From positions 202,009,750-202,073,749 of the forward strand of contig NC_134570.1 of NCBI RefSeq assembly GCF_050947875.1: a stretch of 64,000 bases of DNA, written 5' to 3'. Numbering within the stretch: the first letter of the stretch is position 1; each line of letters starts with the position of its first letter. The stretch comes from Dermacentor variabilis. Taxonomy: Eukaryota > Arthropoda > Arachnida > Ixodida > Ixodidae. Below the pieces are notes generated by a model. It did not search any database, had not been told where the DNA came from, and worked only from the letters and a program-made list of their open reading frames with translations. Both the position numbers and the translations under genes were made by a program. This document shows positions 1 through 64,000 of this stretch, piece by piece.

Positions 1-224
1 CACACTGGGATAAATAAAAACAAACACATCACATCTAATGTGGACATATCAGACGCCTTGTGAAACACTAAAGGAAAAATTCAGTTTCGAGCTATGGAAC
101 TTGCCGCACAGATGTGAGGGGCCTTGCACTAATAGTGATAGTTACCACTGCATTTAGAAATTGAAAGCATTCGTGCAGACAAGGATGATTCTTTATATTT
201 TTGGCTACCACTTCAAATGCCTCC

Positions 225-868
225 ACCAAGTGTTACAATGCTGCACGCAGCCATACTAAGGATCTCGCAGCAACACCTGCAGGTAAAAAGCAAAAGCAGT
301 CAAAGTCCTGGTGTGTACTGGACACTATGTTTGAAAATTTTTGGGCAAGAAGAGTGCAAGAAGCAGACATAACTGCATTGATTTCAATAATTTTCCATTT
401 GAATGGCCTTTTCTTTTTGCTTAGACAATGCCTACACCTAGTCACAGCAGCTCCCTCATACAGACTCCGCAAGCCAAGAGGCCATGGAGGCAAATGCAGG
501 TAAGAGGCAAGAAGCAATAGCACTGGTATCGACACTCATCTAATTTCTTTTTCTTTCGTTTAGGCAGCCAGCACACCTCGAACAGCCACCTTGACTGCGG
601 GTGTGTCACTCTAGTCGCCAAGGAAACATTTGAGGGAAAGCGGCAGACAGTGTGAACAGCCACTTCTCCATGTAAACGATACTCTTTCTCTCGGATGACT
701 CCTACGCCTCGCCACGCCAGCACACTTGTGCACAAAGATGCCGTGGAGGCACGTGCAGGTCACAGGCAAGAAGCAGTGGCACTGGTGTCGACATTCACCC
801 AATTTCTTTTTCTTACACTGAGGCAGCCAGCACACCTCGGAACAGCCACCTTGACTGCGGGTGTGTCA
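225..868 (+). repeat. Diverged tandem repeat, about 270-bp period, with exon-like cores
   Basis: Two clear copies (about 427-608 and 697-868) and one poorer copy (about 225-400) share a core that starts near ATGCCTACACC and ends in GCAG followed by GT. They are followed by a shared stretch ending in a pyrimidine run and GGCAGCCAGCACACCTCG. In the middle copy the core (425-499) lies between a good acceptor (TTTTTGCTTAG) and a good donor (CAG/GTAAGAG), and reads open for 25 codons. The other two copies have weaker donors (CAG/GTAAAA and CAG/GTCACA). This could be a tandemly duplicated short exon or a non-coding minisatellite that happens to carry splice-like motifs. I do not recognise a protein. 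Confidence 0.5.
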
Positions 869-1270
869 GTAGATTCCTGTTGTACATATGCTCATAATAA
901 ACTTCGGTAAACTTGAACTTGATAATAAACTTGAAGGCAAATGGGACATTGATGCATTGTATTTTTGAACATTTATTGTACACATACAATATATGTTACA
1001 CTTTGCAGTGCTACAGAGCGTATTTTGAAGCATGTGTTGTGTGGCCCTCAATGCAGTTCATGTTGTAGCAGCTGCTTTGTCTGTGTATCGCACATTGGCT
1101 TAAGCTCGTGATATCCACATACTTCTCTCAAATATACAAAATAAAGTTCTATGTAGTCCTCAGTGTTACAACAAAAAATGAAAGTAAACAATCCGATCGT
1201 GGAATTGTGTTTAATACAGTGATTCCTATGACAGTTACTGACAAGTTGACAACTTGAACTGGTCAATTGG
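869..1270. other. Non-coding, no gene seen
   Basis: AT-rich sequence follows the tandem repeat. AATAAA occurs at about 894 and 925 on the plus strand, which would fit the 3' end of a transcript from the repeat above, but nothing else supports one. No long open frame or recognised repeat was found. Confidence 0.4.
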
Positions 1271-1313
1271 TCCATAGCCTCCTCTATTTTTCAAAAATAA
1301 AGGAGGCTATGGA
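1271..1313. repeat. Near-perfect hairpin, 21-bp arms
   Basis: TCCATAGCCTCCTCTATTTT is followed almost at once by its reverse complement with one mismatch. No flanking target duplication or second copy was found in the window. It may be the core of a small foldback element. Confidence 0.7.
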
Positions 1314-1898
1314 TCCGTCATGGCAAGGAATTGTATGTATACATAAAAAGAGGGGGGTATGTGTGTGTATGTTTGTAGTAGGGGGTATAGGATTAGGGCG
1401 GTACGAAAAAATGTACCAACACCGTCCTCTAGACCCATTGCGTTAAGGTACCGTAACAAAGCGTATTATGCATAAAGTTCACACAACCAACTCTGGTATT
1501 ACTGCACACGCCAGGCGACGCGAGCTACATTTGTCATGACGCATTCGCGACTGCACCGGATGCCCTACATATTATTCTCTTTAATCGTGCACACTGCACC
1601 GAGGCAAAAGAAAGATCATGGGAGCAGGTGCCTTTAAGGTATCTCGACCTTGCGAGGCTCTGCTGCGCGTGCCAGGGGAGCTGTCCGTGCGAACACTCCC
1701 TGGCACACACCTGCCTCGGCGGTCCCAACCTACGTACCGCTCTGCTTCGAGCTTTGATCCCCCCACTGTCCCTTGGGTGCCCTGGAGTTCCTGCGCCGCC
1801 TGCTTTATTATAATCTCAGGTGCTCTCCTGAGACTTCCGTTTGTAGGTTACATGTGCCCTACCCCAAATGGATCAGTGCTTATAATAATAAAAAAGCC

Positions 1899-1924
1899 CG
1901 ATCTATCGTCGCGACGATAGATCG
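1899..1924. repeat. Perfect 26-bp palindrome
   Basis: CGATCTATCGTCG is followed directly by its exact reverse complement. It lies 13 bases after AATAATAAAA and just before a weak open frame. It could be an insertion scar or a dimeric protein site. No function is evident. Confidence 0.75.
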
Positions 1925-1936
1925 CGAAAGCGGCTT

Positions 1937-2419
1937 TTGCAACATACCGCGCCCGTGCGAAGAGAATTACGGAACGCCAACGAGGAATCTGACCACAGCT
2001 TCGAGCTCGTAACCTCGTCGAGTGACACTCCTGCAACAGGCGTGACCGCTGAAAACCGCATACCACCGGAAACTTCAGCAGGATCAACCCTCGGTTGCAT
2101 AACTGTCACCTGTACGGCCAACATGGACCACACCCGCACCGTCCCGCAACATAGAATAAAGAACCAACTTATAAAGCCCAAACACACGGCTGCACGCACA
2201 CATCACGACAGTACAAGCGAGACGCCATGCTGCTACGCTGCTACTGTTGCCGGATTAAAACTGACTACTGTCACCAAGTCTAGCAAGCGTCTCAGGAGCT
2301 GGCAACCTCGGCGCGTAGCAACATGGCGGCGCTCTTGCGGTTCCCGATTTCAATGCATGGGCCTTATGGGTAGCTTGTCCTCTAGAGTCAGTATAGTAAC
2401 TCTATGGCGCCTCGATTGA
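1937..2419 (+). pseudogene. Possible LINE ORF1 N-terminal remnant
   Basis: A 160-codon open frame begins with a basic stretch and then EESDHSFELVTSS, a pattern I associate with the N-termini of gag-like ORF1 proteins of arthropod LINEs (an acidic-serine patch before FELV). After about residue 75 the sequence becomes low-information and Arg/Ser/Thr-rich, and no zinc knuckle follows. No ORF2 lies downstream. It could equally be a chance open frame in GC-richer DNA. Confidence 0.25.
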
Positions 2420-2639
2420 TTTTTCGCCCTCTGTGGCCATTTGTTGAACTTGAGAGTGTGCGGGGCCTGCATTGCGGTTGTAAAATGGGGGTTTTCAAGG
2501 AATAACGGTGGCGTACGGGAAAGTGGGAGTGTTGAAATACACCCATATCTGAGACGAGCCAAATAGAGAAAAGAATAACTCAGCCGTGACCAACAAGGCA
2601 GTGAGCCGCAGCGACAATTTCAGTAGGATTATTTCTGCA

Positions 2640-2882
2640 GTCAGATTCGAAATATCCCGCGCGATGTGTGTCGGCGCTGTTTTTCTGTTCGGAGTAGCCG
2701 CGCCTTGGCGCTGCACAGGACGCCGAAAGTCGGAACGGTCGGAACTACGCGCGGAGGAGCACAAGCCTTCGGAGCGCGCGCGCGTGCGTTGAAAGCCGCA
2801 AAGGAGCAGCCATTGTCAGCGACGGCGCATTCTTCTACCGTGGTTGTTGTTTCTCACAGCTTTGAACCCCCAAGACTCCACG
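2640..2882 (+). promoter_or_regulatory. GC-rich, CpG-rich stretch ending in a splice donor
   Basis: This stretch is much richer in GC and CpG (runs of GCGCGCGCG near 2777) than its surroundings and ends in CCACG/GTAAGTGA, a strong consensus donor at 2883. It is plausible as a promoter plus untranslated first exon of a host gene on the plus strand, as an alternative to the donor at 3750. No TATA box is obvious. This is inference from composition and splice motif only. Confidence 0.3.
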
Positions 2883-3249
2883 GTAAGTGACTTTGAACGA
2901 TTATTACACGTTATATGAGTGTGCATGTGTTCAAAGTGAGGAGACGCGCTGATATGACTTATTGAAGGTCTCAGTACATGTCGCGACAGGTGGCCGTCCA
3001 GAACCATTTTGCACGATCACTGTGTTTCTTCGAGCTTTGTCGTAATCGAGGCGACTTGAGTGCTTAGAGTCAAGCGAGTGTACTTTGAAAAGGGTATTTT
3101 ACATGATGACGGACTTTGCCGCGTCTTTAATTGTGTGGATGTGAGCATTCGACATGTTCCCCGAAGCGCAAGCCACTACCATAATAGTTACGTGCAGTGC
3201 GAGGTGAGCTAAGCTTCGCCGCCTAACCGCGGCCTGAAAAATGTGGCGG

Positions 3250-3749
3250 CTCGTTAAGGGTTTACTGCGGTGCGCGTGTGTGAGTGTTTGTACAGCGATC
3301 ATTTGAGCGAGAACCGGCGGCGCTTCTTCGTGAGCGGTATCTGCTAGCTGGCACGTACGTGGCGCCAATCCTCTAGCTCGTGCGATTGTGTGCAGTAGGT
3401 CGCTCACTAAACGCGCATTGTGCAGATTTGCTAGTACGCTCCGTGCTATCGTCTGTGTCTCTTCGTGCCCACATCGCTGATTGTGCAGGCAGTGCGCGAC
3501 TGCGGCGCGTAGCATGTAGAGCCTACGCCCGTCGACTTTGATCTGCGGGCGTGAAATGTCGGCTGCGCGTTTGTGGTATTAAAAGCCTTTGGTGAGCTTC
3601 CAACGGCAGTGCGGGTCAACGCCGCGTGAGCTGCCGGTCAGAGTATAAGAACCTCTTTATTGTTAGCGTACTGCTTGGCGGTGAGAGGTGTCCTGCTTGG
3701 GTTCAGATTACTGGATACGCCGTCACTTGAACGGCGACGGCTGGAGCAG
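3250..3749 (+). promoter_or_regulatory. CpG-rich region and candidate untranslated first exon
   Basis: A second CpG-rich region ends in GGAGCAG/GTGAGTATC, a strong splice donor with GT at 3750-3751. The next strong acceptor is at 4559, just before the exon at 4560-4665. The pair would define an ~810-bp first intron. The transcription start is not determinable. The minus-strand open frame here (3099-3515) has no recognisable features and is probably a by-product of GC content. Confidence 0.35.
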
Positions 3750-4074
3750 GTGAGTATCAGTGGCGCCGGCACCTCGGCGGCCAGAAAACGATGCCTGTGC
3801 CGTGACGAGATATATCAATTTACGCGATAGAATTGCCGGCGATGGCTCATACGGGCGCGTCGCTCCATGGCTGTGTTCTTTGCTGAGGCCGCCACTACGC
3901 CTGCCGTGCACCATACTACGATATATCTATATAGTCGATGCTTGTGCAATGTTGTTATTCAACAGCTGGCGCTGTGCACTGGATACCTGGACTTGTTTAA
4001 TGTTTAATTACTTTGCTGCTGTGCCATTGCGTATTGGGTACAGATATTCAGTTTTGAATTCTAGGTGCCAAATC

Positions 4075-4118
4075 AGGATCATATCAGATCATATCATATC
4101 AACTCAGGATCATATCAC
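4075..4118. repeat. Short GATCATATCA tandem repeat
   Basis: About four imperfect copies of a 10-base word (GATCATATCA and variants) lie in the presumed first intron. Confidence 0.6.
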
Positions 4119-4559
4119 ACATCACAGCGTCATCCTATATTGCACGAGTATAAATAACAAAATTTCTGCTGCTGGTGAAAAATTAAGGCAGACCGATCAA
4201 CCTGTATCTGTGAGAAAAATGTGCTTGAAGTCCACTATTATCTATTATAAAGAGGTACTACCTTGGTGTTTAATGTCAGTAACACTCATAAGTTATGCAT
4301 CCTTTTGTGTGAAGTAATTTGTCTTAGAAGCCATTCATTGTAAGGGATCAGTAAACATCTCATAGCTTAAGTAGTGCATAAGTGCATGAGTTGAGCAAAG
4401 CCATTAAGATATAAAATTTTGGCAAGCTTAGTTTAACAATAAGCTGACCAATATACAAAACCTAATCTAGCAGCAGATGTTCTCCAAGATAAACTTGCCA
4501 CCAGCTTTTTCGTGGTCTGTGTTATCATTGTAGTGTCAAATATTTCTCTTTTATTTCAG

Positions 4560-4665
4560 GACTGCGGCTGCGGCCGTTTCATTGCCAGCTGTGAGGATGA
4601 AGCAGCTTCATAGCCGGAGATCAGACGCCTCCCATCAGTTTCCCTTTTCAGCAATAGAGGCCTTG
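4560..4665 (+). CDS. Candidate host-gene exon (unknown protein, start region)
   Basis: The exon follows a textbook acceptor (pyrimidine-rich run, TTTTATTTCAG at 4549-4559) and ends in GCCTTG/GTATGC. It is 106 bp. One frame is open throughout and contains an ATG at 4597, followed by MKQLHSRRSDASHQF and ending in SAIEAL at a phase-0 boundary. The next candidate exon (7187-7255) continues in frame at phase 0. The upstream donor at 3750 would make this the second exon, with translation starting at 4597. I do not recognise the family. The peptide is basic at first and then neutral, with no visible domain. Evidence is splice sites and phase agreement only, with no homology. Confidence 0.4.
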
Positions 4666-7089
4666 GTATGCTCTTACCTAGAGTTTACTTTTTTTACCCT
4701 GTATATTTTAAGTGCAATGGCTAGTTTAGTGGCATCACTTAGAGTGATTGGTGTGACACCTGTTCCATGGGACGTATGCAGGTTATGCCATGTAACTTTA
4801 GCAAACTTTAATAAAATATGCAAATGCCACCTAGCTGCAGAGAACCTAGGTAATGTTGTTTCCTGTCTCTTGGAAATACTTGGATTTGCTGCATTTTGCC
4901 TAATTACCTAATTAGCCTTGATCAATTAATAAACTTATCAAATATTATAATTAGATAAAAAGTTTCAATTATAAAATTGTAGAGCAACGTGAAAATTTCC
5001 CAGTACAGCTTTCTGTGGCTCAATATGTGCTACATAATGTTTTTAGGAGCATGAAAGAAGCCTGAGAATCTCGCAAAGTGCCTTGAGTGTGTGTGACAGC
5101 GCCTGTGTTGTGTTCTTCCTTCAGTCCTCGTCTTTTGCGCTGTACAATCATGTCGACCTCGAGTGGCCAGTCCTGTGGCAGTTTTGCATATATTTGAGTG
5201 CTTGCCCTGTATAGGCATGTGTGTTCGAGTAAGAAAAAAAATACTGAAGGAGCCCAAAGTGATGTATTTCAGGACAAGTGTATGATGTAAATTACTATGT
5301 AACAATAAAATAAGAAACTGAAACAAGACTTCACAGTAGAGGTATGCAGGTGCGTGCATCAGCATAATGACGAAAACTTCGTGCAAGTTTAGAAAAATAT
5401 TAATTAGATTGGTTTCTGTCATTCTTCTCTATGACATAATTATTGCACAAATGTGCTCTCTACTATTGCACGACTAAAGATACAGTTCAAATACATCATT
5501 TGCTAGCACCTTCACATTCATAGCGACATAGAGAGGAATGGTTAAAAATTTGCTTTGCTTCTCTGACCTTCATTTTAGGTCCTTCTCATGTTTGCTGAGC
5601 TTCTTAAAGTATCTTAGACACCTTCCAGGGTTTACAGGCAACTTGAGTACATTATGCCAGATTGTGGAGAAGCCGCAGAGGTCGCAGCGTCTATAGTGGC
5701 GTCCGGTAAATGCAAGTTTCTTGCATGATGCACTATGCTCAGTACCAATTAGAATAAGTTATCATTTTAGCAAAAATCATTGTTTTACAGATATATATCA
5801 ATGTGTCCAAAGAACTGCACTGTTTATAAGAGTTGCTCATTCTCTAAGTCTACTGTTGGTGTTGTAAAATGCATGTTTGTTGGACAGCATAGTGTTTGGC
5901 CTTCAGCTGAAGTTAGTAGTGGCCCATTTGCATGCGCATAAAGCTGCAGTAAGCCAAATGTGAAAAGATAAGGGCTAATACTAGCAAAATTTACACGTAA
6001 GCAAACTGTTTGATGTAATCCCTAGGAAAGTAAGCAAAAATATAAGAATGTGCTTATATGATAAACAGTACCTATGTTTCAGGCGCATGGCTTTCTAGCG
6101 CCAGATTCCATAACAGTTCATTATTTAACACTTTAAAACTATTTGCCCTGTTTATGTCTAACTCCTCTAAATTCGAAAATTTTTATTGATTGCACTGTGA
6201 AAGTTTTGGCCGTGACTTAAGTCACTGCCAGAATTAAATTTATAGTTGTGGCTGTCCTATGTGTGATAACAAAAAACCATTTTGGAACCAGGTGACTGTT
6301 ATGCAGTATGCTAAGTGTGTGTATTAGAACAGTCACTTATATTTTCATTGTAACTATGTATCAAGTATGTATGTACACATCTCGAAGCCATAGACTGTGT
6401 AATCTTAATTGAAGGTGTTATTGTGTGGAGTAGGTTTTTTTGTAAGCATTGTCTAGAATTTGCGCTACATTAAGGTGTAGTGAAGCCAAGCGAAAAACAT
6501 TGTTAAGACAAAATGGCTGAAGTTAATCCTTAAGTCTTAAGTGCATTTAGATGACTTTACAGCATGTAGTAAAACAAGAATGGGAACTGAGGTGCTTAAT
6601 TTTTGTTCATTATTACCTTATGGCACCAGCATGCAATGAAGACAAAAGAGGAAGAGAAATGAAGTGCACCAAAGGGCAACTTGCTCTTTATGGGAGCTGC
6701 ATTCACATCTGCATGATGCATGCAATCTTTGAGTTATAGCAGCAGCTATCCACCTGTTCACTTTGTTACACATTTGCATTGTTTATGTACTAAGTCTGGC
6801 CCTGGAAGTGTTAGGCAGTGCCACTCATGGCATTGGTGCTGCATGCAACACATGCTTCTAACCACAGATGTCATGTATTATGTGAACCTAAGTTCTTTTG
6901 AATTCATGTAACCCACAAAAGTTCCATTAGAAAGGACGTGCCATATTTGCCCCCATTGCCATGAGTAGCACTGGCTGACAGTCACGGCAAGACGTTAACC
7001 TTGCTCAGCTATTATGGAAAACTATTTTACATACAAATGTGGTAATTAGTATCCATGCCAAAAGCCTCACGGAATAAAATTTTTTGCCT
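4666..7089 (+). other. Presumed intron, no gene seen
   Basis: AT-rich sequence lies between the two candidate exons. Open frames on both strands are short and without recognised domains. No transposable element was identified by eye. Confidence 0.35.
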
Positions 7090-7211
7090 GCATCTTACAA
7101 TGATTGTTATTTTGCTTTAACTCAGGATGCCTTTCCACCTGCGTTGCATCGCATCTTACAATGATTGTTATTTTGCTTTAACTCAGGATGCCTTTCCACC
7201 TGCGTTGCATC
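7090..7211 (+). repeat. Perfect 61-bp tandem duplication over a 3' splice site
   Basis: The 61 bases at 7090-7150 are repeated exactly at 7151-7211. The unit contains the pyrimidine tract, the acceptor (TTTAACTCAG) and the first 25 bases of the downstream exon. There are therefore two identical acceptors 61 bp apart. Using the second gives the open exon 7187-7255. Using the first (exon start 7126) adds 61 bp, shifts frame and meets TGA within 13 codons. Confidence 0.85.
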
Positions 7212-7255
7212 CTGTGGCTGACCACTCCAGCGATCTTGGCAGAATCGTTACACAG
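7187..7255 (+). CDS. Candidate host-gene exon (unknown protein, second coding exon)
   Basis: A 69-bp exon of exactly 23 codons lies between TTTAACTCAG and CACAG/GTGTGT, phase 0 at both ends. It reads DAFPPALHPVADHS then SDLGRIVTQ and joins in frame to the exon ending at 4665. No family was recognised and the next exon was not identified with confidence. The donor is non-optimal (GTGTGT). The preceding 61-bp duplication adds a decoy acceptor. Confidence 0.4.
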
Positions 7256-10200
7256 GTGTGTTTTTATTTTATTCTCACCAGTAATATTTTGTAGTTTACG
7301 TTCGATGTAAATGCACAGATCGAATGAAAAACAGCTTAAAAGATGAGCTCACAGGCACTGTATCCAAACGTTTGTTAGGAAGGAAAATCTTTGTTACAAG
7401 TTGTCATTATAGCAACACAAGAGAGTGTGCTCGTCAAACCACCAGTACCTAGCAAGCAACAGCATTATACCATGGAAGAAGGCAAAACATCAGGCGAAAA
7501 CCTGTACTAAACTAGGGACTGCATTAAGACGTTTTGGAGGCTTAAACTATTTATTGGGTTACTCTGTCTAATTGCTTGAACTGAACTGACATGTCCTGCA
7601 AAACAGTTTGTATTCACATTTGATACAATCTGCAGCAAAATGTGAACAAAGGGCTGCAATACTCTAAGGGCCTACTATTGAAGTAGCAACCAGTCTTCCC
7701 AGTGTACTGCAGCCTCAGGAAAATGATATGTGGTACACTGCACCACATGCACACACAACAAATTTTAATCCATAAGCATCTGTACACTGTGCTTGTGCAG
7801 GACTGGGCAACTGGCTGTTCGTGACTGAAACAACTACGTACTTCAAGACTGTATTGGGAAGCCACCATCTTTTTCAGTCAGTGTAACAGTCCATAAACAT
7901 ATGGATTTCCATGAACATTTTGTCTGCCACGCTTTTCTTTGTCATTTTTTTGCACTCCTGCTTTGATGGCTGCGAGACACTTCAGGATGGCTGAAGAGAC
8001 AGTGGTAGCCTAGTAGCTGGCCTCGCAAAGTTATCTTGATTTTTAAGAGCCAACTTGCTTTGGGCAATGTTGAATAACACATCAAAAGGCACAGGAATAT
8101 TGACAAGGTTAGAATGACTTTCAAAGAATTTTATGAGGGTTCATTTCTAACTCTGATCTGTCTGCTGAGACCAATTCATGTCAGCTTTTAATGAAGCAAT
8201 GTTCAGGTTGGAAAACTGCAACGCTGTGTGGATACTCAATATACTCAAACACCATCATTGCTTCATATAGCTGAAGTTGCTCCATGACATTAAGGCAGAA
8301 GCAAATGTCATGGCAAAGGAAAGGTTGGCGGAATGAGGACTCTTGGTGGCAATTATCTAGGTTCAAAGGCTATCACACTGAGTAAGAAAATGTGTTCCCG
8401 ATACAGCGTCAACATAGTGTTAATGCTGAACAAACTGGCACCATCTGCTTAGTCCTACACACGCATGTGCATAGAAAGGGATGCCTGTTGGCCTTGAGGG
8501 CCACCACTGCAGGGATCAGCTGCTATCGCTATGACATAGAATGTGACATCAGATAATTATAGTTCACACCTTTGCTGCAGCTCGCTGGCTGGGTAATTGA
8601 AGCCTTGATTGTAAGGTTGAAAAGTTTCAATCACAAGGTGGCAATTTAGTTGCCAACTCTTACAGCATGGTTCACTACTCAGTGCTGCAGTGCTGGACAT
8701 ATTCGACCAAGCCTGGTGCGAATTCTCATGACTACCCATGTTCAAGCTGCCGCTGGATACTTAGTTGATAAAGTCACTGAAAATGAAATTTGGTCATCGA
8801 AAGAGTCATGAAAACGATGCACACAAGGCTTGTAGCGTGCTCACTTGGTATGGCATCAGTCAAAACACCCTGTGTAGAGATGCTGGCAGAAGTGCAGCAG
8901 AAGTGTGGATTGAGGAGACAAAAATATAAGCTGTTCAAGTTCCACATATAACAGACTGATAATAAATCGTTGTTCAGCAAAAACTCTGGCAAAAGGGGCA
9001 AGCCGCACTCCCCATGACGAATTCTATAAAAACAGTACTGTTATTGCAGCAAAATTGCCTATAACTCTTTTGTGAAAGATCATGCCAACTGAATAACCAA
9101 TATAAAAGCATCAAGTTGCTCCAATAAAAGCCTTTGTTACGCTACACACCAGACTGGGATGTAAGGTCTAGGTTGTTTTGTAGCCAAGATGCCCACAAGC
9201 AATGCTTAAAACATGTAAACACTTGGAATTAACTGTGATTAAACTGCTCATTAAACTGATTAACACTTCACAGCTGGTATCACAATGTTGTTTTCTATGC
9301 CACAGAAAGATTCCAGCACGTGGGGGCCACAATTCTTCTAGAGGCCAATACAGACACAGGGTGCCAGCAAGCATGGACTAAAGATTTTTCCATATGCATT
9401 GATGTAGTCTACCAGATTTGGTTTTCTTGGGGGCACAGTCATATTTGGGGTAACAATTTTCTGCCTGAATATTCATCGCAGGGAGCACTGCAGCCAGCTA
9501 AAGCGAGTTTCTTGTTCACACCTTGCCACACGTGTAGACTTGGCCCATTTTTTGGCACATTTGTTGGATTCAAGAAAGAACACAGAGTAACTTAAGAACT
9601 TTATTCCTTCTAGATTTAAGGCGTGGGCCAGGTGTTAACCATTGTTTTAAAAATTTTACCGAACCGGGAAAGATTCTTTCTTGAAAGTCTTCTCATATCA
9701 GCTTGATACACTCCCTGGCTTAGTATGGGTGCATGTGCAGTGGCTTCTTTTTTGGTCTGTTTAAAAGGTTGTTTTCCTTTTGAGTGTTTCAGTTGCAAGG
9801 AAATCACAAATATATTTTCATTCCAGCAACCCTTGTGACATTACAGAATTTCTTTACATATTGCAACCAAGCTTATTTTTTAAACAAATGCCTTTCTTTC
9901 AGCATGAAAAAACATCTTGCATGAAACAAGGCAAAAATGGCTGCTTATGCATTTGTACGATATTCCATCTGAGAGGGGTGAAAAGTAATAAAATGTTCTA
10001 CTTTCATAATTTTTCTACCATGTGTACAAAATTTCTTAATAGGAATGAAGCAAAGTCACTTTTTGCACTAGCCTATTACAGAAACAAAAATGACGAACAG
10101 CTTTTAAAGGGGCCCTCAGAGGAGCCCAGTCTGTGCGTGTCTTCTTTTCTAGCGCAGCCGTCGCTGCACATGGCTGTGAGTACAGCTGAGCACATCTGCA

Positions 10201-10864
10201 GCCTGCGCATCCTGTTCTATAGATGAACTGCTGCGTGTGGAAAGGGTGGACGTGTTGATATGGCGTGGTATTACGTGCACAGTCTTCCCACGTGTTTAGT
10301 ACTGGGGGTTGCATAATCTGTAGTTTCGGAGATGCATTGAAGTGAGAGACAGACAAAGCGTTCACCTCCACTGCCAGCACTTTTCATGATGGTGTCGTCC
10401 CACTGCGCGTGGCAAAAGCAAGGCTAGGTTTGCTTCATACTACCTATGCGAAGGTATCGTTGGCACACCGTGAAACCATATCTTTGGTCGCAGACTCTCA
10501 AATTCAAAATTTTTTTTTCTCATTCAGATTTGATTTTTCTGACTGCGGCCCTTTTCGTGGGAAAACAGTCCATTTGCAAATGTACTTATTTGACGAAAAG
10601 GTGGAATCACAGTACAACAAACCAAATTGCTGATTTTAGTGGATTCGTTATGTTGGGGTTCCTTTGTACATGCCTCCAGAAAAAGCCGACCATTGTCTGC
10701 TCACACTCCGCCGTGCCCGCCTGTGTAGGAATAAACTTAATTTTGGTTGGCCACGATGCTTATCGGTGTAGTAGCTGTCGTGTGTCCACCCATACATATT
10801 TTGTCGGCGACCCGAAAACCTCAAAGAACAGCTGTATTTTGCTTATGTGCATTCACTAATCAAA
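7256..10864. other. Non-coding, one 131-bp dispersed repeat, no gene seen
   Basis: AT-rich sequence with only short uninformative open frames on both strands. The one recognised structure is the repeat at 8473-8603. If the candidate gene at 4560-7255 is real this may be intron. Confidence 0.35.
8473..8603 (+). repeat. 131-bp dispersed repeat, copy 1
   Basis: By eye this is identical to 15110-15240 in the same orientation. The unit starts AGAAAGGGATGCCTGTTGGC and ends GGTAATTGAAGC. Flanks differ completely on both sides. No terminal inverted repeats, poly-A tail or target duplication were seen. Confidence 0.85.
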
Positions 10865-11130
10865 TAAGTATGTGTTTGCTGGATCCCCATAATATTGAGT
10901 TAGCTGACATGCTTGAAAATGTTCAAAATATGGCAGTTAGATTTGTAATAGGAAGTCATACTAAAAGGCTTTGTATTACTGATAGTAAGAGTAAGCTGCA
11001 GTGGCAGGATTTAAAAGACTAGGAAATCTCTTCAGTTAAAGTTATTTCACAGCATATACTGTTCCAAACATGTAGAGATATAGAAATTCATATCAGGCTA
11101 TCATCATAGCTCACAAGAGAGAGATTAGAC
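10865..11130 (+). pseudogene. LINE 3' fragment (RT C-terminal region), decayed
   Basis: The frame LLDPHNIELADMLENVQ-NMAVRFVIGSHTKR matches the conserved block after the reverse transcriptase fingers/palm in CR1/Jockey-type LINEs (WDP...LE.VQ..A.RFI.G.Y). It is followed past a stop by an ISSVKVISQHI-like stretch that corresponds to the usual LK.LY.I. motif. There are no catalytic motifs, so this is a short 5'-truncated and mutated fragment. Identification rests on motif spacing only. Confidence 0.5.
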
Positions 11131-14100
11131 TAAACAGGTTTATTAATTTCCTTTTACTTATAGGTGATGCCTCACATTAGTTTTTTCCTTGGACCAAAGT
11201 GACTGCAAGGTTTTTCCGCCTGCAAATACTTGCATAGTTTTCAAAGATAATTCCCTCCCTGCTTTGTCTGCTTGATTTGAATGTAAGTTACATTACACAG
11301 AATGTATACCCCCTGCAATGCCAGGACAGGCGAAGCAGGTACTAAATGAATAACCACAAAAAGATTTTCGAGCGAGCAAAAATGGCATGTGCAATAAAGA
11401 TATGCGTAGATGTCCCGTTGGTGTTGCTGTCAAACAAGAAATTGTGATATCGAGAGACTGAGCAAAATAACTAAATGTGTGCTTGCCAAACTATAGCTGT
11501 CATTTGCACCTTGATTGTGACTTAGCTTCCAAAAGAAGTTTTCTTTGTTTTGTCTTGTTCTTTTTCTGTTAAAATGAACTTTTTTCTTTGTTTACTTTTG
11601 TTTGGGTTTTTGTAGCTGTATCATGTGCACATGTGACCAATAATGCCGTCTGGAAGTAAGTGGTGGCTGGCATTTCTCACTGCCTGTCGTTTGTTCAATG
11701 TGTGTACTAAAGTCAATAGAGCACCAACCAGTATAAACCAGTGTGTTGAAATTGTTTTCTTGTTTTAGTATGAATGATCTGACTGGTTATGTGCCCAAAT
11801 AAACAATTAGATTATGAAAACAAAGTTCATCAGAACATGTCATTCGTTTTACTTATAATTACCCTATTTCAACTGCAGAACCCACATGTTCAGGCATGTA
11901 GATTTAAGTAGAACAAGTCATTTTGCGATTCTTAGTTCTGAACAGGTAAGAGCAGTGCTAAGGACACAAAGTGAGTCCACACAGATAAATGGCATGGTGC
12001 ACTGTGCACTGACTGATAATTGATATGTTTTTGCAACAGACAAGCAAATAAATATCCAGTAACGCCTTGTCAAAGGCACGAAAGCACATAAAGAGGCATG
12101 GGGGGGTCACATACAAATGTGCCATGGTTGTAGGTTTGTTAACAAGCATGCCACTTTCCTGTAACTTCAAAAAACAGGTGCTGTACTGACGCATTCGTCT
12201 TTTTTTGCTGTTGTTATTTTGTGGGATTTGGTTAGTTTCTGGGTTAATGGTTACTGCTTTCGCTAACATGTTGCACTTGTGAAATTCGGGCCGTCATCTG
12301 CACTGTTTACAGTGTATGTACCCTAATGGTCACATTATAGTGGTGCTTAATCGTGAAGGCTCATTCAAATATAGACTTGTCTGTTCTACATATGCTTTTC
12401 TTCATGCCAAAGGAATAAGATATACTATGTTTGTGTCAGAAGGAAAGAAACTGAGACTGGTGTCTATTATTGCACATAAATCTACGCTTAGTTGCGTTAA
12501 CATTTTCGCATAATTTCAACAACTTATTTGGGGCATTTCTGTAATATTCACTCTGGCTTATCCACTTAGGTGTAAGGAATAAAGGCAAAAAAGCAAAGCA
12601 TTGCAGTGGATCTAACTTAATGCTCTTGATTCTTGTTACCTTCTTGGCAGCTTTCTTTTTGGAAAAGCATATGTACAAAAGCATGTTTGGACCAAATAGG
12701 CTGCTGTTTGCGAGGCTTTGCAAGCACCACTATAACATGACAAAAGCAGTGTGTGGCATTGGTTGTGCAAATTCTGGTGTAATGACACCACAAAAAGTAA
12801 ACGAAGAAAGATATGTACGCAAATGACACAAGCACCGGATCTCACTTCAAGCTTTGAAATAAGGAAGCAGGCAATATTTAATAAAAGGTGGAGACATGAT
12901 GTGATAATACCTGTTAAAAGAAATTCTTTATGCAGTGCAACTAATGGATCAGTGATACATTTGTCCTTCTTTTTAAATGTTGCAAGCCACAATTACCTTT
13001 CATGTTGTCAGGTTGTAATACCTGGCTACAACGCAAGTTTTGTGGAACACAGGACTGCAGTCACATTCTTTGCAGTATCTAACATTGTGTGAGGGAGGAT
13101 TGTTTCACACAGATGACTCATACTCCCTCAATCTCCCTCATTTCGCATTAATAGAGCATCCCATCTGTCCGATGTAGGCATGGCCTTATGATGGCAGCAG
13201 ACTACACAACGCTTCCGGCCTAGCTCACTAGATGCATATTGTGCTTCAAGCCACAGCCAACCTTTTCCCTTTTTTGGCTTCTGCCTTTTGTTACAGCTCA
13301 AAACTCTCCTAGCAAGGGCCTGAGAAAACAATGATTTGTGCAACTAAATTAGGCATGAATATGGAATATATTAATGAGATGATGAAGTAAAAAAGTGGTT
13401 GCAGTTGTTTTGTATGCATTTGTAATTTTCATGGGTAATTGTGTAGGTGGTTCCTACGGGCAAATTTTTTTTTCTGTATGAAACGTGGAGAGATTTGCTC
13501 TGATGAGAAAAAAAGACTGAAGCCAGGAAAACAAATCAATTTGTTTGTTGCGTGCAGCACAATTTGCAGGCGGTGCACTGTGCAACGGAGGTTATGTACA
13601 GTCTGCCATTCCCATCCAGTCATGCTTGCATTGCATAGACACACATTATAATAATTTGAGATTGAGGCTAATGAAGTTTGTGTGCAACAACTCTCATCCG
13701 TCCATTGTGATGCACTGCAAAATAGATTGGTTAGTTCCTGTGTTCTTCAAAACTCGTAGCCAGAAATTATGAGCAGACGTACATAAGATAATTAAGCTTT
13801 GGAAGATTAGCACGAATAGGACAAATGCATCAGTCATTCTCAGTTACATTGCACGAAGAATTTGTTTTTGAAATAATGACGTCACTTCATGTCACTACGT
13901 GTTGTATGTGATGTCTGTTTTGTTATTAAAGCCAGAGTTGAGGATAGGCCCTTATGCCCTGCATGTCTTTGTCTTCGTTTGCTTCTGTGGTGCATTTACA
14001 CCAGAATAAATCCATGACAGGAGCTGCCAGTCCATGCAGTTATACTACATTGGGCTCAGTACGGCTGGCGGCCTCAATGTGACGACTTCGAAGTAGCAGT

Positions 14101-14754
14101 AAGTACTTCAGAAGGGCAGAATTTTGTGTCAGTTGGGGGTGCATATTACAGTATGGTGAAGCAATAGATGGAACAGTGTGAGGCGAGACAGGTGGGAAAG
14201 TGCTACAGACAACTGTGAAAGTTTACTGGAAAGTTTCACTGCAGCAGGACAATGCGTGCATTATCCTGGTGCAGCAAAATTTGCCAATTTTCATAGTTGT
14301 CAGTAACACTTGCCCATCTACATTACACTTCACCGTACCCTAATAGCAGTAACAACAGCAATCAACTGACCCGAGCAATAATCAAAGCCCACAGAATTGC
14401 CAAATTGTAAGAGAAATGTTTCTGTGTAACACGTTTTGCTAACTGACAAGTAAATCTGCAAACCAATGATCAGCTGTATTTTTCATGCACATACATTATT
14501 TTGTAGAACTGCTTCCTGCTTTGGTTTCTTTATGGCTTTTAGGAAGCATTTTAAGGTACGTAACTCTTTCTCTGTTCTAAAATTAAATCTTTTGTCTGCC
14601 AGCACTATGTGTCATTACTGTATAAGCCCTTACTTTGCCAGTGTCCTTCGCACTGTTCGCATGTACTACAAACAACTCATCATAAATCTCACTGTCATTA
14701 ATGAGCTTTTGTATGCACTACGACTTGAGTACACACACTTTGTATGCAATTCAT

Positions 14755-15100
14755 AGTCATCCTCAAAGATCAAGTTGCTCATACGACTACAGTGCGTACA
14801 CATCACACGCCACCTCACACACGTCATACATAATCTCGTCAGGTCTACGCAACTCATCGCACACATGTCATACAAGCTCTACGCATTCTTATCGCACATC
14901 GCATAAATCTCATGCACTTCGTAAAAGTCTGCGTAGCACATCATACAGATCTCGCTCGTTTTCTATGAGAGTTCGTTCAATACGCATTTCATATCGTTCA
15001 TTTCTCGTCAAATCTGTGCGACATGCATACATATCGTTCAATTTCTCGTCAAATCTGTACGACATGCATACATCTCGTTCAATTTCTCATACAAATTTTT
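14755..15100 (+). repeat. Degenerate CATAC/CATCGC-rich tract with 40-41-bp tandem copies
   Basis: The tract is built of short recurring words (CATAC, TCGCAC, CTCGT). Its end (14991-15089) contains two nearly identical 40-41-bp copies and a third partial copy, each starting at ATMTCGTTCA. The frame through it encodes a Ser/His/Arg/Tyr-rich peptide resembling an SR domain, which is a by-product of the repeat rather than evidence of a gene. Confidence 0.6.
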
Positions 15101-15109
15101 CAATAGGGC

Positions 15110-15240
15110 AGAAAGGGATGCCTGTTGGCCTTGAGGGCCACCACTGCAGGGATCAGCTGCTATCGCTATGACATAGAATGTGACATCAGATAATTATAGT
15201 TCACACCTTTGCTGCAGCTCGCTGGCTGGGTAATTGAAGC
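15110..15240 (+). repeat. 131-bp dispersed repeat, copy 2
   Basis: Same sequence and orientation as 8473-8603. It directly follows the degenerate tandem tract. Identity appears complete, so one copy is recent relative to other repeats in this part of the window. Confidence 0.85.
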
Positions 15241-16537
15241 TAAATATGAATAACCAGATAACCATTTTTTAATTTTCAGGTTATGAAGAGAATACTCTTA
15301 ATATGTACTTCATGAGAAAAATTTTCTCAATTTTAGGAAGAAGTCCGGCTGGCCCCAAGCCTGGTGTGAAATGAAGAAGTGGCACTCCACATCAATTCAT
15401 GTTTACTTGTCGCCATAGCCAGTCTGTTAGCTTAATTTTTGGTTCTTCCTATTGAATTCCCAAAAAAAGGTACCAACTCTCATTCATTGAAAAGAAGTTT
15501 TTGCACTTGGGGACGCAGCCATGCACAAAGCCTTTGAGCTCATTAATATCTTTATTTTTGAAAGAAAGTGCAACACCTGCGTGGAGCAATAGGTTGAATA
15601 AGGCGAGGGTAAATGAAAACAATGGCGACATTAATCATCAACAGTTGTCCAACAAAGGAAGTCTCATGCTGGAGCCAACATCTTTGCAAGGGAACCAAAT
15701 GGCTCCAGCCTGAGACATTCGTTGTTCAACCTGGCAAGTCTCCTTGTCGAAATATTTCCTCTAGCCTGAGACCTATATCCGTTCCACCACCCTCGACCAA
15801 CAATACACCTATACATTTGGCAACCCATGGCAAGGTAACAAATTCACATTCAAAGAGAAGGTAGTGTGCACCCTGGAAAGTAGCATGAACAGTATTTTAT
15901 TTACTTAATGGAATGCAGGTTTGCTATCCAATTACTTTATTTTGATCCACATTTTATAATTGGACAGCATGGATCCTCAGGAAGACTAATAATTCGAAGC
16001 TCACACAATTTTGCTCCTTTATGTCCGTTAATCCGTCCTGGTTGCTACACTATCAGCCCTGTCTGAAATTGCATTGCAGTATTTTGAGTATGCATCCCAC
16101 TTAAAGAATAGTTATGCTTCTACCTCAGAATGTCTGCTACTGCGTTGCAGCATCAATTTTATGTCTAGGTGGTGACTGTGATGCCATGTGCTTTTTAAAT
16201 AAGGCCAATATGCTATTTGAAGTGCAATTAAATGCAATCTCAAATGACCTCAGCTCGGGGGATGACACAATTGGAGGCCAATGTATAAGGAGGATTTCAT
16301 TTCTGAAAGCAAGGCACTTAAACGTGAGAAAGCGTGACTAATTTCGTCTAAAGATGCTGCTATTAGATATGATCAGGGAAGGTACTTGTTTGTGGCTGCA
16401 TTTGCAACATGTTACATTGCTGGCTTTATATATTGCACTGGGTACAGTGAAATGTTGCTGCTTGCACAATATTCAACTAAACATAGTAGCCATGCCAAAG
16501 TGTCCATGCAGAACACAACTCATCCACTATTATTGTT

Positions 16538-16703
16538 TACTGTGGAATCTTGATAAACGAAAATCGCTTAAGCGAAACTGCCGCTTAAACAGGACACCAT
16601 CCTGGTATTGGCTCTCTGGAACGTCTCTCAGAAATAGAACACCTGGTAAATGGAACCAATTTCCCTGGCCCCTTGAGGCTCCATTTAAAGAGCGCCCACT
16701 GTA
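16538..16703. mobile_element. Tigger/pogo-like MITE
   Basis: The left end reads TA/CTGTGGAATCTTGATAAACG and the right end GAGCGCCCACTG/TA, giving imperfect terminal repeats close to the CAGTGG ends of pogo-type elements, flanked by TA on both sides. The left interior (GATAAACGAAAATCGCTTAA) is the typical composition of Tigger termini. At about 162 bp it is non-coding and non-autonomous. Confidence 0.45.
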
Positions 16704-16757
16704 AAAATACAGGGGGGATCCTGTTTCAAAGTTTCGCAAATCTAGTCGCAAACAAAA

Positions 16758-16912
16758 CCGTATTTCAGTATGAGCGAAATGCAAAAGTACCCGTGTACAT
16801 AGGCTTACGTGCATGTTAAAGAACCTCAGGTTGTCCAAATTAATCTGGGGTTACTCGCTACGGCATGTCTCATAATCAGAAGGTGGGTTCTGGTTCATAA
16901 AATACGATAATA
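16758..16912 (+). mobile_element. Ruka-like SINE, decayed, head missing
   Basis: The fragment aligns by eye with the body of the complete SINE at 53746-53989: GCGAAATGCAAAAGTACCCG, then CGTGCATGTTAAAGAACCTC, then CTACGGCATGTCTCATAATC. The tRNA-derived head is absent and many substitutions are present, so this copy is much older than the other. Confidence 0.65.
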
Positions 16913-17100
16913 TTTAATAGCTTGCTCTGAAATACAGCCCAATAACTACACTAAATTATGTAGCTTGTTTGTGTGATGAGTCCCAATTTCTTAATTTAGT
17001 ACTTTGACATTTATCATATTTGTGTGCTAGTCCATGCAATATGCCGCTGATCGGCCTCATTATACAAGCAACTGTTAATTTGGAATGGCTTATTCAAGCA

Positions 17101-17503
17101 ACTTAAACTTACTGCACAAACACCTAAGATGGACCACAAAAGGAAGATACGACACACACTGGCGCTAACTTCTTTATTTCTTCGTCGTCGATGCAATATA
17201 AACCCTAGGCCACACAACTGCACAGGCGCCCAGATTACATTACAGAGATCTACCAAATTATCACATATGCAAACGTAGCAAGTCAAATTCAGATGGGTGC
17301 AGGGACAAAGATATGTCATTGATGCAATTATCACCTTGACTTTTTATGTGGTAGGCTTATAAGGCAAGCCGCACATGCTCATTCTTGCTTTTGCCAAGAA
17401 TCGATGTGCCATCAAGTCGTGTCCCACAACTGTTGCAAGGGTTTATATGCACAACAAGGTGCACTCCTCTATCTACATTTTTGTTTACTTTTGCGCATGT
17501 TCC
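17101..17503 (-). repeat. Left arm of a ~400-bp inverted repeat (possible Penelope-type 3' region)
   Basis: Reverse complement of 17764-18176 with scattered mismatches; 260 bp of unrelated sequence lies between the arms. The arm contains CACACACTGGCGCTAACTTC and a TATAAACCCTAGG stretch. I associate these with 3' regions of tick Penelope-like elements, which are often found with an inverted partner, but no RT or GIY-YIG remnant is present. An alternative is a foldback DNA element. Confidence 0.6.
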
Positions 17504-17763
17504 CCGAGTCGCTCATTGACGCAATGCCCTATCTAGCCAAGCTATGTCTTACCACATGAGAGTGGAATGGTATAAACCACGCCGACAGCGCGCGACACGT
17601 ATAAAGCAACATGCCGAATTTGGCATCCTCCTCTGCTCTCTCCGCAGATGTGGAAGCATAGCTTTAAAAGCTTGTTCGGCGCAGAAAATGCCAAAGGAAC
17701 ACTCTGCCTGCAAGCAACTTTCTTGAGTTGATAGATGACCTTATGTGTTTAAGGGACCATGCA

Positions 17764-18176
17764 GGGAACATGCGCAAAAAGTAAACAAAAATGTAGATAG
17801 AGGAGTGCACCTTGTTGTGCATATAAACCCTTGCAACAGTTGTGGGACACGACTTGATGGCACATCGATTCTTGGCAAAAGCAAGAATGAGCATGTGCGG
17901 CTTGCCTTATAAGCCTACCACATAAAAAGTCAAGGTGATAATTGCATCAATGACATATCTTTGTCCCTGCACCCATCTGAATTTGACTTGCTACGTTTGC
18001 ATATGTGATAATTTGGTAGATCTCTGTAATGTAATCTGGGCGCCTGTGCAGTTGTGTGACCTAGGGTTTATATATGCATCGACGATGAAGAAATAAAGAA
18101 GCCAGTTAGCGCCAGTGTGTGTCGTATCTCTGCCTTTTGTGGTCTGTCTTAAGTGTTTGCGCTGTAAATTTAAGTT
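17764..18176 (+). repeat. Right arm of the ~400-bp inverted repeat
   Basis: Pairs with 17101-17503. It includes ATGAAGAAATAAAG before the GCGCCAGTGTGTGTCG motif, so a polyadenylation-like AATAAA is read on the plus strand. The sequence after the arm (18177-18230) continues with TTATGTACCAACTAGGC. No target duplication was identified. Confidence 0.6.
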
Positions 18177-18785
18177 CAGAATTATGTACCAACTAGGCTC
18201 AAATGAAGTTTTACGGTTAGTCAAGCAAGCTCAATATGTAGTCTGTGCAAAAGTGTGGAGTGTCAGTACAAAGTAACAATTCAAACACATGGCTCTGTAG
18301 TAACAGTTCAGTATGAAACGAGGTAAGATTTCTTAGCATTTCTTTCATTTACTGATTTCATTGTGTTAGGACTTGTAGAATACTAGTAACTGGGATGCTT
18401 ACAATGTACATTGTTCTTTTTTAAAATCCAGAAAATTGTTTTACTGGGGCAGAAATGTGCTTTCTTTAGGGCCCGGAAGTAAACATATTATGTTTCTTAC
18501 ATTTGATGTCTAATAAATTTTCTTCACTGTCAGTGTGTGTCTCGTGCATTTTTCCTTTCAGCAAGTAGCAACTGCTCTCGAAGGCGTTTGCTGGCCTCGG
18601 AGGCACTGCCGATAAGCTAGGACGACTGTATAAAAGCTTTGCAAAGAGGGGCTCTGATCAGCGAAAGGAAAGAAATGAAGACGTGCGGTGACGGGTTCAT
18701 TCGCCATTGACCATGTGTGCGCGTGACTTGGTCGATTCAGCTGTGGCCCTGTGCCGTCGATTGGACCACGTGTGGCGAGCCCGCG
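18177..18785. other. Non-coding, no gene seen
   Basis: AT-rich sequence. An acceptor-like TTTTTCCTTTCAG occurs at about 18548-18560 and is followed by 17 open codons and a stop. I found no donor or frame evidence tying it to the candidate exons at 4560-7255. Confidence 0.3.
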
Positions 18786-19015
18786 GCGAAATGCTTCGTG
18801 GCGGTACGCCGCGCCTATGCAGCAGCAGACGGAATACCGCAGGCCAAAGTGTCGGACGCCGGCGTTCGCTCCGAGCAGGTGTGACGCCTGCTCGGGTGGC
18901 AGCTCACGGACGGCTGAGTTCCCTTGAGCCTTGATCGCCGGCGTTCGACATTTCGGCCTGCGGTGTTCCGTCTGGTGCTGCGTAGGCGCGCGACCCGCGC
19001 CACCAAGCATTTCGC
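18786..19015. repeat. GC-rich foldback, ~80-bp arms
   Basis: 18786-18865 (starting GCGAAATGCTTCGTGGCGG) is the imperfect reverse complement of about 18932-19015. The ~66-bp loop contains its own short palindrome (CGAGCAGG...CCTGCTCG). GC content is far above the flanks. It is probably a foldback/MITE-like insertion. Open frames on both strands are a consequence of composition. Confidence 0.65.
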
Positions 19016-20065
19016 TACGTGCTTGCCGCACCTAAACTAAAATGCCTTTAATTCTTTCACAAAACTCCCATTGTACCTCCCAGTCAAATGGGGGTGAAGT
19101 GAGCGTATTACGGTACCCCCGTTGTGTGCCCAAATAATGCCCATCAACGGGAGTTTTATCGTACGCCCTTTCAATGGGAGCAAAAAGATGTACAAAAGGG
19201 CATGCGCTAGAGGACAAGCAAAAAATGCCCATCTGGGTGTTTTTTTGTTTACACTGTATACCGGCGCTGCAGTCGCGTCTTTCGTCGTGCGCCGCGCGTC
19301 GTCTGCTCCTGCTGCGATGCTTCGTTTGCACCAACTGGCCAGTAGGCGCTTATCCATCGGTAAATGTAGTTTAGATACGTAGTCTGAGTTTTGCGACAAA
19401 CCTGTCGCACTTAAGTAACGGGGACTTCATGGTGTCTGTGCAGTATCGGCGCTGCAGTGACGTATCTCTCACGCAGCGCGTGTCGTCTACTCTTGTGATG
19501 TGATCTCTGCGGTGGGTCGTTTTCCCCAATGGCCTGCACCGTTCGCTCTTTGACGACTGTGTTTTGGCTACCCGGACAATATTTTATACCAGGGACCCTC
19601 GAATGACATGTCTAGCTAGTCTTTAGAGGCTGCAACTACACCGCAAATGAGCGGTCGTGCACTGCGATTCCGCTTTTCAACCAACTTTTTCCCTGTAAGA
19701 GCGCCACGGTGCTCCCTTCAGCGGGTGCTTTATTTTTTGCTGCTCATTGTTAAGATGTGTCGTAATTAAAGAGGGCGAGTGCCTGTGCAGATGTAGCGAC
19801 ATTAACGCATCACGCCCAGCAGTCGCTTGATCAAGACAACGCTGTGGTGAATTAATCCACCCCCGTCAACGCTTCTTCGCTGAATAAATTTAATTGACAC
19901 ATGTATTTTTTATAGTTGTCGGCGGATATTATGGGACGTGCAAATGCGTTGGAAGTGGTCTGCGAGTAGTGCAAGGACGAAGTTAAATGCTATGAACATA
20001 TTTTGGTCAAAGCTTAATTCATTTTCTTTTCGACGAACAAAACAAACAGCAAACACAGTGAAGCT
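19016..20065. other. Non-coding, weak internal duplication, no gene seen
   Basis: Two diverged copies of a CGGCGCTGCAGT...GCGCGTCGTCT motif block occur at about 19262-19345 and 19446-19550. Overlapping open frames on both strands (19032-19399) show no recognised domain. Part of this may be the 3' non-coding end of the P-like element whose last exon begins at 20072. Confidence 0.35.
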
Positions 20066-20071
20066 TTTTAT

Positions 20072-20924
20072 TTACTTTGTGCGCAAAAAATAATTTTCAG
20101 CAACTTTTGCTCGAAGTAATTTTGCCCTCTTTCTGGCTGCTTGCACCTGCTCCGTCAGCAATGCCTCACTGTTCATTTTTTTGGAAAGGAAGTGCATGCG
20201 CATGACAAGATAAAACTTGATCACATTAGCAGTCACCTCATCATAATGATTATCATATCCTAGTGGCGGCACAAATGCTTTGCCTGGCCCGTCCAGGATG
20301 CTCCAAAATAATTCACTAAAAACTGCATTACTGTCGAGTGTGGGACGAACTATTTCTTCTATGTGTTTGATGATGGTGAACATTCTGAAAGACGGTTCGC
20401 ATAAGCACCTTGGCTTCAATGACCTCGGCTCTGTCAAAACGCTATGCGAGGGTCGTGGGTCACGCGCATTTGAAGGCACAGAAGCGCTTTCCAGTGGTGG
20501 CACAAAGCACTTTACCACACACCTTAGGCAAGACACGGATTTGGTAACTTTCTTCAGTGTATATCCAGCCAGGTAATTTCTTGTGCTCCTGCTTTCTGGT
20601 ATCTCTATTCACCCAAGTCGTCCATGTGGCCTACTGAAAGACTCATCCCACGAAGCTTCTTGTATAGCTTTGCTTCAACTGCACCTTTCAGCTCAGACGC
20701 ACCCTTTGCCTTTTGCCCCAGGCTGTTGGGAAGAGGCACGAGAACACCATTGGGAGCGCCAGAGCAATTTCCTCTGACTGTGTTTTCCACAGGTGTGAAC
20801 AAAGACAACAATCTATAAATCTGGCTCAATCTGGCTGCAAATCGGGCTATGGATGGGTGGGCATCGTCGCCATGAAATGAACTGACAACACCGAAAGATT
20901 TTTGAAATGAATCAACAAAGCATT
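20072..20924 (-). pseudogene. P-like transposase, last exon (C-terminal part)
   Basis: Minus-strand exon starting after an acceptor-like CACTCACAG. It enters at phase 1, which matches the phase-1 end of the upstream exon at 21081-21276. It reads SFGVVSSFHGDDAHPS then QIYRLLSLFTPVENTVRGNC, the conserved GDDxHP...YRLLSLxxPV pattern of P-element-type transposases with a THAP domain. After a stop/frameshift near 20605 the product continues as RNYLAGYTLKKVTKSVSCLRC, a YLAGY...C..C block, and ends at TAA (20072) overlapped by AATAAA. The polyadenylation signal overlapping the stop supports this as the true 3' end. The exon is broken by one frameshift. Confidence 0.6.
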
Positions 20925-21080
20925 CTGTGAGTGATTTTGCCTACGCACTGTTTAATTTAATGGTCCTATAGCGTGCAGTAATAAAAGTAATCACGATAAA
21001 ACAAACTTTGCATTTGCGATTTGTGCATGCATTAAAAATTCAACAGCTCTCCACATTTTGCACAAGCTTTTGCGCATTAC

Positions 21081-21276
21081 CTCTACGGGATCTTGGTTGA
21101 GCTTCACTCACTATGAAGGGGGCACAAGCTTCGTGGAGCTGATCAATTATGTCGACTACCGGCATTAGCGTAACACGCAAAGCTTCGGTTATCTGTCGCG
21201 AAGCAAACATACGCATGTTTCGGTGGTGGTAGTTGTGTTCAGCGATGTTGAGCAGGTTGAAAAAGTTTTTGATTAT
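21081..21276 (-). pseudogene. P-like transposase, internal exon
   Basis: A 196-bp minus-strand exon, open throughout (65 codons plus one base), lies between TTTGCGCAG and CGTAGAG/GTAATG. It reads IIKNFFNLLNIAEHNYHHRN, then RQITEALRVTLMPVVDIIDQ. The ALRVTL...DI block is typical of P-type transposases before the FFGxxR-like block. It enters at phase 0, matching the phase-0 end (PKIE) of the exon at 30836-31009, 9.5 kb upstream on the minus strand. The intervening intron now contains two LINEs. Confidence 0.6.
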
Positions 21277-21379
21277 CTGCGCAAATAAATGAATTTATAG
21301 TGTGCACTAAACTGTAGGGCTTCATTAAAATCTGTATTTCAGGTTGTAATTCATCTGTAATCCATCTGTAATTCTCTGG

Positions 21380-21658
21380 TTGTATGACTATAGGGAAAAA
21401 GCTAAAATTTACAAACAATGCAGAAAGCTGAAGGGCAGCGGCGTCTCCATTTCTGATGATTTTTCAAAAGAAACGCTGGCGAAGCGTAAAATGCTCTGGG
21501 ATTCCGCGGCACAAGAAAGGGAGGACGGGCATCGCGTGCGCTTGAATTACGACAGACTACATGTGGACTCTGACGTGTACCCGTGGGATCAATCAAAGCG
21601 CAGCCGTGTCAAGGTTCCGTATCCTAACAGACGTCCTACTGCTGGTACGGGTGACTGA
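21380..21658 (+). pseudogene. CR1-like LINE, ORF1 C-terminal piece
   Basis: The frame reads REKAKIYKQCRKLKGSGVSI, then SDDFSKETLAKRKMLWDSA and ends TGD-stop. The order (K.CRKLKG.G.SI..DFS...R..LW) matches the C-terminal domain of single-domain ORF1 proteins carried by some CR1/L1-type LINEs. The N-terminal two-thirds is absent, so the LINE copy is 5'-truncated at about 21370. The endonuclease frame begins about 60 bp downstream. Confidence 0.55.
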
Positions 21659-21709
21659 CGGAACAAAAAATGTGATTCGAATGCCTTCCGCTTGATCAAT
21701 TTGAACGCT

Positions 21710-24640
21710 AGAACTTTAGTAAACAACATTGGAGACTTCGAATATATCCTGGCTAATTAGGATCCCCATGTGCTTACAATAACCGAAACGTGGCTGCGGC
21801 CCGAAATACAAGACCAAGAGCTCGTACCACCTAATTACAAAATTATACGAAGAGATCGCGATGCTCGTGGGGGCGGAGTTGCTATTGTATTCAAGGCCGA
21901 TATTGACTGTGTGCAAATTACTGGCATTCCAACACATGAACGCGTCTGGTGTGAAATTAAGCTAGATAAAACAAGTATAATTCTTGGAACTGTTTATAGA
22001 CCACCTCAATCGCCCATTTCCTATGTTGAATATATGCAACTTTACTTAGAAAGCTTTAAAAAGCCCAGCTGTCGCATAATCAGTGCTAGGGATTTCAACT
22101 TGTCAGGGATTGATTGGTCCACGCTTAGCATTCAGCCTCGCGAAATGCCCATTGTGAACTACTTCCAGAAATAGCTTTCCGTAAGGATTTACAACAGGTA
22201 GTTCATGAGCGCACACGCGTAGTTGGGAAATCAAGATCTGTATTAGACTGGGTGTTCTTAGACGGGTGATTTGTAGACTACGACGTATCGGTTGAAACAT
22301 GCCTCTCGGATCATAAGCTAGTTTTTGTGGAGATAAAAGTCTACCGCTGTATACCCGAAGGCTGGTAGTACTACGTATGTTCTGTGCTTCGATATAGCCG
22401 ATGACACAAGCATTATTGGTCATCGTTCACTGTGTTTTGATGAATTCACTTCGACGGATGACGTCAATGCGATGTGGATTGCGCTCAAAGATATTGTTTT
22501 TTACTGCGTAAACTCAGAACCGCTACAAGCGATCGAAGAGACGTGGGAGGCAATGTTAAAGGCACAGAGCCTGGAAGATCAGCGAAGTCTGGTGGACCGG
22601 GCCCGGGCTGCAGCATTAGCCAATGGCTTTCTGGACTAAGAGAGCCGCCCACCTAGGCTGAAGAAACGACGCTTTCTCGCTGTTTCTTACAATAAACGTT
22701 AATTCCTCCTCCTTACTGCGTAAACAGATTTGTGCCAACTCGGAAGAAGAAAATAAATAAACGGAACCCTTGGATAACCCTTGAAATTATACATTTAAAA
22801 CGGAAAATTAACCGTGAGAGACAGAAGTCAAACAAAGATCATAATAAAATTTCGGCGCTAAGCTCTATATTGCGCACAAATATGGCTGCTGCTAAAACAA
22901 ATTACTATGACGTGACAATAACTAATATTATGAAGCACGATCCGCACCGTTTTTGGCGCCATTTGTCGCATAATAACGTAGGTCCAAGTGTCATTGTCGC
23001 TAATGGCGAACTTGTGTCGGACAACTCGCGTATGGCAGTATGTTTTAATGATTTTTTTCAATCTGTCTTTACTGACACTTCTGCAGAGGGTCTTTCTCCC
23101 CTCTCTCTAGAATCCCCGTACACATCACCAATGCCTAATATTCAGGTTTCGGATGAAGGCATTGTAGCTCTTTTGCTTAAAATTAACGATAAGAAATCTG
23201 TAGGTCCAGACGGCATACCAAATGCCTTTCTGCGCAGATATGCGGAATGGGTAGCTCACTATCTAGAGATCATTTTTATTTCTTCGCTGAAACAAAAACG
23301 GGTCACAGATGACTGGCTGGTCGCAAAAGTGGTTCCGGTTCACAAGTCTGGTGAAAGGTAACATATTGGAAACTATCGGCCAATTTCACTCACGTGTGTA
23401 TGCTGCAAGTTTAACACATAGTTTCAAAGTCAATCTACACCTACCTTGAAGACAGGAAAGTTTTTTTCCCAACCAGTACGCGTTTCGACAGCACCTTTCG
23501 ACTGTCACACAATTGATAGAAACGATCAACGATTTTTCAGCTTCCTTGAACAATAGAAAGCAGGTCGACGCTGTATCTTTAGATTACTCGAAGGCTTTCG
23601 ATCTAGTCGTACATAATGCATTAATTAAAAACTGATGGAAATGAATAGAAATCATGTTGTGGTTATGTGGATCCGCTCATATCTTAAAGATCGGACACAA
23701 TACGTTGAAATAAATGGTAAAAAATCTAACCAATTAAAAAAAAAACCTCAGGCGTTCCACAGGGATCCGTTTTAGGACCACTTCTTTTTCTAGTATACAT
23801 AAATGATATTGCTCATAACATAAGTAACGACATAACCATCCGGTTATTTGCAGACGATTGTTGATTATATCTTGAAATCAATAACCAAAATCAGGCGTCA
23901 CTTAGTCAAGCCCTTAAAGCTGTAGAAGTCTGGGCCGCAAAAAGTAAAATGAAAATTAACGAATTTAAATCAGTCATGCTCAGAGTTACAAACAAAACAA
24001 AGCATGTTATTGAGTGTAATTATGAGATGAACTCAACAATTCTAACCGAAGCTGAAACGATAAAATAACTAGGTTTAACATTCTCGAAAGGCTTATGTTG
24101 GAAATCACACATAGACAGAATTTGTGGAGCTGCAGAAAGTTATGGTTCCTTCGCCGGAAATTAAAGCTAGCACCGACACCCGTCTAACTACTTGTATATT
24201 TAACATACATTAGACCAACGTTAGAGTATGCCAGTGTCATTTGGGATCCGTTTCAATCAGGATTAATAAACCGTATTGAGAAGACATAGAGAAAATCTGC
24301 AAGCTTCATTCTTTCCCGGTATTATCGTACTGACTCTGTTTCCGAAATGCTTCGGTTGCTTGATTTGCCTCCACTGGCTCAACGGCGGAAGTTGGCTAGA
24401 CTTAAATTTCTTTTTTTGCTATCAAAATGCCACTTCAATATTGAAAGCACTCCCAGGCAGGCTAGAAACGTCAGATCAAGCAATCATTGCATGTTCTCAA
24501 TTCCAAAAGCATATCTGGACATGTACGCTCATTCATTTTTTCCGCGAACAATTAAGGAATGGAACAGATTGCCGGCGTCTGTTTTGCAGTCGAGTAGCAT
24601 TAAAATCTTTGAGGAACGCGTTAAAAGTCTTTTATGAAAT
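21710..24640 (+). pseudogene. CR1-like LINE ORF2 (endonuclease + reverse transcriptase), broken
   Basis: The APE endonuclease part (about 21770-22330) shows LTITETWL, GGGVAIVF, LGTVYRPPQ, and SDHKLVFVE; the usual GDFN is replaced by ARDFN. The reverse transcriptase part (22732-24640) shows SVGPDGIPN, a motif A stretch (AVSLDYSKAFDLV), GVPQGSVLGPLLF, FADD and the C-terminal LEYASVIWDP...RFILSRY-type block, ending near LKSLL at 24640. There are many in-frame stops and at least several frameshifts. No RNase H is present. A foreign 199-bp LINE tail interrupts it at 22514-22712; without that insert the frame continues. The element lies in the plus orientation inside an intron of the minus-strand P-like transposase. 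Confidence 0.75.
22501..22725 (+). mobile_element. 199-bp LINE 3' tail with 13-bp target duplication
   Basis: TTACTGCGTAAAC is present at 22501-22513 and again at 22713-22725. The 199 bp between (22514-22712) encodes a C-terminus ending ALANGFLD-stop and finishes with AATAAACGTTAATTCC(TCC). It is a severely 5'-truncated copy of a different LINE family from its host. Taking out the insert and one duplicate leaves the CR1-like frame intact across the site. Confidence 0.8.
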
Positions 24641-24889
24641 TGAATCTTAGTGGTGCCGTGAAAACATTGTCACACTATTTTAGAAATACATACAATAGTC
24701 TTTCTTTTATGCTACTTCTAATATCACTGTCACAATGTTAGAAACGTATTTCTTAGCCAAACTATTGTATTTGTATTTCGTTAATTGTTTTGCATTGTAT
24801 TTCCAACATTCATTGCTTCATGTCCTATTTACGTTTGTAAAGTGTTCACATTTTTTACGCTATGTGCAAACCTGCTGTACCCACCTGGT
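24641..24889 (+). other. CR1-like LINE 3' untranslated region
   Basis: AT-rich sequence follows the last LINE codon. No poly-A tail or short tandem tail was found before GC-rich sequence of the next LINE starts near 24890. The second LINE may have landed in this 3' region. Confidence 0.4.
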
Positions 24890-25412
24890 TACCCCCGCAG
24901 GGACGTCTGCGCTAGCAGGCGTTTGGTGTGTTGCGACACCACGTACCCGAGCACACGAGGGTCGGACCCTCCCGCGTGTAGCCGTGCGCGGCTTAGCCGT
25001 GTCTGGGAAAAAGGGGATCCTGGGGGTTGAGCCGATGCTGGGTGTTTGGACCTTTAAGGCCCCCCGGCGGAGGCAACACACTCCTTCGGCCTCGGCTTCA
25101 CATAGACGGCACTTCCAGACTGACCCACCTGGAGGAAATCGGCAGTCGCCTTTTCCTGTCTCTCTCTTCCTACAACCTTCGTCTTTCCCTTACTTTCCAC
25201 ATTTCCTGTCTCCTTCTCTCTTCTATTTACTTCATTCTTCTTGGCGGCAAAGGTTAACCCTGTGTGGCTATCCAACCTTGGGTACACCATATATGGTTAT
25301 AGTGGCGGCGTACGACTGGCGTCGTGCAGACTTGCATGCAAGCTCTGCCGCGTCCCCTCGTTGGGCTCCGTGGTGGGCGGTCGGCGCTGTTGCCGAATTT
25401 TTAAATATTTTC
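24890..25412 (+). other. 5' untranslated region of the I-clade-like LINE
   Basis: GC-rich start (near GGGACGTCTGCGCTAGCAG) followed by a long pyrimidine-rich tract (about 25140-25250) leads to the ORF1 ATG at 25413. An in-frame extension back to 24735 exists but runs through CR1 3' sequence and low-complexity pyrimidines, so it is not coding. Confidence 0.5.
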
Positions 25413-26707
25413 ATGGAAACTTCTTCCCCCAAACTTCTTGATCGCCCTCAGAAACGAGGGCGCACCGAAGATGTATTTCAGTTCTTTGGACACCAAATCC
25501 AGAATTTTCCCCGGTTCCATGTTATTCACTCTGACAAGCCAAACAAACCAATGCGAAACATTTCACCATTCCTTGTGTCAAAGTCCTTGACTGATCTTTT
25601 TGGACCAGGTTACAAGGTGCCCAGGATGGCAAGTGGTGACCTACTCTTGGAGCTCCGCGATTTGAAACAATATCAAAAACTACCGAAACTAGTGTCATTT
25701 GGGGAGAACCACACAACAGTAACCCCGCACCGTACAATGAACACCACCCGCGGTGTTGTGTCGGATGATGATTTGCTTGAGCTGACTGAAGCGGAACTCC
25801 TGGAGGGCTTCAGCGAACAAAATGTGATCAATGTCAGAAGAATTAAGATGAGGCGAGAAGGTAAAGAGATTGAGACGAAGCACTTAATAATCACCTTTGG
25901 TTCAAGTGTCCTGCCCGAGTCAATTGAGGCCGGGTACATCAAGCTCCGTGTTAGGCCGTACGTGCCAAACCCACTCCGTTGTTTCAAATGTCAGCGCTTC
26001 GACCACAGCTCTCAGAGCTGCCGCGGCCGCCAAACTTGTGCTAAATGCAGTGCCAAAGAACACACCACTGAAACTTGTGAGAACGCTCTCCACTGTGTCA
26101 ACTGTGATGGCGAGCATGCCGCGTACTCGCGGTCCTGCCCGTCTTGGCAAAAATAAAAAGAAATAGTGACCATAAAAGTAAAAGGAAATATCACTTTCAA
26201 AGAGGCACGCAGGCGGGTTTCATACCTGCCCAAGAAAAGCTTTGCCGATGTGACGCACCAGGGGCAGCGACACAAAGACTTCCGGTGGCTGTCCGACCCA
26301 CAGTGAGTGAGTCGACAGTTACGCCATATGCCCCCGTGGCGGTTGCAGCTAGCGCTGCTCCGTCAACCGAGGAGAAGGGACCACCGACCCCGAAGGTGGG
26401 CGCAGCCGAGGCTGCCTCAACCTCCCAGGTCCCTTCCAGCGCTGGCAACAGTTGGCGCAGCCAAATCCCCCAAGGAGCCCCATCGACCTCCGGGCTGGTG
26501 GGTGCAGGGGTCTTGCCCTCCAAGGCGGGACTCTCCCTGGTAGCTTCTCGCTCGCAAGAGCACGTGTCCGGCGCCTCACAAGAGGCAATGGACACTACAC
26601 GTATCCTCAAGGGGCGCCAAGCGCCTAAGGAGCGGCGAGGCTCCCTCGAACGCTCCAGAAAGAGCAGAACCCCGGTTACAGGGTCTCGAAAGAGCTCTGT
26701 AATCTAA
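25413..26707 (+). pseudogene. I-clade-like LINE ORF1 (gag-like, three CCHC knuckles)
   Basis: ATG at 25413 (METSSPKLLDRPQKRGR) was chosen because upstream sequence is UTR-like. The protein has a basic N-terminus, a fold ending in YVPNPLRCFKCQRFDHSSQS and three CCHC knuckles in a row: CFKCQRFDHSSQSC, CAKCSAKEHTTETC and CVNCDGEHAAYSRSC. A TAA at 26154 and a frame change split it. A second frame carries the expected TFKEARRRVSYLPKKSFADV stretch to about 26300, and the frame from 26144 continues Pro/Ala/Ser-rich sequence to a stop at 26707. ORF1 binds element RNA in this family. At least two frameshifts make this copy inactive. Confidence 0.7.
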
Positions 26708-26753
26708 AGCATCACTTCCGTTTCCTTACACACAGCACCAATTTGCTTTTAAA

Positions 26754-29700
26754 ATGGAGACACAAATTATTCAATGGAATGTCAGAGGCCTTCTTAGGAA
26801 GCTCGGTGATGTGCAAGAACTCATCCACAAACACAATCCAAAAGTGCTGTGCCTACAGGAAACACACCTAAAACCACAACACACAAACTTTCTCCGACAG
26901 CATGTTACTTTTCGCAAAGATCGCGATGATGCGATCGCATCATCGGGCGGTGTTGTAATTGTAATTCAAAAGAACATAGCGTGTCAACATTTACAGCTAC
27001 GAACAGCCCTTGAAGCAGTGGCGGTTCGAGTTGTGTTGCTGAACAAACTAACCACTATTTGCTCGCTTTACATACCCCCCTATTACAAACTTAGCAAACA
27101 TGAATTTCAGACCTTTATAGATGAATTGCCAGAACCTTATATTGTTCTTGGCGATTTCAATGCACACAACTAGCTGTGGGGCGACCCTCGTAGAGATGCG
27201 CGCGGACGACTTGAACAATTCTTTTTCTCTTCTGGTGCGTGCATTCTGAATAAGAAAGAACCCACATATTATTATCTTGCCAACAAAACCTTTTCTTCAA
27301 TTGATCTCAGCATAGTTTCTCCTTCTATTCTGCCTGAACTCGAATGGGAAGTTACAAACAATCCTTACGGAAGCGACCACTTCCCCATACTGCGACGAAC
27401 ACCTAAAGAAAACGAATATCCACCACAGGCTCCCAGGTGGAAGATTGACACAGCAGACTGGGAGAAATTCCGAAACTTAACTAGTATATCATGGTATGAC
27501 GTCTTCTTTAGAAATCGATGCTGCTGTGGAGTACTTCACAGCCTTCATAATAGATGCCGCATCTAAATGCATACGTGAAGTAAGTGGTCCGGCATGCAAA
27601 CGGCATGTCCCGTGGTGGAACGATGAATGCAGAATCGCACGGTAAGAATCAGAAGAAAGCGTGGGGGTTGCTACGCGCTTCCCCCACTCCAGAAAATCTT
27701 GTAAACTTTAAAAAAGTAAAGTCCAAAGGTAGGAGAACCCGCCGACAGGCCAGAAGAGAAAGCTGGCAGAAGTATTTATCCAGTATTAACTCGTTTACTT
27801 CCGAGGCCAATGTCTGGAACAGGGTCAATAGAATTAGAGGGCGACAAACATATTCACTCCCTCTAGTAAATACACAGGGCGATACCCTGCAAGATCAGGC
27901 AGACTCACTTGGGGAACACTTTGAGAGCGTATCAAGTTCAAAACATTATTTGAAATCCTTTCTGAAATTTAAACAAATAGAAGAACGCAAGCCATTAACA
28001 AGAAAAAGTCGAGAGAATGAGCCTTACAACCGTTCTTTTAATATTGCCGAATTGAGAGCTGCCCTGAGCGCATGCAAGAGCTCTGCACCAGGACCTGATA
28101 GAATGATGTATGAAATGCTCAAAAACTTACACAATGACACGCAAGTTACACTACTCACACTTTTCAACACCATCTGGGATGCAGGGTACCTTCCAACCGC
28201 ATGGAAGGAAGCCATTGTGGTCCCTGTTTTGGAACAAGGCAAAGACCCTTCCTCTGTGGCAAGTTACCGCCCGATAGCCCTCACAAGTTGCATTTGTAAG
28301 GTGTTTGAAAAACTGATAAATCGGCGACTCATTCATTTCCTTGAACAGAGCAAAATGCTTGATCCTTATCAGTGCGGCTTCCGAGAAGGGCGCTCCACAA
28401 CCGATCATCTCGAACGTGTAGAAGGGAATATCCGGGACGCATTTATACATAAACAGTTCTTCCTATCGATATTTCTCGATATGGAAAAGGCGTATGACAC
28501 AACGTGGCGTTACGAAATCTTAAGAGACATGTCAGAAATGGGCATCCACGGTAATATGCCTAATATAATAGAAAGCAATCTGTCAAATCGTACCTACCGG
28601 TTAAAAGTCGGCAGTGCACTCTCACGTCCTTTTACGCAATAAACGCGTGTACACCAAGGAGGCGTGCTCAGCTGCACGCTCTTCATCGTGAAGATGAACA
28701 TGCTTCGGGCTTCATTACCACCCGCCATCTTTTACTCTGTCTACGTGGACGACATTCAAATAGCTTTCAAATCTTGTAACCTCGCAGTCTGCGATAGACA
28801 GGTACAGCATGGCCTGAGCAAAGTGTCAATGTGGGCAGACAGGAATGAATTTAAGATCAATCCTAACAACAGCTCTTGTGTTCTTTTTACAAGAAAGAGA
28901 GGACTTATCCCAGATCCTTGCATAGAACTGCGTGCACAACAGATACATGTAAACAAAGAACACAAATTTTTAGGTGTCATGCTTGACTACAGACTCACTT
29001 TCGTCCCCCACATTAAATATCTTAAAGAAATATATCTAAAAACGATGAACATAATGAAACTTCTCTCCCAGACTACATGGGGTAGTGACAGGAAGTGTTT
29101 ATTGAAACTCTATAAAAGCCTCATTCGTTCACGACTAGACTATGGTGCCGTGATTTATCACTCTGCCATCCCGAGCGCGATAAATATGCTAGACCCAGTC
29201 CACCACCTAGGAATCCGACTGGCCACTGGCGCTTTCAGAACGAGTCCCATACAAAGTTTATATGCAGAATCGAATGTGTTTTCACTTCACCTCCAGAGAA
29301 CATACATCAGCCAAACATATTTTCTGATAGTCCACTCTAATCCTCAACATCCTTGCTATACTACCGTTAACGAGATGACATATGCTACACTCTTTCATAA
29401 TTGTCCATCCGTAAGACAGCCTTTCTCTCTACGTGTGAGGGAGCTTAGTCATGAAATGCATGTGCCGCTCCTCGAGCTTCGCCTAATTCATCAAGCCAAG
29501 CTGCTACCTCCTTGGGAGTGGCAGCTGATACAATGCGATATATCTTTCATGCAAGTTACAAAACACGCTTCAGGGATTGAAATCAAAATGCATTTCCGGG
29601 AACTTCTCGGAATCCGACGTACTGCATCCGGAAACTAGTATCTTTACGGCTGAGGCCTACGCACTGCTGTCGGCCGTAAAGCATATAAATAAATCGCAAC

Positions 29701-30358
29701 TCCAGAAATCAGTGTGAAGGCCTTGATGTCTTTCTGTAATCACAAAAATCCAGTATTTAATGAACTCTACTCCGCACTGTGTGAAGCATATATATCTAAC
29801 CAACATGTGATTATAAGCTGGGTGCCTGGACATAGGGGCATCGAGGGAAACGTTCTAGCCGACCAGATTGCCACATCAACTTCATTTCATGCAGTTAATC
29901 CTACTGCTTCGGTCCCTGTCACAGACCTGAAGCCTTTCTTAAGAAGAAAACTACGAAAGCACTGGCAACGTATGTGGGACGAAGAAATCAATAATAAACT
30001 GCATGTAATAAAGCCACAATTAGGTTTCTGGCCTCCTGTAACAAAATCCCGCCGGACAGATGTCCTGTTCTGCCGTCTAAGAATAGGACACACTTTTGGC
30101 ACACATAACTTTTTACTCACGGGACACGAGCCTCCAACCTGTGGTAGATGCGGGGAGAGGCTGACCGTCCTCCACGTCCTACTGGAGTGTCGGGAAGCTG
30201 AATCTGAAAGAAAGAAACATTTTCTCTTAGCATACCGGCAGCACATCCCCCTTCACCCTGTTATGTTACTTGGTCCAGAACCGCTCTTTGACACCAACGC
30301 CGTCCTAGGTTTTTTGAAAGATGTTGTATTGGATGTTATGAGCCCCACACGTTCGTAG
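26754..30358 (+). pseudogene. I-clade-like LINE ORF2 (endonuclease, RT, RNase H), broken
   Basis: ATG at 26754 lies 46 bp after ORF1. Endonuclease: IIQWNVRGLLRKL, CLQETHLK, LGDFNAHN then a TAG at 27171, and NPYGSDHFPI. RT: SSAPGPDRMMYEML, IVVPVLEQGKD, YRPIALTSCICKVFEKL, FLDMEKAYDTTW, a stop at 28640, then GGVLSCTLF and VYVDDIQIAF. RNase H: only the central and last parts remain (TAEAYALLSAVKH; WVPGHRGIEGNVLADQIA); the first catalytic block (usually YTDGS) is missing, apparently by deletion near 29638. The C-terminal CGRCGERLTVLHVLLEC is a zinc-like motif typical of I-clade ORF2. Several stops and shifts make it inactive. Confidence 0.8.
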
Positions 30359-30790
30359 CGCTTCCTCTCTCCAGGGGATGCCGCTGTGATAATTATTTCG
30401 AATAGCACATGCCTCTAGGCCCTTCTGCTTCAAGGGCTCTGGCGAGGCAGTAGTGCTGGAAGCAGTTTAACATCTCGCATATTTTAAACAACGCATCATT
30501 CTTCTACGATGGATTTTAATGTTCATAGTATTCGTCATTAGTCATCGCCATAATTTTATAGCACGTAGATTTTACGCACTTTACAGCGACTATATTTAGG
30601 CCACTTTACAGCCAAGTCACATCTTCCATAATACATCGTTAACACTACCACTTGTCATGGCGCTCTTTGGCCAAACCTGGCCCTTGCGCCACAAAACACC
30701 ACACATCATCATCATCCACCCGGTTACGGCCAAGACGGCCAACAGTATTTGAAAATAAAAAATAAAAAAACAAATAAAATAAGAAAACAT
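30359..30790 (+). other. LINE 3' untranslated region and A-rich tail
   Basis: The region runs from the ORF2 stop to a run of A-rich repeats (AAAATAAAAAAACAAATAAAAT) ending near 30790. ATCATCATCATC occurs just before the tail. I could not find a convincing target duplication against the region before 24890. Confidence 0.6.
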
Positions 30791-30835
30791 ATTATTACAC
30801 TGAGTTGGACGCATGTACACTGGCTTAAAGCGTAC

Positions 30836-31009
30836 CTCAATCTTCGGTGAGCCATTTCGTATTCCTTCTGCAGGATGTTATGTGTTGAGTGCACCAAAGA
30901 CATCATTCATTGTCACTGTAAACACCTCTGTTCCCTCCGAGTCTTGGAGGCCTTCAACGCTTTCTGCCCTGTATAATTGCAATCCAATAGCAGTACTACG
31001 GCTGAACAG
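30836..31009 (-). pseudogene. P-like transposase, internal exon
   Basis: Exactly 58 codons on the minus strand lie between an acceptor (TTTGCCTTCCACAG) and ATTGAG/GTACGC. It reads LFSRSTAIGLQLYRAESVEG, then LQDSEGTEVFTVTMNDVFGA, one TAA, then HPAEGIRNGSPKIE. The GLQDSEGTE..T..MND.F block followed by PAEGIR is a signature of P-element-type transposases. Both ends are phase 0 and agree with neighbours. The donor is a weak GTACGC. Confidence 0.7.
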
Positions 31010-31111
31010 CTGTGGAAGGCAAACAAAGTGTAACAGTTCTAATTGAAAAACTTTCAAAGCAACAAAGAGCCACTTTCTATATTTAGGCATATTCCTATTT
31101 TAATAGTTCAC

Positions 31112-31258
31112 CTGTGCAGCTAGTCGCACGTTTATTATCTACAAGTTTGTGGGGTTTACGTACGCTGCTGAGAGCTTTGGGACAACTTTGGGATGACGCT
31201 TTCTTTCGCACTCACAGAGGAGTTCATAGTGGGCAAAGTTTATGCGGTAATCTCCAGC
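31112..31258 (-). pseudogene. P-like transposase, internal exon
   Basis: Exactly 49 codons lie between CTTTTTTCAG and GCACAG/GTGAAC. It reads AGDYRINFAHYELLCECERK, then a KVVPKLSAAYVNP stretch, one TAG, and NVRLAAQ. The pattern (GD Y ... PKL...H..P.NL..M.VRLAAQ) is that of the P-type transposase segment after the second catalytic region. Phases agree with both neighbours. Confidence 0.65.
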
Positions 31259-31315
31259 CTGAAAAAAGTTATCGACGCCAATCAGCACATTATGGAATTA
31301 TCTACTCTAGCTCAC

Positions 31316-32547
31316 CTGCCTATACTTGTGCTTGAGCAAATTGTTGCGTACACACTTCAGAGCATGTGGCACATCACACAGGAAATACAGGTACGCGCGC
31401 TCAGCCAGGCATGGATGTGGTTTCTTCTGAGAAGGTGAGGTTACGCTGCCGCTGATTCCCATCTGATGCCACATAGAGCGATTCTTCCCATCCCCGTCAC
31501 TGACTACAGCGATCACCATAGCACCATGTTTATGCAATTGAATTACTGCTTTCAACACCAACTCTGCTAAAATCCTGCCAGGCGCAGCACCTTTCATGGC
31601 AAAGGTGGCAATCGGTTGCACCCAGCTCTCCAGAAGTGGTACGAACATCCGCACGAGCGCATGATCGGCAAGTTGGCCAGTTCCTTCATTTTAAATGCCA
31701 TCGTAGTCCACAAAACCATCAAGTTTGAAGGTTTTCTTGTTAAAATCGTACGCCTGGCGTAACCTAATTTCATCCAAAATCAGTGTACCGAACTTCTTCA
31801 CACCTACTCTGTTGCCCACCTGTATCCAATAGCTTACATACAGAGACGATTGAAACCATACTTGCATGGTATTCCTTTCAGAATTTGTGTGAGACGGCTC
31901 AGGGTGGGCAAGGGCAGCAGTTATGTCAGATAGAAGCTTACATGCTCGAGGGCTCGCTTTCCTCAGCATTGAACAATTCAGAAGCCAGTCCGCATTGTAC
32001 CGCGCGCCACACGGAGAGTTTCCTCTCTAATGTTTAACCGATGTCATAAATGCAAGTCGCTGTAAAGGCGGAAGTTCAGCCAGTGCTTCCTAGATTCTGT
32101 TAACGGGGGTTTCAGACAGCCTTTTCTTCAGAGCCAAAATTTCCTTCTTGCGCTATTGGTGGGCAGCAGCCGCCATAAGCAGCTTCTTCTTCACATTGTG
32201 TAGTTTCTGATATCGCTTGAGCGTTGCGCTCGGAGCCTTATTGCTCAGTCGAAGTTTCCTTTGTAGACTGAGACAACGCGCGCAGAGTAGTTGCTTTATA
32301 AGTACTTTGCACTCCTTGTGGTGCGTATTATCTGATGTCGCCGTGTCACACTAGCCTGCTTTGACGCCCGCGCATGTGTTCAAGCTGTCTGCTTCTCTCA
32401 GGATTCTTTGCATAGTTGCAATGCTAGTCGCAGCTCGAAATAGCCTCTTGTGAATTTTGCTGTAGCCATTTATGCAGCAAATACCATCCTCTTCAAGCAC
32501 AACAGTTTTCATTACTCGCAGATGTCCGCCTACCAGTTGCCTCATAT
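31316..32547 (-). pseudogene. P-like transposase, catalytic-region exon, truncated by gypsy insertion
   Basis: One minus-strand frame runs from the gypsy target site (32547) to a donor (AGGCAG/GTGAGC at 31316), with about five in-frame stops and no frameshift. It contains the leucine-rich stretch ILALKKRLSETPVNRI, then LILDEIRLRQAYDFNKKTFK with FVDYDG, IAVVSDGDGKNRSMWHQMG and DVPHALKCVRNNLL. These correspond to the RNase H-like catalytic core of P-element-type transposases (acidic residues in DEI, SDG and DVPH blocks). Most stops are single transitions from Gln/Lys-like codons, so decay is recent enough to keep the frame. Confidence 0.75.
32544..32547. repeat. Left 4-bp target duplication (ATAT) of gypsy element 1
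   Basis: ATAT here and at 45078-45081 flank the LTRs exactly. With one copy removed, the minus-strand P-like frame runs open across the junction, which confirms the insertion. Confidence 0.8.
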
Positions 32548-32964
32548 TGACACGTGTAGTTATCTTTATCGGGCGACCACGTTTCGCCGCTTAACAAATG
32601 TAATCGCACAGCGCGGGACGCGCCTGCATGTATCCGATGTTTCTGGAAAGTTATCGATCCTTCTATTCTGTGTCTATTGTCGCCGAACTTTATGTCATCT
32701 GATTTCATCGCCTGCCGCGAATGGTGTAGATATTTGTGGAAGGCACGCAGGACCCAACGATTAGTCTGGAACATTCAACGACTGTTGTATAAAAGCCGAC
32801 GCGCTTGACCCGCTGATCAGATTTTCGACGATCGCCGACTATGTTCGCCGCTTTGGTTGTGCTATAAGTGTAGCCTGTTTTGTGGGCACAGGTTCGCCCA
32901 ATAAAATCTAGTTTTGCGTTTCACAGTATTGCTACTGTGTTATTAACGTCACCACCACGTGACA
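32548..32964 (+). mobile_element. Gypsy element 1, 5' LTR
   Basis: 417-bp LTR starting TGACACGTG and ending CACGTGACA. TATAAAAG lies at about 32786 and CCAATAAAATC at about 32897, giving a promoter and polyadenylation signal in the plus orientation. It aligns end to end with 44661-45077 with roughly 24 mismatches by eye (about 6%). It is followed directly by TCTGGTGGAGGTGCTGGG, a primer-binding-site-like leader. Confidence 0.9.
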
Positions 32965-32980
32965 TCTGGTGGAGGTGCTG

Positions 32981-34125
32981 GGTAAGTCCGGTCTCGAACG
33001 GTAATTCTTGCCGTGCAGATTCCAGTCAGCGTAATGAGGTGTCTTCCAGCGGTCCGAATTTGGGGACCCTCCCATGCAGTCTTAACCTTCTTCAACTGGG
33101 CGGCGATGTGTCCACTCATTACGGAGTAATCGGCCCCTGTGTCGACTAAGGCAGTGACTGCATGGCCGTCGAGAAGCACGTCGAGGTCGGTGGTTCTTTG
33201 TCTGGCGTTGCAGTTGGGTCTTGGCGTCGGATCACGGCTGCGTCGTGTTGAACTCAAGCTGGAACGTCGCGTCGTCTTTCGTCGGAGTAGTCTTGGCTTC
33301 CCGACTTCTTCGGGACGGCGGCGTGTCGTCATTAGGTCGTCGAGATGGTTTCTTCGTCGTCTTCGTCGGCGGCGGAGGATCTTCGTCAGTTCGAAGAACA
33401 GCAACCGCACCTCCATCGGTTGCTGCTTTTAGTTTTCGGAATATGGGCTCGCTTACCTGCCCCGGGCTGGGCCAGTGTATGGTCGGCGCTGCGGCGACAG
33501 GTAGCGGCCTGGTGATGGCGAACGCGACGGTCGTCGCGAGCTCCACTGAGTAGCGACGAGGTAGTCGGCGATGTCACGAGGGCATTCACCTACCCGAGGG
33601 CGCGGGGCGTTGACGGCGAACCCTCGCAATCCCAGGTCGCGGTATGGGCATCGACGGTACACATGGCCGGCTGCTCCGCAGTGCTAGCAGAGCGGGCGGT
33701 GGTCAGGAGCGCGCCAAACGTCTGTCTTCCTCGGGTAGCTGCGCTGGGCGACGGGTGGGCGTGCTGGCGGTGGCGGCAGTGGTCGACGGAATTGCGGCGT
33801 TACAGGGCCCTGGCGCGGTCGTGGAAGCGGGCCTTGACAGCGGGCGACGGCGGCGTAGGTCATCGCTTCTGGCTGGGACTGCGATGATTGTGATTGTACC
33901 TCGGGAACTGTGAGCGATCGCTGAACTTCTGCTTTGACAACTTCGGCGATTGAGGCCACTTGAGGTTGCGTTGAAGGGAAGATCTTCTGAAGCTCCTCTC
34001 GTACGACTACGCGGATGGTCTCGCGCAGGTCGTCGGTGGGCACTGATTGAACGCCGGCGTAGCTTGTTGGCTTGGTGCGTCGGTCGAATTGCCGGTTCCG
34101 CAATTCCAATGTCTTATCGATGTTC
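32981..34125 (-). pseudogene. Gypsy element 1, gag C-terminal half and protease start, inverted
   Basis: Read on the minus strand this starts inside gag (NIDKTLELRNRQFDRRTKP, then TDDLRETIRVVVREELQKI). It passes the Pro-rich linker to KTDVWRAPDHRPLC (start of the zinc-knuckle region) and YRRCPYRDLGLRGFAV, and ends with protease: LDVLLDGHAVTALVDTGADY, containing the DTGA catalytic triplet, then ARITVRDRTYPA. The last codons run into the leader rather than the rest of protease. Frameshifts split the frame at least three times. Orientation is opposite to the LTRs and integrase of the same element. Confidence 0.75.
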
Positions 34126-34416
34126 GTCGGAGAAGACTTCTGATCTGTTGCTGCTTACTCATAGGAAGACTTGGATTCACGTCAAAGTCTGGTTCAGGGA
34201 CTATGCTCATCGGGGTAGATGCGGCTGAATCCGAGAGGACAAGAACATTGCTGGTTTCCACAATTTCCTCGATATATGCGATTGTCGTGCCCTTCTTGCT
34301 GTGCCTGAATTCTTGGCTGAAGTTGGTTAGCATAACTTGCACTTGCCCTCCGTGGAGTCGAGCGATCCCTCTTGCGACGCAAATTTCACGGTCGAGTAGT
34401 AGATGTTGGTCGCCCT
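34126..34416 (-). pseudogene. Gypsy element 1, protease-RT spacer, distal half, inverted
   Basis: Minus strand: DQHLLLDREICVARGIARL, VQVMLTNFSQEFRH, then EPDFDVNPSLP and SKQQQIRSLLRR. In related pol polyproteins this is the spacer leading to RT. Here RT is absent and the sequence passes directly into gag at about 34125. The other half of the spacer is at 42935-43192, on the far side of the 8.5-kb insertion. Confidence 0.75.
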
Positions 34417-35260
34417 CCCTTACAAAAATGACTTTAGACTGTCTATAGAAAGTCTATAGACTTTTAATAGACGACCTTTCCTTTCTATAGATTGGGACTT
34501 TTGTTAATACAAAGTCTATAAACGAAAGTCGATAAAGTTTCTATTTCTTTTTGTCTATTCGCAGTCTATAGACGGTCTATAGAAAAAAGTCGATAAGGTG
34601 TTTGTTTCCTTTTAGTCTGCTTCCCCGCATAGAATACCTACAGACGAAAGTCAATACAATTTCTATCCATTTTGTCCATACTTTGTCTATAGACTTTCTA
34701 TAGACGAATGTCGATGAGGTTTCTATTTCTTTTTGTCTACTCGCAGTCTATAGACGGTCTATAGAAAAAAGTCGATAAGGTGTTTGTTTCTTTTTTGCCT
34801 ACTTCCCCTCTATGGACTACTTATAGACTAAAGTGGATACAGTCTCTACCTATTTTTGTCCATACTTTGTCTATAGACTTTCTATAGACGAAAGTCGGTA
34901 AGGTTTCTATTACTTTTTGTCTACTCGCTGTCTATAGACAGTCTATAGAAAAAGTCGATAAGGTGTTTGTTTCTTTTTGTCTATTTCCCGGACTATGGAC
35001 TACTTTTAGACGAAAGTCGATAAGATTTTCATTTCTTTTTGTCTGCTCGCCGTCTATAGACGGTCTATAGAAAAAATTCGATAAGGTGTTTGTTTCTTAT
35101 TTGTCTACTTCCCCTCACATGGACTACCTGTATACGAAAGCCGATACAGTTTCTATTTATTTTTGTCCATACTCTGTCTATAGACTCTCTATATTATGGA
35201 CAATAGTCGACAATGTTTCTATTTTTTCTCTACTCCCGATGTATTGAATGTCTATAGAAG
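34417..35260 (+). repeat. Left subterminal array, about 180-bp period
   Basis: The repeated unit contains TTTCTATTTCTTTTTGTCTA, a pair of GTCTATAGAC-like palindromes, and AAAGTCGATAAGGTG. Pairs of palindromes recur at about 34562, 34745, 34927 and 35050. Point mutations are common, so the array is not freshly amplified. Confidence 0.85.
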
Positions 35261-37764
35261 AAAGTCGATAATATGGAATTCCGTGTTCCCATACCCCCCG
35301 CCCTCTGCGAACGCGATGATATGGCACTGGTTCATGCACGACGGCACCGCAACCCCGGCGCGGCGGGCAAACCATGCAGACTTCTAGTCTGCGTTCGGTG
35401 CAGCTGCACCGAACGAGGATTGCGGCGGAGCAGGCACCGTCCGAGTCACCAAGGTTTTCCAGGCACCCGAAGGCCCTAAACCTGGCTGCTTCCCGGACGT
35501 ACACTTCGGGAAGACCAGGTGGTGGAGGTCAGATGGTAAAGATGTGGCAAAGGTGGTGAATAAGTGGCGAAAGCCGGGAGACCAGGCGGTGAATTCACCA
35601 CCTCTGAGTTGTCGTGGTCTTGCATGTCTATAGATTAACAATAGACAAACATCGTTAATCTGGGCCCAACCCGTGTACGCTGTAACCAAGCGCAGGTACC
35701 GGTGGATAATACATAGCTGCGTTTGATATAAGCCACTGAAGTTGTATACTGCTGAGATTGCTGTGGAGCCTATTTGTAGACATTAGTATACACATAGTGT
35801 ATACCTCCGCATTTGTTGACCACATATGATCTACGTAGTCGCTCTCGGCAATCCCAAGACAGGCTTCACAGTTGTCGCATCACTTTTGAGGCAGTAGAAT
35901 AACGAAAGCAAAACGCCGATCCAATTGTTATAATAGATGTTATGAACGCCAGCTTCACATACGAGTGGATTCCAAACAGGCATCAAGCTAGCAGCAAAGA
36001 TACTCGTAATGTTTGTAGCTGACAACGCGGACTTTGTGAATGTGCGATGAACCGATGTCGCGCATGTGGTGTTCGCGTTGTGTGTCGTCCGATTCTCGGA
36101 TACTTTTCACATTGTCTTCACATCTCGGCTGCGTCACTAACATCGGGCAGTTTTTTGTTGCCTGATATCCTTCACTATAAACTCATCAAAGTTTCTCATT
36201 CACTTCAAATAGGTGCCAAATTCTCTGAGCCCACCCAGTATTTCGCCGGCGGTATGCCTGCTCAGCCACGCATATGAGTACCTCAATGCTGTACTGATTG
36301 CTTTGACCTATCATCGGAACAGAAAATTAGCACTAACATACGTGCGGGCATCACATTTGGCGATACGCTGGAAGATATGCTACAAATACGCTGTATTACT
36401 CATCGACGCTGGCAATAATGCGTCTGAAACGTCTGAAGGGCCCTGTAACGGCTTTTACAAACAGCGCATTCATGTTAGCGTTCCAGTCTCATACGATAGC
36501 CCACAGCGTTTGTCATACAACCTGCCAGCGCATATCCTTCGTCCACGAAAAAAATGAAGGAGGAAAAGGCGCTCACACTCCTCCGAGAGCGCGCGCCCTC
36601 CCGCGCGGAGCTCACGCGCATGCTCGGAGCTCTTGCGCATGCGCGGCGGTGCGCCGTCTCAACGAGTGCGCCAGGCACGTAAACGGTTGTACCCGTGTGC
36701 GGTGTCTCCCTGAACGTTGGTGTCTGTGTATGCGTGTCTTCTTTGTGGCATCACACGTCAACTACACTGAACGGTAAGCTTTAGCAAAGATGTTTTGCGT
36801 CCATAGCTCATGATTATGTGAGCGCATTTCGTAGCGCAAACCGGCTGCATGTAGCGCAGGCGACTCGGGTATAGTGTCGGTTTGTCGTTGACATGGTTTG
36901 ATAACGCGCTCTTGTTCTCGCTTCTACTATACGGAATGTTTTACGGCGAGCGATCGCTCGGGCTTGTTGATTTTAGCATTATAGTTTAGGTGCGTAAAAA
37001 AGGATGTACACCATGTTTTAACTTGATACTGAGCTACCACTAAGCGGATTGTGTGTGTTGGGCAGCCAGTGTGGTCGATCTCATTTCGTGGCGCTTGATC
37101 CGGCCGCGATGAATGCTGCGCCGCATGTGTAGTGAAATTCTCGTGACACGCTTTACGTATATATGTCGAAATTGTGTTAGCGTTTTGTTAGTTAGTTATT
37201 GTTATTGTTATTGTTAGTGTTCAAACAGACAGGCATAGTTGAATAACTGCTAGCATACTCGGATGAAAGGCCGTGTTTGCGGGGCATGCATCAGCAGTGT
37301 GTGCGCTGCCGTTTTCGCATAGTTTAGAAGTAGCAGTATTTTTAAGGTTCCTGGCAGCCAATCTAAATAATTTTGGGAAGTTACAGCAAGCAAAATACGA
37401 GACTTGAAGAAATATCTAGCAGAAATCTCTAGATTCACCCAATCTATTTATATGCAACCACAAACGCTTTTGGAGCATGAAACCTGCGACAAGCTCGGTC
37501 ACTCGCGGCTTCGCAACTTAGCCGAAAAAATTGGAGAACAAAAAATTAGTCGCTCCGGGAAGCACCTTTACACGTTTCGAACTGAAGGCATTGCGTTTGA
37601 CGGTAGTTGGAAGATTTCTTTTTTGTCTCATTTTTAAACAGTTTAGCAGCAGAAGTTATCTTTCGAGCTATATGAAAAGCGTTAAGCGCCTTCCGATGCT
37701 TCGGCGTTATGCAGTTTACGTGCTCTTAATCACAAGGCAGCTGCTGGCGCAGATTCGCATTGTG
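35261..37764. other. Interior of the 8.5-kb element: CpG-rich block, palindromes, no recognised gene
   Basis: 35270-35620 is GC-rich and contains a perfect 24-bp palindrome (CGTTCGGTGCAG and its complement, 35392-35415) beside a short GCAGACT/AGTCTGC hairpin. 36560-36720 is CpG-rich (GCGCGC, GCATGCGC) and could be a promoter. Open frames (for example 36213-36557 plus) show no domain I can name. If the element ever encoded its own transposase, I cannot see it here. Confidence 0.45.
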
Positions 37765-39720
37765 AATTACGAAGGAACAGCGCCAACGAAGACGAAAGCG
37801 AATGCTAGTGCGACGCGAGTGAAAGGCAAGGCGGCTGCGATGTGCAAAGAATTAGATCTGAGCAGGCTGGCCAATGACATTGGTAACAGCAAAAGCAATG
37901 CCCTTTCCGTGTTCTTTACGGCCAAAACGCGCAAACTGTCCGTGCCATTCAGAACAGTGGTCAGCGAAAATAGAATTTGGCAGATTGTGTTAAGCAAGTT
38001 TCTCCAAAAGCACCTTACATTCCTTAAAGTTGAAGATTCGTACACCGCAAAGAGTTCAAAAGATGTTAGGTTTCTTGAGGAATGTACTTCCATTGGCTAT
38101 GTGTTTTCAGTAGATGTTGAAGACTTGTTTTACTCTGTGCCCCACGATGCCTTGTTTCGTTGTGTCAGAGATGCAATAGAATGTAACGGTGCAGTAGAGT
38201 TCCAAAACTCCTCTGGCGTGTCAATGTACAATTTTATGAAAATGCTAGAATTTTACCTTGATGTGACGTTCATCTCTTTCGAGAACAAGTTTTATCGGCA
38301 AAGACAAAGGATTTTTATTGGATCCTGCGTAGCCCCGGTGCTTACTAAGATTTTCTTAACCTGTATTTCTTAACCTTGGAGCCAATTTTAACAGGAAAGG
38401 GTGTACGAAAAGTGTTCAGGTATGTTGACGATTTTTTAATAGTTTTTAACAAACTGAACGTGTTGACTTACACAGATGGTGTAAGCACTGTCCTAGACAG
38501 CTTTAAAGAGGAGGGACGGGGCTTGGTTTTCACGCATGAGCTACCTTTGCAGGGGCGATTACAGTTTTCAGACATTCACATTACCTTGGGGGAAGATCAT
38601 GTATGTTGGCAGTACGCACCTCGAGCACAAATGGAGCTTCTTCCTTATGCGTCGGCGCATTCAAAAACCGTAAAACTTTCCATCGCAAAACTTTGTCTTG
38701 AGTCTGCTCTTGTGAAATCGTGTGACCATGCAATGCGTGCGAGTTTTGACAAGCAAGTTGATAGGTTGGTTTCGGCAGGGTTCCCTAGCACGGTTATCAC
38801 AGCAGTGGCTGAAGCGATCTTGCAAAAAATCAAAGGTGCCATGGTTGAGAAGCCGTGCGCGCAAGAAAAACTAGCTTCGAAGCCGGAAGTGGTTCCGTAT
38901 GTACATAGGATAGCCCACAATATGAACAAGGTGGCAAATAGACACGGCGTCCCAGTCGTGTTTTCGGCTCCGCGAAAACAATCTCAGCTCTGCGCCCGCG
39001 TCGCTAGCCAGGGTTCCAAGAGCAACTGCACCAAAAAAACATGGAAAGCAGTTTCTAAAGTGCTGCACCGGTGTGGTATATGAAATACCTTTGACCTGCG
39101 GGAAAACCTATGTGGGCCAAACGGGCAGATGCGTGAATGATCGTGCAGCTGAACATGTGCGGTCGCTGAAAGAAGGAGGTGCGCATCTTTCGCAACATTG
39201 CGCAACTTGCACTGCCTGTGACCGAGCCGCAGAACATTCGCCACGAAAACAATGCCAGTACTGCAAGAAGTGTGAACCACGGTTCAGAGAGATAAAGATT
39301 CTTGGCAGAAGCAGGGAAACAAAGGCACGTGAGGTTTTGGAAGCCTTCCATATAAAGAAAAGAGGAAAAACCTGTGTTAGTGATACTTCCGTGACCCTCT
39401 TCAAAAGCGAAATGTCCTATCTTGAACGGCTTGGCAGATGATGCATTATGGTTATTGTGCGCATGTCCGTGATTTTTCTTATATTTGCTGAATTTTCGGT
39501 GAATCAAGATAGATGAAGTTGGCGCTTGTCCTGTGTCGTCCTCCCCTCTTGTGATCGTCTTCGTTGGCGCTGTTCCTTCGTAATTGAAGTATGCAACATC
39601 TAGCCCAAATGAATGTTGTCCTGAAAATTCGCATTGTGCCAGTCGTGCATGGTATGAAGCCATTGTGGTGCGTAATAAGTGTTCCGGTTTTCATTGCTGT
39701 TGCATGTAGTGCCGTCGTCT
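37765..39720 (+). pseudogene. Penelope-like element (RT plus GIY-YIG endonuclease), 5'-truncated and broken
   Basis: Reverse transcriptase: IGYVFSVDVEDLFYSVPHDA (motif A), FIGSCVAPVLTKIFL (motif B) and, after a frameshift at about 38373, FRYVDDFLIVF (motif C). After a second frameshift near 39073 comes the GIY-YIG nuclease: VYEIPLTCGKTYVGQTGRCV, with RAAEH following, then a Cys-rich segment and EVLEAFHIKKRGKTCVSDTS ending at 39441. RT followed by C-terminal GIY-YIG is diagnostic of Penelope-like elements. The N-terminal ~250 residues are missing. At 37765-37797 there is an inverted copy of 3' sequence from about 39549-39583, a common feature at Penelope 5' ends. It lies inside the 8.5-kb element. 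Confidence 0.85.
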
Positions 39721-42100
39721 TGGACAGACTGCATACAATATGCGCTGTACAATAGAAAACAGAGCCAAATTATCGATTTGGTGATCTTTTTTTAGTAGAT
39801 AACGCACAGATTATTCAAATAATTCAGTGGATATTGCATTTGTTCTACCCTTATCAACACACCTAAGTGATCGTAACATGTTTTAGTTGATAAGTAACCT
39901 GATCAGTACACCCCCATTCATGTGCATTCTACTGAAAGTGTGGCAAATGTATTCATCTCGAAATATGAGAAAAGAGACATTGCAGACTGTTCTAAGCAGA
40001 AATAAATTGCAAATCTTAACGTGATTGTTCAAAACTGCAGTCAGTATGCTGATCATGTTCGTTCCGCACCGGCATATTGCATTAACACCTGAAAAATGTG
40101 CACAGTTCAGCCGGGTACCTTTGTTTCAACAAGTATTATTATAGGAATCGTTTGGGATTCTCGCATTTCTTTTATTTTTACATGTACACTGTGTGTCACA
40201 TGAACCTGTCTTGAAACGAAACGTACCGTTGCTGGCACCGGCGACCATTACGGTTGTCTAACTGCTTATCATACTGTAGTATAACGAAACATCATAATGT
40301 TACCGATTAATATTGCCATGTAGTCTTTAGTCAGAGGTAAACAAAGTTAACTAGAGGCATAAGTGATGAGAGCAAATTATATTGAAAACTACTATTGAAC
40401 CGTAAAAATAACTCATTGTATAGTTATCCCTCACATTGTTGCATTTGCTTTACGTGTGTCTCTGTGTCTTCCGTGCTGTACTCGTGTGGCCATTAATCAC
40501 GAACTTGCCGAAGCCCTTGTCAGCTTTATTAAACAAGGGATTCAAGTCAGTTGAATCTAATACTGCATGTCAAGTGACTGACGTGTTATTCGTTTTATCT
40601 AAATATTATGGACTGCAGTACTTGTCAAGCATTAAACCACAATATTTTTCATTGCACTTAAGCTGCAGGCGTCATAGATTGCCAGAAAATTTTCATGAAA
40701 ACAGCCAGGGAAGGCTTGGAAAAAGATCGGGAAATTTTAAAATGGCCACATAGGTATGCTGTCTTGTTATATGTCATACAAAGTTTCCAGAGAATCTCTG
40801 TGTTAAATATAGTTTTAAAACGTTTCACCTCATAAAAATTGAAGGAAATTGGTTCAATTTATTGAAAAAAAGAAGAAAGTCAAACATACTGACAAGGCAT
40901 TTCTTACTCAATATATTTTTTTGCGTTAACTAAACGTCCTGAACCTTGATAGCCTAGAAAAATTTTTCATCTTTCAAAGCACCTTAAATAATTTACTCTA
41001 ATAGAATTCATTCGAACTATACTATCAGTTCTGTTTCCTAGGAGGTGCATATCTGTCGTGCCATGACACAAAGTGCTCGTGTGGTATTTCGGGTGCTCAT
41101 GTGGTATACCTAACTTGGAAACCTGTTAGCACGCCGAAGATGCCTCATTACCTGTAAAAAATTAAGTGACCATATCAAAACAATCAACCCATCTGCCTTC
41201 TGTGGAAGTTATGTCCAATGACCCATTCATTTAAAAGTATGAGAACGACATTTAAATGTGTATTAAGCAAAATAAATTACAATCTTAGGCATGATACTGT
41301 GAATATTCCAGTCACGTCTTCTGAATATATCCCTCTGCACGGGCATAGTTAACCACCAACCAAAAAAAAATGTACAGACAGCCCAACTCGGTAACGTTTC
41401 AGCAAGAAATATAGAGACCATTTGGGATAAGTACAATAATGCATCATATATGAACTTGTCATAAAAGGGAACATACTGTTGCTGGCACGAGCAGCAGTTG
41501 TGACTATTTATTTGTTCACTATACCATGCAATAAAAAATTGCATAAAGGTACTGATTTGTATTGACAAGCAGCCATTAGTCATAGTTAAACCGCATTAAG
41601 TATTGACTTAGATGGTTTGAGCAAATATATTAAGCTGCTTAATGAACATACAAAGAATACACACTTATTATTTTTGCCTCATATTGCTGCATCTACTTAT
41701 TTGCAGCATACACCTGCAGAACCTTTGGGACTAATGACACAAAGGCCAAGGCCAGCCTGGCGACCATGCTTGCCAAGGAGTAGTGTAAATATTTAACCTG
41801 TTTCCATAATAGCATACGACATGAATTTAAGGAATTCATCTATTATATCGAGCAATAAAAACGCTGAATGTATTGCCGGTGCATTTGTTTTTATTTTTCG
41901 CACTGCATGATTCAGCACTATATAAATTCTTTCTGTTTATGCATATGAAAGTACAGCTGGTTCAGAAGCATTATTAATCTACTAACGGTAATGCATAAGT
42001 GCAGACGAAAAGGATCAGGTGCACATGTATAAATACATTCAAAACTTTTTCCTACCGCATGTAAACAAAAATGTAAACTTGTAGACAGCCGCTATGGAGT
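39721..42100. repeat. AT-rich interior with a diverged ~450-bp duplication
   Basis: About 39995-40450 and 41258-41705 are diverged copies in the same orientation. Shared landmarks are AAGCARAATAAATTRCAAATC, the GTTGCTGGCAC...GAGCAG/GGCGAC block, GTCWTTAGTCA, and a CCTCATATTGCTGCAT-type end. No coding potential is evident. The intervening DNA is AT-rich. Confidence 0.5.
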
Positions 42101-42934
42101 TATGGCCTTATACACTCTTTGTAGACTTGTCTATAAAATGTCTGTGTCTATAGAGTGTTTATAGATTAATGAAAATTCATGTTTGTTGACAAATGTCTGC
42201 AGAATGTCATAGAAAAAAAGTGTATCGGACTATAAAGTTCTGTTTTTGTAGACTGAAGTCTATAGAATGTCTATAGACTATCTATATACATTTGTATATA
42301 GATATTCCATAGACTTCAGTCTACAAAAGTAGAACTGTATATATAGTTCTACTTTTGTAGACTGAAGTGTATAAAATGTGTACAGACAAATGTCATCTGT
42401 AGACATTCTATAGACTTCAGTCTACAATAGTAGAACTGTAAGCCTATAAACTTGTCCATAGACAATCTATAGACAGTCTATAGACTCAGACTTCTTATAG
42501 ACTAGTCTATAAACAGTGTATGGCCATAAGTGTATAGACAGTCTATAGAATGAGACTTTTTATAGACTAGTCTATAAAAGGTGTATGAGCATAAGTCTAT
42601 AGACCGTCTATAGACAGTCTATAGACTCAGACTTCTTATAGACTAGTCTATAAAAAGTGTATGGCCATAAGTCTATAGACAGTCTATAGACACTATATAG
42701 ACTGAGACTTTTTATAGACTAGTCTATAAAAAGTATGGCCATAAGTCTATAGACTGTGTATAGACAGTCTATAGACTTAGACTTTTTATAGACCAGTCTA
42801 TAAAAAGTGTATGGCCATAAGTCTATAGACTGTCTATAGACTAGCCTAAATAAATGTCTATAAACAGTCTATAGACTTCATTGACAAATGTCTATAGACT
42901 GTCTATGGACTTTCTATAAAAATTTTTGTGAGGG
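42101..42934 (-). repeat. Right subterminal array, about 65-76-bp period
   Basis: The unit is AGACTTYTTATAGACTAGTC, then TATAAAAAGTGTATGGCCAT, then one to three GTCTATAGAC palindromes. At least five units lie between about 42490 and 42850. The unit differs from the left array, sharing only the palindrome and the terminal ~30 bp. The two ends are therefore not simple inverted copies. Confidence 0.85.
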
Positions 42935-43192
42935 CTCGATGACGCCTTCTACGTCAGCGGGTCTTTCGGCGCCGACGGAAATAATAATGCTGGAGCGCGG
43001 CGGGATGCTCACTTGATCTTCGAGCACACTCAAGGCGTGGTGACTACGACAGCTCTCCGGCGGTATCGCTTGATCTTGCGACAGCGTTATCGATTTCGAC
43101 TTCAGGTCGACGACTGCGCCATGTTGATTCAGGAAGTCCATGCCGAGAATGACTTCTCGTGAACACTGTTGGAGGATAACGAAGGTGGCAGG
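42935..43192 (-). pseudogene. Gypsy element 1, protease end and spacer, proximal half, inverted
   Basis: Minus strand: TYPATFVILQQCSREVILGM then DFLNQHGAVVDLKSKSITLS, ending at AERPADVEGVIE before the insertion. It is the direct continuation of the protease at 32981-34125, repeating the Tyr-Pro-Ala codons found at the end of that segment. VILGMDFL is the conserved flap-downstream motif of gypsy proteases. Confidence 0.8.
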
Positions 43193-43194
43193 GT

Positions 43195-44649
43195 ATGGCA
43201 GGGCAGGGCAGGTACTTAAAGGACCTTTCAGGACGGCTGGCGCGGTGGAGCCTCAGACATCGAGAATATGACGTCACGGTAATATACAAGTCCGGCAGAA
43301 AACACTCCGACGCCGACTGCTCATCGCGCGCCCCCATCGATCCCCCGCCGCAAGACGACGAGTATGACGACGCCTTCCTTGGCATAATAAGCGCGAAAGA
43401 CTTCACTAAACAGCAACGAGCAGACCCGGAGCTAAAAGGCCTCGTCGAGTATTTGGAAGGGAACACCGACGTTGTCCCTAGGGCATTTAAGCGCGGGTTG
43501 TCTTCGTTCACGCTACAAAACAACCTGCTCGTGAAGAACGTCTCACTAGTCCGTGCCAGCTACCTTCTTGTTGTACCGTCAGCGCTGCGTCTAGAAATAC
43601 TGCACGCCCTACACGACGATCCAACCGCTGGGCACCTCGGATTCTCCGGGACGCTGTCGAGAATACAGGAAAGGTATTACTGGCCGCGTCTGACCGCCGA
43701 CGTCGCCCGTTACGTCAAGACATGCCGAGACTGTCAACGACGCAAGACACCACCGACAAGGCGAGCAGGATTACTACAGCCGATCGAACCTCCTCGCCGA
43801 CCATTCCAGCAGATTGGGATGGATTGGTTGGGGCCGTTTCCGATGTCTACATCCGGGAATAAGTGGATCGTCGTGGCGACGGACTATCTCACCCGCTTCG
43901 CTGAAACTAAAGCTCTACCAAAAGGCAGCGCAGCCGAAGTGGCGAAATTATTCGTCGAGAACATCCTGCTGCGACATGGTGCCCCAGAAGTCCTCATCAC
44001 CGACAGAGGAACGGCTTTTACAGCAGAGCTCACCCAAGCCATTCTGCTGTACAGCCAGACAAGTCACAGGAGGACAACTGCCTACCATCCGCAGACGAAT
44101 GGTCTCACGGAGCGCCTGAACAAGACCCTCGCCGACATGTTAGCAATGTACGTCGACGTCGAGCACAAGACGTGGGATGCGGTCCTGCCGTACGTAACCT
44201 TCGCTTACAACACGGCGGTGCAAGAAACAACACAGGTCACGTAGTTTAAGCTGGTGTACGGCAGGAACCCGACGACGACGCTCGACGCCATGCTGCCCCA
44301 CGTCACTAACGAAGAGAATGTTGACGTCGCTAGCTATCTCCAGGGCGCCGAAGAAGCCCGACAGCTCGCCCGCATACGGATCAAGAACCAACAGAGAACC
44401 GACAGCCGACACTACAACCTCCGACGACGCTTCGTTGAGTACCAGCCCGGCGACCGTGTTTGGGTATGGACGCCGATACGCCGACAAAGACTCAGTGAGA
44501 AACTACTTCGACGCTATTTCGGACCCTACAACGTCATCCGACGTATTGGCGCACTGGACTATGAGGTCGTGCCAGACGGCAATTCGCATTCACAGCGGCT
44601 TTTGTTTATTACTTTGGTTTGTTTGCAGCATCGGGTCGATGCTTCTTAA
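43195..44649 (+). pseudogene. Gypsy element 1, RNase H end and integrase
   Basis: Starts in the last RNase H segment (LKDLSGRLARWSLRHREYDV, HSDADCSSRAP). The HHCC zinc domain follows (HALHDDPTAGHLGF...CRDCQ). The integrase core carries the expected acidic residues: IGMDWLGPF (Asp), LITDRGTAF (Asp) and GLTERLNKTL (Glu). A TAG at 44242-44244 interrupts the frame before FKLVYGRNP; the frame then continues to 44649, including the GDRVWVWTPIR block of the C-terminal SH3-like domain. RT and most of RNase H are missing. It is in the LTR orientation. Confidence 0.85.
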
Positions 44650-44660
44650 GAGGGGGGTAT
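44647..44660 (+). promoter_or_regulatory. Polypurine tract of gypsy element 1
   Basis: AAGAGGGGGG followed by TAT directly abuts the 3' LTR. In Ty3/gypsy elements this primes plus-strand DNA synthesis. Its position confirms the LTR boundary at 44661. Confidence 0.75.
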
Positions 44661-45077
44661 TGACACGTGTACTTATCTTTATCGGGCGACCACGTTTCGC
44701 CGCTTAACAAATGTTATCGCACAGCGCGGGACGCGCCTGCATATATCCGAAGTTTCTGGAAAGTTATCGATGCTTCTATTCGGTGTCTGTTGTCGCCGAA
44801 CCTTATGTTATCTGATTTCATCGCCTGCCGGGAATGGTGTAGAACTTTGTGGAAGGCACGCGGGTCCCAACGATTAGTCTGGAACATTCGACGTCTGTTG
44901 TATAAAAGCCGACGCGCTTGACCCGCTGACCAGATTTTCGACGATTGCCGACTGTGTTCGCCGCTTTCGTTGTGCTATAAGTGCAGCCTGTTTTGTGGGA
45001 ACAGGTTCGCCCAATAAAATCTAGTTTTGCGTTTCACAGTATTGCTACTGTGTTATTAATGTCACCACCACGTGGCA
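44661..45077 (+). mobile_element. Gypsy element 1, 3' LTR
   Basis: 417 bp, same orientation as 32548-32964. TATAAAAG at about 44899 and CCAATAAAATC at about 45010 are conserved. It ends CACGTGGCA and is followed by the second ATAT target duplication at 45078-45081. Confidence 0.9.
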
Positions 45078-45638
45078 ATATAAAATACTCCACATCGCTT
45101 CTGTGTTGCGTCGTCCTCAACAACTTCGAACTTCCAGAGCACAGAAGGTAGTGTCACTTTCGTGAGCTCGTTGAGTACAAAGTGTGTAGCGCATATTTCT
45201 GAAGTTGCTTCTTACAAGCCCAACACCAGGCTTGGAGTTGAAGCGCTGTCACTACAAGCTTCGCCCGATGTACTTGCCGGAACTTGTGCTCGTTCTTTTG
45301 GTGAACGTTGCTTTCGCTTCACATTGTTTTGGCTTTGAGATGTGCTCAGGCAGCCCAGGAAAGAGCCGAAGAAATGCGCCAGGAACAAGCACACATTTCC
45401 CGCGAGGAATCAACATTTCTTTGTCACCCACAACGTGCTTGTAGTATTTAATAATGTCGTCGTCCTGAAAGTGGTGTTCATGCACTTTTGATTTGTTTGT
45501 GAGGCGTTTGTCTTTCCGTTGTAGCATGCGTTCCAAACTTTTAAACTCTCCAACGTCTTGCGGCGGTGCGAAAATATGGTGACCAGCGGCGTCGTGTCTC
45601 AGGCTGCTGGTGCAGCCGGGAGCAAAACAGCACGGCAT
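45078..45638 (-). pseudogene. P-like transposase, first part with THAP domain, truncated by gypsy insertion
   Basis: ATG at 45638 opens MPCCFAPGCTSSLRHDAAGH, a THAP-type DNA-binding domain, ending in the usual AFLRLFP (AVPTIF position). The C2CH zinc site should end in Cys-x2-His, but the protein has VHEHHF, so the third zinc ligand is His instead of Cys. A frameshift near 45310-45390 and a TAA at 45212 follow. The next frame (THFVLNELTKVTLPSVLWKF) runs open into the gypsy target site and continues at 32547. THAP domains target P-type transposases to element ends. Upstream promoter sequence is not recognisable. Confidence 0.7.
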
Positions 45639-46463
45639 AGGGAACTTCTTGCTGTCATGAGACGCCGAAACGCTTATTCAAGAAGCTCTTCAAGAGAGCA
45701 AATTGCGACACATCACACACCTACAAAACGTAGAAGGATAGCGGCAGACGATGCAGCGCAAACAACATGAAACCAGAAGTGAAAGCAGAAATCAGGATTC
45801 AAGTTCATTACTAGAAACGCATTTACAAGACACAAGTCAGAGATGACAAATTTTCACAAAGAGGCTCGAAATTAAGAACTGTGAAATAACTACTTCTCAG
45901 AGTGAAAACCGGAAATCTGTCAGAAATGAAGCAACTTCTATCAGAAGCGAAACAAAATATGACGAAAGACGCGATCGCAGCGCCGCTAGTTCGCGTGAAC
46001 ACCACTACGGCCACCTCCCGAGCGGAGCTGTGTAACTGAAGTATGTCTAAGAACGTTGGCTTGTCTTGCGATGTTTTCTGAGGACAAAATAATTCAAATT
46101 AAGGGCTACGACTCGGAGATTGCTGCGTAGTGGCAGGATGTAGCTTGCGATTCGTCACTAATCTGCTCACGCAAGTGTGAACTTTCAGTTTTCCGAAAGA
46201 TGATTGCAAAAAGAGCGCCTGGGTCGCAGCGATCAGGTGGGACTTCTCTAAGTAAAGTAAAGCTTAATGTATGAAGCAGCGCAGACTTATTGCTGAGACG
46301 TTATTCCGAAGCCCCAACAGATTTTGGCGTAGGACGCAGTCATCAAGAACAGCGCGACGCTGGGAACGGTGCTTGCTTCTCTCTCAAAGTAGGTGGGAAA
46401 GCATGAAAGCCGACTGACGAAGGAAATCTCTTAAGATAGTTCTCTGTCGTGGCGGCGTCATAT
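45639..46463. other. Probably upstream part of the P-like element, no gene seen
   Basis: There is no recognised domain. By position it should hold the promoter and outer end of the P-like element on the minus strand, but I could not identify its terminal inverted repeat. Confidence 0.3.
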
Positions 46464-46609
46464 TGTTACGTGTAGCTGACGTACGAGTCTACAATATATT
46501 TACACGTAGACAAGCGGTGGCAATGATGGCGACGCTATATCAAGCGGTGGCCACGTCGTCTTCCTTCTCCTCAGTGCAGCCACACTGTGGCGGCTGTTCC
46601 GTAGCATCA
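46464..46609 (-). mobile_element. Gypsy element 2, 3' LTR (minus orientation)
   Basis: About 146 bp starting TGTTACGTGTAGCTGAC and ending GTAGCATCA on the plus strand. It matches 51854-51999 with one mismatch seen by eye. In the element's orientation it runs TGATGC to GTAACA. A GCCGGGGG stretch next to it is the polypurine tract. Boundary accurate to about one base. Confidence 0.85.
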
Positions 46610-46644
46610 CCCCCGGCAGTAGAAGCGCCGTCCCGGTGCTTAAT

Positions 46645-49276
46645 CTACACATCCGCGGCGAAAGGTGTGTGATATGGCTTTAGTCTCGCCACGTGAACGA
46701 TGTCACTTGCAGCCGACGATGACGCTGAGAGGCTGGCGGGGATGACTTCATACGTGACATCGGTCACTTGTCGCACCACACGGTATGGGCCAGTGTAGCG
46801 GGACAGCAGCTTTTCGGAAAGGCCCACACGTCGAATGGGGGACCAGAGAAGCACGAGAGAACCCGGAGTAAATTGTACGTCGCGATGGTGGCAATCATAG
46901 AGGCGTCTCTGATGCTCCTGCGAGGCCTCGAGACGGGTGCGGGCGAGCTGGCGCGCGTGGTCGGCGTGTGCGATCGCGTCGCGGGCGCATTCAGTGGTTG
47001 ACCGTGTGGCCGAGGGCAACAATGTGTCCAAGGGCAACGCGGGTTCTCGGCCATATAGGAGATAGAATGGTGAATAGCCGGCAGTGTCGTGACGCGATGA
47101 ATTATACGCGAACGTCACATATGGTAAGTGACGATCCCAGTCGTGGTGGTCGGTCGCGACGTACTTGGATAGCATGTCGGTGATGGTCCGGTTGAGGCGC
47201 TCCGTGAGGTCGTTGGTCTGTGGGTGGTAGGACGTGCTGAACTTGTGCTTAGTCGAGCAGGAGCGGAGGATGTCCTCGACGACTGCCGACAGAAAGCTGC
47301 GGCCACGGTCAGTGAGTAATTGGCGCGGGGCACCGTGCACTAAAATGATGTCATAGAGCAGAAAGTCAGCAAAGTCAGTAGCACAACTTGTCGGGAGGGC
47401 TCTGGTGATTGCGTACCGCGTAGCATAATCAGTAGCGACGGCGACCCATTGATTTCCGGAGCCCGAGAGAGGGAACGGTCCAAGAAGGTCTAGAACAACA
47501 CGGAAAAAGGGTTCCGGTGGGATGTCGATCGGCTGAAGACATCCAGCTGGAGGTGTGGAGGGCTTCTTCCGGCGCTGACAGGGCTCACAAGCGGCAACGT
47601 AGCGCCGCACGGAGCGAGCGAGACCCGGCCAAAAGAAGCGACGGCGTACACGGTCGTATGTGCGCGAGACGCCCAAGTGTCCAGCCACGGGAGCGTCGTG
47701 AAGTTGTTGGAGGACAGTCGACCGCAAGTGGGATGGAATTACGAGCAGAAGGTCACGGCCGTGTGGATCGAGATTTCGGCGGTATAGTGTCCCTTCCGTA
47801 AGGAGAAACATCCGGAGAGAGGCGTCGCCTGGCGTTGACTCCAGATGGTCGATGAGGGCTCGTAAGGAAGGATCGCGGCGTTGCTCATTGCCGATTTCGA
47901 GCAACTTGGACACAGAGAAAACGCAAGTGATGGTGTCCGCATCAGCCGGGTCGTCGATGGGGTAGCGGGACAAACAATCGGCATCCTGGTGCAAGCGTCC
48001 CGTCTTGTATACCACGGAGAAGGTATATTCTTGCAGGCGTAACGCCCAGCGAGCGAGTCGTCCCGTGGGGTCCTTGAGCGAGGATAGCCAGCAGAGCGCG
48101 TGGTGATCAGTGATGACACAGAAGGGGCGTCCGTACAAGTATGGGCGAAACTTGGCAACAGCCCACACAAGAGCGAGGCACTCGCGCTCTGTGATTGAAT
48201 AATTGCGCTCGGCGGGTGATAGAAGTCGGCTGGCATAGGCTATAATGCGATCATGTCCACGCTGGTGTTGTGCTAATACTGCTCCTATGCCGTGACCACT
48301 GGCATCAGTTCGAACTTCCGTTGAAGCAGACGGGTCAAAATGGGCCAGAATTGGAGGCGTGGTAAGGAGAGTAGTGAGCTGCGAAAAAGATGCGGCATGG
48401 TCAGGTCCCCAAGAAAATAGGGCATCTTTCTTCAAGAGGTCGGTAAGGGGACGGGCGATGGTCGCAAAATCCTTCACAAAGCGTCGGAAATATGAGCACA
48501 GCCCTACGAAATTACGAACGTCCTTGGTAGACTTCGGAACAGCAAAGTTCGTAACGGCGCGAATCTTGTCCGGGTCAGGTCGCACGCCTCTGGCGTCCAC
48601 GAGGTGTCCAAGGACGGTGATTTGGCGGCGAGCGAAGTGACATTTTGACGAGTTCAACTGGAGACCGGCGCGGCGGAACACGTCAAGAATCGCCGAAAGG
48701 CGGTCTAGATGCGTGTCAAATGTGGGTGAGTCAACGATGACGTCGTCCAGATAGCACAAACAGGTGGACCACTTGAACCCCTGAAGCAAAGAGTCCATCA
48801 TTCGTTCGAAGGTGGCGGGCGCGTTACAGAGACCGAAAGGCATCACCTTGAACTGATAAAGGCCGTCAGGGGTAACAAATGCAGTCTTCTCTCTGTCCAT
48901 GTCGTCGACGGATATCTGCCAGTATCCGGACCGTAAGTCGATAGAAGAAAAATAAGTGGCACCGTACAGGCAGTCTAGAGCGTCATCAATACGTGGCAAA
49001 GGGTACACGTCCTTTTTTGTGATTTTGTTCAGGTGGCGATAATCTACACAAAAACGCCACGTTCCATCCTTCTTTTTGACAAGTACGACGGGAGAAGCCC
49101 AGGGACTGCAGGAAGGCTCGATAATGTCCTTTGCAAGCATCTTTTTGACTTCCTGTTGGATAACAGCTCGTTCTGACGCAGTAACACGATATGGACGACG
49201 GTGAATAGGGTTCGCATCGCCAGTGTTTATGCGATGGGTCACGACGGACGTTTGACCTAAGGGTCGATTGTCAAAG
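46645..49276 (-). CDS. Gypsy element 2 pol: RT, RNase H, integrase
   Basis: An 865-codon open frame without stops. RT: RFCVDYRHLNKITKKDVYPL, FSSIDLRSGYWQI, MPFGLCNAPATF and CYLDDVIV. RNase H: EVRTDASGHGIGAVLAQ, YSITERECLALVWA. Integrase: HHCC domain (HDAPVAGHLGV...CEPCQ), then VLDLLGPF (Asp), LLTDRGRSF (Asp) and DLTERLNRTI (Glu), and a GSLVLLWSPIR C-terminal block ending HVARLKPYHTPF. All catalytic residues are present. The frame is cut from protease by the 1.1-kb insertion at 49282-50415, so this copy cannot make the full polyprotein although this part looks intact. The usual start is by processing, not an AUG. Confidence 0.9.
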
Positions 49277-50420
49277 TAAAAAAATTACCGACGATTACGT
49301 TACTTCCTAATGCGAAATTTGAGCGCAGCAAATAAGCTGTTTCACCTTTTCGATAGATTGAGGCAAAGAAATCGAGCAACACATGTGTGCGCTATCACAG
49401 AATTTTTTTTTTATTTTTCACACGTATTCCTTTAACAAAGACTCCACTAACAGTTCTTGACAGTCATGAAGGAAGCTTTGTGGTCGGAGAAATAGACTGA
49501 TATATGCTCGACTTGGTACACCAATGCTTGATTCTCAAAGACGAGATCTATACAAGTGCCTCGCGAGGTTGTCACAGCCGTGGGACGCGTTACGAGCGAG
49601 AGGAACGGGATGTTCTCCCGCATAAGTGTTAGGAAATTGCTGTTTGTCTTTATGTCAAGCCGCCACCGATCTGGCTCTCTGATTGCCACCGCACAGGGCG
49701 AACGGCAGCGGCAATTTCGGCTCGGGCGGTGCACATATACAGATCCGCCGCCACCGATCTGGCTCTCTGATTGCCACCGCACAGGGGTTGCATTGGAGGA
49801 GGAGCGAAGAAAGGAATTAAGTTCGAGCCGGCGCTTTGACAACCGGAGACTCGCAGGAAGAGGGGGGAGGGGGGCGGCGTGTACACCCAGCGGCAAACAA
49901 TGGGGGCAGAAGCGCGCGCAGCAAGCGGACAACACGATAAAGGGAGGAGGGAAGAGATAGCAGCGACTGACTGATGCCGCTGACGCCGATAGTGAGTCAA
50001 CCCCAGCTGCGGAGTTGGTTTCAGGGACAACGCCGCCGATGCCGACACAAACAATATGATACCCTCGCTTCCGCAGCGCTAAGAACCAGGTCTAGCCGTG
50101 GGAAGGTGGTCACGTATTCGTCGACGTGCCGGGGCCTACGTGAAATAACCGGCGCGTCGGCAACTGAAGAGCACCCTATCCGCCACACAAGAACAAGGGG
50201 GGGGGGGACCCTTTCCTGCTCTTTCTGCATGGCGGCGACGGTGTTCTATGCAGTCACGTTATCTTGACTCTCTAGCGGCGTCAGCGGCATCCAGCGGTAT
50301 CAGTCGCTCGCTGCTAACGCTGGGGGTATGAAAGGGGGGCGGAGCTGGTTACGAGGCCGACGACAACGCCGACGACGACGCGAAACCCAGGAACGGACGC
50401 CAAAGAGCTGCGCTCTAAAA
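49277..50420. mobile_element. 1.1-kb insertion in gypsy element 2, with LINE endonuclease-like fragment
   Basis: TAAAA occurs at both edges (49277-49281 and 50416-50420), and protease/RT sequence resumes on either side. On the minus strand about 49447-49660 encodes SRGTCIDLVFENQALVYQVE, then SVYFSDHKASFMTV, the end of an APE-type endonuclease (SDHK block). The rest is non-coding, with a GC-rich part and a 40-bp direct repeat (49659-49698 and 49747-49786, GCCGCCACCGATCTGGCTCT...). No terminal inverted repeats were found. Identity of the element is unknown; it may be a non-autonomous derivative of a LINE. Confidence 0.5.
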
Positions 50421-51243
50421 TGTCGCGATAGCCTTCAAGAACGCGGCAAAGGGCTGCAGCTTGAGCAGGTGTAAGGTCAGAGGAGACCATCTTCTTCATG
50501 TCGACGTCAGTACTGTGCGATGACGTCACGGTATGGGCTGAGCTGTAACAATCTTCCACTGTGAATGGCTCGACCTCATCATCCTGCAAAGCGCGAATTA
50601 TAGCCAAGGAGATCCCCTGAGGCAGAACTTGCGCGGTTAGCGCGAAATTGACGAGTGGAAGGCAGGTGCGGTTACCAGTAATTTTCAGCACAGTCTGCGG
50701 CACGATAGCACGATATGTAAGCATAACGGCCGGAATTGGTGCGGCTACGTAATTGCCGTCAGGTACAGCTGGTGAGGACAACAAGTCTACGTGTGTCATA
50801 GAGTGAGGTGGTAGGCGAATAAAATCTATGCAGCTCAGATGGCTGGGAGGCGGGTCCACAGGGTCGGCAAGAAGAGGCAAGTCAAGGCGAAGTGAGCCGG
50901 CCGAACAGTCAATGAGGGCAGAATGATGGGCAAGAAAATCCAGACCGAGAATGAGTTCGTGAGGCCAATGCTCGATGACGGTGAAGAGAACGACGGTGTG
51001 TCTCTCAGCAATGGTGAGTCGGGCAGAGCACATGCCAACAATAGCGACAGTCCCTCCGTCGGCGACTTGTAGAAATCGGTTCGGGGCAGGCGTCAGAACT
51101 TTCTTGAGCCGACGGCGAAGAGCAGCACTCATAATGGACACATGCGCCCCGGTGTCAATCAACGCGCACACAGGAACATTGTCGACGAGAACGTCCAAAA
51201 GATTCTTGTTCGTCGGTAAGGTGAAGCGAGGATTTTGAGCCAA
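50416..51243 (-). pseudogene. Gypsy element 2 protease and spacer
   Basis: Minus-strand frame: LLDVLVDNVPVCALIDTGAH with the catalytic DTGA, then HELILGLDFLAHHSALIDCS, then spacer to DLTPAQAAALCRVLEGYRDI where the insertion begins. The open frame beyond (to 50314) is insertion sequence, not pol. The protease itself appears intact. Confidence 0.85.
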
Positions 51244-51281
51244 TGTCGTCTTTGCAGCATCACCTCCAGAAGCTGCGCTGT

Positions 51282-51817
51282 CTAGTTTTCCGGTCGGGGG
51301 TGCGGGGAGTAGGTCGGAGAAGGAGCACGGCGAGACGGGGGCGAGCGAGATTGACGACGGGAGGGAGAAGGCGAGCGGGAGTAGCGGGGTCGTGTCAAAG
51401 GCGTCGCAGGGTCAGATGATGGGGTGGGCATAGAAGGGGCGAAGGAAAAGGACGCACGAGAGGGGCGAGGGTGGTAATTAGGAGAATAGCGTGTGGGGGA
51501 AGTCCAGCGGCTGCGGCAGTGGCGAGCGACATGTCCAATGCGTCGGCAGTTAAAACAGATCGGCTTGTCGTCCACGGTTCGCCATTCGGAGGGGTTGCGC
51601 TGTCCATAAGAGTAAGAAGGGCGCGGTGGGGCCGTGCGTGGAGAGAGAGCCAGTTGTCAACATCAGGACTGCCGGCTCCGTTGAAAATACCAGGATCCCG
51701 AGGTGGGGAAATGGCGACGTAGGTCGGGGCTGCAGGCGGAGACGGTTGCGTAGAGGAAGTGCCGCCAGCAGGAGCAGAAGTTGCACTGTCGCCGTTGCGA
51801 CCGCTGCGAAGCTCCAT
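51282..51817 (-). pseudogene. Gypsy element 2 gag with large internal deletion
   Basis: ATG at 51817 (MELRSGRNGDSATSAPAGGT), then YVAISPPRDPGIFNGAGSPD and DVDNWLSLHAR, the start of gag. After this the sequence jumps, in another frame, to the zinc knuckle CFNCRRIGHVARHC (about 51560) and an Arg/Ser/Pro-rich tail. Most of the capsid coding region, probably more than 150 codons, is missing. The element could not form particles on its own. Confidence 0.75.
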
Positions 51818-51853
51818 GACGGGTACGGGGAACGTCCACCTCCACCAAATTAA
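51818..51853 (-). promoter_or_regulatory. Primer-binding-site-like leader of gypsy element 2
   Basis: On the minus strand, directly after the LTR: ATTAATTTGGTGGAGGTGGAC, then ATG of gag after about 20 more bases. It shares TGGTGGAGGTG with the leader of gypsy element 1, so both probably use the same tRNA primer. Confidence 0.55.
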
Positions 51854-51999
51854 TGTTACGTGTAGCTGACGTACGAGTCTACAATATATTTACACGTAGA
51901 CAAGTGGTGGCAATGATGGCGACGCTATATCAAGCGGTGGCCACGTCGTCTTCCTTCTCCTCAGTGCAGCCACACTGTGGCGGCTGTTCCGTAGCATCA
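51854..51999 (-). mobile_element. Gypsy element 2, 5' LTR (minus orientation)
   Basis: 146 bp, one mismatch from 46464-46609 (AAGTGG versus AAGCGG). No matching 4-6-bp target duplication is visible: outer flanks are GTCATA and TGTTAA. Confidence 0.85.
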
Positions 52000-53169
52000 T
52001 GTTAAACACTAGGGACAACAATGCAGTCTACGTCGCGGTGATTGTTCTCGATGAGAGCGACGCTGCTGTGCCGTCAGACAGCGCAATGATGCGAATTGGT
52101 TGTTTCAGCTGGTGGGCATCACCGCACTCAAGTCGATGAAATTTTCGTTTTTAACATGGACTGTAGACGTAGACGGGTTACCACGAATGTTCAACGCCTG
52201 AGTATTGAATACACCAGATTAGTTCGCGCGACCCAGCCGGCCTTTGCATCAAATGAGCTCGCCACGCATTGCTTCAGTCAACTGTGGCACATCATATCGT
52301 GACGCGGCCTGCTTCAGTTCCAATTTCTCAAACGCGATTGGCTTTTTTGTTCAGTCTGAGCAAAGGAAGCGATAACAATCGAGAAATTTGATCCTGATCG
52401 GGGTTGATCGCGATAGAAAGTGTCCCTGACACCGGTATAATATTGAGCTTTTTATCCTCATGCTGCATGCACCGACCGCGCTGTTGAACATGCCACAGCA
52501 CGTTTTAGGCAGCTTAGAACACGTGTAATTTACCGGGCATTCGATTTATACAACAGGTCATTGTGCCCAGAACTCTGGCCTTTCTTATGAAAGAAACTGA
52601 TGTCGAGTCTTAAGAACACTTTTTCAGGAGTCCTCAATACGAAGTTAACCTTCAGATAAGCTGAAACGCGCTTTATCAGACCTGTCTTGCTTCTTTTTTG
52701 CTTTTTCTCTTATAGGAGCTACGCGATATTGCAAGATTGCTTACCTTCGATCAAACTCCTGCAGTTAACCTAACCTTGCACACTTTATCGCCGTTGCTGT
52801 TTTGCAATTACACAGTGCGTTTGTCAATTGATTTCATAACTTTCTGTTAGGCTTTAATCAGGCCATTCATTGCACAAGGCGCAAGCACTAGTCTTACACT
52901 CCCCAGTTAAATTTCGATTATTGTTTTGCAACCTTAGCACGTATTTAGGTGGACATTGTGACCTGGCATGGTGTCACTGTTGCAAGACATTACGATCTTA
53001 CACATCATGCGCCTCCACTGACTTTGCGAAGTAGGAATTAAATACATGCATGAACTAATATGCATATCCTCAGTCATAGTCAGCCTCACAGAATTATTCA
53101 AAATTGCACTATTACCAAAAAAAGGTTCTGAGCACATCTGCCATCGTGTAAAAAAATACAATATATTGT
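52000..53169. other. Non-coding, no gene seen
   Basis: AT-rich; no recognised element or domain on either strand. The end nearest 53170 may be the 5' part of the DDE_4 transposase gene. Confidence 0.3.
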
Positions 53170-53745
53170 GTCTGTTTTCCACGCGAACCGTCATCTGACT
53201 CCACTCATCCCGATTATGTTCCAACGGTGTTTGCATGCAGGCAGCAACAGAATGCATAACAAAAGATGTCAGTGTATCAGCATATTAAAAAAAAACGTGC
53301 ATCAGAACTGCTGGATGAACCTGAGCAAAGTGATTCCGAGGAGCCCTTCTTTGCCTGTTAGTATGTTGAAAACGGCGCAGGCGCTTGCAGTTTCAAGGCC
53401 GAAACAGAGCTGGCAATGCCAGATGTTTCGAGCTACACGTCAGAAAATACAGCGTTGAGAGAACATCTTGTTTCTTTAGAGCAACAGTTGCCTGCTTCTA
53501 GGAGAGAAATTTTGAAGATGGGAAATAAACATGAAACATTGACAGTTTCGAAAATGATACCGGACAGCTTCATGAATCAGACAAGACAACAATTTTACCC
53601 AGGTCTTGAATCTGCAGATAAGTTTGGTCCTCGGTGGCAGCTGGTGCTGTTCATATGGCAGCCGAATGATAAAACAAGTCTTGATGCAGAGCAGCAGCTA
53701 ATTCTAGTCTATTGCGAATGCGTCTAGGGCTCCTTACGCAAGACC
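53170..53745 (+). pseudogene. DDE_4-type (Harbinger/ISL2EU-like) transposase, N-terminal part
   Basis: The frame at 53416-53727 has a coiled-coil-like stretch (ENTALREHLVSLEQQL), then MIPDSFMNQTRQQFYPGLES and an AEQQLILV...MRLRLGLLTQD helix-turn-helix-like region just before the SINE. In DDE_4 transposases a YTGL-type segment and HTH_Tnp_4 precede the catalytic domain in this order. At least one frameshift lies near 53715. The Ruka SINE splits it at 53745. Confidence 0.5.
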
Positions 53746-54001
53746 CCACCCGCCGTGGTTGCTCAGTGGCTATGGTGTTGGGCTGCTGAGCACGAGGTCG
53801 CGGGATCGAATCCCGGCTACGGCGGCCGCATTTCGATGGGGGCGAAATGCGAAAACACCCGTGTGCTTAGATTTAGGTGCACGTTAAAGAACCCCAGGTG
53901 GTCAAAATATCCGGAGTCCTCCACTACGGCGTGCCTCATAATCAAGAAAGTGGTTTTGGCATGTAAAACCCCAAATATTATTATTATTATTACGCAAGAC
54001 C
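53734..54001 (+). mobile_element. Ruka SINE, complete, with 12-bp target duplication
   Basis: TTACGCAAGACC is present at 53734-53745 and 53990-54001. The SINE (53746-53989) starts with a tRNA-like head containing an A box (TGGTTGCTCAGTGGCTATGG) and B box (GGTCGCGGGATCGAATCCC). Its body contains GCGAAATGCGAAAACACCCG and CGTTAAAGAACCCCAGGTGG, and it ends in an (ATT)n tail. This is the arrangement described for the tick SINE Ruka. Transcription would be by RNA polymerase III from the internal boxes. Confidence 0.9.
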
Positions 54002-54460
54002 TTGCATGTCGGTTCGGTATTTCACGGTGATCCGTGAGTGTGACACTTCATTCACAGATAGATGCTTAGCGGAGAACATGAAAAAGTTAATTCTGTGGCC
54101 GTCCAGATATACATTGCGAACATATCGCCCAGCAGCATCTCGGGACCCACTCTTCGATAATATCAGAGGTGTGATTGACTGCACCAAGGTATTTACAGAG
54201 GTGAACAGCGATGACTACCCGAAGCCAGACCTTCTCTTGCTCTAAGCACCACAATACATTTAGGCTATTTGTAGTAATACGTCCTTCGGACGCCATCGCA
54301 TTCAGTTCAAAAGCTTCGGGTTTCCAGACATTCTACATGGAGCTTACTCTGAATAGTGGACTGTTGTAGAAAGTACAGAAGCGAGACGGCATGTCGACCG
54401 AGGCATTGTGTACGATGAAATGTTTTGTGCAGGAGAAGCAACATTACTAATACATTCAGT
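54002..54460 (+). pseudogene. DDE_4-type transposase, catalytic-domain start, decayed middle
   Basis: Directly after the SINE: LACRFGIS (end of helix-turn-helix), then LILWPSRYTLRTYRPAAS and VIDCTKVFTEVNS, where IIDCTEVF is the conserved first-Asp block of DDE_4 transposases. The frame stops at 54245. A decayed stretch follows, and about 54390-54460 (DRGIVYDEMFCAGEATLLIH) resembles the ADRGF second-Asp block just before the LINE. Confidence 0.6.
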
Positions 54461-55188
54461 GACGATCAAGATCCAGATCCGGCTCTAGGGGCCGCCCAGG
54501 TTGCAGAACCCAGCCAGCATCTGGACCTCAGCCGGCCTCCACACGTTTGTGGAAGCAGCCGACCCTCCTTTGGGCCGATCTGGCACGTCCCAAGCCCGGT
54601 GCCAATATACAAGCTGCTCAGGCACCTCGTAATGACCCACACCCAGAGCGAGCTATGGACGCGGAAGTCATTCGCTTACGAAAAGAAAACGACGACCTCA
54701 AGAGCATGATCAAGAGGCTAGTTAACGAAATGGCAGAGATTCGGAAACTCGTTACGAATGCGTCTGATAACGGTGCGCCAGGCAGGGCCACAGAGACTCC
54801 AATCCCAGCCCCAGTAGACGGTACTGCGACGTCCTCCAAACGCAGAGCAGTAGTAAAACAAACAGGTGAATCGGGAGCGATGTGCTCAGAAGTCAGCGAG
54901 ATTAAGCAATCTCTCTTTGGGCTGGAAGATGGCCTCAAACAGGTCACTGCTAGCGTCAATTGTCTCACCGATAACGGTCGTCAAATTCAGGTCGCACTCG
55001 GAGACCCCAACAGGGGCCTCGGAGCTCTCGCTGATCGCATAGACGCCATTGAGGCGCGAATGGCTACACCCGACTCCGTCGTACAACCGCTCACCGTTCC
55101 CGCCATACTAAAGGAAGCTAGACTTCATTATCCAACCAGGGCGGCGTCAGGAGGTCCCAGTCTTTACACAACTCAACTGCCCCGTTAG
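54461..55188 (+). pseudogene. LINE ORF1 (coiled-coil protein), 5'-truncated
   Basis: The LINE begins near 54461 with AGATCCAGATCCGGC. The main frame reads TLLWADLARPKPGANIQ, then EVIRLRKENDDLKSMIKRLV, a clear heptad pattern, and ends at 55188 with no zinc knuckle. A W-A-D-x-A motif followed by a coiled coil is typical of ORF1 in this LINE group. ORF2 starts 25 bp downstream. The N-terminal Arg/Ser-rich part is lost. Confidence 0.6.
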
Positions 55189-55213
55189 GTGGTAGTCCAT
55201 CCGGTCCGCCATA

Positions 55214-58200
55214 ATGGATAGGTCCAAAGAAAGTTTTCGCATTTGGCAATGGAACTGCAGGGGATATTCTAACAAAAAAGCCCCTCTGCAGCAGTTCTTC
55301 AGGTCCTTCGCTGTCAAACCTCAAGTCATTGCTCTCCAGGAAACATTAGTCTCCGCCGCCTCGCTCCAGGGCTACAGGGCCGTGTCGGGCCTGCCCGGGG
55401 GGCGAGGGATTTGCACCTTGATTGATAAAAGGCTCACTCATCTCACCCACGACCTCAAGCTGGGGTGTGGTAAAATTGAATATGTCATGGTTGAGATCCT
55501 GCTCGACGTACCACACCAGAATCAACGCAGAAACAGCGTGTTCGTCCTCAATATGTATAGCAACCCCAGGGACTCGCGCCAGCAGTTCAAGACCATCCTC
55601 AAGAAAGCGACCGACTTGGCCGGCCCTCGACCCTTGGTCGTCGTCTGTGACTTCAACGCACCGTACGGCATCTGGGGTTACGTCTACGACACTACCAAGG
55701 GGCGCAACCTCTGGCAAGACGCCAACGAGATGGATCTCACTCTGGTCACTGACAAGAATTTTCCTACTCGCATCGGCAACTCCGTCACCCGGGACTCGAC
55801 ACCTGACCTAGCGTTCGTCAGGAACGTTGAGGACGTAGGCTGGGAGAACACCGCCATGGAGTTCGGCAGCGACCACTACATTCTCGAGACCAACTTCAAG
55901 GTGTCTCGGAGTATGATCAAGGAATTCACGTTCATCGATTGGGACTACTTTCGCAAGATTCGCGAAGAACCCAGCAGAGCCAAGGCACCCGCCACCCTCG
56001 AAGAATGGTGCGAAGGCGTCCGGAACGACGGTTCCGCGGCTACCAAGAAAGTGGAAACCGATCTCGACGTCGAGCGGATGGACAGCAGACTTGCCCACCT
56101 GATCGAGGCCAAAAACGCCCTGCTCCGCCGATGGAAGGGTCAAAGGCTCAATCGCAGACTCCGAAAAAAGATCTCGGAGCTCAACAAGGTCATCGATGAC
56201 CACTGCAAGGCGCTATGCCAGCAGCAGTGGGACGAGCTCTGCGAATCCATCGACGGACAGATGCGCAACGGCAAATCCTGGGGTATGCTGAAGCACCTTC
56301 TCGACGAAAGCGGCTCAAAGTCAAATCAGAGGCATACGTTGGCCAGGGCCCTTCACGAGGCCACCAGGTCTCACACGGTCGATGAGCTCGTCGCAAAACT
56401 GGTACAGAAGTACTTGCCCGTCCGTCGCGACGGAGATCCAGTGACCCAACTCCCTGACTACCGAGGCCCTCCACGCCCCGAGCTCGACGAAGACTTCTTC
56501 ATTGCCGAGGTTAGACAGGCCATCTTCGCGCTCAACGGCAAGTCTGCGCCGGGTCCAGACGGAGTCACCAACAGAATGTTGAGAAACCTCGAGGACACGT
56601 CGATCGTCTTCCGGACCGACAAAATCAACGAGTCCTGGAATAGCGCGTTGTTCCTGCAGAATGGAAGATGGCCTGCACGGTGTTCATTCCCAAGCCCGGC
56701 AAAGCCCCGAACATCGAGAACCTCAGGCCGATTCTCTAACCTCCTGCCTCGGCAAGGTCATGGAGCGCGTCGTTCTCAACAGGGTCAACTGGTACCTCGA
56801 AGACAACGAGGTTTACACGTACAACATGATCGGCTTCCGCGCCGGACTCTCGACGCAGGATGCAATGCGCCTAATAAACCATCAGATTGTGGATGGCCGT
56901 TCCAGAGACGTCAAGGCTTTGCTCGGTCTGGACCTCGAGAAAGCTTTCGACAACGTGCTCCATAGCTTCATCGTAAAGACCATTTCAGATCTGGGTCTCG
57001 GCTCCAGATTCCATAGCTACGTCAGCTCTTTCCTAACGGACCGGAAGGCCAAGCTTCGCATTGGGGACTTCCGCTCCAACGATGTGCCCCTCGGAGGGCG
57101 GGGCACTCCTCAGGGCGCCTTCATCTCACCCACCCTGTTCAACATCTGTATGATTGGTCTTTCCGAGAGGTTGGCACGCGTAGAGGGCGTCAAGCACACC
57201 ATATACGTCGACGACATGACCTTATGGTGCTCCAGCGGCTGCGAGGGCAGAGTCGAAGAATCCATGCAGGAGGCGATAGACGTGATCGAGGAGTATCTCC
57301 GTCCCACCGGACTTCGATGCTCCCCCGCCAAGTCGGAGCTTCTGCTTTACAGAAAAGAGAAGGGAGGCACACCCAAAGATTGGAAGCCAGTCTCCGAAAG
57401 CAGCATCAGTCTTCGCACTTGTGACGGGGGGGTGATACCCAGGGTTGACGTTATTCGGGTCCTGGGCATGTTTGTCGAATTCAACGGCGGGAACGGAACT
57501 GCTCTCCGCAAGATCATCGCAAAGACGCACAACGCTTTCCGCCTCGTTCGCAAAATAGCAAACCGGCACCGAGGAATGAAGGAAAACAATCTCCTCAGGC
57601 TTATCAATGCATTCGTACTATGTCACTTTACGTACACAATTTCTATGCATAACTGGCTCAGAGCGGAGCGAGACAAACTCAACGCTCTCATCCGCAAAGT
57701 GGTCAAGAGGGCTCTCGGGCTACCCATCAGGACCCATACCGAGGATCTCCTTAGGCTGGGGGTGCATAACACTGCCGAGCAGATTGCCGAAGCCCAAGAA
57801 CGCGCGCAACTCACTCGCTTGAGCACCACAGCGGCAGGTAGACACATCCTCGAAGAGCTGGGTTACCAACCTGCGGGATTCCCGATGGTCAGTACCCCGA
57901 TCCCCAGGTGCATTCGAGACAAGTTCGAAGTGGCCCCTGTGCCCCAAAACGTCCATCCCGTCCATAACGAGGGCAGACGCAAGGCCAGAGCAGCAGCCAT
58001 CCTCAAACAGATCAAGCAACGAGACATTAGAGCAGGCTTCGTCGACGCCGCGGAGTACAGCGATGGGAAGACCTTTGCCATCGTTGTGGTCGACTCCAGC
58101 GGCAAGATTTCCAACTGCGCCTCCATTCGCACTTCAGACCCCGGTGTCGCCGAGCAAGCCGCCATCGCCCTCGCCCTGCTAGACGGTCGTGGATCCGAGA

Positions 58201-58829
58201 TATATAGCGATTCCAAAACAGCAGTTAGGGCTTTTCAGAAGGGTTGCATCGCCAACCAAGCTGCTCGTCTTCTTAGCAGCTCGAGTCGAGATGCTCTCAC
58301 GCATCATTCAATCCACTGGTTTCCAGCTCACGTAGGGTCGGTCGAGGGTGCTCCCCCGAACCTCAATGAATCTGCTCACGAGGCTGCGCGTGACCTCACC
58401 GACCGCGCTTCCTCTACAAGAAGCACCGACTCCCCTCCTCCCTACGGCCACAGGGACGCTCCCGCTACTCACAATGAACTTATTAAATTCTTCTACATGT
58501 CTAGAAGGGTCTTTCCACCCCCTCACCCCAAGTTGAATAGGGCGCAAGCCGTTTCGCTTAGGCTTCTGCAGACCAGTACGTATCCGTGTCTGTCCGTTCT
58601 CCACGAGGCTTACCCGGACGTGTGTCGCGACGACGCCTGCCCCTCCTGCGGCCAGACCTCCACTCTAGCGCACATGCTGTGGGAGTGTGGGTCGACATAC
58701 CCCAAGTTCGTCAAGGAGGAGTGGGACTCGCTTTTGCGTAGCCCCGCTCTAGAAAAGCAAATCCTGGCCGTCCAGCGTGCCCGCGACCGGGCCGGTGGGC
58801 TAGACCTGCCGGTCCCGACGTGGGACTAG
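55214..58829 (+). pseudogene. LINE ORF2 (endonuclease, RT, RNase H, zinc motif), I-clade-like, two frameshifts
   Basis: ATG at 55214. Endonuclease: FRIWQWNCRGYSNKK, ALQETL, a VVVCDFNAPYGIWGY block (Cys where Gly is usual), STPDLAFVR, GSDHYILE. RT: SAPGPDGVTNRML, then frame changes near 56650 and 56740, then LLGLDLEKAFDNV, GTPQGAFISPTLFNI and IYVDDMTLWC. RNase H: GFVDAAEYSDGKT, EQAAIALALLDG, IYSDSKTAVRAF and WFPAHVGSVEG, so acidic residues are largely kept. Zinc motif CPSCGQTSTLAHMLWEC. The frame ends LPVPTWD-stop at 58829. Apart from the two frame changes it is almost intact, so this is a young copy. Confidence 0.85.
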
Positions 58830-58895
58830 CCGGGTGCGCGACGAGTTCGCGTCCTCGCCGGACCTACAATAAAGTTTATTCACTCACTCACTCAA
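58830..58895 (+). other. LINE 3' untranslated region and CACT tail
   Basis: Short 3' UTR with ACAATAAAGTTTATT followed by (CACT)n. The same kind of tail (AATAAAG, CACTCACTCACT) appears in the minus-strand LINE that ends at 60868, linking the two families. Confidence 0.8.
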
Positions 58896-59185
58896 GGACA
58901 CGTGCGCAGCTACACGGAGCTGTTGTCACAATGTCAAGAAAACTATCTACTGCCCAAATTGATGTTGAGAGGGTGTTACGCTGGCTGAAAGTATTTGAAG
59001 TGTTTGAGATTGTGCTTCCTGTAAGTTTTGTTAACCGAGCAGGAGATGATGGTTTCGCAACTATCAACAAGCTTGTAGTCATGTGCAGTGCCTTTGTCAA
59101 CCTTCAGCTTCCTATTATTGCTGATCAAAGGAGACTGATGTACATGAGTGATTCATGTATCGAAGTGATGGCTGTGTGTGAATAG
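58896..59185 (+). pseudogene. DDE_4-type transposase, C-terminal part
   Basis: The frame resumes after the LINE: RTRAQLHGAVVTMSRKLSTA, then QIDVERVLRWLKVFEVFEIV, then FATINKLVVMCSAFVNLQLP and a stop at 59185. The R.HVER.IGRLK..RIL..VLP and I.VVCSAL.NLQPP pattern is the C-terminal signature of DDE_4 transposases; the catalytic Glu is in DVER. It joins 54390-54460 across the LINE. Confidence 0.65.
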
Positions 59186-60865
59186 AAGTGTTCATTTATT
59201 GCGATAGAAATTATATGGGCACTCCAGACGCATTTCTGCCGCCGGCGTCGCCCTCGCCGCGAGGTTCCGCATGAGTGAAAGCGTCTGAGGCTGAGCCGGA
59301 AAACGCGGTTCAATCTCGCGCGCGCGAGCGAGGAACACGGTACAGATGCGTGTCCTCTAATGTCTCGGGCGAGGCAGGGCGCTCAAGGAGGGAGGAGGGG
59401 AATTTTTGTCCGGTGGCTGCTAGGGTGCTTCGATGTCCTCCTCGACCACTGCTCCGTAAAGAGTGGAGACAACGGCGTTGTCAAGTACGGCGTTGGGCAC
59501 GCAAATCGCGGATGCATTAATAGACAGCTTAGGCAGACGCCGTAGGGATGCGTTGCCGGTGCTCGTGTATTTTTAAAGCAATCCGCGACGTGGCCAAAGT
59601 GCGCGCCCGCGCGGGCCTCATCTTCGAAGCGATCTGAGATGTTTGCGGAGTGCGCGTCTTCACTTCACTTTTCCTAAAAATCACACAAACACACGTAGTG
59701 CCGGTAGCCTCGTATGCACTGTGCTTTCAACGTTTCGTTCGCGTTGAAGCGAGAGATGCATGAAGGTCGATGCGCTTGCTGCTGCCGCCATTCCTCATTC
59801 CAGAATTCTGACAGCGAGTTTCCGCGCTCATCGAGCGAGATGTGTTCATGTTTACCTGTGCGTTCGTGATACCGTGCTGGGTAACTTGGTTAAAACGCGT
59901 TGGCTGAGTAGTTGGTTTCAATCCATAGCCGAATGCGTAAGCTTGACTGAACAAGGTTATAGAAAGAAGCAGACACAGAAAGACCGCGCTGTCTGTGTGA
60001 GTCTGTTTGTTCCTACGTCCTCGTTGGGTCACGCTTACACATTCTATCATTGTTAATTTAGTTAGTAAGGGAATGCTTGCGAGTTTACAAGGCCGATAAA
60101 ACTACCATCCTTACTTCGTACAGCTTTCTACTAATTTGCTATCGCCATTAGGGCTACGCCTTTCGGGTGGAACTGCAAATTTTCTATTTGCATCCATATC
60201 TTTGTGCTGCTTTAGCATTGTAAATTATGACAACACTCTACTTGAAATGAGTATGTGGTATGTATTTCTGTCAATGCACAAGGTTGTCTGATTCATGGGG
60301 TTTCATGTCCCAATGCAGCATCGTACCTGTAATGAATGGCATAGCGGAGAGCTCCACAATAACTTGAACAACCCAGGATTCTTTAAATGTGCAGCTGAAT
60401 TTAGTACGTGAGCATCTGTCAATTTTGCACCAATTTACGTGCGATAGCTGCTGCCAAGAGACCTTGCAGAAGCACTGAATACAAAGAAAATGTAATTTCA
60501 TAGTTTAGTTGATATCACAGTACTTTTGGATGAACGGAAAAGTGCCTAATTCAATGTCTTTAATAGTTGCACTCGGCTGCATAATAGTGAGAGAGGTGCT
60601 TTTTATGGCTGCAGAAGAAGAATACAGTTAATGCAATTGTTGAATCAACACATACCACACACGCGCACTTACTGCTTGTACCAGCATGCTTTATCAAGGT
60701 TATGTGGCGCTAATAATTGATTTACAAAGGAGCTTAAGCTTTGACCGTAAGCAAAGCAAAATCGCGTAAGCAAAGCAAAATGCTTCCGAACATGTCGAGA
60801 GACACACTTGTGGTTTGCACATAAATTATTAAGCTGAAAGCCTTAAGTGGCTCATACCCTCGATG
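59186..60865. other. Non-coding, part GC-rich repeat-like, no gene seen
   Basis: About 59200-59680 is GC-rich and begins ATTGCGATAGAAATTATATG, a motif I associate with a common tick repeat, but I cannot name its class. A short AAGCAAAGCAAAAT duplication occurs at about 60751-60780. The rest is AT-rich, without recognised domains. Confidence 0.3.
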
Positions 60866-60867
60866 GC

Positions 60868-63345
60868 CTTGAGTGAGTGAGTGAGTGAACGAGTAAAGAC
60901 TTTATTTGAAAACAAGGTATTGATGGGTGACCTTGCTGTTAGATAGCCACGAGCCCCTGGAACCGGGCGGCTTCTTCAGCTCTCTTGAACACGTTGGTCT
61001 GCAGGTCAGGGTTGGAGTTGAGCAACACGACCTCCTACTGATCACTATTACTCATTTCGTGATTTGCGCGATTTTCCGCGGCATGACCACATAATGTGGA
61101 ACAGATCCGCTTTTTTCTTACAACGGTTACATGTATTAGGGTGTTGGTCCTGGTAGTACTAGTGATAGGCTACGGGGTTAGGCGCCTGAAGTCGCCTTCA
61201 AGCTACTTCTCGTCGCTTGTTACGCGATTTGTGTGCTGGTGGTTCCTAGCGGTTCCTGCTGGTGGTTCTGATCCTAGCGTGAGCCGTCCGGGTGCTCGGT
61301 TGGCGAGTCTACGAGCGGCGGTGTGGGTGATCTCGGTGCAGGCTAGGGAGGAGTGTGCTGGTGCCCAAATGATCTGGATTGGTCGTGGGTGTTGGTGTCC
61401 AGTGTGTGTTTTACGGGAGCCGAGACCCGACCTTTCGTAAAATTGCGTACTGCTGCTCTGGAATCGCTAATAATGTAATCACAAAAATAGTGGAGTCTAT
61501 TCCAGAGCGATAGCCGCCTCTTCCGCTGTTTCAGTGCTTCTTGTTCGAATTGAACGACTAGCGCACATTCCACCTGAGGGGTTCACCACTGCGAGCGATA
61601 TACAGTTGCGTTCCATGTATTATGCTGCGTCGACATAGACTGCGTCTTTGAAGGCGTGGAATTTCGTATGTAGGGCTATGGATCGTCGGGCCCTCCTTTT
61701 CTTGCGGAATTCTGGCTGCATGTTTTAGGATGGCGCCTAATTTTGGGATGGCGCCTCTGATCGTTAGGAATGTCTACTTTAGTGGTTTGCATCGATTCGT
61801 AGTTGATGCCGAGACTCTGGAGGATGTTTCGCCACACGGTACTCTGAGCTAGTCTTTTGTGCTGAGATATAAGGTGCTCTTCCACAAGCTCCTCGAGGGT
61901 GTTGTGCACACCTAGGTAGCCCACACCTAGGTACCCCAAGAGCCTGTTTATAGGCCCTCCGGATAATTCCCTCTATTTTCTCTTTCTCAGCCTCTTTGAG
62001 GCGGATGTACGGGGTGATGTAGGTGATTCGACTAAGCACGAAGACTTATACCAACCTTATGAGGTTGGCCTCTTTCATAATATAGTGTCGGTGGGCAATT
62101 CTTGAGATGAGTCGCATCGTCTGTTGTGCGCACATTTCTAGTTTATGAATGATTTTGCCGTTGCGCCCGTGGGCTTGCATGAAGAGGCCGAGCACACGGA
62201 TGGTGTTCACCATCGGGATCGTGCGTCCTACGGCTTGCGCAGTGATCTCTGGGGGTGGTGCAGTGTCAAAGTTGCGGTTTGTAAGGGCTATGAATAGAAA
62301 GGGTTCTGATTTTTGCGGGCAGCAGGCGAGGCCTTTGTCGGTCATGTGCTTTTCAACCGCGTCTACAGCTTTTTGTAGCGTGGTCTCTGTACGTATTTCT
62401 ATTGCTACCTTTAACCACCCACAGGTTGAGGTCATCGGCATACAGACTGCGGTCTATATTTGGAATCTGATTAAATTGTTCCGCTAATCGGATCATTGGT
62501 AAATTGAAAAGCTAGGGGGACAAGACTGATCCCTTCGGCGTGCCACGAATTCTGAGACGGATCTTGTTCGATTGTAGTTCCCCTATTATTAGTTTCGCTG
62601 TGCGGTGACTGAGGAAATATTTGATGTAACTGTAGGTCCTCTGGCTTCCACCTAGGTACTACAGTTTCTCCAGTATAGCATGATGCGCCACGTTGTCAAA
62701 GGCCTTACTGTGATCGAGGTCCTGGACAGCCCGGGCACCATTCTTGAATACCTGGTGCAGAACTTTATTAGCGTATTCTTCAATTTCTATATCGATTTGC
62801 GCGAAGCACACGCGGATTGTACGGTTCAGTGTAATCTTTTTCCAGCGGATTTGCAATGCTCTTTCTGGCTTCCCTCAAGTGTAGGAGACAGACATTCACC
62901 TCCACCAGACCATCGTCTTCAGGGACCTCCCCCGTGGTGCGTTTCACTCAATCTCTGAGATCCCTGATCAAGGCATCGAGATTGTTTAAATGCTCGATGG
63001 TTGTTGCCTCCCGAATATGCCGGAAGCGTTCCCACTCGTGAGCGTGACTCATTTGCCCTTTTTGCTGGGTCCACCCGCCTGCCTGTGGATTTCTATGGTA
63101 TACTGATCGCTATACCGTGGCTTTTCACGGTATTAGTCAAATAATATTTGTCTATGATTTTCATGAAAGTTAGACCGAGAGTAGTGTCAACACTGACACT
63201 GTTGCCGATAAGGGTTGTTCTCTGGGGGTCTGTGATGAGAGTCAGTTCCTCTTGTTGGGCTTCTACCCAAAGATTACGACCTCTGACCACATCTGTGTGA
63301 TATCCCCATGCATTGTGGGGAGCGCTAAAGTCAGCTAATAATATG
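60868..63345 (-). pseudogene. Decayed I-clade-like LINE (endonuclease end to 3' tail)
   Basis: Read on the minus strand from 63345: endonuclease block DFSAPHNAWGYHTDVVRGRN, then DPQRTTLIGNSVSVDTTLGL; RT motif A DLDHSKAFDNVAHHAI (about 62700); LACCPQKSEPFLFIALTNRN and NTIRVLGLFMQAHGRNGKII after motif C; an RNase H piece YIISDSRAAVRNFTKG (about 61460); and a 3' end with AATAAAGTC and (CACT)n at 60868-60900. Many stops and frameshifts are present; 5' truncation is at about 63345. Sequence order and tail match the LINE at 54461-58895, but this copy is much older. Confidence 0.7.
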
Positions 63346-63535
63346 GCCTATTGGTGGGATATTGTGAAAGCCTTCCTGAAAAGAGTTACGCAACCATGGC
63401 GTCGGTACTTTGGGCTACTACAGACATTAAAGATGAATATGCGTCCATCCTCCTATGGAATACGCTTAGATTCGATGGCCATGAAAAAAACGCGTCATAT
63501 GGTCGAATGGTACAAAAACTATCATCATCATAAAT
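63346..63535 (+). other. Short unassigned sequence
   Basis: A plus-strand frame (about 63390-63533) is open but has no recognisable domain. It lies beyond the 5' break of the LINE. Confidence 0.25.
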
Positions 63536-63811
63536 GACTTATACCCCCGTAAACAAGCAAAAAATGCAATGGCTCATTCTTCACGTAATGCATAGGTTAC
63601 AACGAGTCGGCAATTGAAGCGTACAATGCATACTTTCATTGGAATTACCCATACAACGCACAGAAAGGCGTTGTCTAGTCGAGTGATAAAAAAAACACAT
63701 GACCTAAACAGATCATAGCCCCTTAAGCAAGCAAAATTGCTATGGCTCACAACTCCGTAATGTGTAGGCTAGAAGCGCTCGCCAAAGTGAAGCGAACAGT
63801 GCATACTGTAG
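63536..63811 (+). repeat. Two-copy repeat, about 175-bp period
   Basis: Copies at about 63536-63638 and 63711-63811 share CAAGCAAAA(A)TTGCTATGGCTCA-like and AACAGTGCATACT-like landmarks, with about 70 bp of non-matching sequence between. They are diverged and non-coding. Confidence 0.5.
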
Positions 63812-64000
63812 GGACCGGGAATCGTGCCCTCGGAGTCTGGCGTCACACAGAGGGTCGCTGTTTTGCCTACGCCGCCGGTGCGCCTCGTAACGCGTAGCTG
63901 GCCAACGCTACCGGGGCGTCCCAAGGAGGCTAAGCGGGCCCACGCCGTCATACTAGTTTTCTTAACGAGCTGCTTCTTCAGTGAAGAGTCGAGAGGATCA
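63812..64000. other. GC-rich window end, no gene seen
   Basis: GC-rich sequence with an open minus-strand frame, but no recognised domain. It is cut by the window edge. Confidence 0.3.

Follow-up and report, generated by a model that had tools for sequence, protein, structure and literature searches.

The locus described here raises the question of what kind of DNA has interrupted the pol region of a gypsy retrotransposon in the tick Dermacentor variabilis, and by what means it came to be there: within the window, by which we mean the whole stretch of 64,000 nucleotides that was analysed, 8518 bp with inverted ends and extensive tandem arrays separate two parts of one gypsy frame. For this genome, Table 3 of PMC12341941 puts unclassified repeats at 24.67% and DNA transposons at 2.48%, percentages that the accompanying text words as shares of repetitive content; an element with recognisable ends that resembles the animal TRC elements would offer a handle for naming part of these unclassified repeats.

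Boundaries of the insertion and its host

The element, its ends and the host sequence on either side are as follows.

34417-42934, no strand assigned: whole element, 8518 bp, delimited by inverted ends, CT flanks and the reopening of the host frame
34417-34465, plus strand: left terminal inverted repeat, outer 13 bp CCCTTACAAAAAT, from the 49-bp inverted match
42886-42934, minus strand: right terminal inverted repeat, outer 13 bp CCCTCACAAAAAT, from the 49-bp inverted match
34415-34416, plus strand: left copy of the CT target duplication, from the sequence and the 2-base rule
42935-42936, plus strand: right copy of the CT target duplication, from the sequence and the 2-base rule
34007-34416, minus strand: host gypsy pol spacer downstream of the interruption, open minus-strand frame
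42937-43252, minus strand: C-terminus of the host gypsy protease and spacer upstream of the interruption, open minus-strand frame

For an empty-site test, 240 nt of host sequence from each side were joined by script with 0–4 bases dropped: an open minus-strand frame across the junction was obtained only when 2 bases were dropped, whilst drops of 0, 1, 3 and 4 bases all failed. The rejoined frame corresponds to the spacer between protease and reverse transcriptase of a gypsy pol (the gypsy parts being named by eye) and aligned to the second gypsy of the window with a score of 93, compared to a maximum of 52 in 200 shuffles. In this alignment the junction codon is ungapped and a 2-residue gap lies two residues before it, with the spacing near the junction differing by these 2 residues from that of the second gypsy. 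The host gypsy is itself rearranged.

The ends of the element read CCCTYACAAAAAT, with a CT flank on either side, and their outer 13 bp run from 34417 on the left and, inverted, from 42934 on the right. BLASTN extends this pairing to a 49-bp inverted match between 34417-34465 and 42934-42886 (79.6%), a length that is reached partly because the palindrome described below sits in both ends; CCCTYACAAAA has no further occurrence on either strand within the 64-kb window. As a control we collected inverted 13-mer pairs with at most one mismatch that lie 2–12 kb apart: 181 such pairs in the window also show a 2-bp flank duplication, and two of them, the element included, start with CCC. Because such pairs are common here, the boundary rests on the host frame and not on the ends alone. 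The element is a true, well-bounded DNA transposon insertion in a gypsy retrotransposon, and the original prediction of inverted ends, exact boundaries and a 2-bp CT duplication is borne out: amongst the drops of 0–4 bases, the frame reopens solely upon removal of the element plus two bases.

Family assignment and the search for a transposase

Relatives of CACTA with a CCC core, termed TRC, have been described from Schistosoma, Tribolium and Aedes (DeMarco et al. 2006, PMC1636069); that paper gives the ends as CCCTAGTAGCACC... (CCCTAGTAGCACCGAATATTTGTAAAA) for Tribolium and CCCAGTCAAC for Aedes, and reports that 7 of 14 SmTRC1 copies have 2-bp direct repeats. Since CCC ends together with 2-bp duplications are described for these animal elements, structure is enough to recognise the family. 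Here, the inverted ends start with CCC (CCCTTACAAAAAT / CCCTCACAAAAAT) and the single copy carries a 2-bp target duplication (CT/CT), whilst a Transposase_21-type gene was not found inside the element, as is expected for a non-autonomous copy. Membership is therefore judged from the structure of one copy, and on these grounds the element is likely to belong to the animal TRC branch of the CACTA (EnSpm) superfamily, as a DNA transposon of the non-autonomous kind. The original prediction had listed the family as not recognised, an entry that this structure replaces, and had drawn an analogy to CACTA/EnSpm that is supported. Classification by ends has also been applied to CACTA elements of Daphnia (PMC2884549), and PMC13155389 mentions SmTRC1 by citation alone. 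Among the literature matches listed, no title or abstract opening describes this element. Most likely, we are dealing with a new non-autonomous TRC-type member of CACTA.

Several families were considered and rejected. Plant-type CACTA/EnSpm does not agree with ends that start with CCCTY instead of CACTA. The CT flanks rule out both piggyBac, which duplicates TTAA, and Tc1/mariner/pogo, which duplicate TA; Mutator-like, hAT and P elements generate target duplications of 7–9 bp and are ruled out by the 2-bp duplication, and Helitrons and Helentrons exhibit neither duplication nor terminal inverted repeats, both of which are present here.

The earlier remark that no transposase is seen in this copy is also supported. 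Twelve read-through frames from the interior segments 35270-37750 and 39600-42100 matched no transposase in Pfam, the only match in these frames being MavL (E 0.084), which at 12.2 bits falls short of its cut-off of 27, and a tblastn comparison of 120 TRC-like proteins with the window gave 618 matches, none below E 0.01; a transposase remnant within the element was rejected on these two results. A 116-residue minus-strand frame at 35178-35528 returned 12 candidates in a protein search, none at E ≤10.

Turning to ticks at large, we searched with a hand-typed consensus of the animal transposase and retrieved 3056 proteins at E ≤0.001, the best 120 of which were examined. Three of these best 120 are named as tick proteins, from Ixodes scapularis (P0189), I. 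hexagonus (P0202) and Dermacentor andersoni (P0213), and seven of the 120 carry DUF4218 or Transposase_21 in the precomputed domain column. Amongst 30 members picked from the 120, at least five of which had domain matches known beforehand, 19 match DUF4218 and three match Transposase_21 at E ≤0.01 (best E values of 2.9e-06 and 3.5e-06, respectively). Of the tick proteins, P0213 matches Transposase_21 with 15.8 bits (E 0.0083) and DUF4218 with 16.2 bits (E 0.0094), both under the Pfam cut-offs, and P0189 and P0202 match neither domain in Pfam at E 0.01. The family retrieved with this consensus is putatively the TRC transposase family.

An alternative reading is that the element belongs to another, possibly unnamed DNA transposon superfamily with 2-bp duplications and that its CCC start is coincidental. 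This would agree with the finding of no transposase in the copy and with the observation that, past CCCT, the ends are unlike the TRC ends quoted from PMC1636069; in addition, no sequence ties the tick proteins, a possible source of transposase, to these ends. Against it stand the presence in ticks of proteins from a related transposase family and the precedent of Hydra Spongebob (EnSpm-4N1_HM), which was filed as TRC on the basis of its CCC start and 2-bp duplications (PMC4298943). We consider this alternative unlikely, and retain the assignment to the TRC branch.

Terminal arrays and interior of the element

Both ends of the element consist of tandem repeats; the interior between them contains a nested retroelement as well as two diverged copies of one direct duplication.

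34417-35275, plus strand: left subterminal array, unit of about 182 bp with a 61-bp sub-period (Tandem Repeats Finder)
42090-42934, plus strand: right subterminal array, units of 65 and 76 bp (Tandem Repeats Finder)
37765-39626, plus strand: nested retroelement, 5'-truncated and frameshifted, from its reverse transcriptase relatives and 12-bp duplication
37753-37764, plus strand: left copy of the 12-bp duplication ATTCGCATTGTG, exact pair with 39627-39638
39627-39638, plus strand: right copy of the 12-bp duplication ATTCGCATTGTG, exact pair with 37753-37764
39858-40450, plus strand: first copy of a diverged direct duplication, compared with 41130-41698
41130-41698, plus strand: second copy of the diverged direct duplication, compared with 39858-40450

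Tandem Repeats Finder gave further periods beside 182/61 and 65/76, and the two arrays are built from different units, as had been proposed from the sequence. What they share is GTCTATAGAC, a two-fold-symmetric 10-mer: eight exact copies occur in the left array and 13 in the right (first-order Markov expectations of 0.002 and 0.004), compared to none in the 6814-bp interior and none in the 55,482 bp outside the element. Altogether, the terminal arrays account for all 21 exact copies of the window, with none in the remaining 62,296 bases. Allowing for one mismatch, 43 sites are present in the window (17 left, 24 right, one interior and one outside), where 1.25 are expected and at most four were found in 100 shuffles. 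Neighbouring sites, counted with up to two mismatches, are frequently separated by an 11-bp step, which accounts for 8 of 20 gaps in the left array and for 17 of 39 in the right. The arrays have 33 12-mers in common on either strand, all of which, where they occur in the left array, overlap a palindrome of at most one mismatch by 6 or more of their 12 bases.

Conservation within the arrays was compared between palindrome columns and spacers, using units that were hand-picked at palindrome pairs, with both extremes of each array excluded, and a motif that had itself been picked for its commonness. For six left 61-mers, palindrome columns scored 0.937 and spacers 0.763, which none of 62 circular shifts equalled; the corresponding values were 0.887 against 0.741 for three left 182-mers (1 of 184 shifts as high) and 0.928 against 0.786 for five right units (2 of 77 shifts); four right units in another register gave 0.847 against 0.583 with 11 of 86 shifts as high, the one weak result of the four tests. 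The better-kept palindrome columns fit constraint on the motif, which falls short of proof. The inner part of the right array contains long hairpins, and we read as hairpins the 34 Rfam matches obtained at E ≤1, all of which are under the gathering scores and 33 of which lie in the right array. A literal search of the literature for the motif produced no title on transposons among the matches listed. The motif pair was found in none of the viral contigs and in one stretch of the prokaryote genome collection, from a Hyphomonas MAG, with an estimated chance expectation of about 0.2.

The interior holds a nested retroelement, overlooked in the earlier reading of the sequence, which we take to be Penelope-like. 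Three overlapping plus-strand frames (37522-38373, 38349-39083 and 38926-39441) encode pieces of a reverse transcriptase and, after it, a region that resembles a GIY-YIG nuclease by eye: Pfam matched RVT_1 only weakly (E 0.011) and did not match the nuclease domain. A protein search retrieved 101 relatives at E ≤0.001, those named by organism being all from ticks, and all 101 match the nested retroelement by tblastn at 1e-5. These relatives are uncharacterised proteins of Dermacentor, Ixodes, Rhipicephalus, Haemaphysalis, Amblyomma and Ornithodoros, the most identical being a Dermacentor andersoni protein (P0054; 86% over 190 residues), and the longer ones possess an N-terminal part that is absent from the nested copy. 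The copy opens with an inverted piece of its own 3' part, seen as a 31-bp inverted repeat (37765-37795/39555-39585), and its 12-bp duplication is the sole direct repeat of more than 7 bases between the edge regions tested (7–15 bases scanned). Because it has this exact target duplication of its own, the nested retroelement is cargo that landed in this DNA and is no part of the machinery that moved the element; once the insert and a single copy of the 12-bp duplication are subtracted, the element measures 6644 bp. The two copies of the diverged duplication are identical at 383 of 549 aligned bases (score 262, maximum of 51 in 20 shuffles). Two further segments drew our attention: 35276-35625 is GC-rich and a candidate for another nested piece, and 36550-36780 is a candidate captured promoter.

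Such a mosaic interior, with tandem arrays on both sides, might also suggest that there is no transposon at all and that satellite arrays and other repeats were brought into the gypsy by recombination, a reading that would suit the rearranged host and the 181 inverted 13-mer pairs with 2-bp flank duplications in the window. We regard this as highly improbable: the host frame is restored by removing exactly the element and two bases, with inverted ends at that very place, and the exact palindrome is absent elsewhere in the window. That the nested Penelope-like element was the mover and the whole 8.5 kb one composite retroelement can be dismissed with still greater confidence, for although the nested piece lies near the middle and no other coding sequence was recognised within the element, it is bounded by a 12-bp duplication of its own and an inverted 5' piece at exactly 37765-39626, inside the element, and the same protein family is matched elsewhere in the window.

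Proposed mode of movement and comparison with known systems

For the TRC-type transposon that we favour, the ends, the duplication and the absence of a transposase gene suggest cut-and-paste movement in trans: a TRC transposase encoded elsewhere would cut at the CCC ends and generate the 2-bp duplication. The palindrome arrays, whose frequent 11-bp step amounts to about one helical turn, would then dock a dimeric helper protein that joins the two ends; it is the symmetry of the motif, its spacing, its presence at both ends and its better conservation that point to docking sites. The original prediction had assigned the palindrome to the element's own transposase. We prefer a helper because TNPA, which recognises the subterminal repeats of plant CACTA elements (En/Spm), is a protein separate from the transposase, and the same source describes subterminal motifs as varying between plant CACTA families (PMC2613891). 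By this analogy, the palindromes may be putative sites for a dimeric helper protein. A bolder proposal, which we put forward as possible rather than probable, is that such a helper reads nothing but the palindrome and the distance between sites, which would allow arrays to be rebuilt from new units, and that an animal relative of CACTA would thereby possess a palindromic, TNPA-like docking platform. The retention of a single palindrome by two arrays that otherwise differ gives a testable lead on this protein and does not amount to a new kind of system, and if the array motif is indeed a docking site, the helper of an animal CACTA relative could be sought.

Amongst known systems, the tick elements that we presume to be Penelope-like are resembled only through the reverse transcriptase of the nested insert, which is a passenger. 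The likeness to plant CACTA elements (En/Spm, Tam1 and soybean Tgm) lies in reiterated subterminal motifs and in non-autonomous copies that can be moved in trans; the difference lies in the ends, CCCTY here and CACTA there, and in the duplication, which is 3 bp (ATA) for the soybean element (PMC2613891). Spongebob of Hydra, 5.8 kb in length, shares the CCC start and the 2-bp duplication and is likewise without an exact transposase, owing to stops or frameshifts; its end, however, is CCCAGCCAACATTGAC, and the available description mentions no palindrome array (PMC4298943). A further comparison is to SmTRC1 and the other animal TRC elements, with sizes of 4.5, 5.2 and 9.2 kb. In their description (PMC1636069), full copies carry a Transposase_21-type gene, none being found here, and the present element differs further in having arrays at both ends and another inner end sequence. 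In common with them it has CCC inverted ends (CCCT in Tribolium, as here), 2-bp repeats, a tandem-repeat region, as in the tandem-repeat block of SmTRC1, and a place within an LTR retrotransposon, two such insertions being reported for TRC elements (PMC1636069).

Subterminal arrays and the adjoining interior of the element

The two palindrome-rich subterminal arrays of the putative CACTA-type element were compared for CpG content: the dinucleotide is nearly absent from the right array (42090-42934), where windows of 250 bp taken from 42167 onward give observed/expected ratios of 0.19, 0.14 and 0.0, and the left array (34417-35275) shows no such depletion (0.9-1.4). The inner right array also contains two long near-perfect hairpins, both of which match miRNA models with scores below the gathering scores:

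42240-42332, hairpin
42342-42440, hairpin

Next to the left array, a GC-rich stretch seen by eye (35276-35625) lies between this array and one further near-palindrome (35626), an inexact copy of the 10-mer enriched in both arrays, and is possibly another nested piece. A possible promoter plus first exon is the CpG-rich stretch at 36550-36780, in which, by eye, a splice-donor-like ACG/GTAAGC comes after a GCGCATGCGC motif.

Host gypsy around the element

32545-32964 and 44658-45077, LTRs, identical at 396/420 positions
43180-44244, plus strand, integrase-like frame
minus strand, gag- and protease-like frames

Despite this LTR identity, the parts between the LTRs, all named by eye, stand in scrambled order, with the protease in two pieces (32949-33428 and 42937-43252). 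The interior looks like an inversion, perhaps by self-integration.

Further matches in the window

The reverse-transcriptase family of the retroelement nested within the element gave more tblastn matches at approximately 12258-13400 and 17100-18176, the latter with an inverted repeat (413 aligned bases, 95.9%). There is one further frame:

20072-20608, minus strand, 178 aa

By eye this resembles a P-element/THAP-type transposase fragment.
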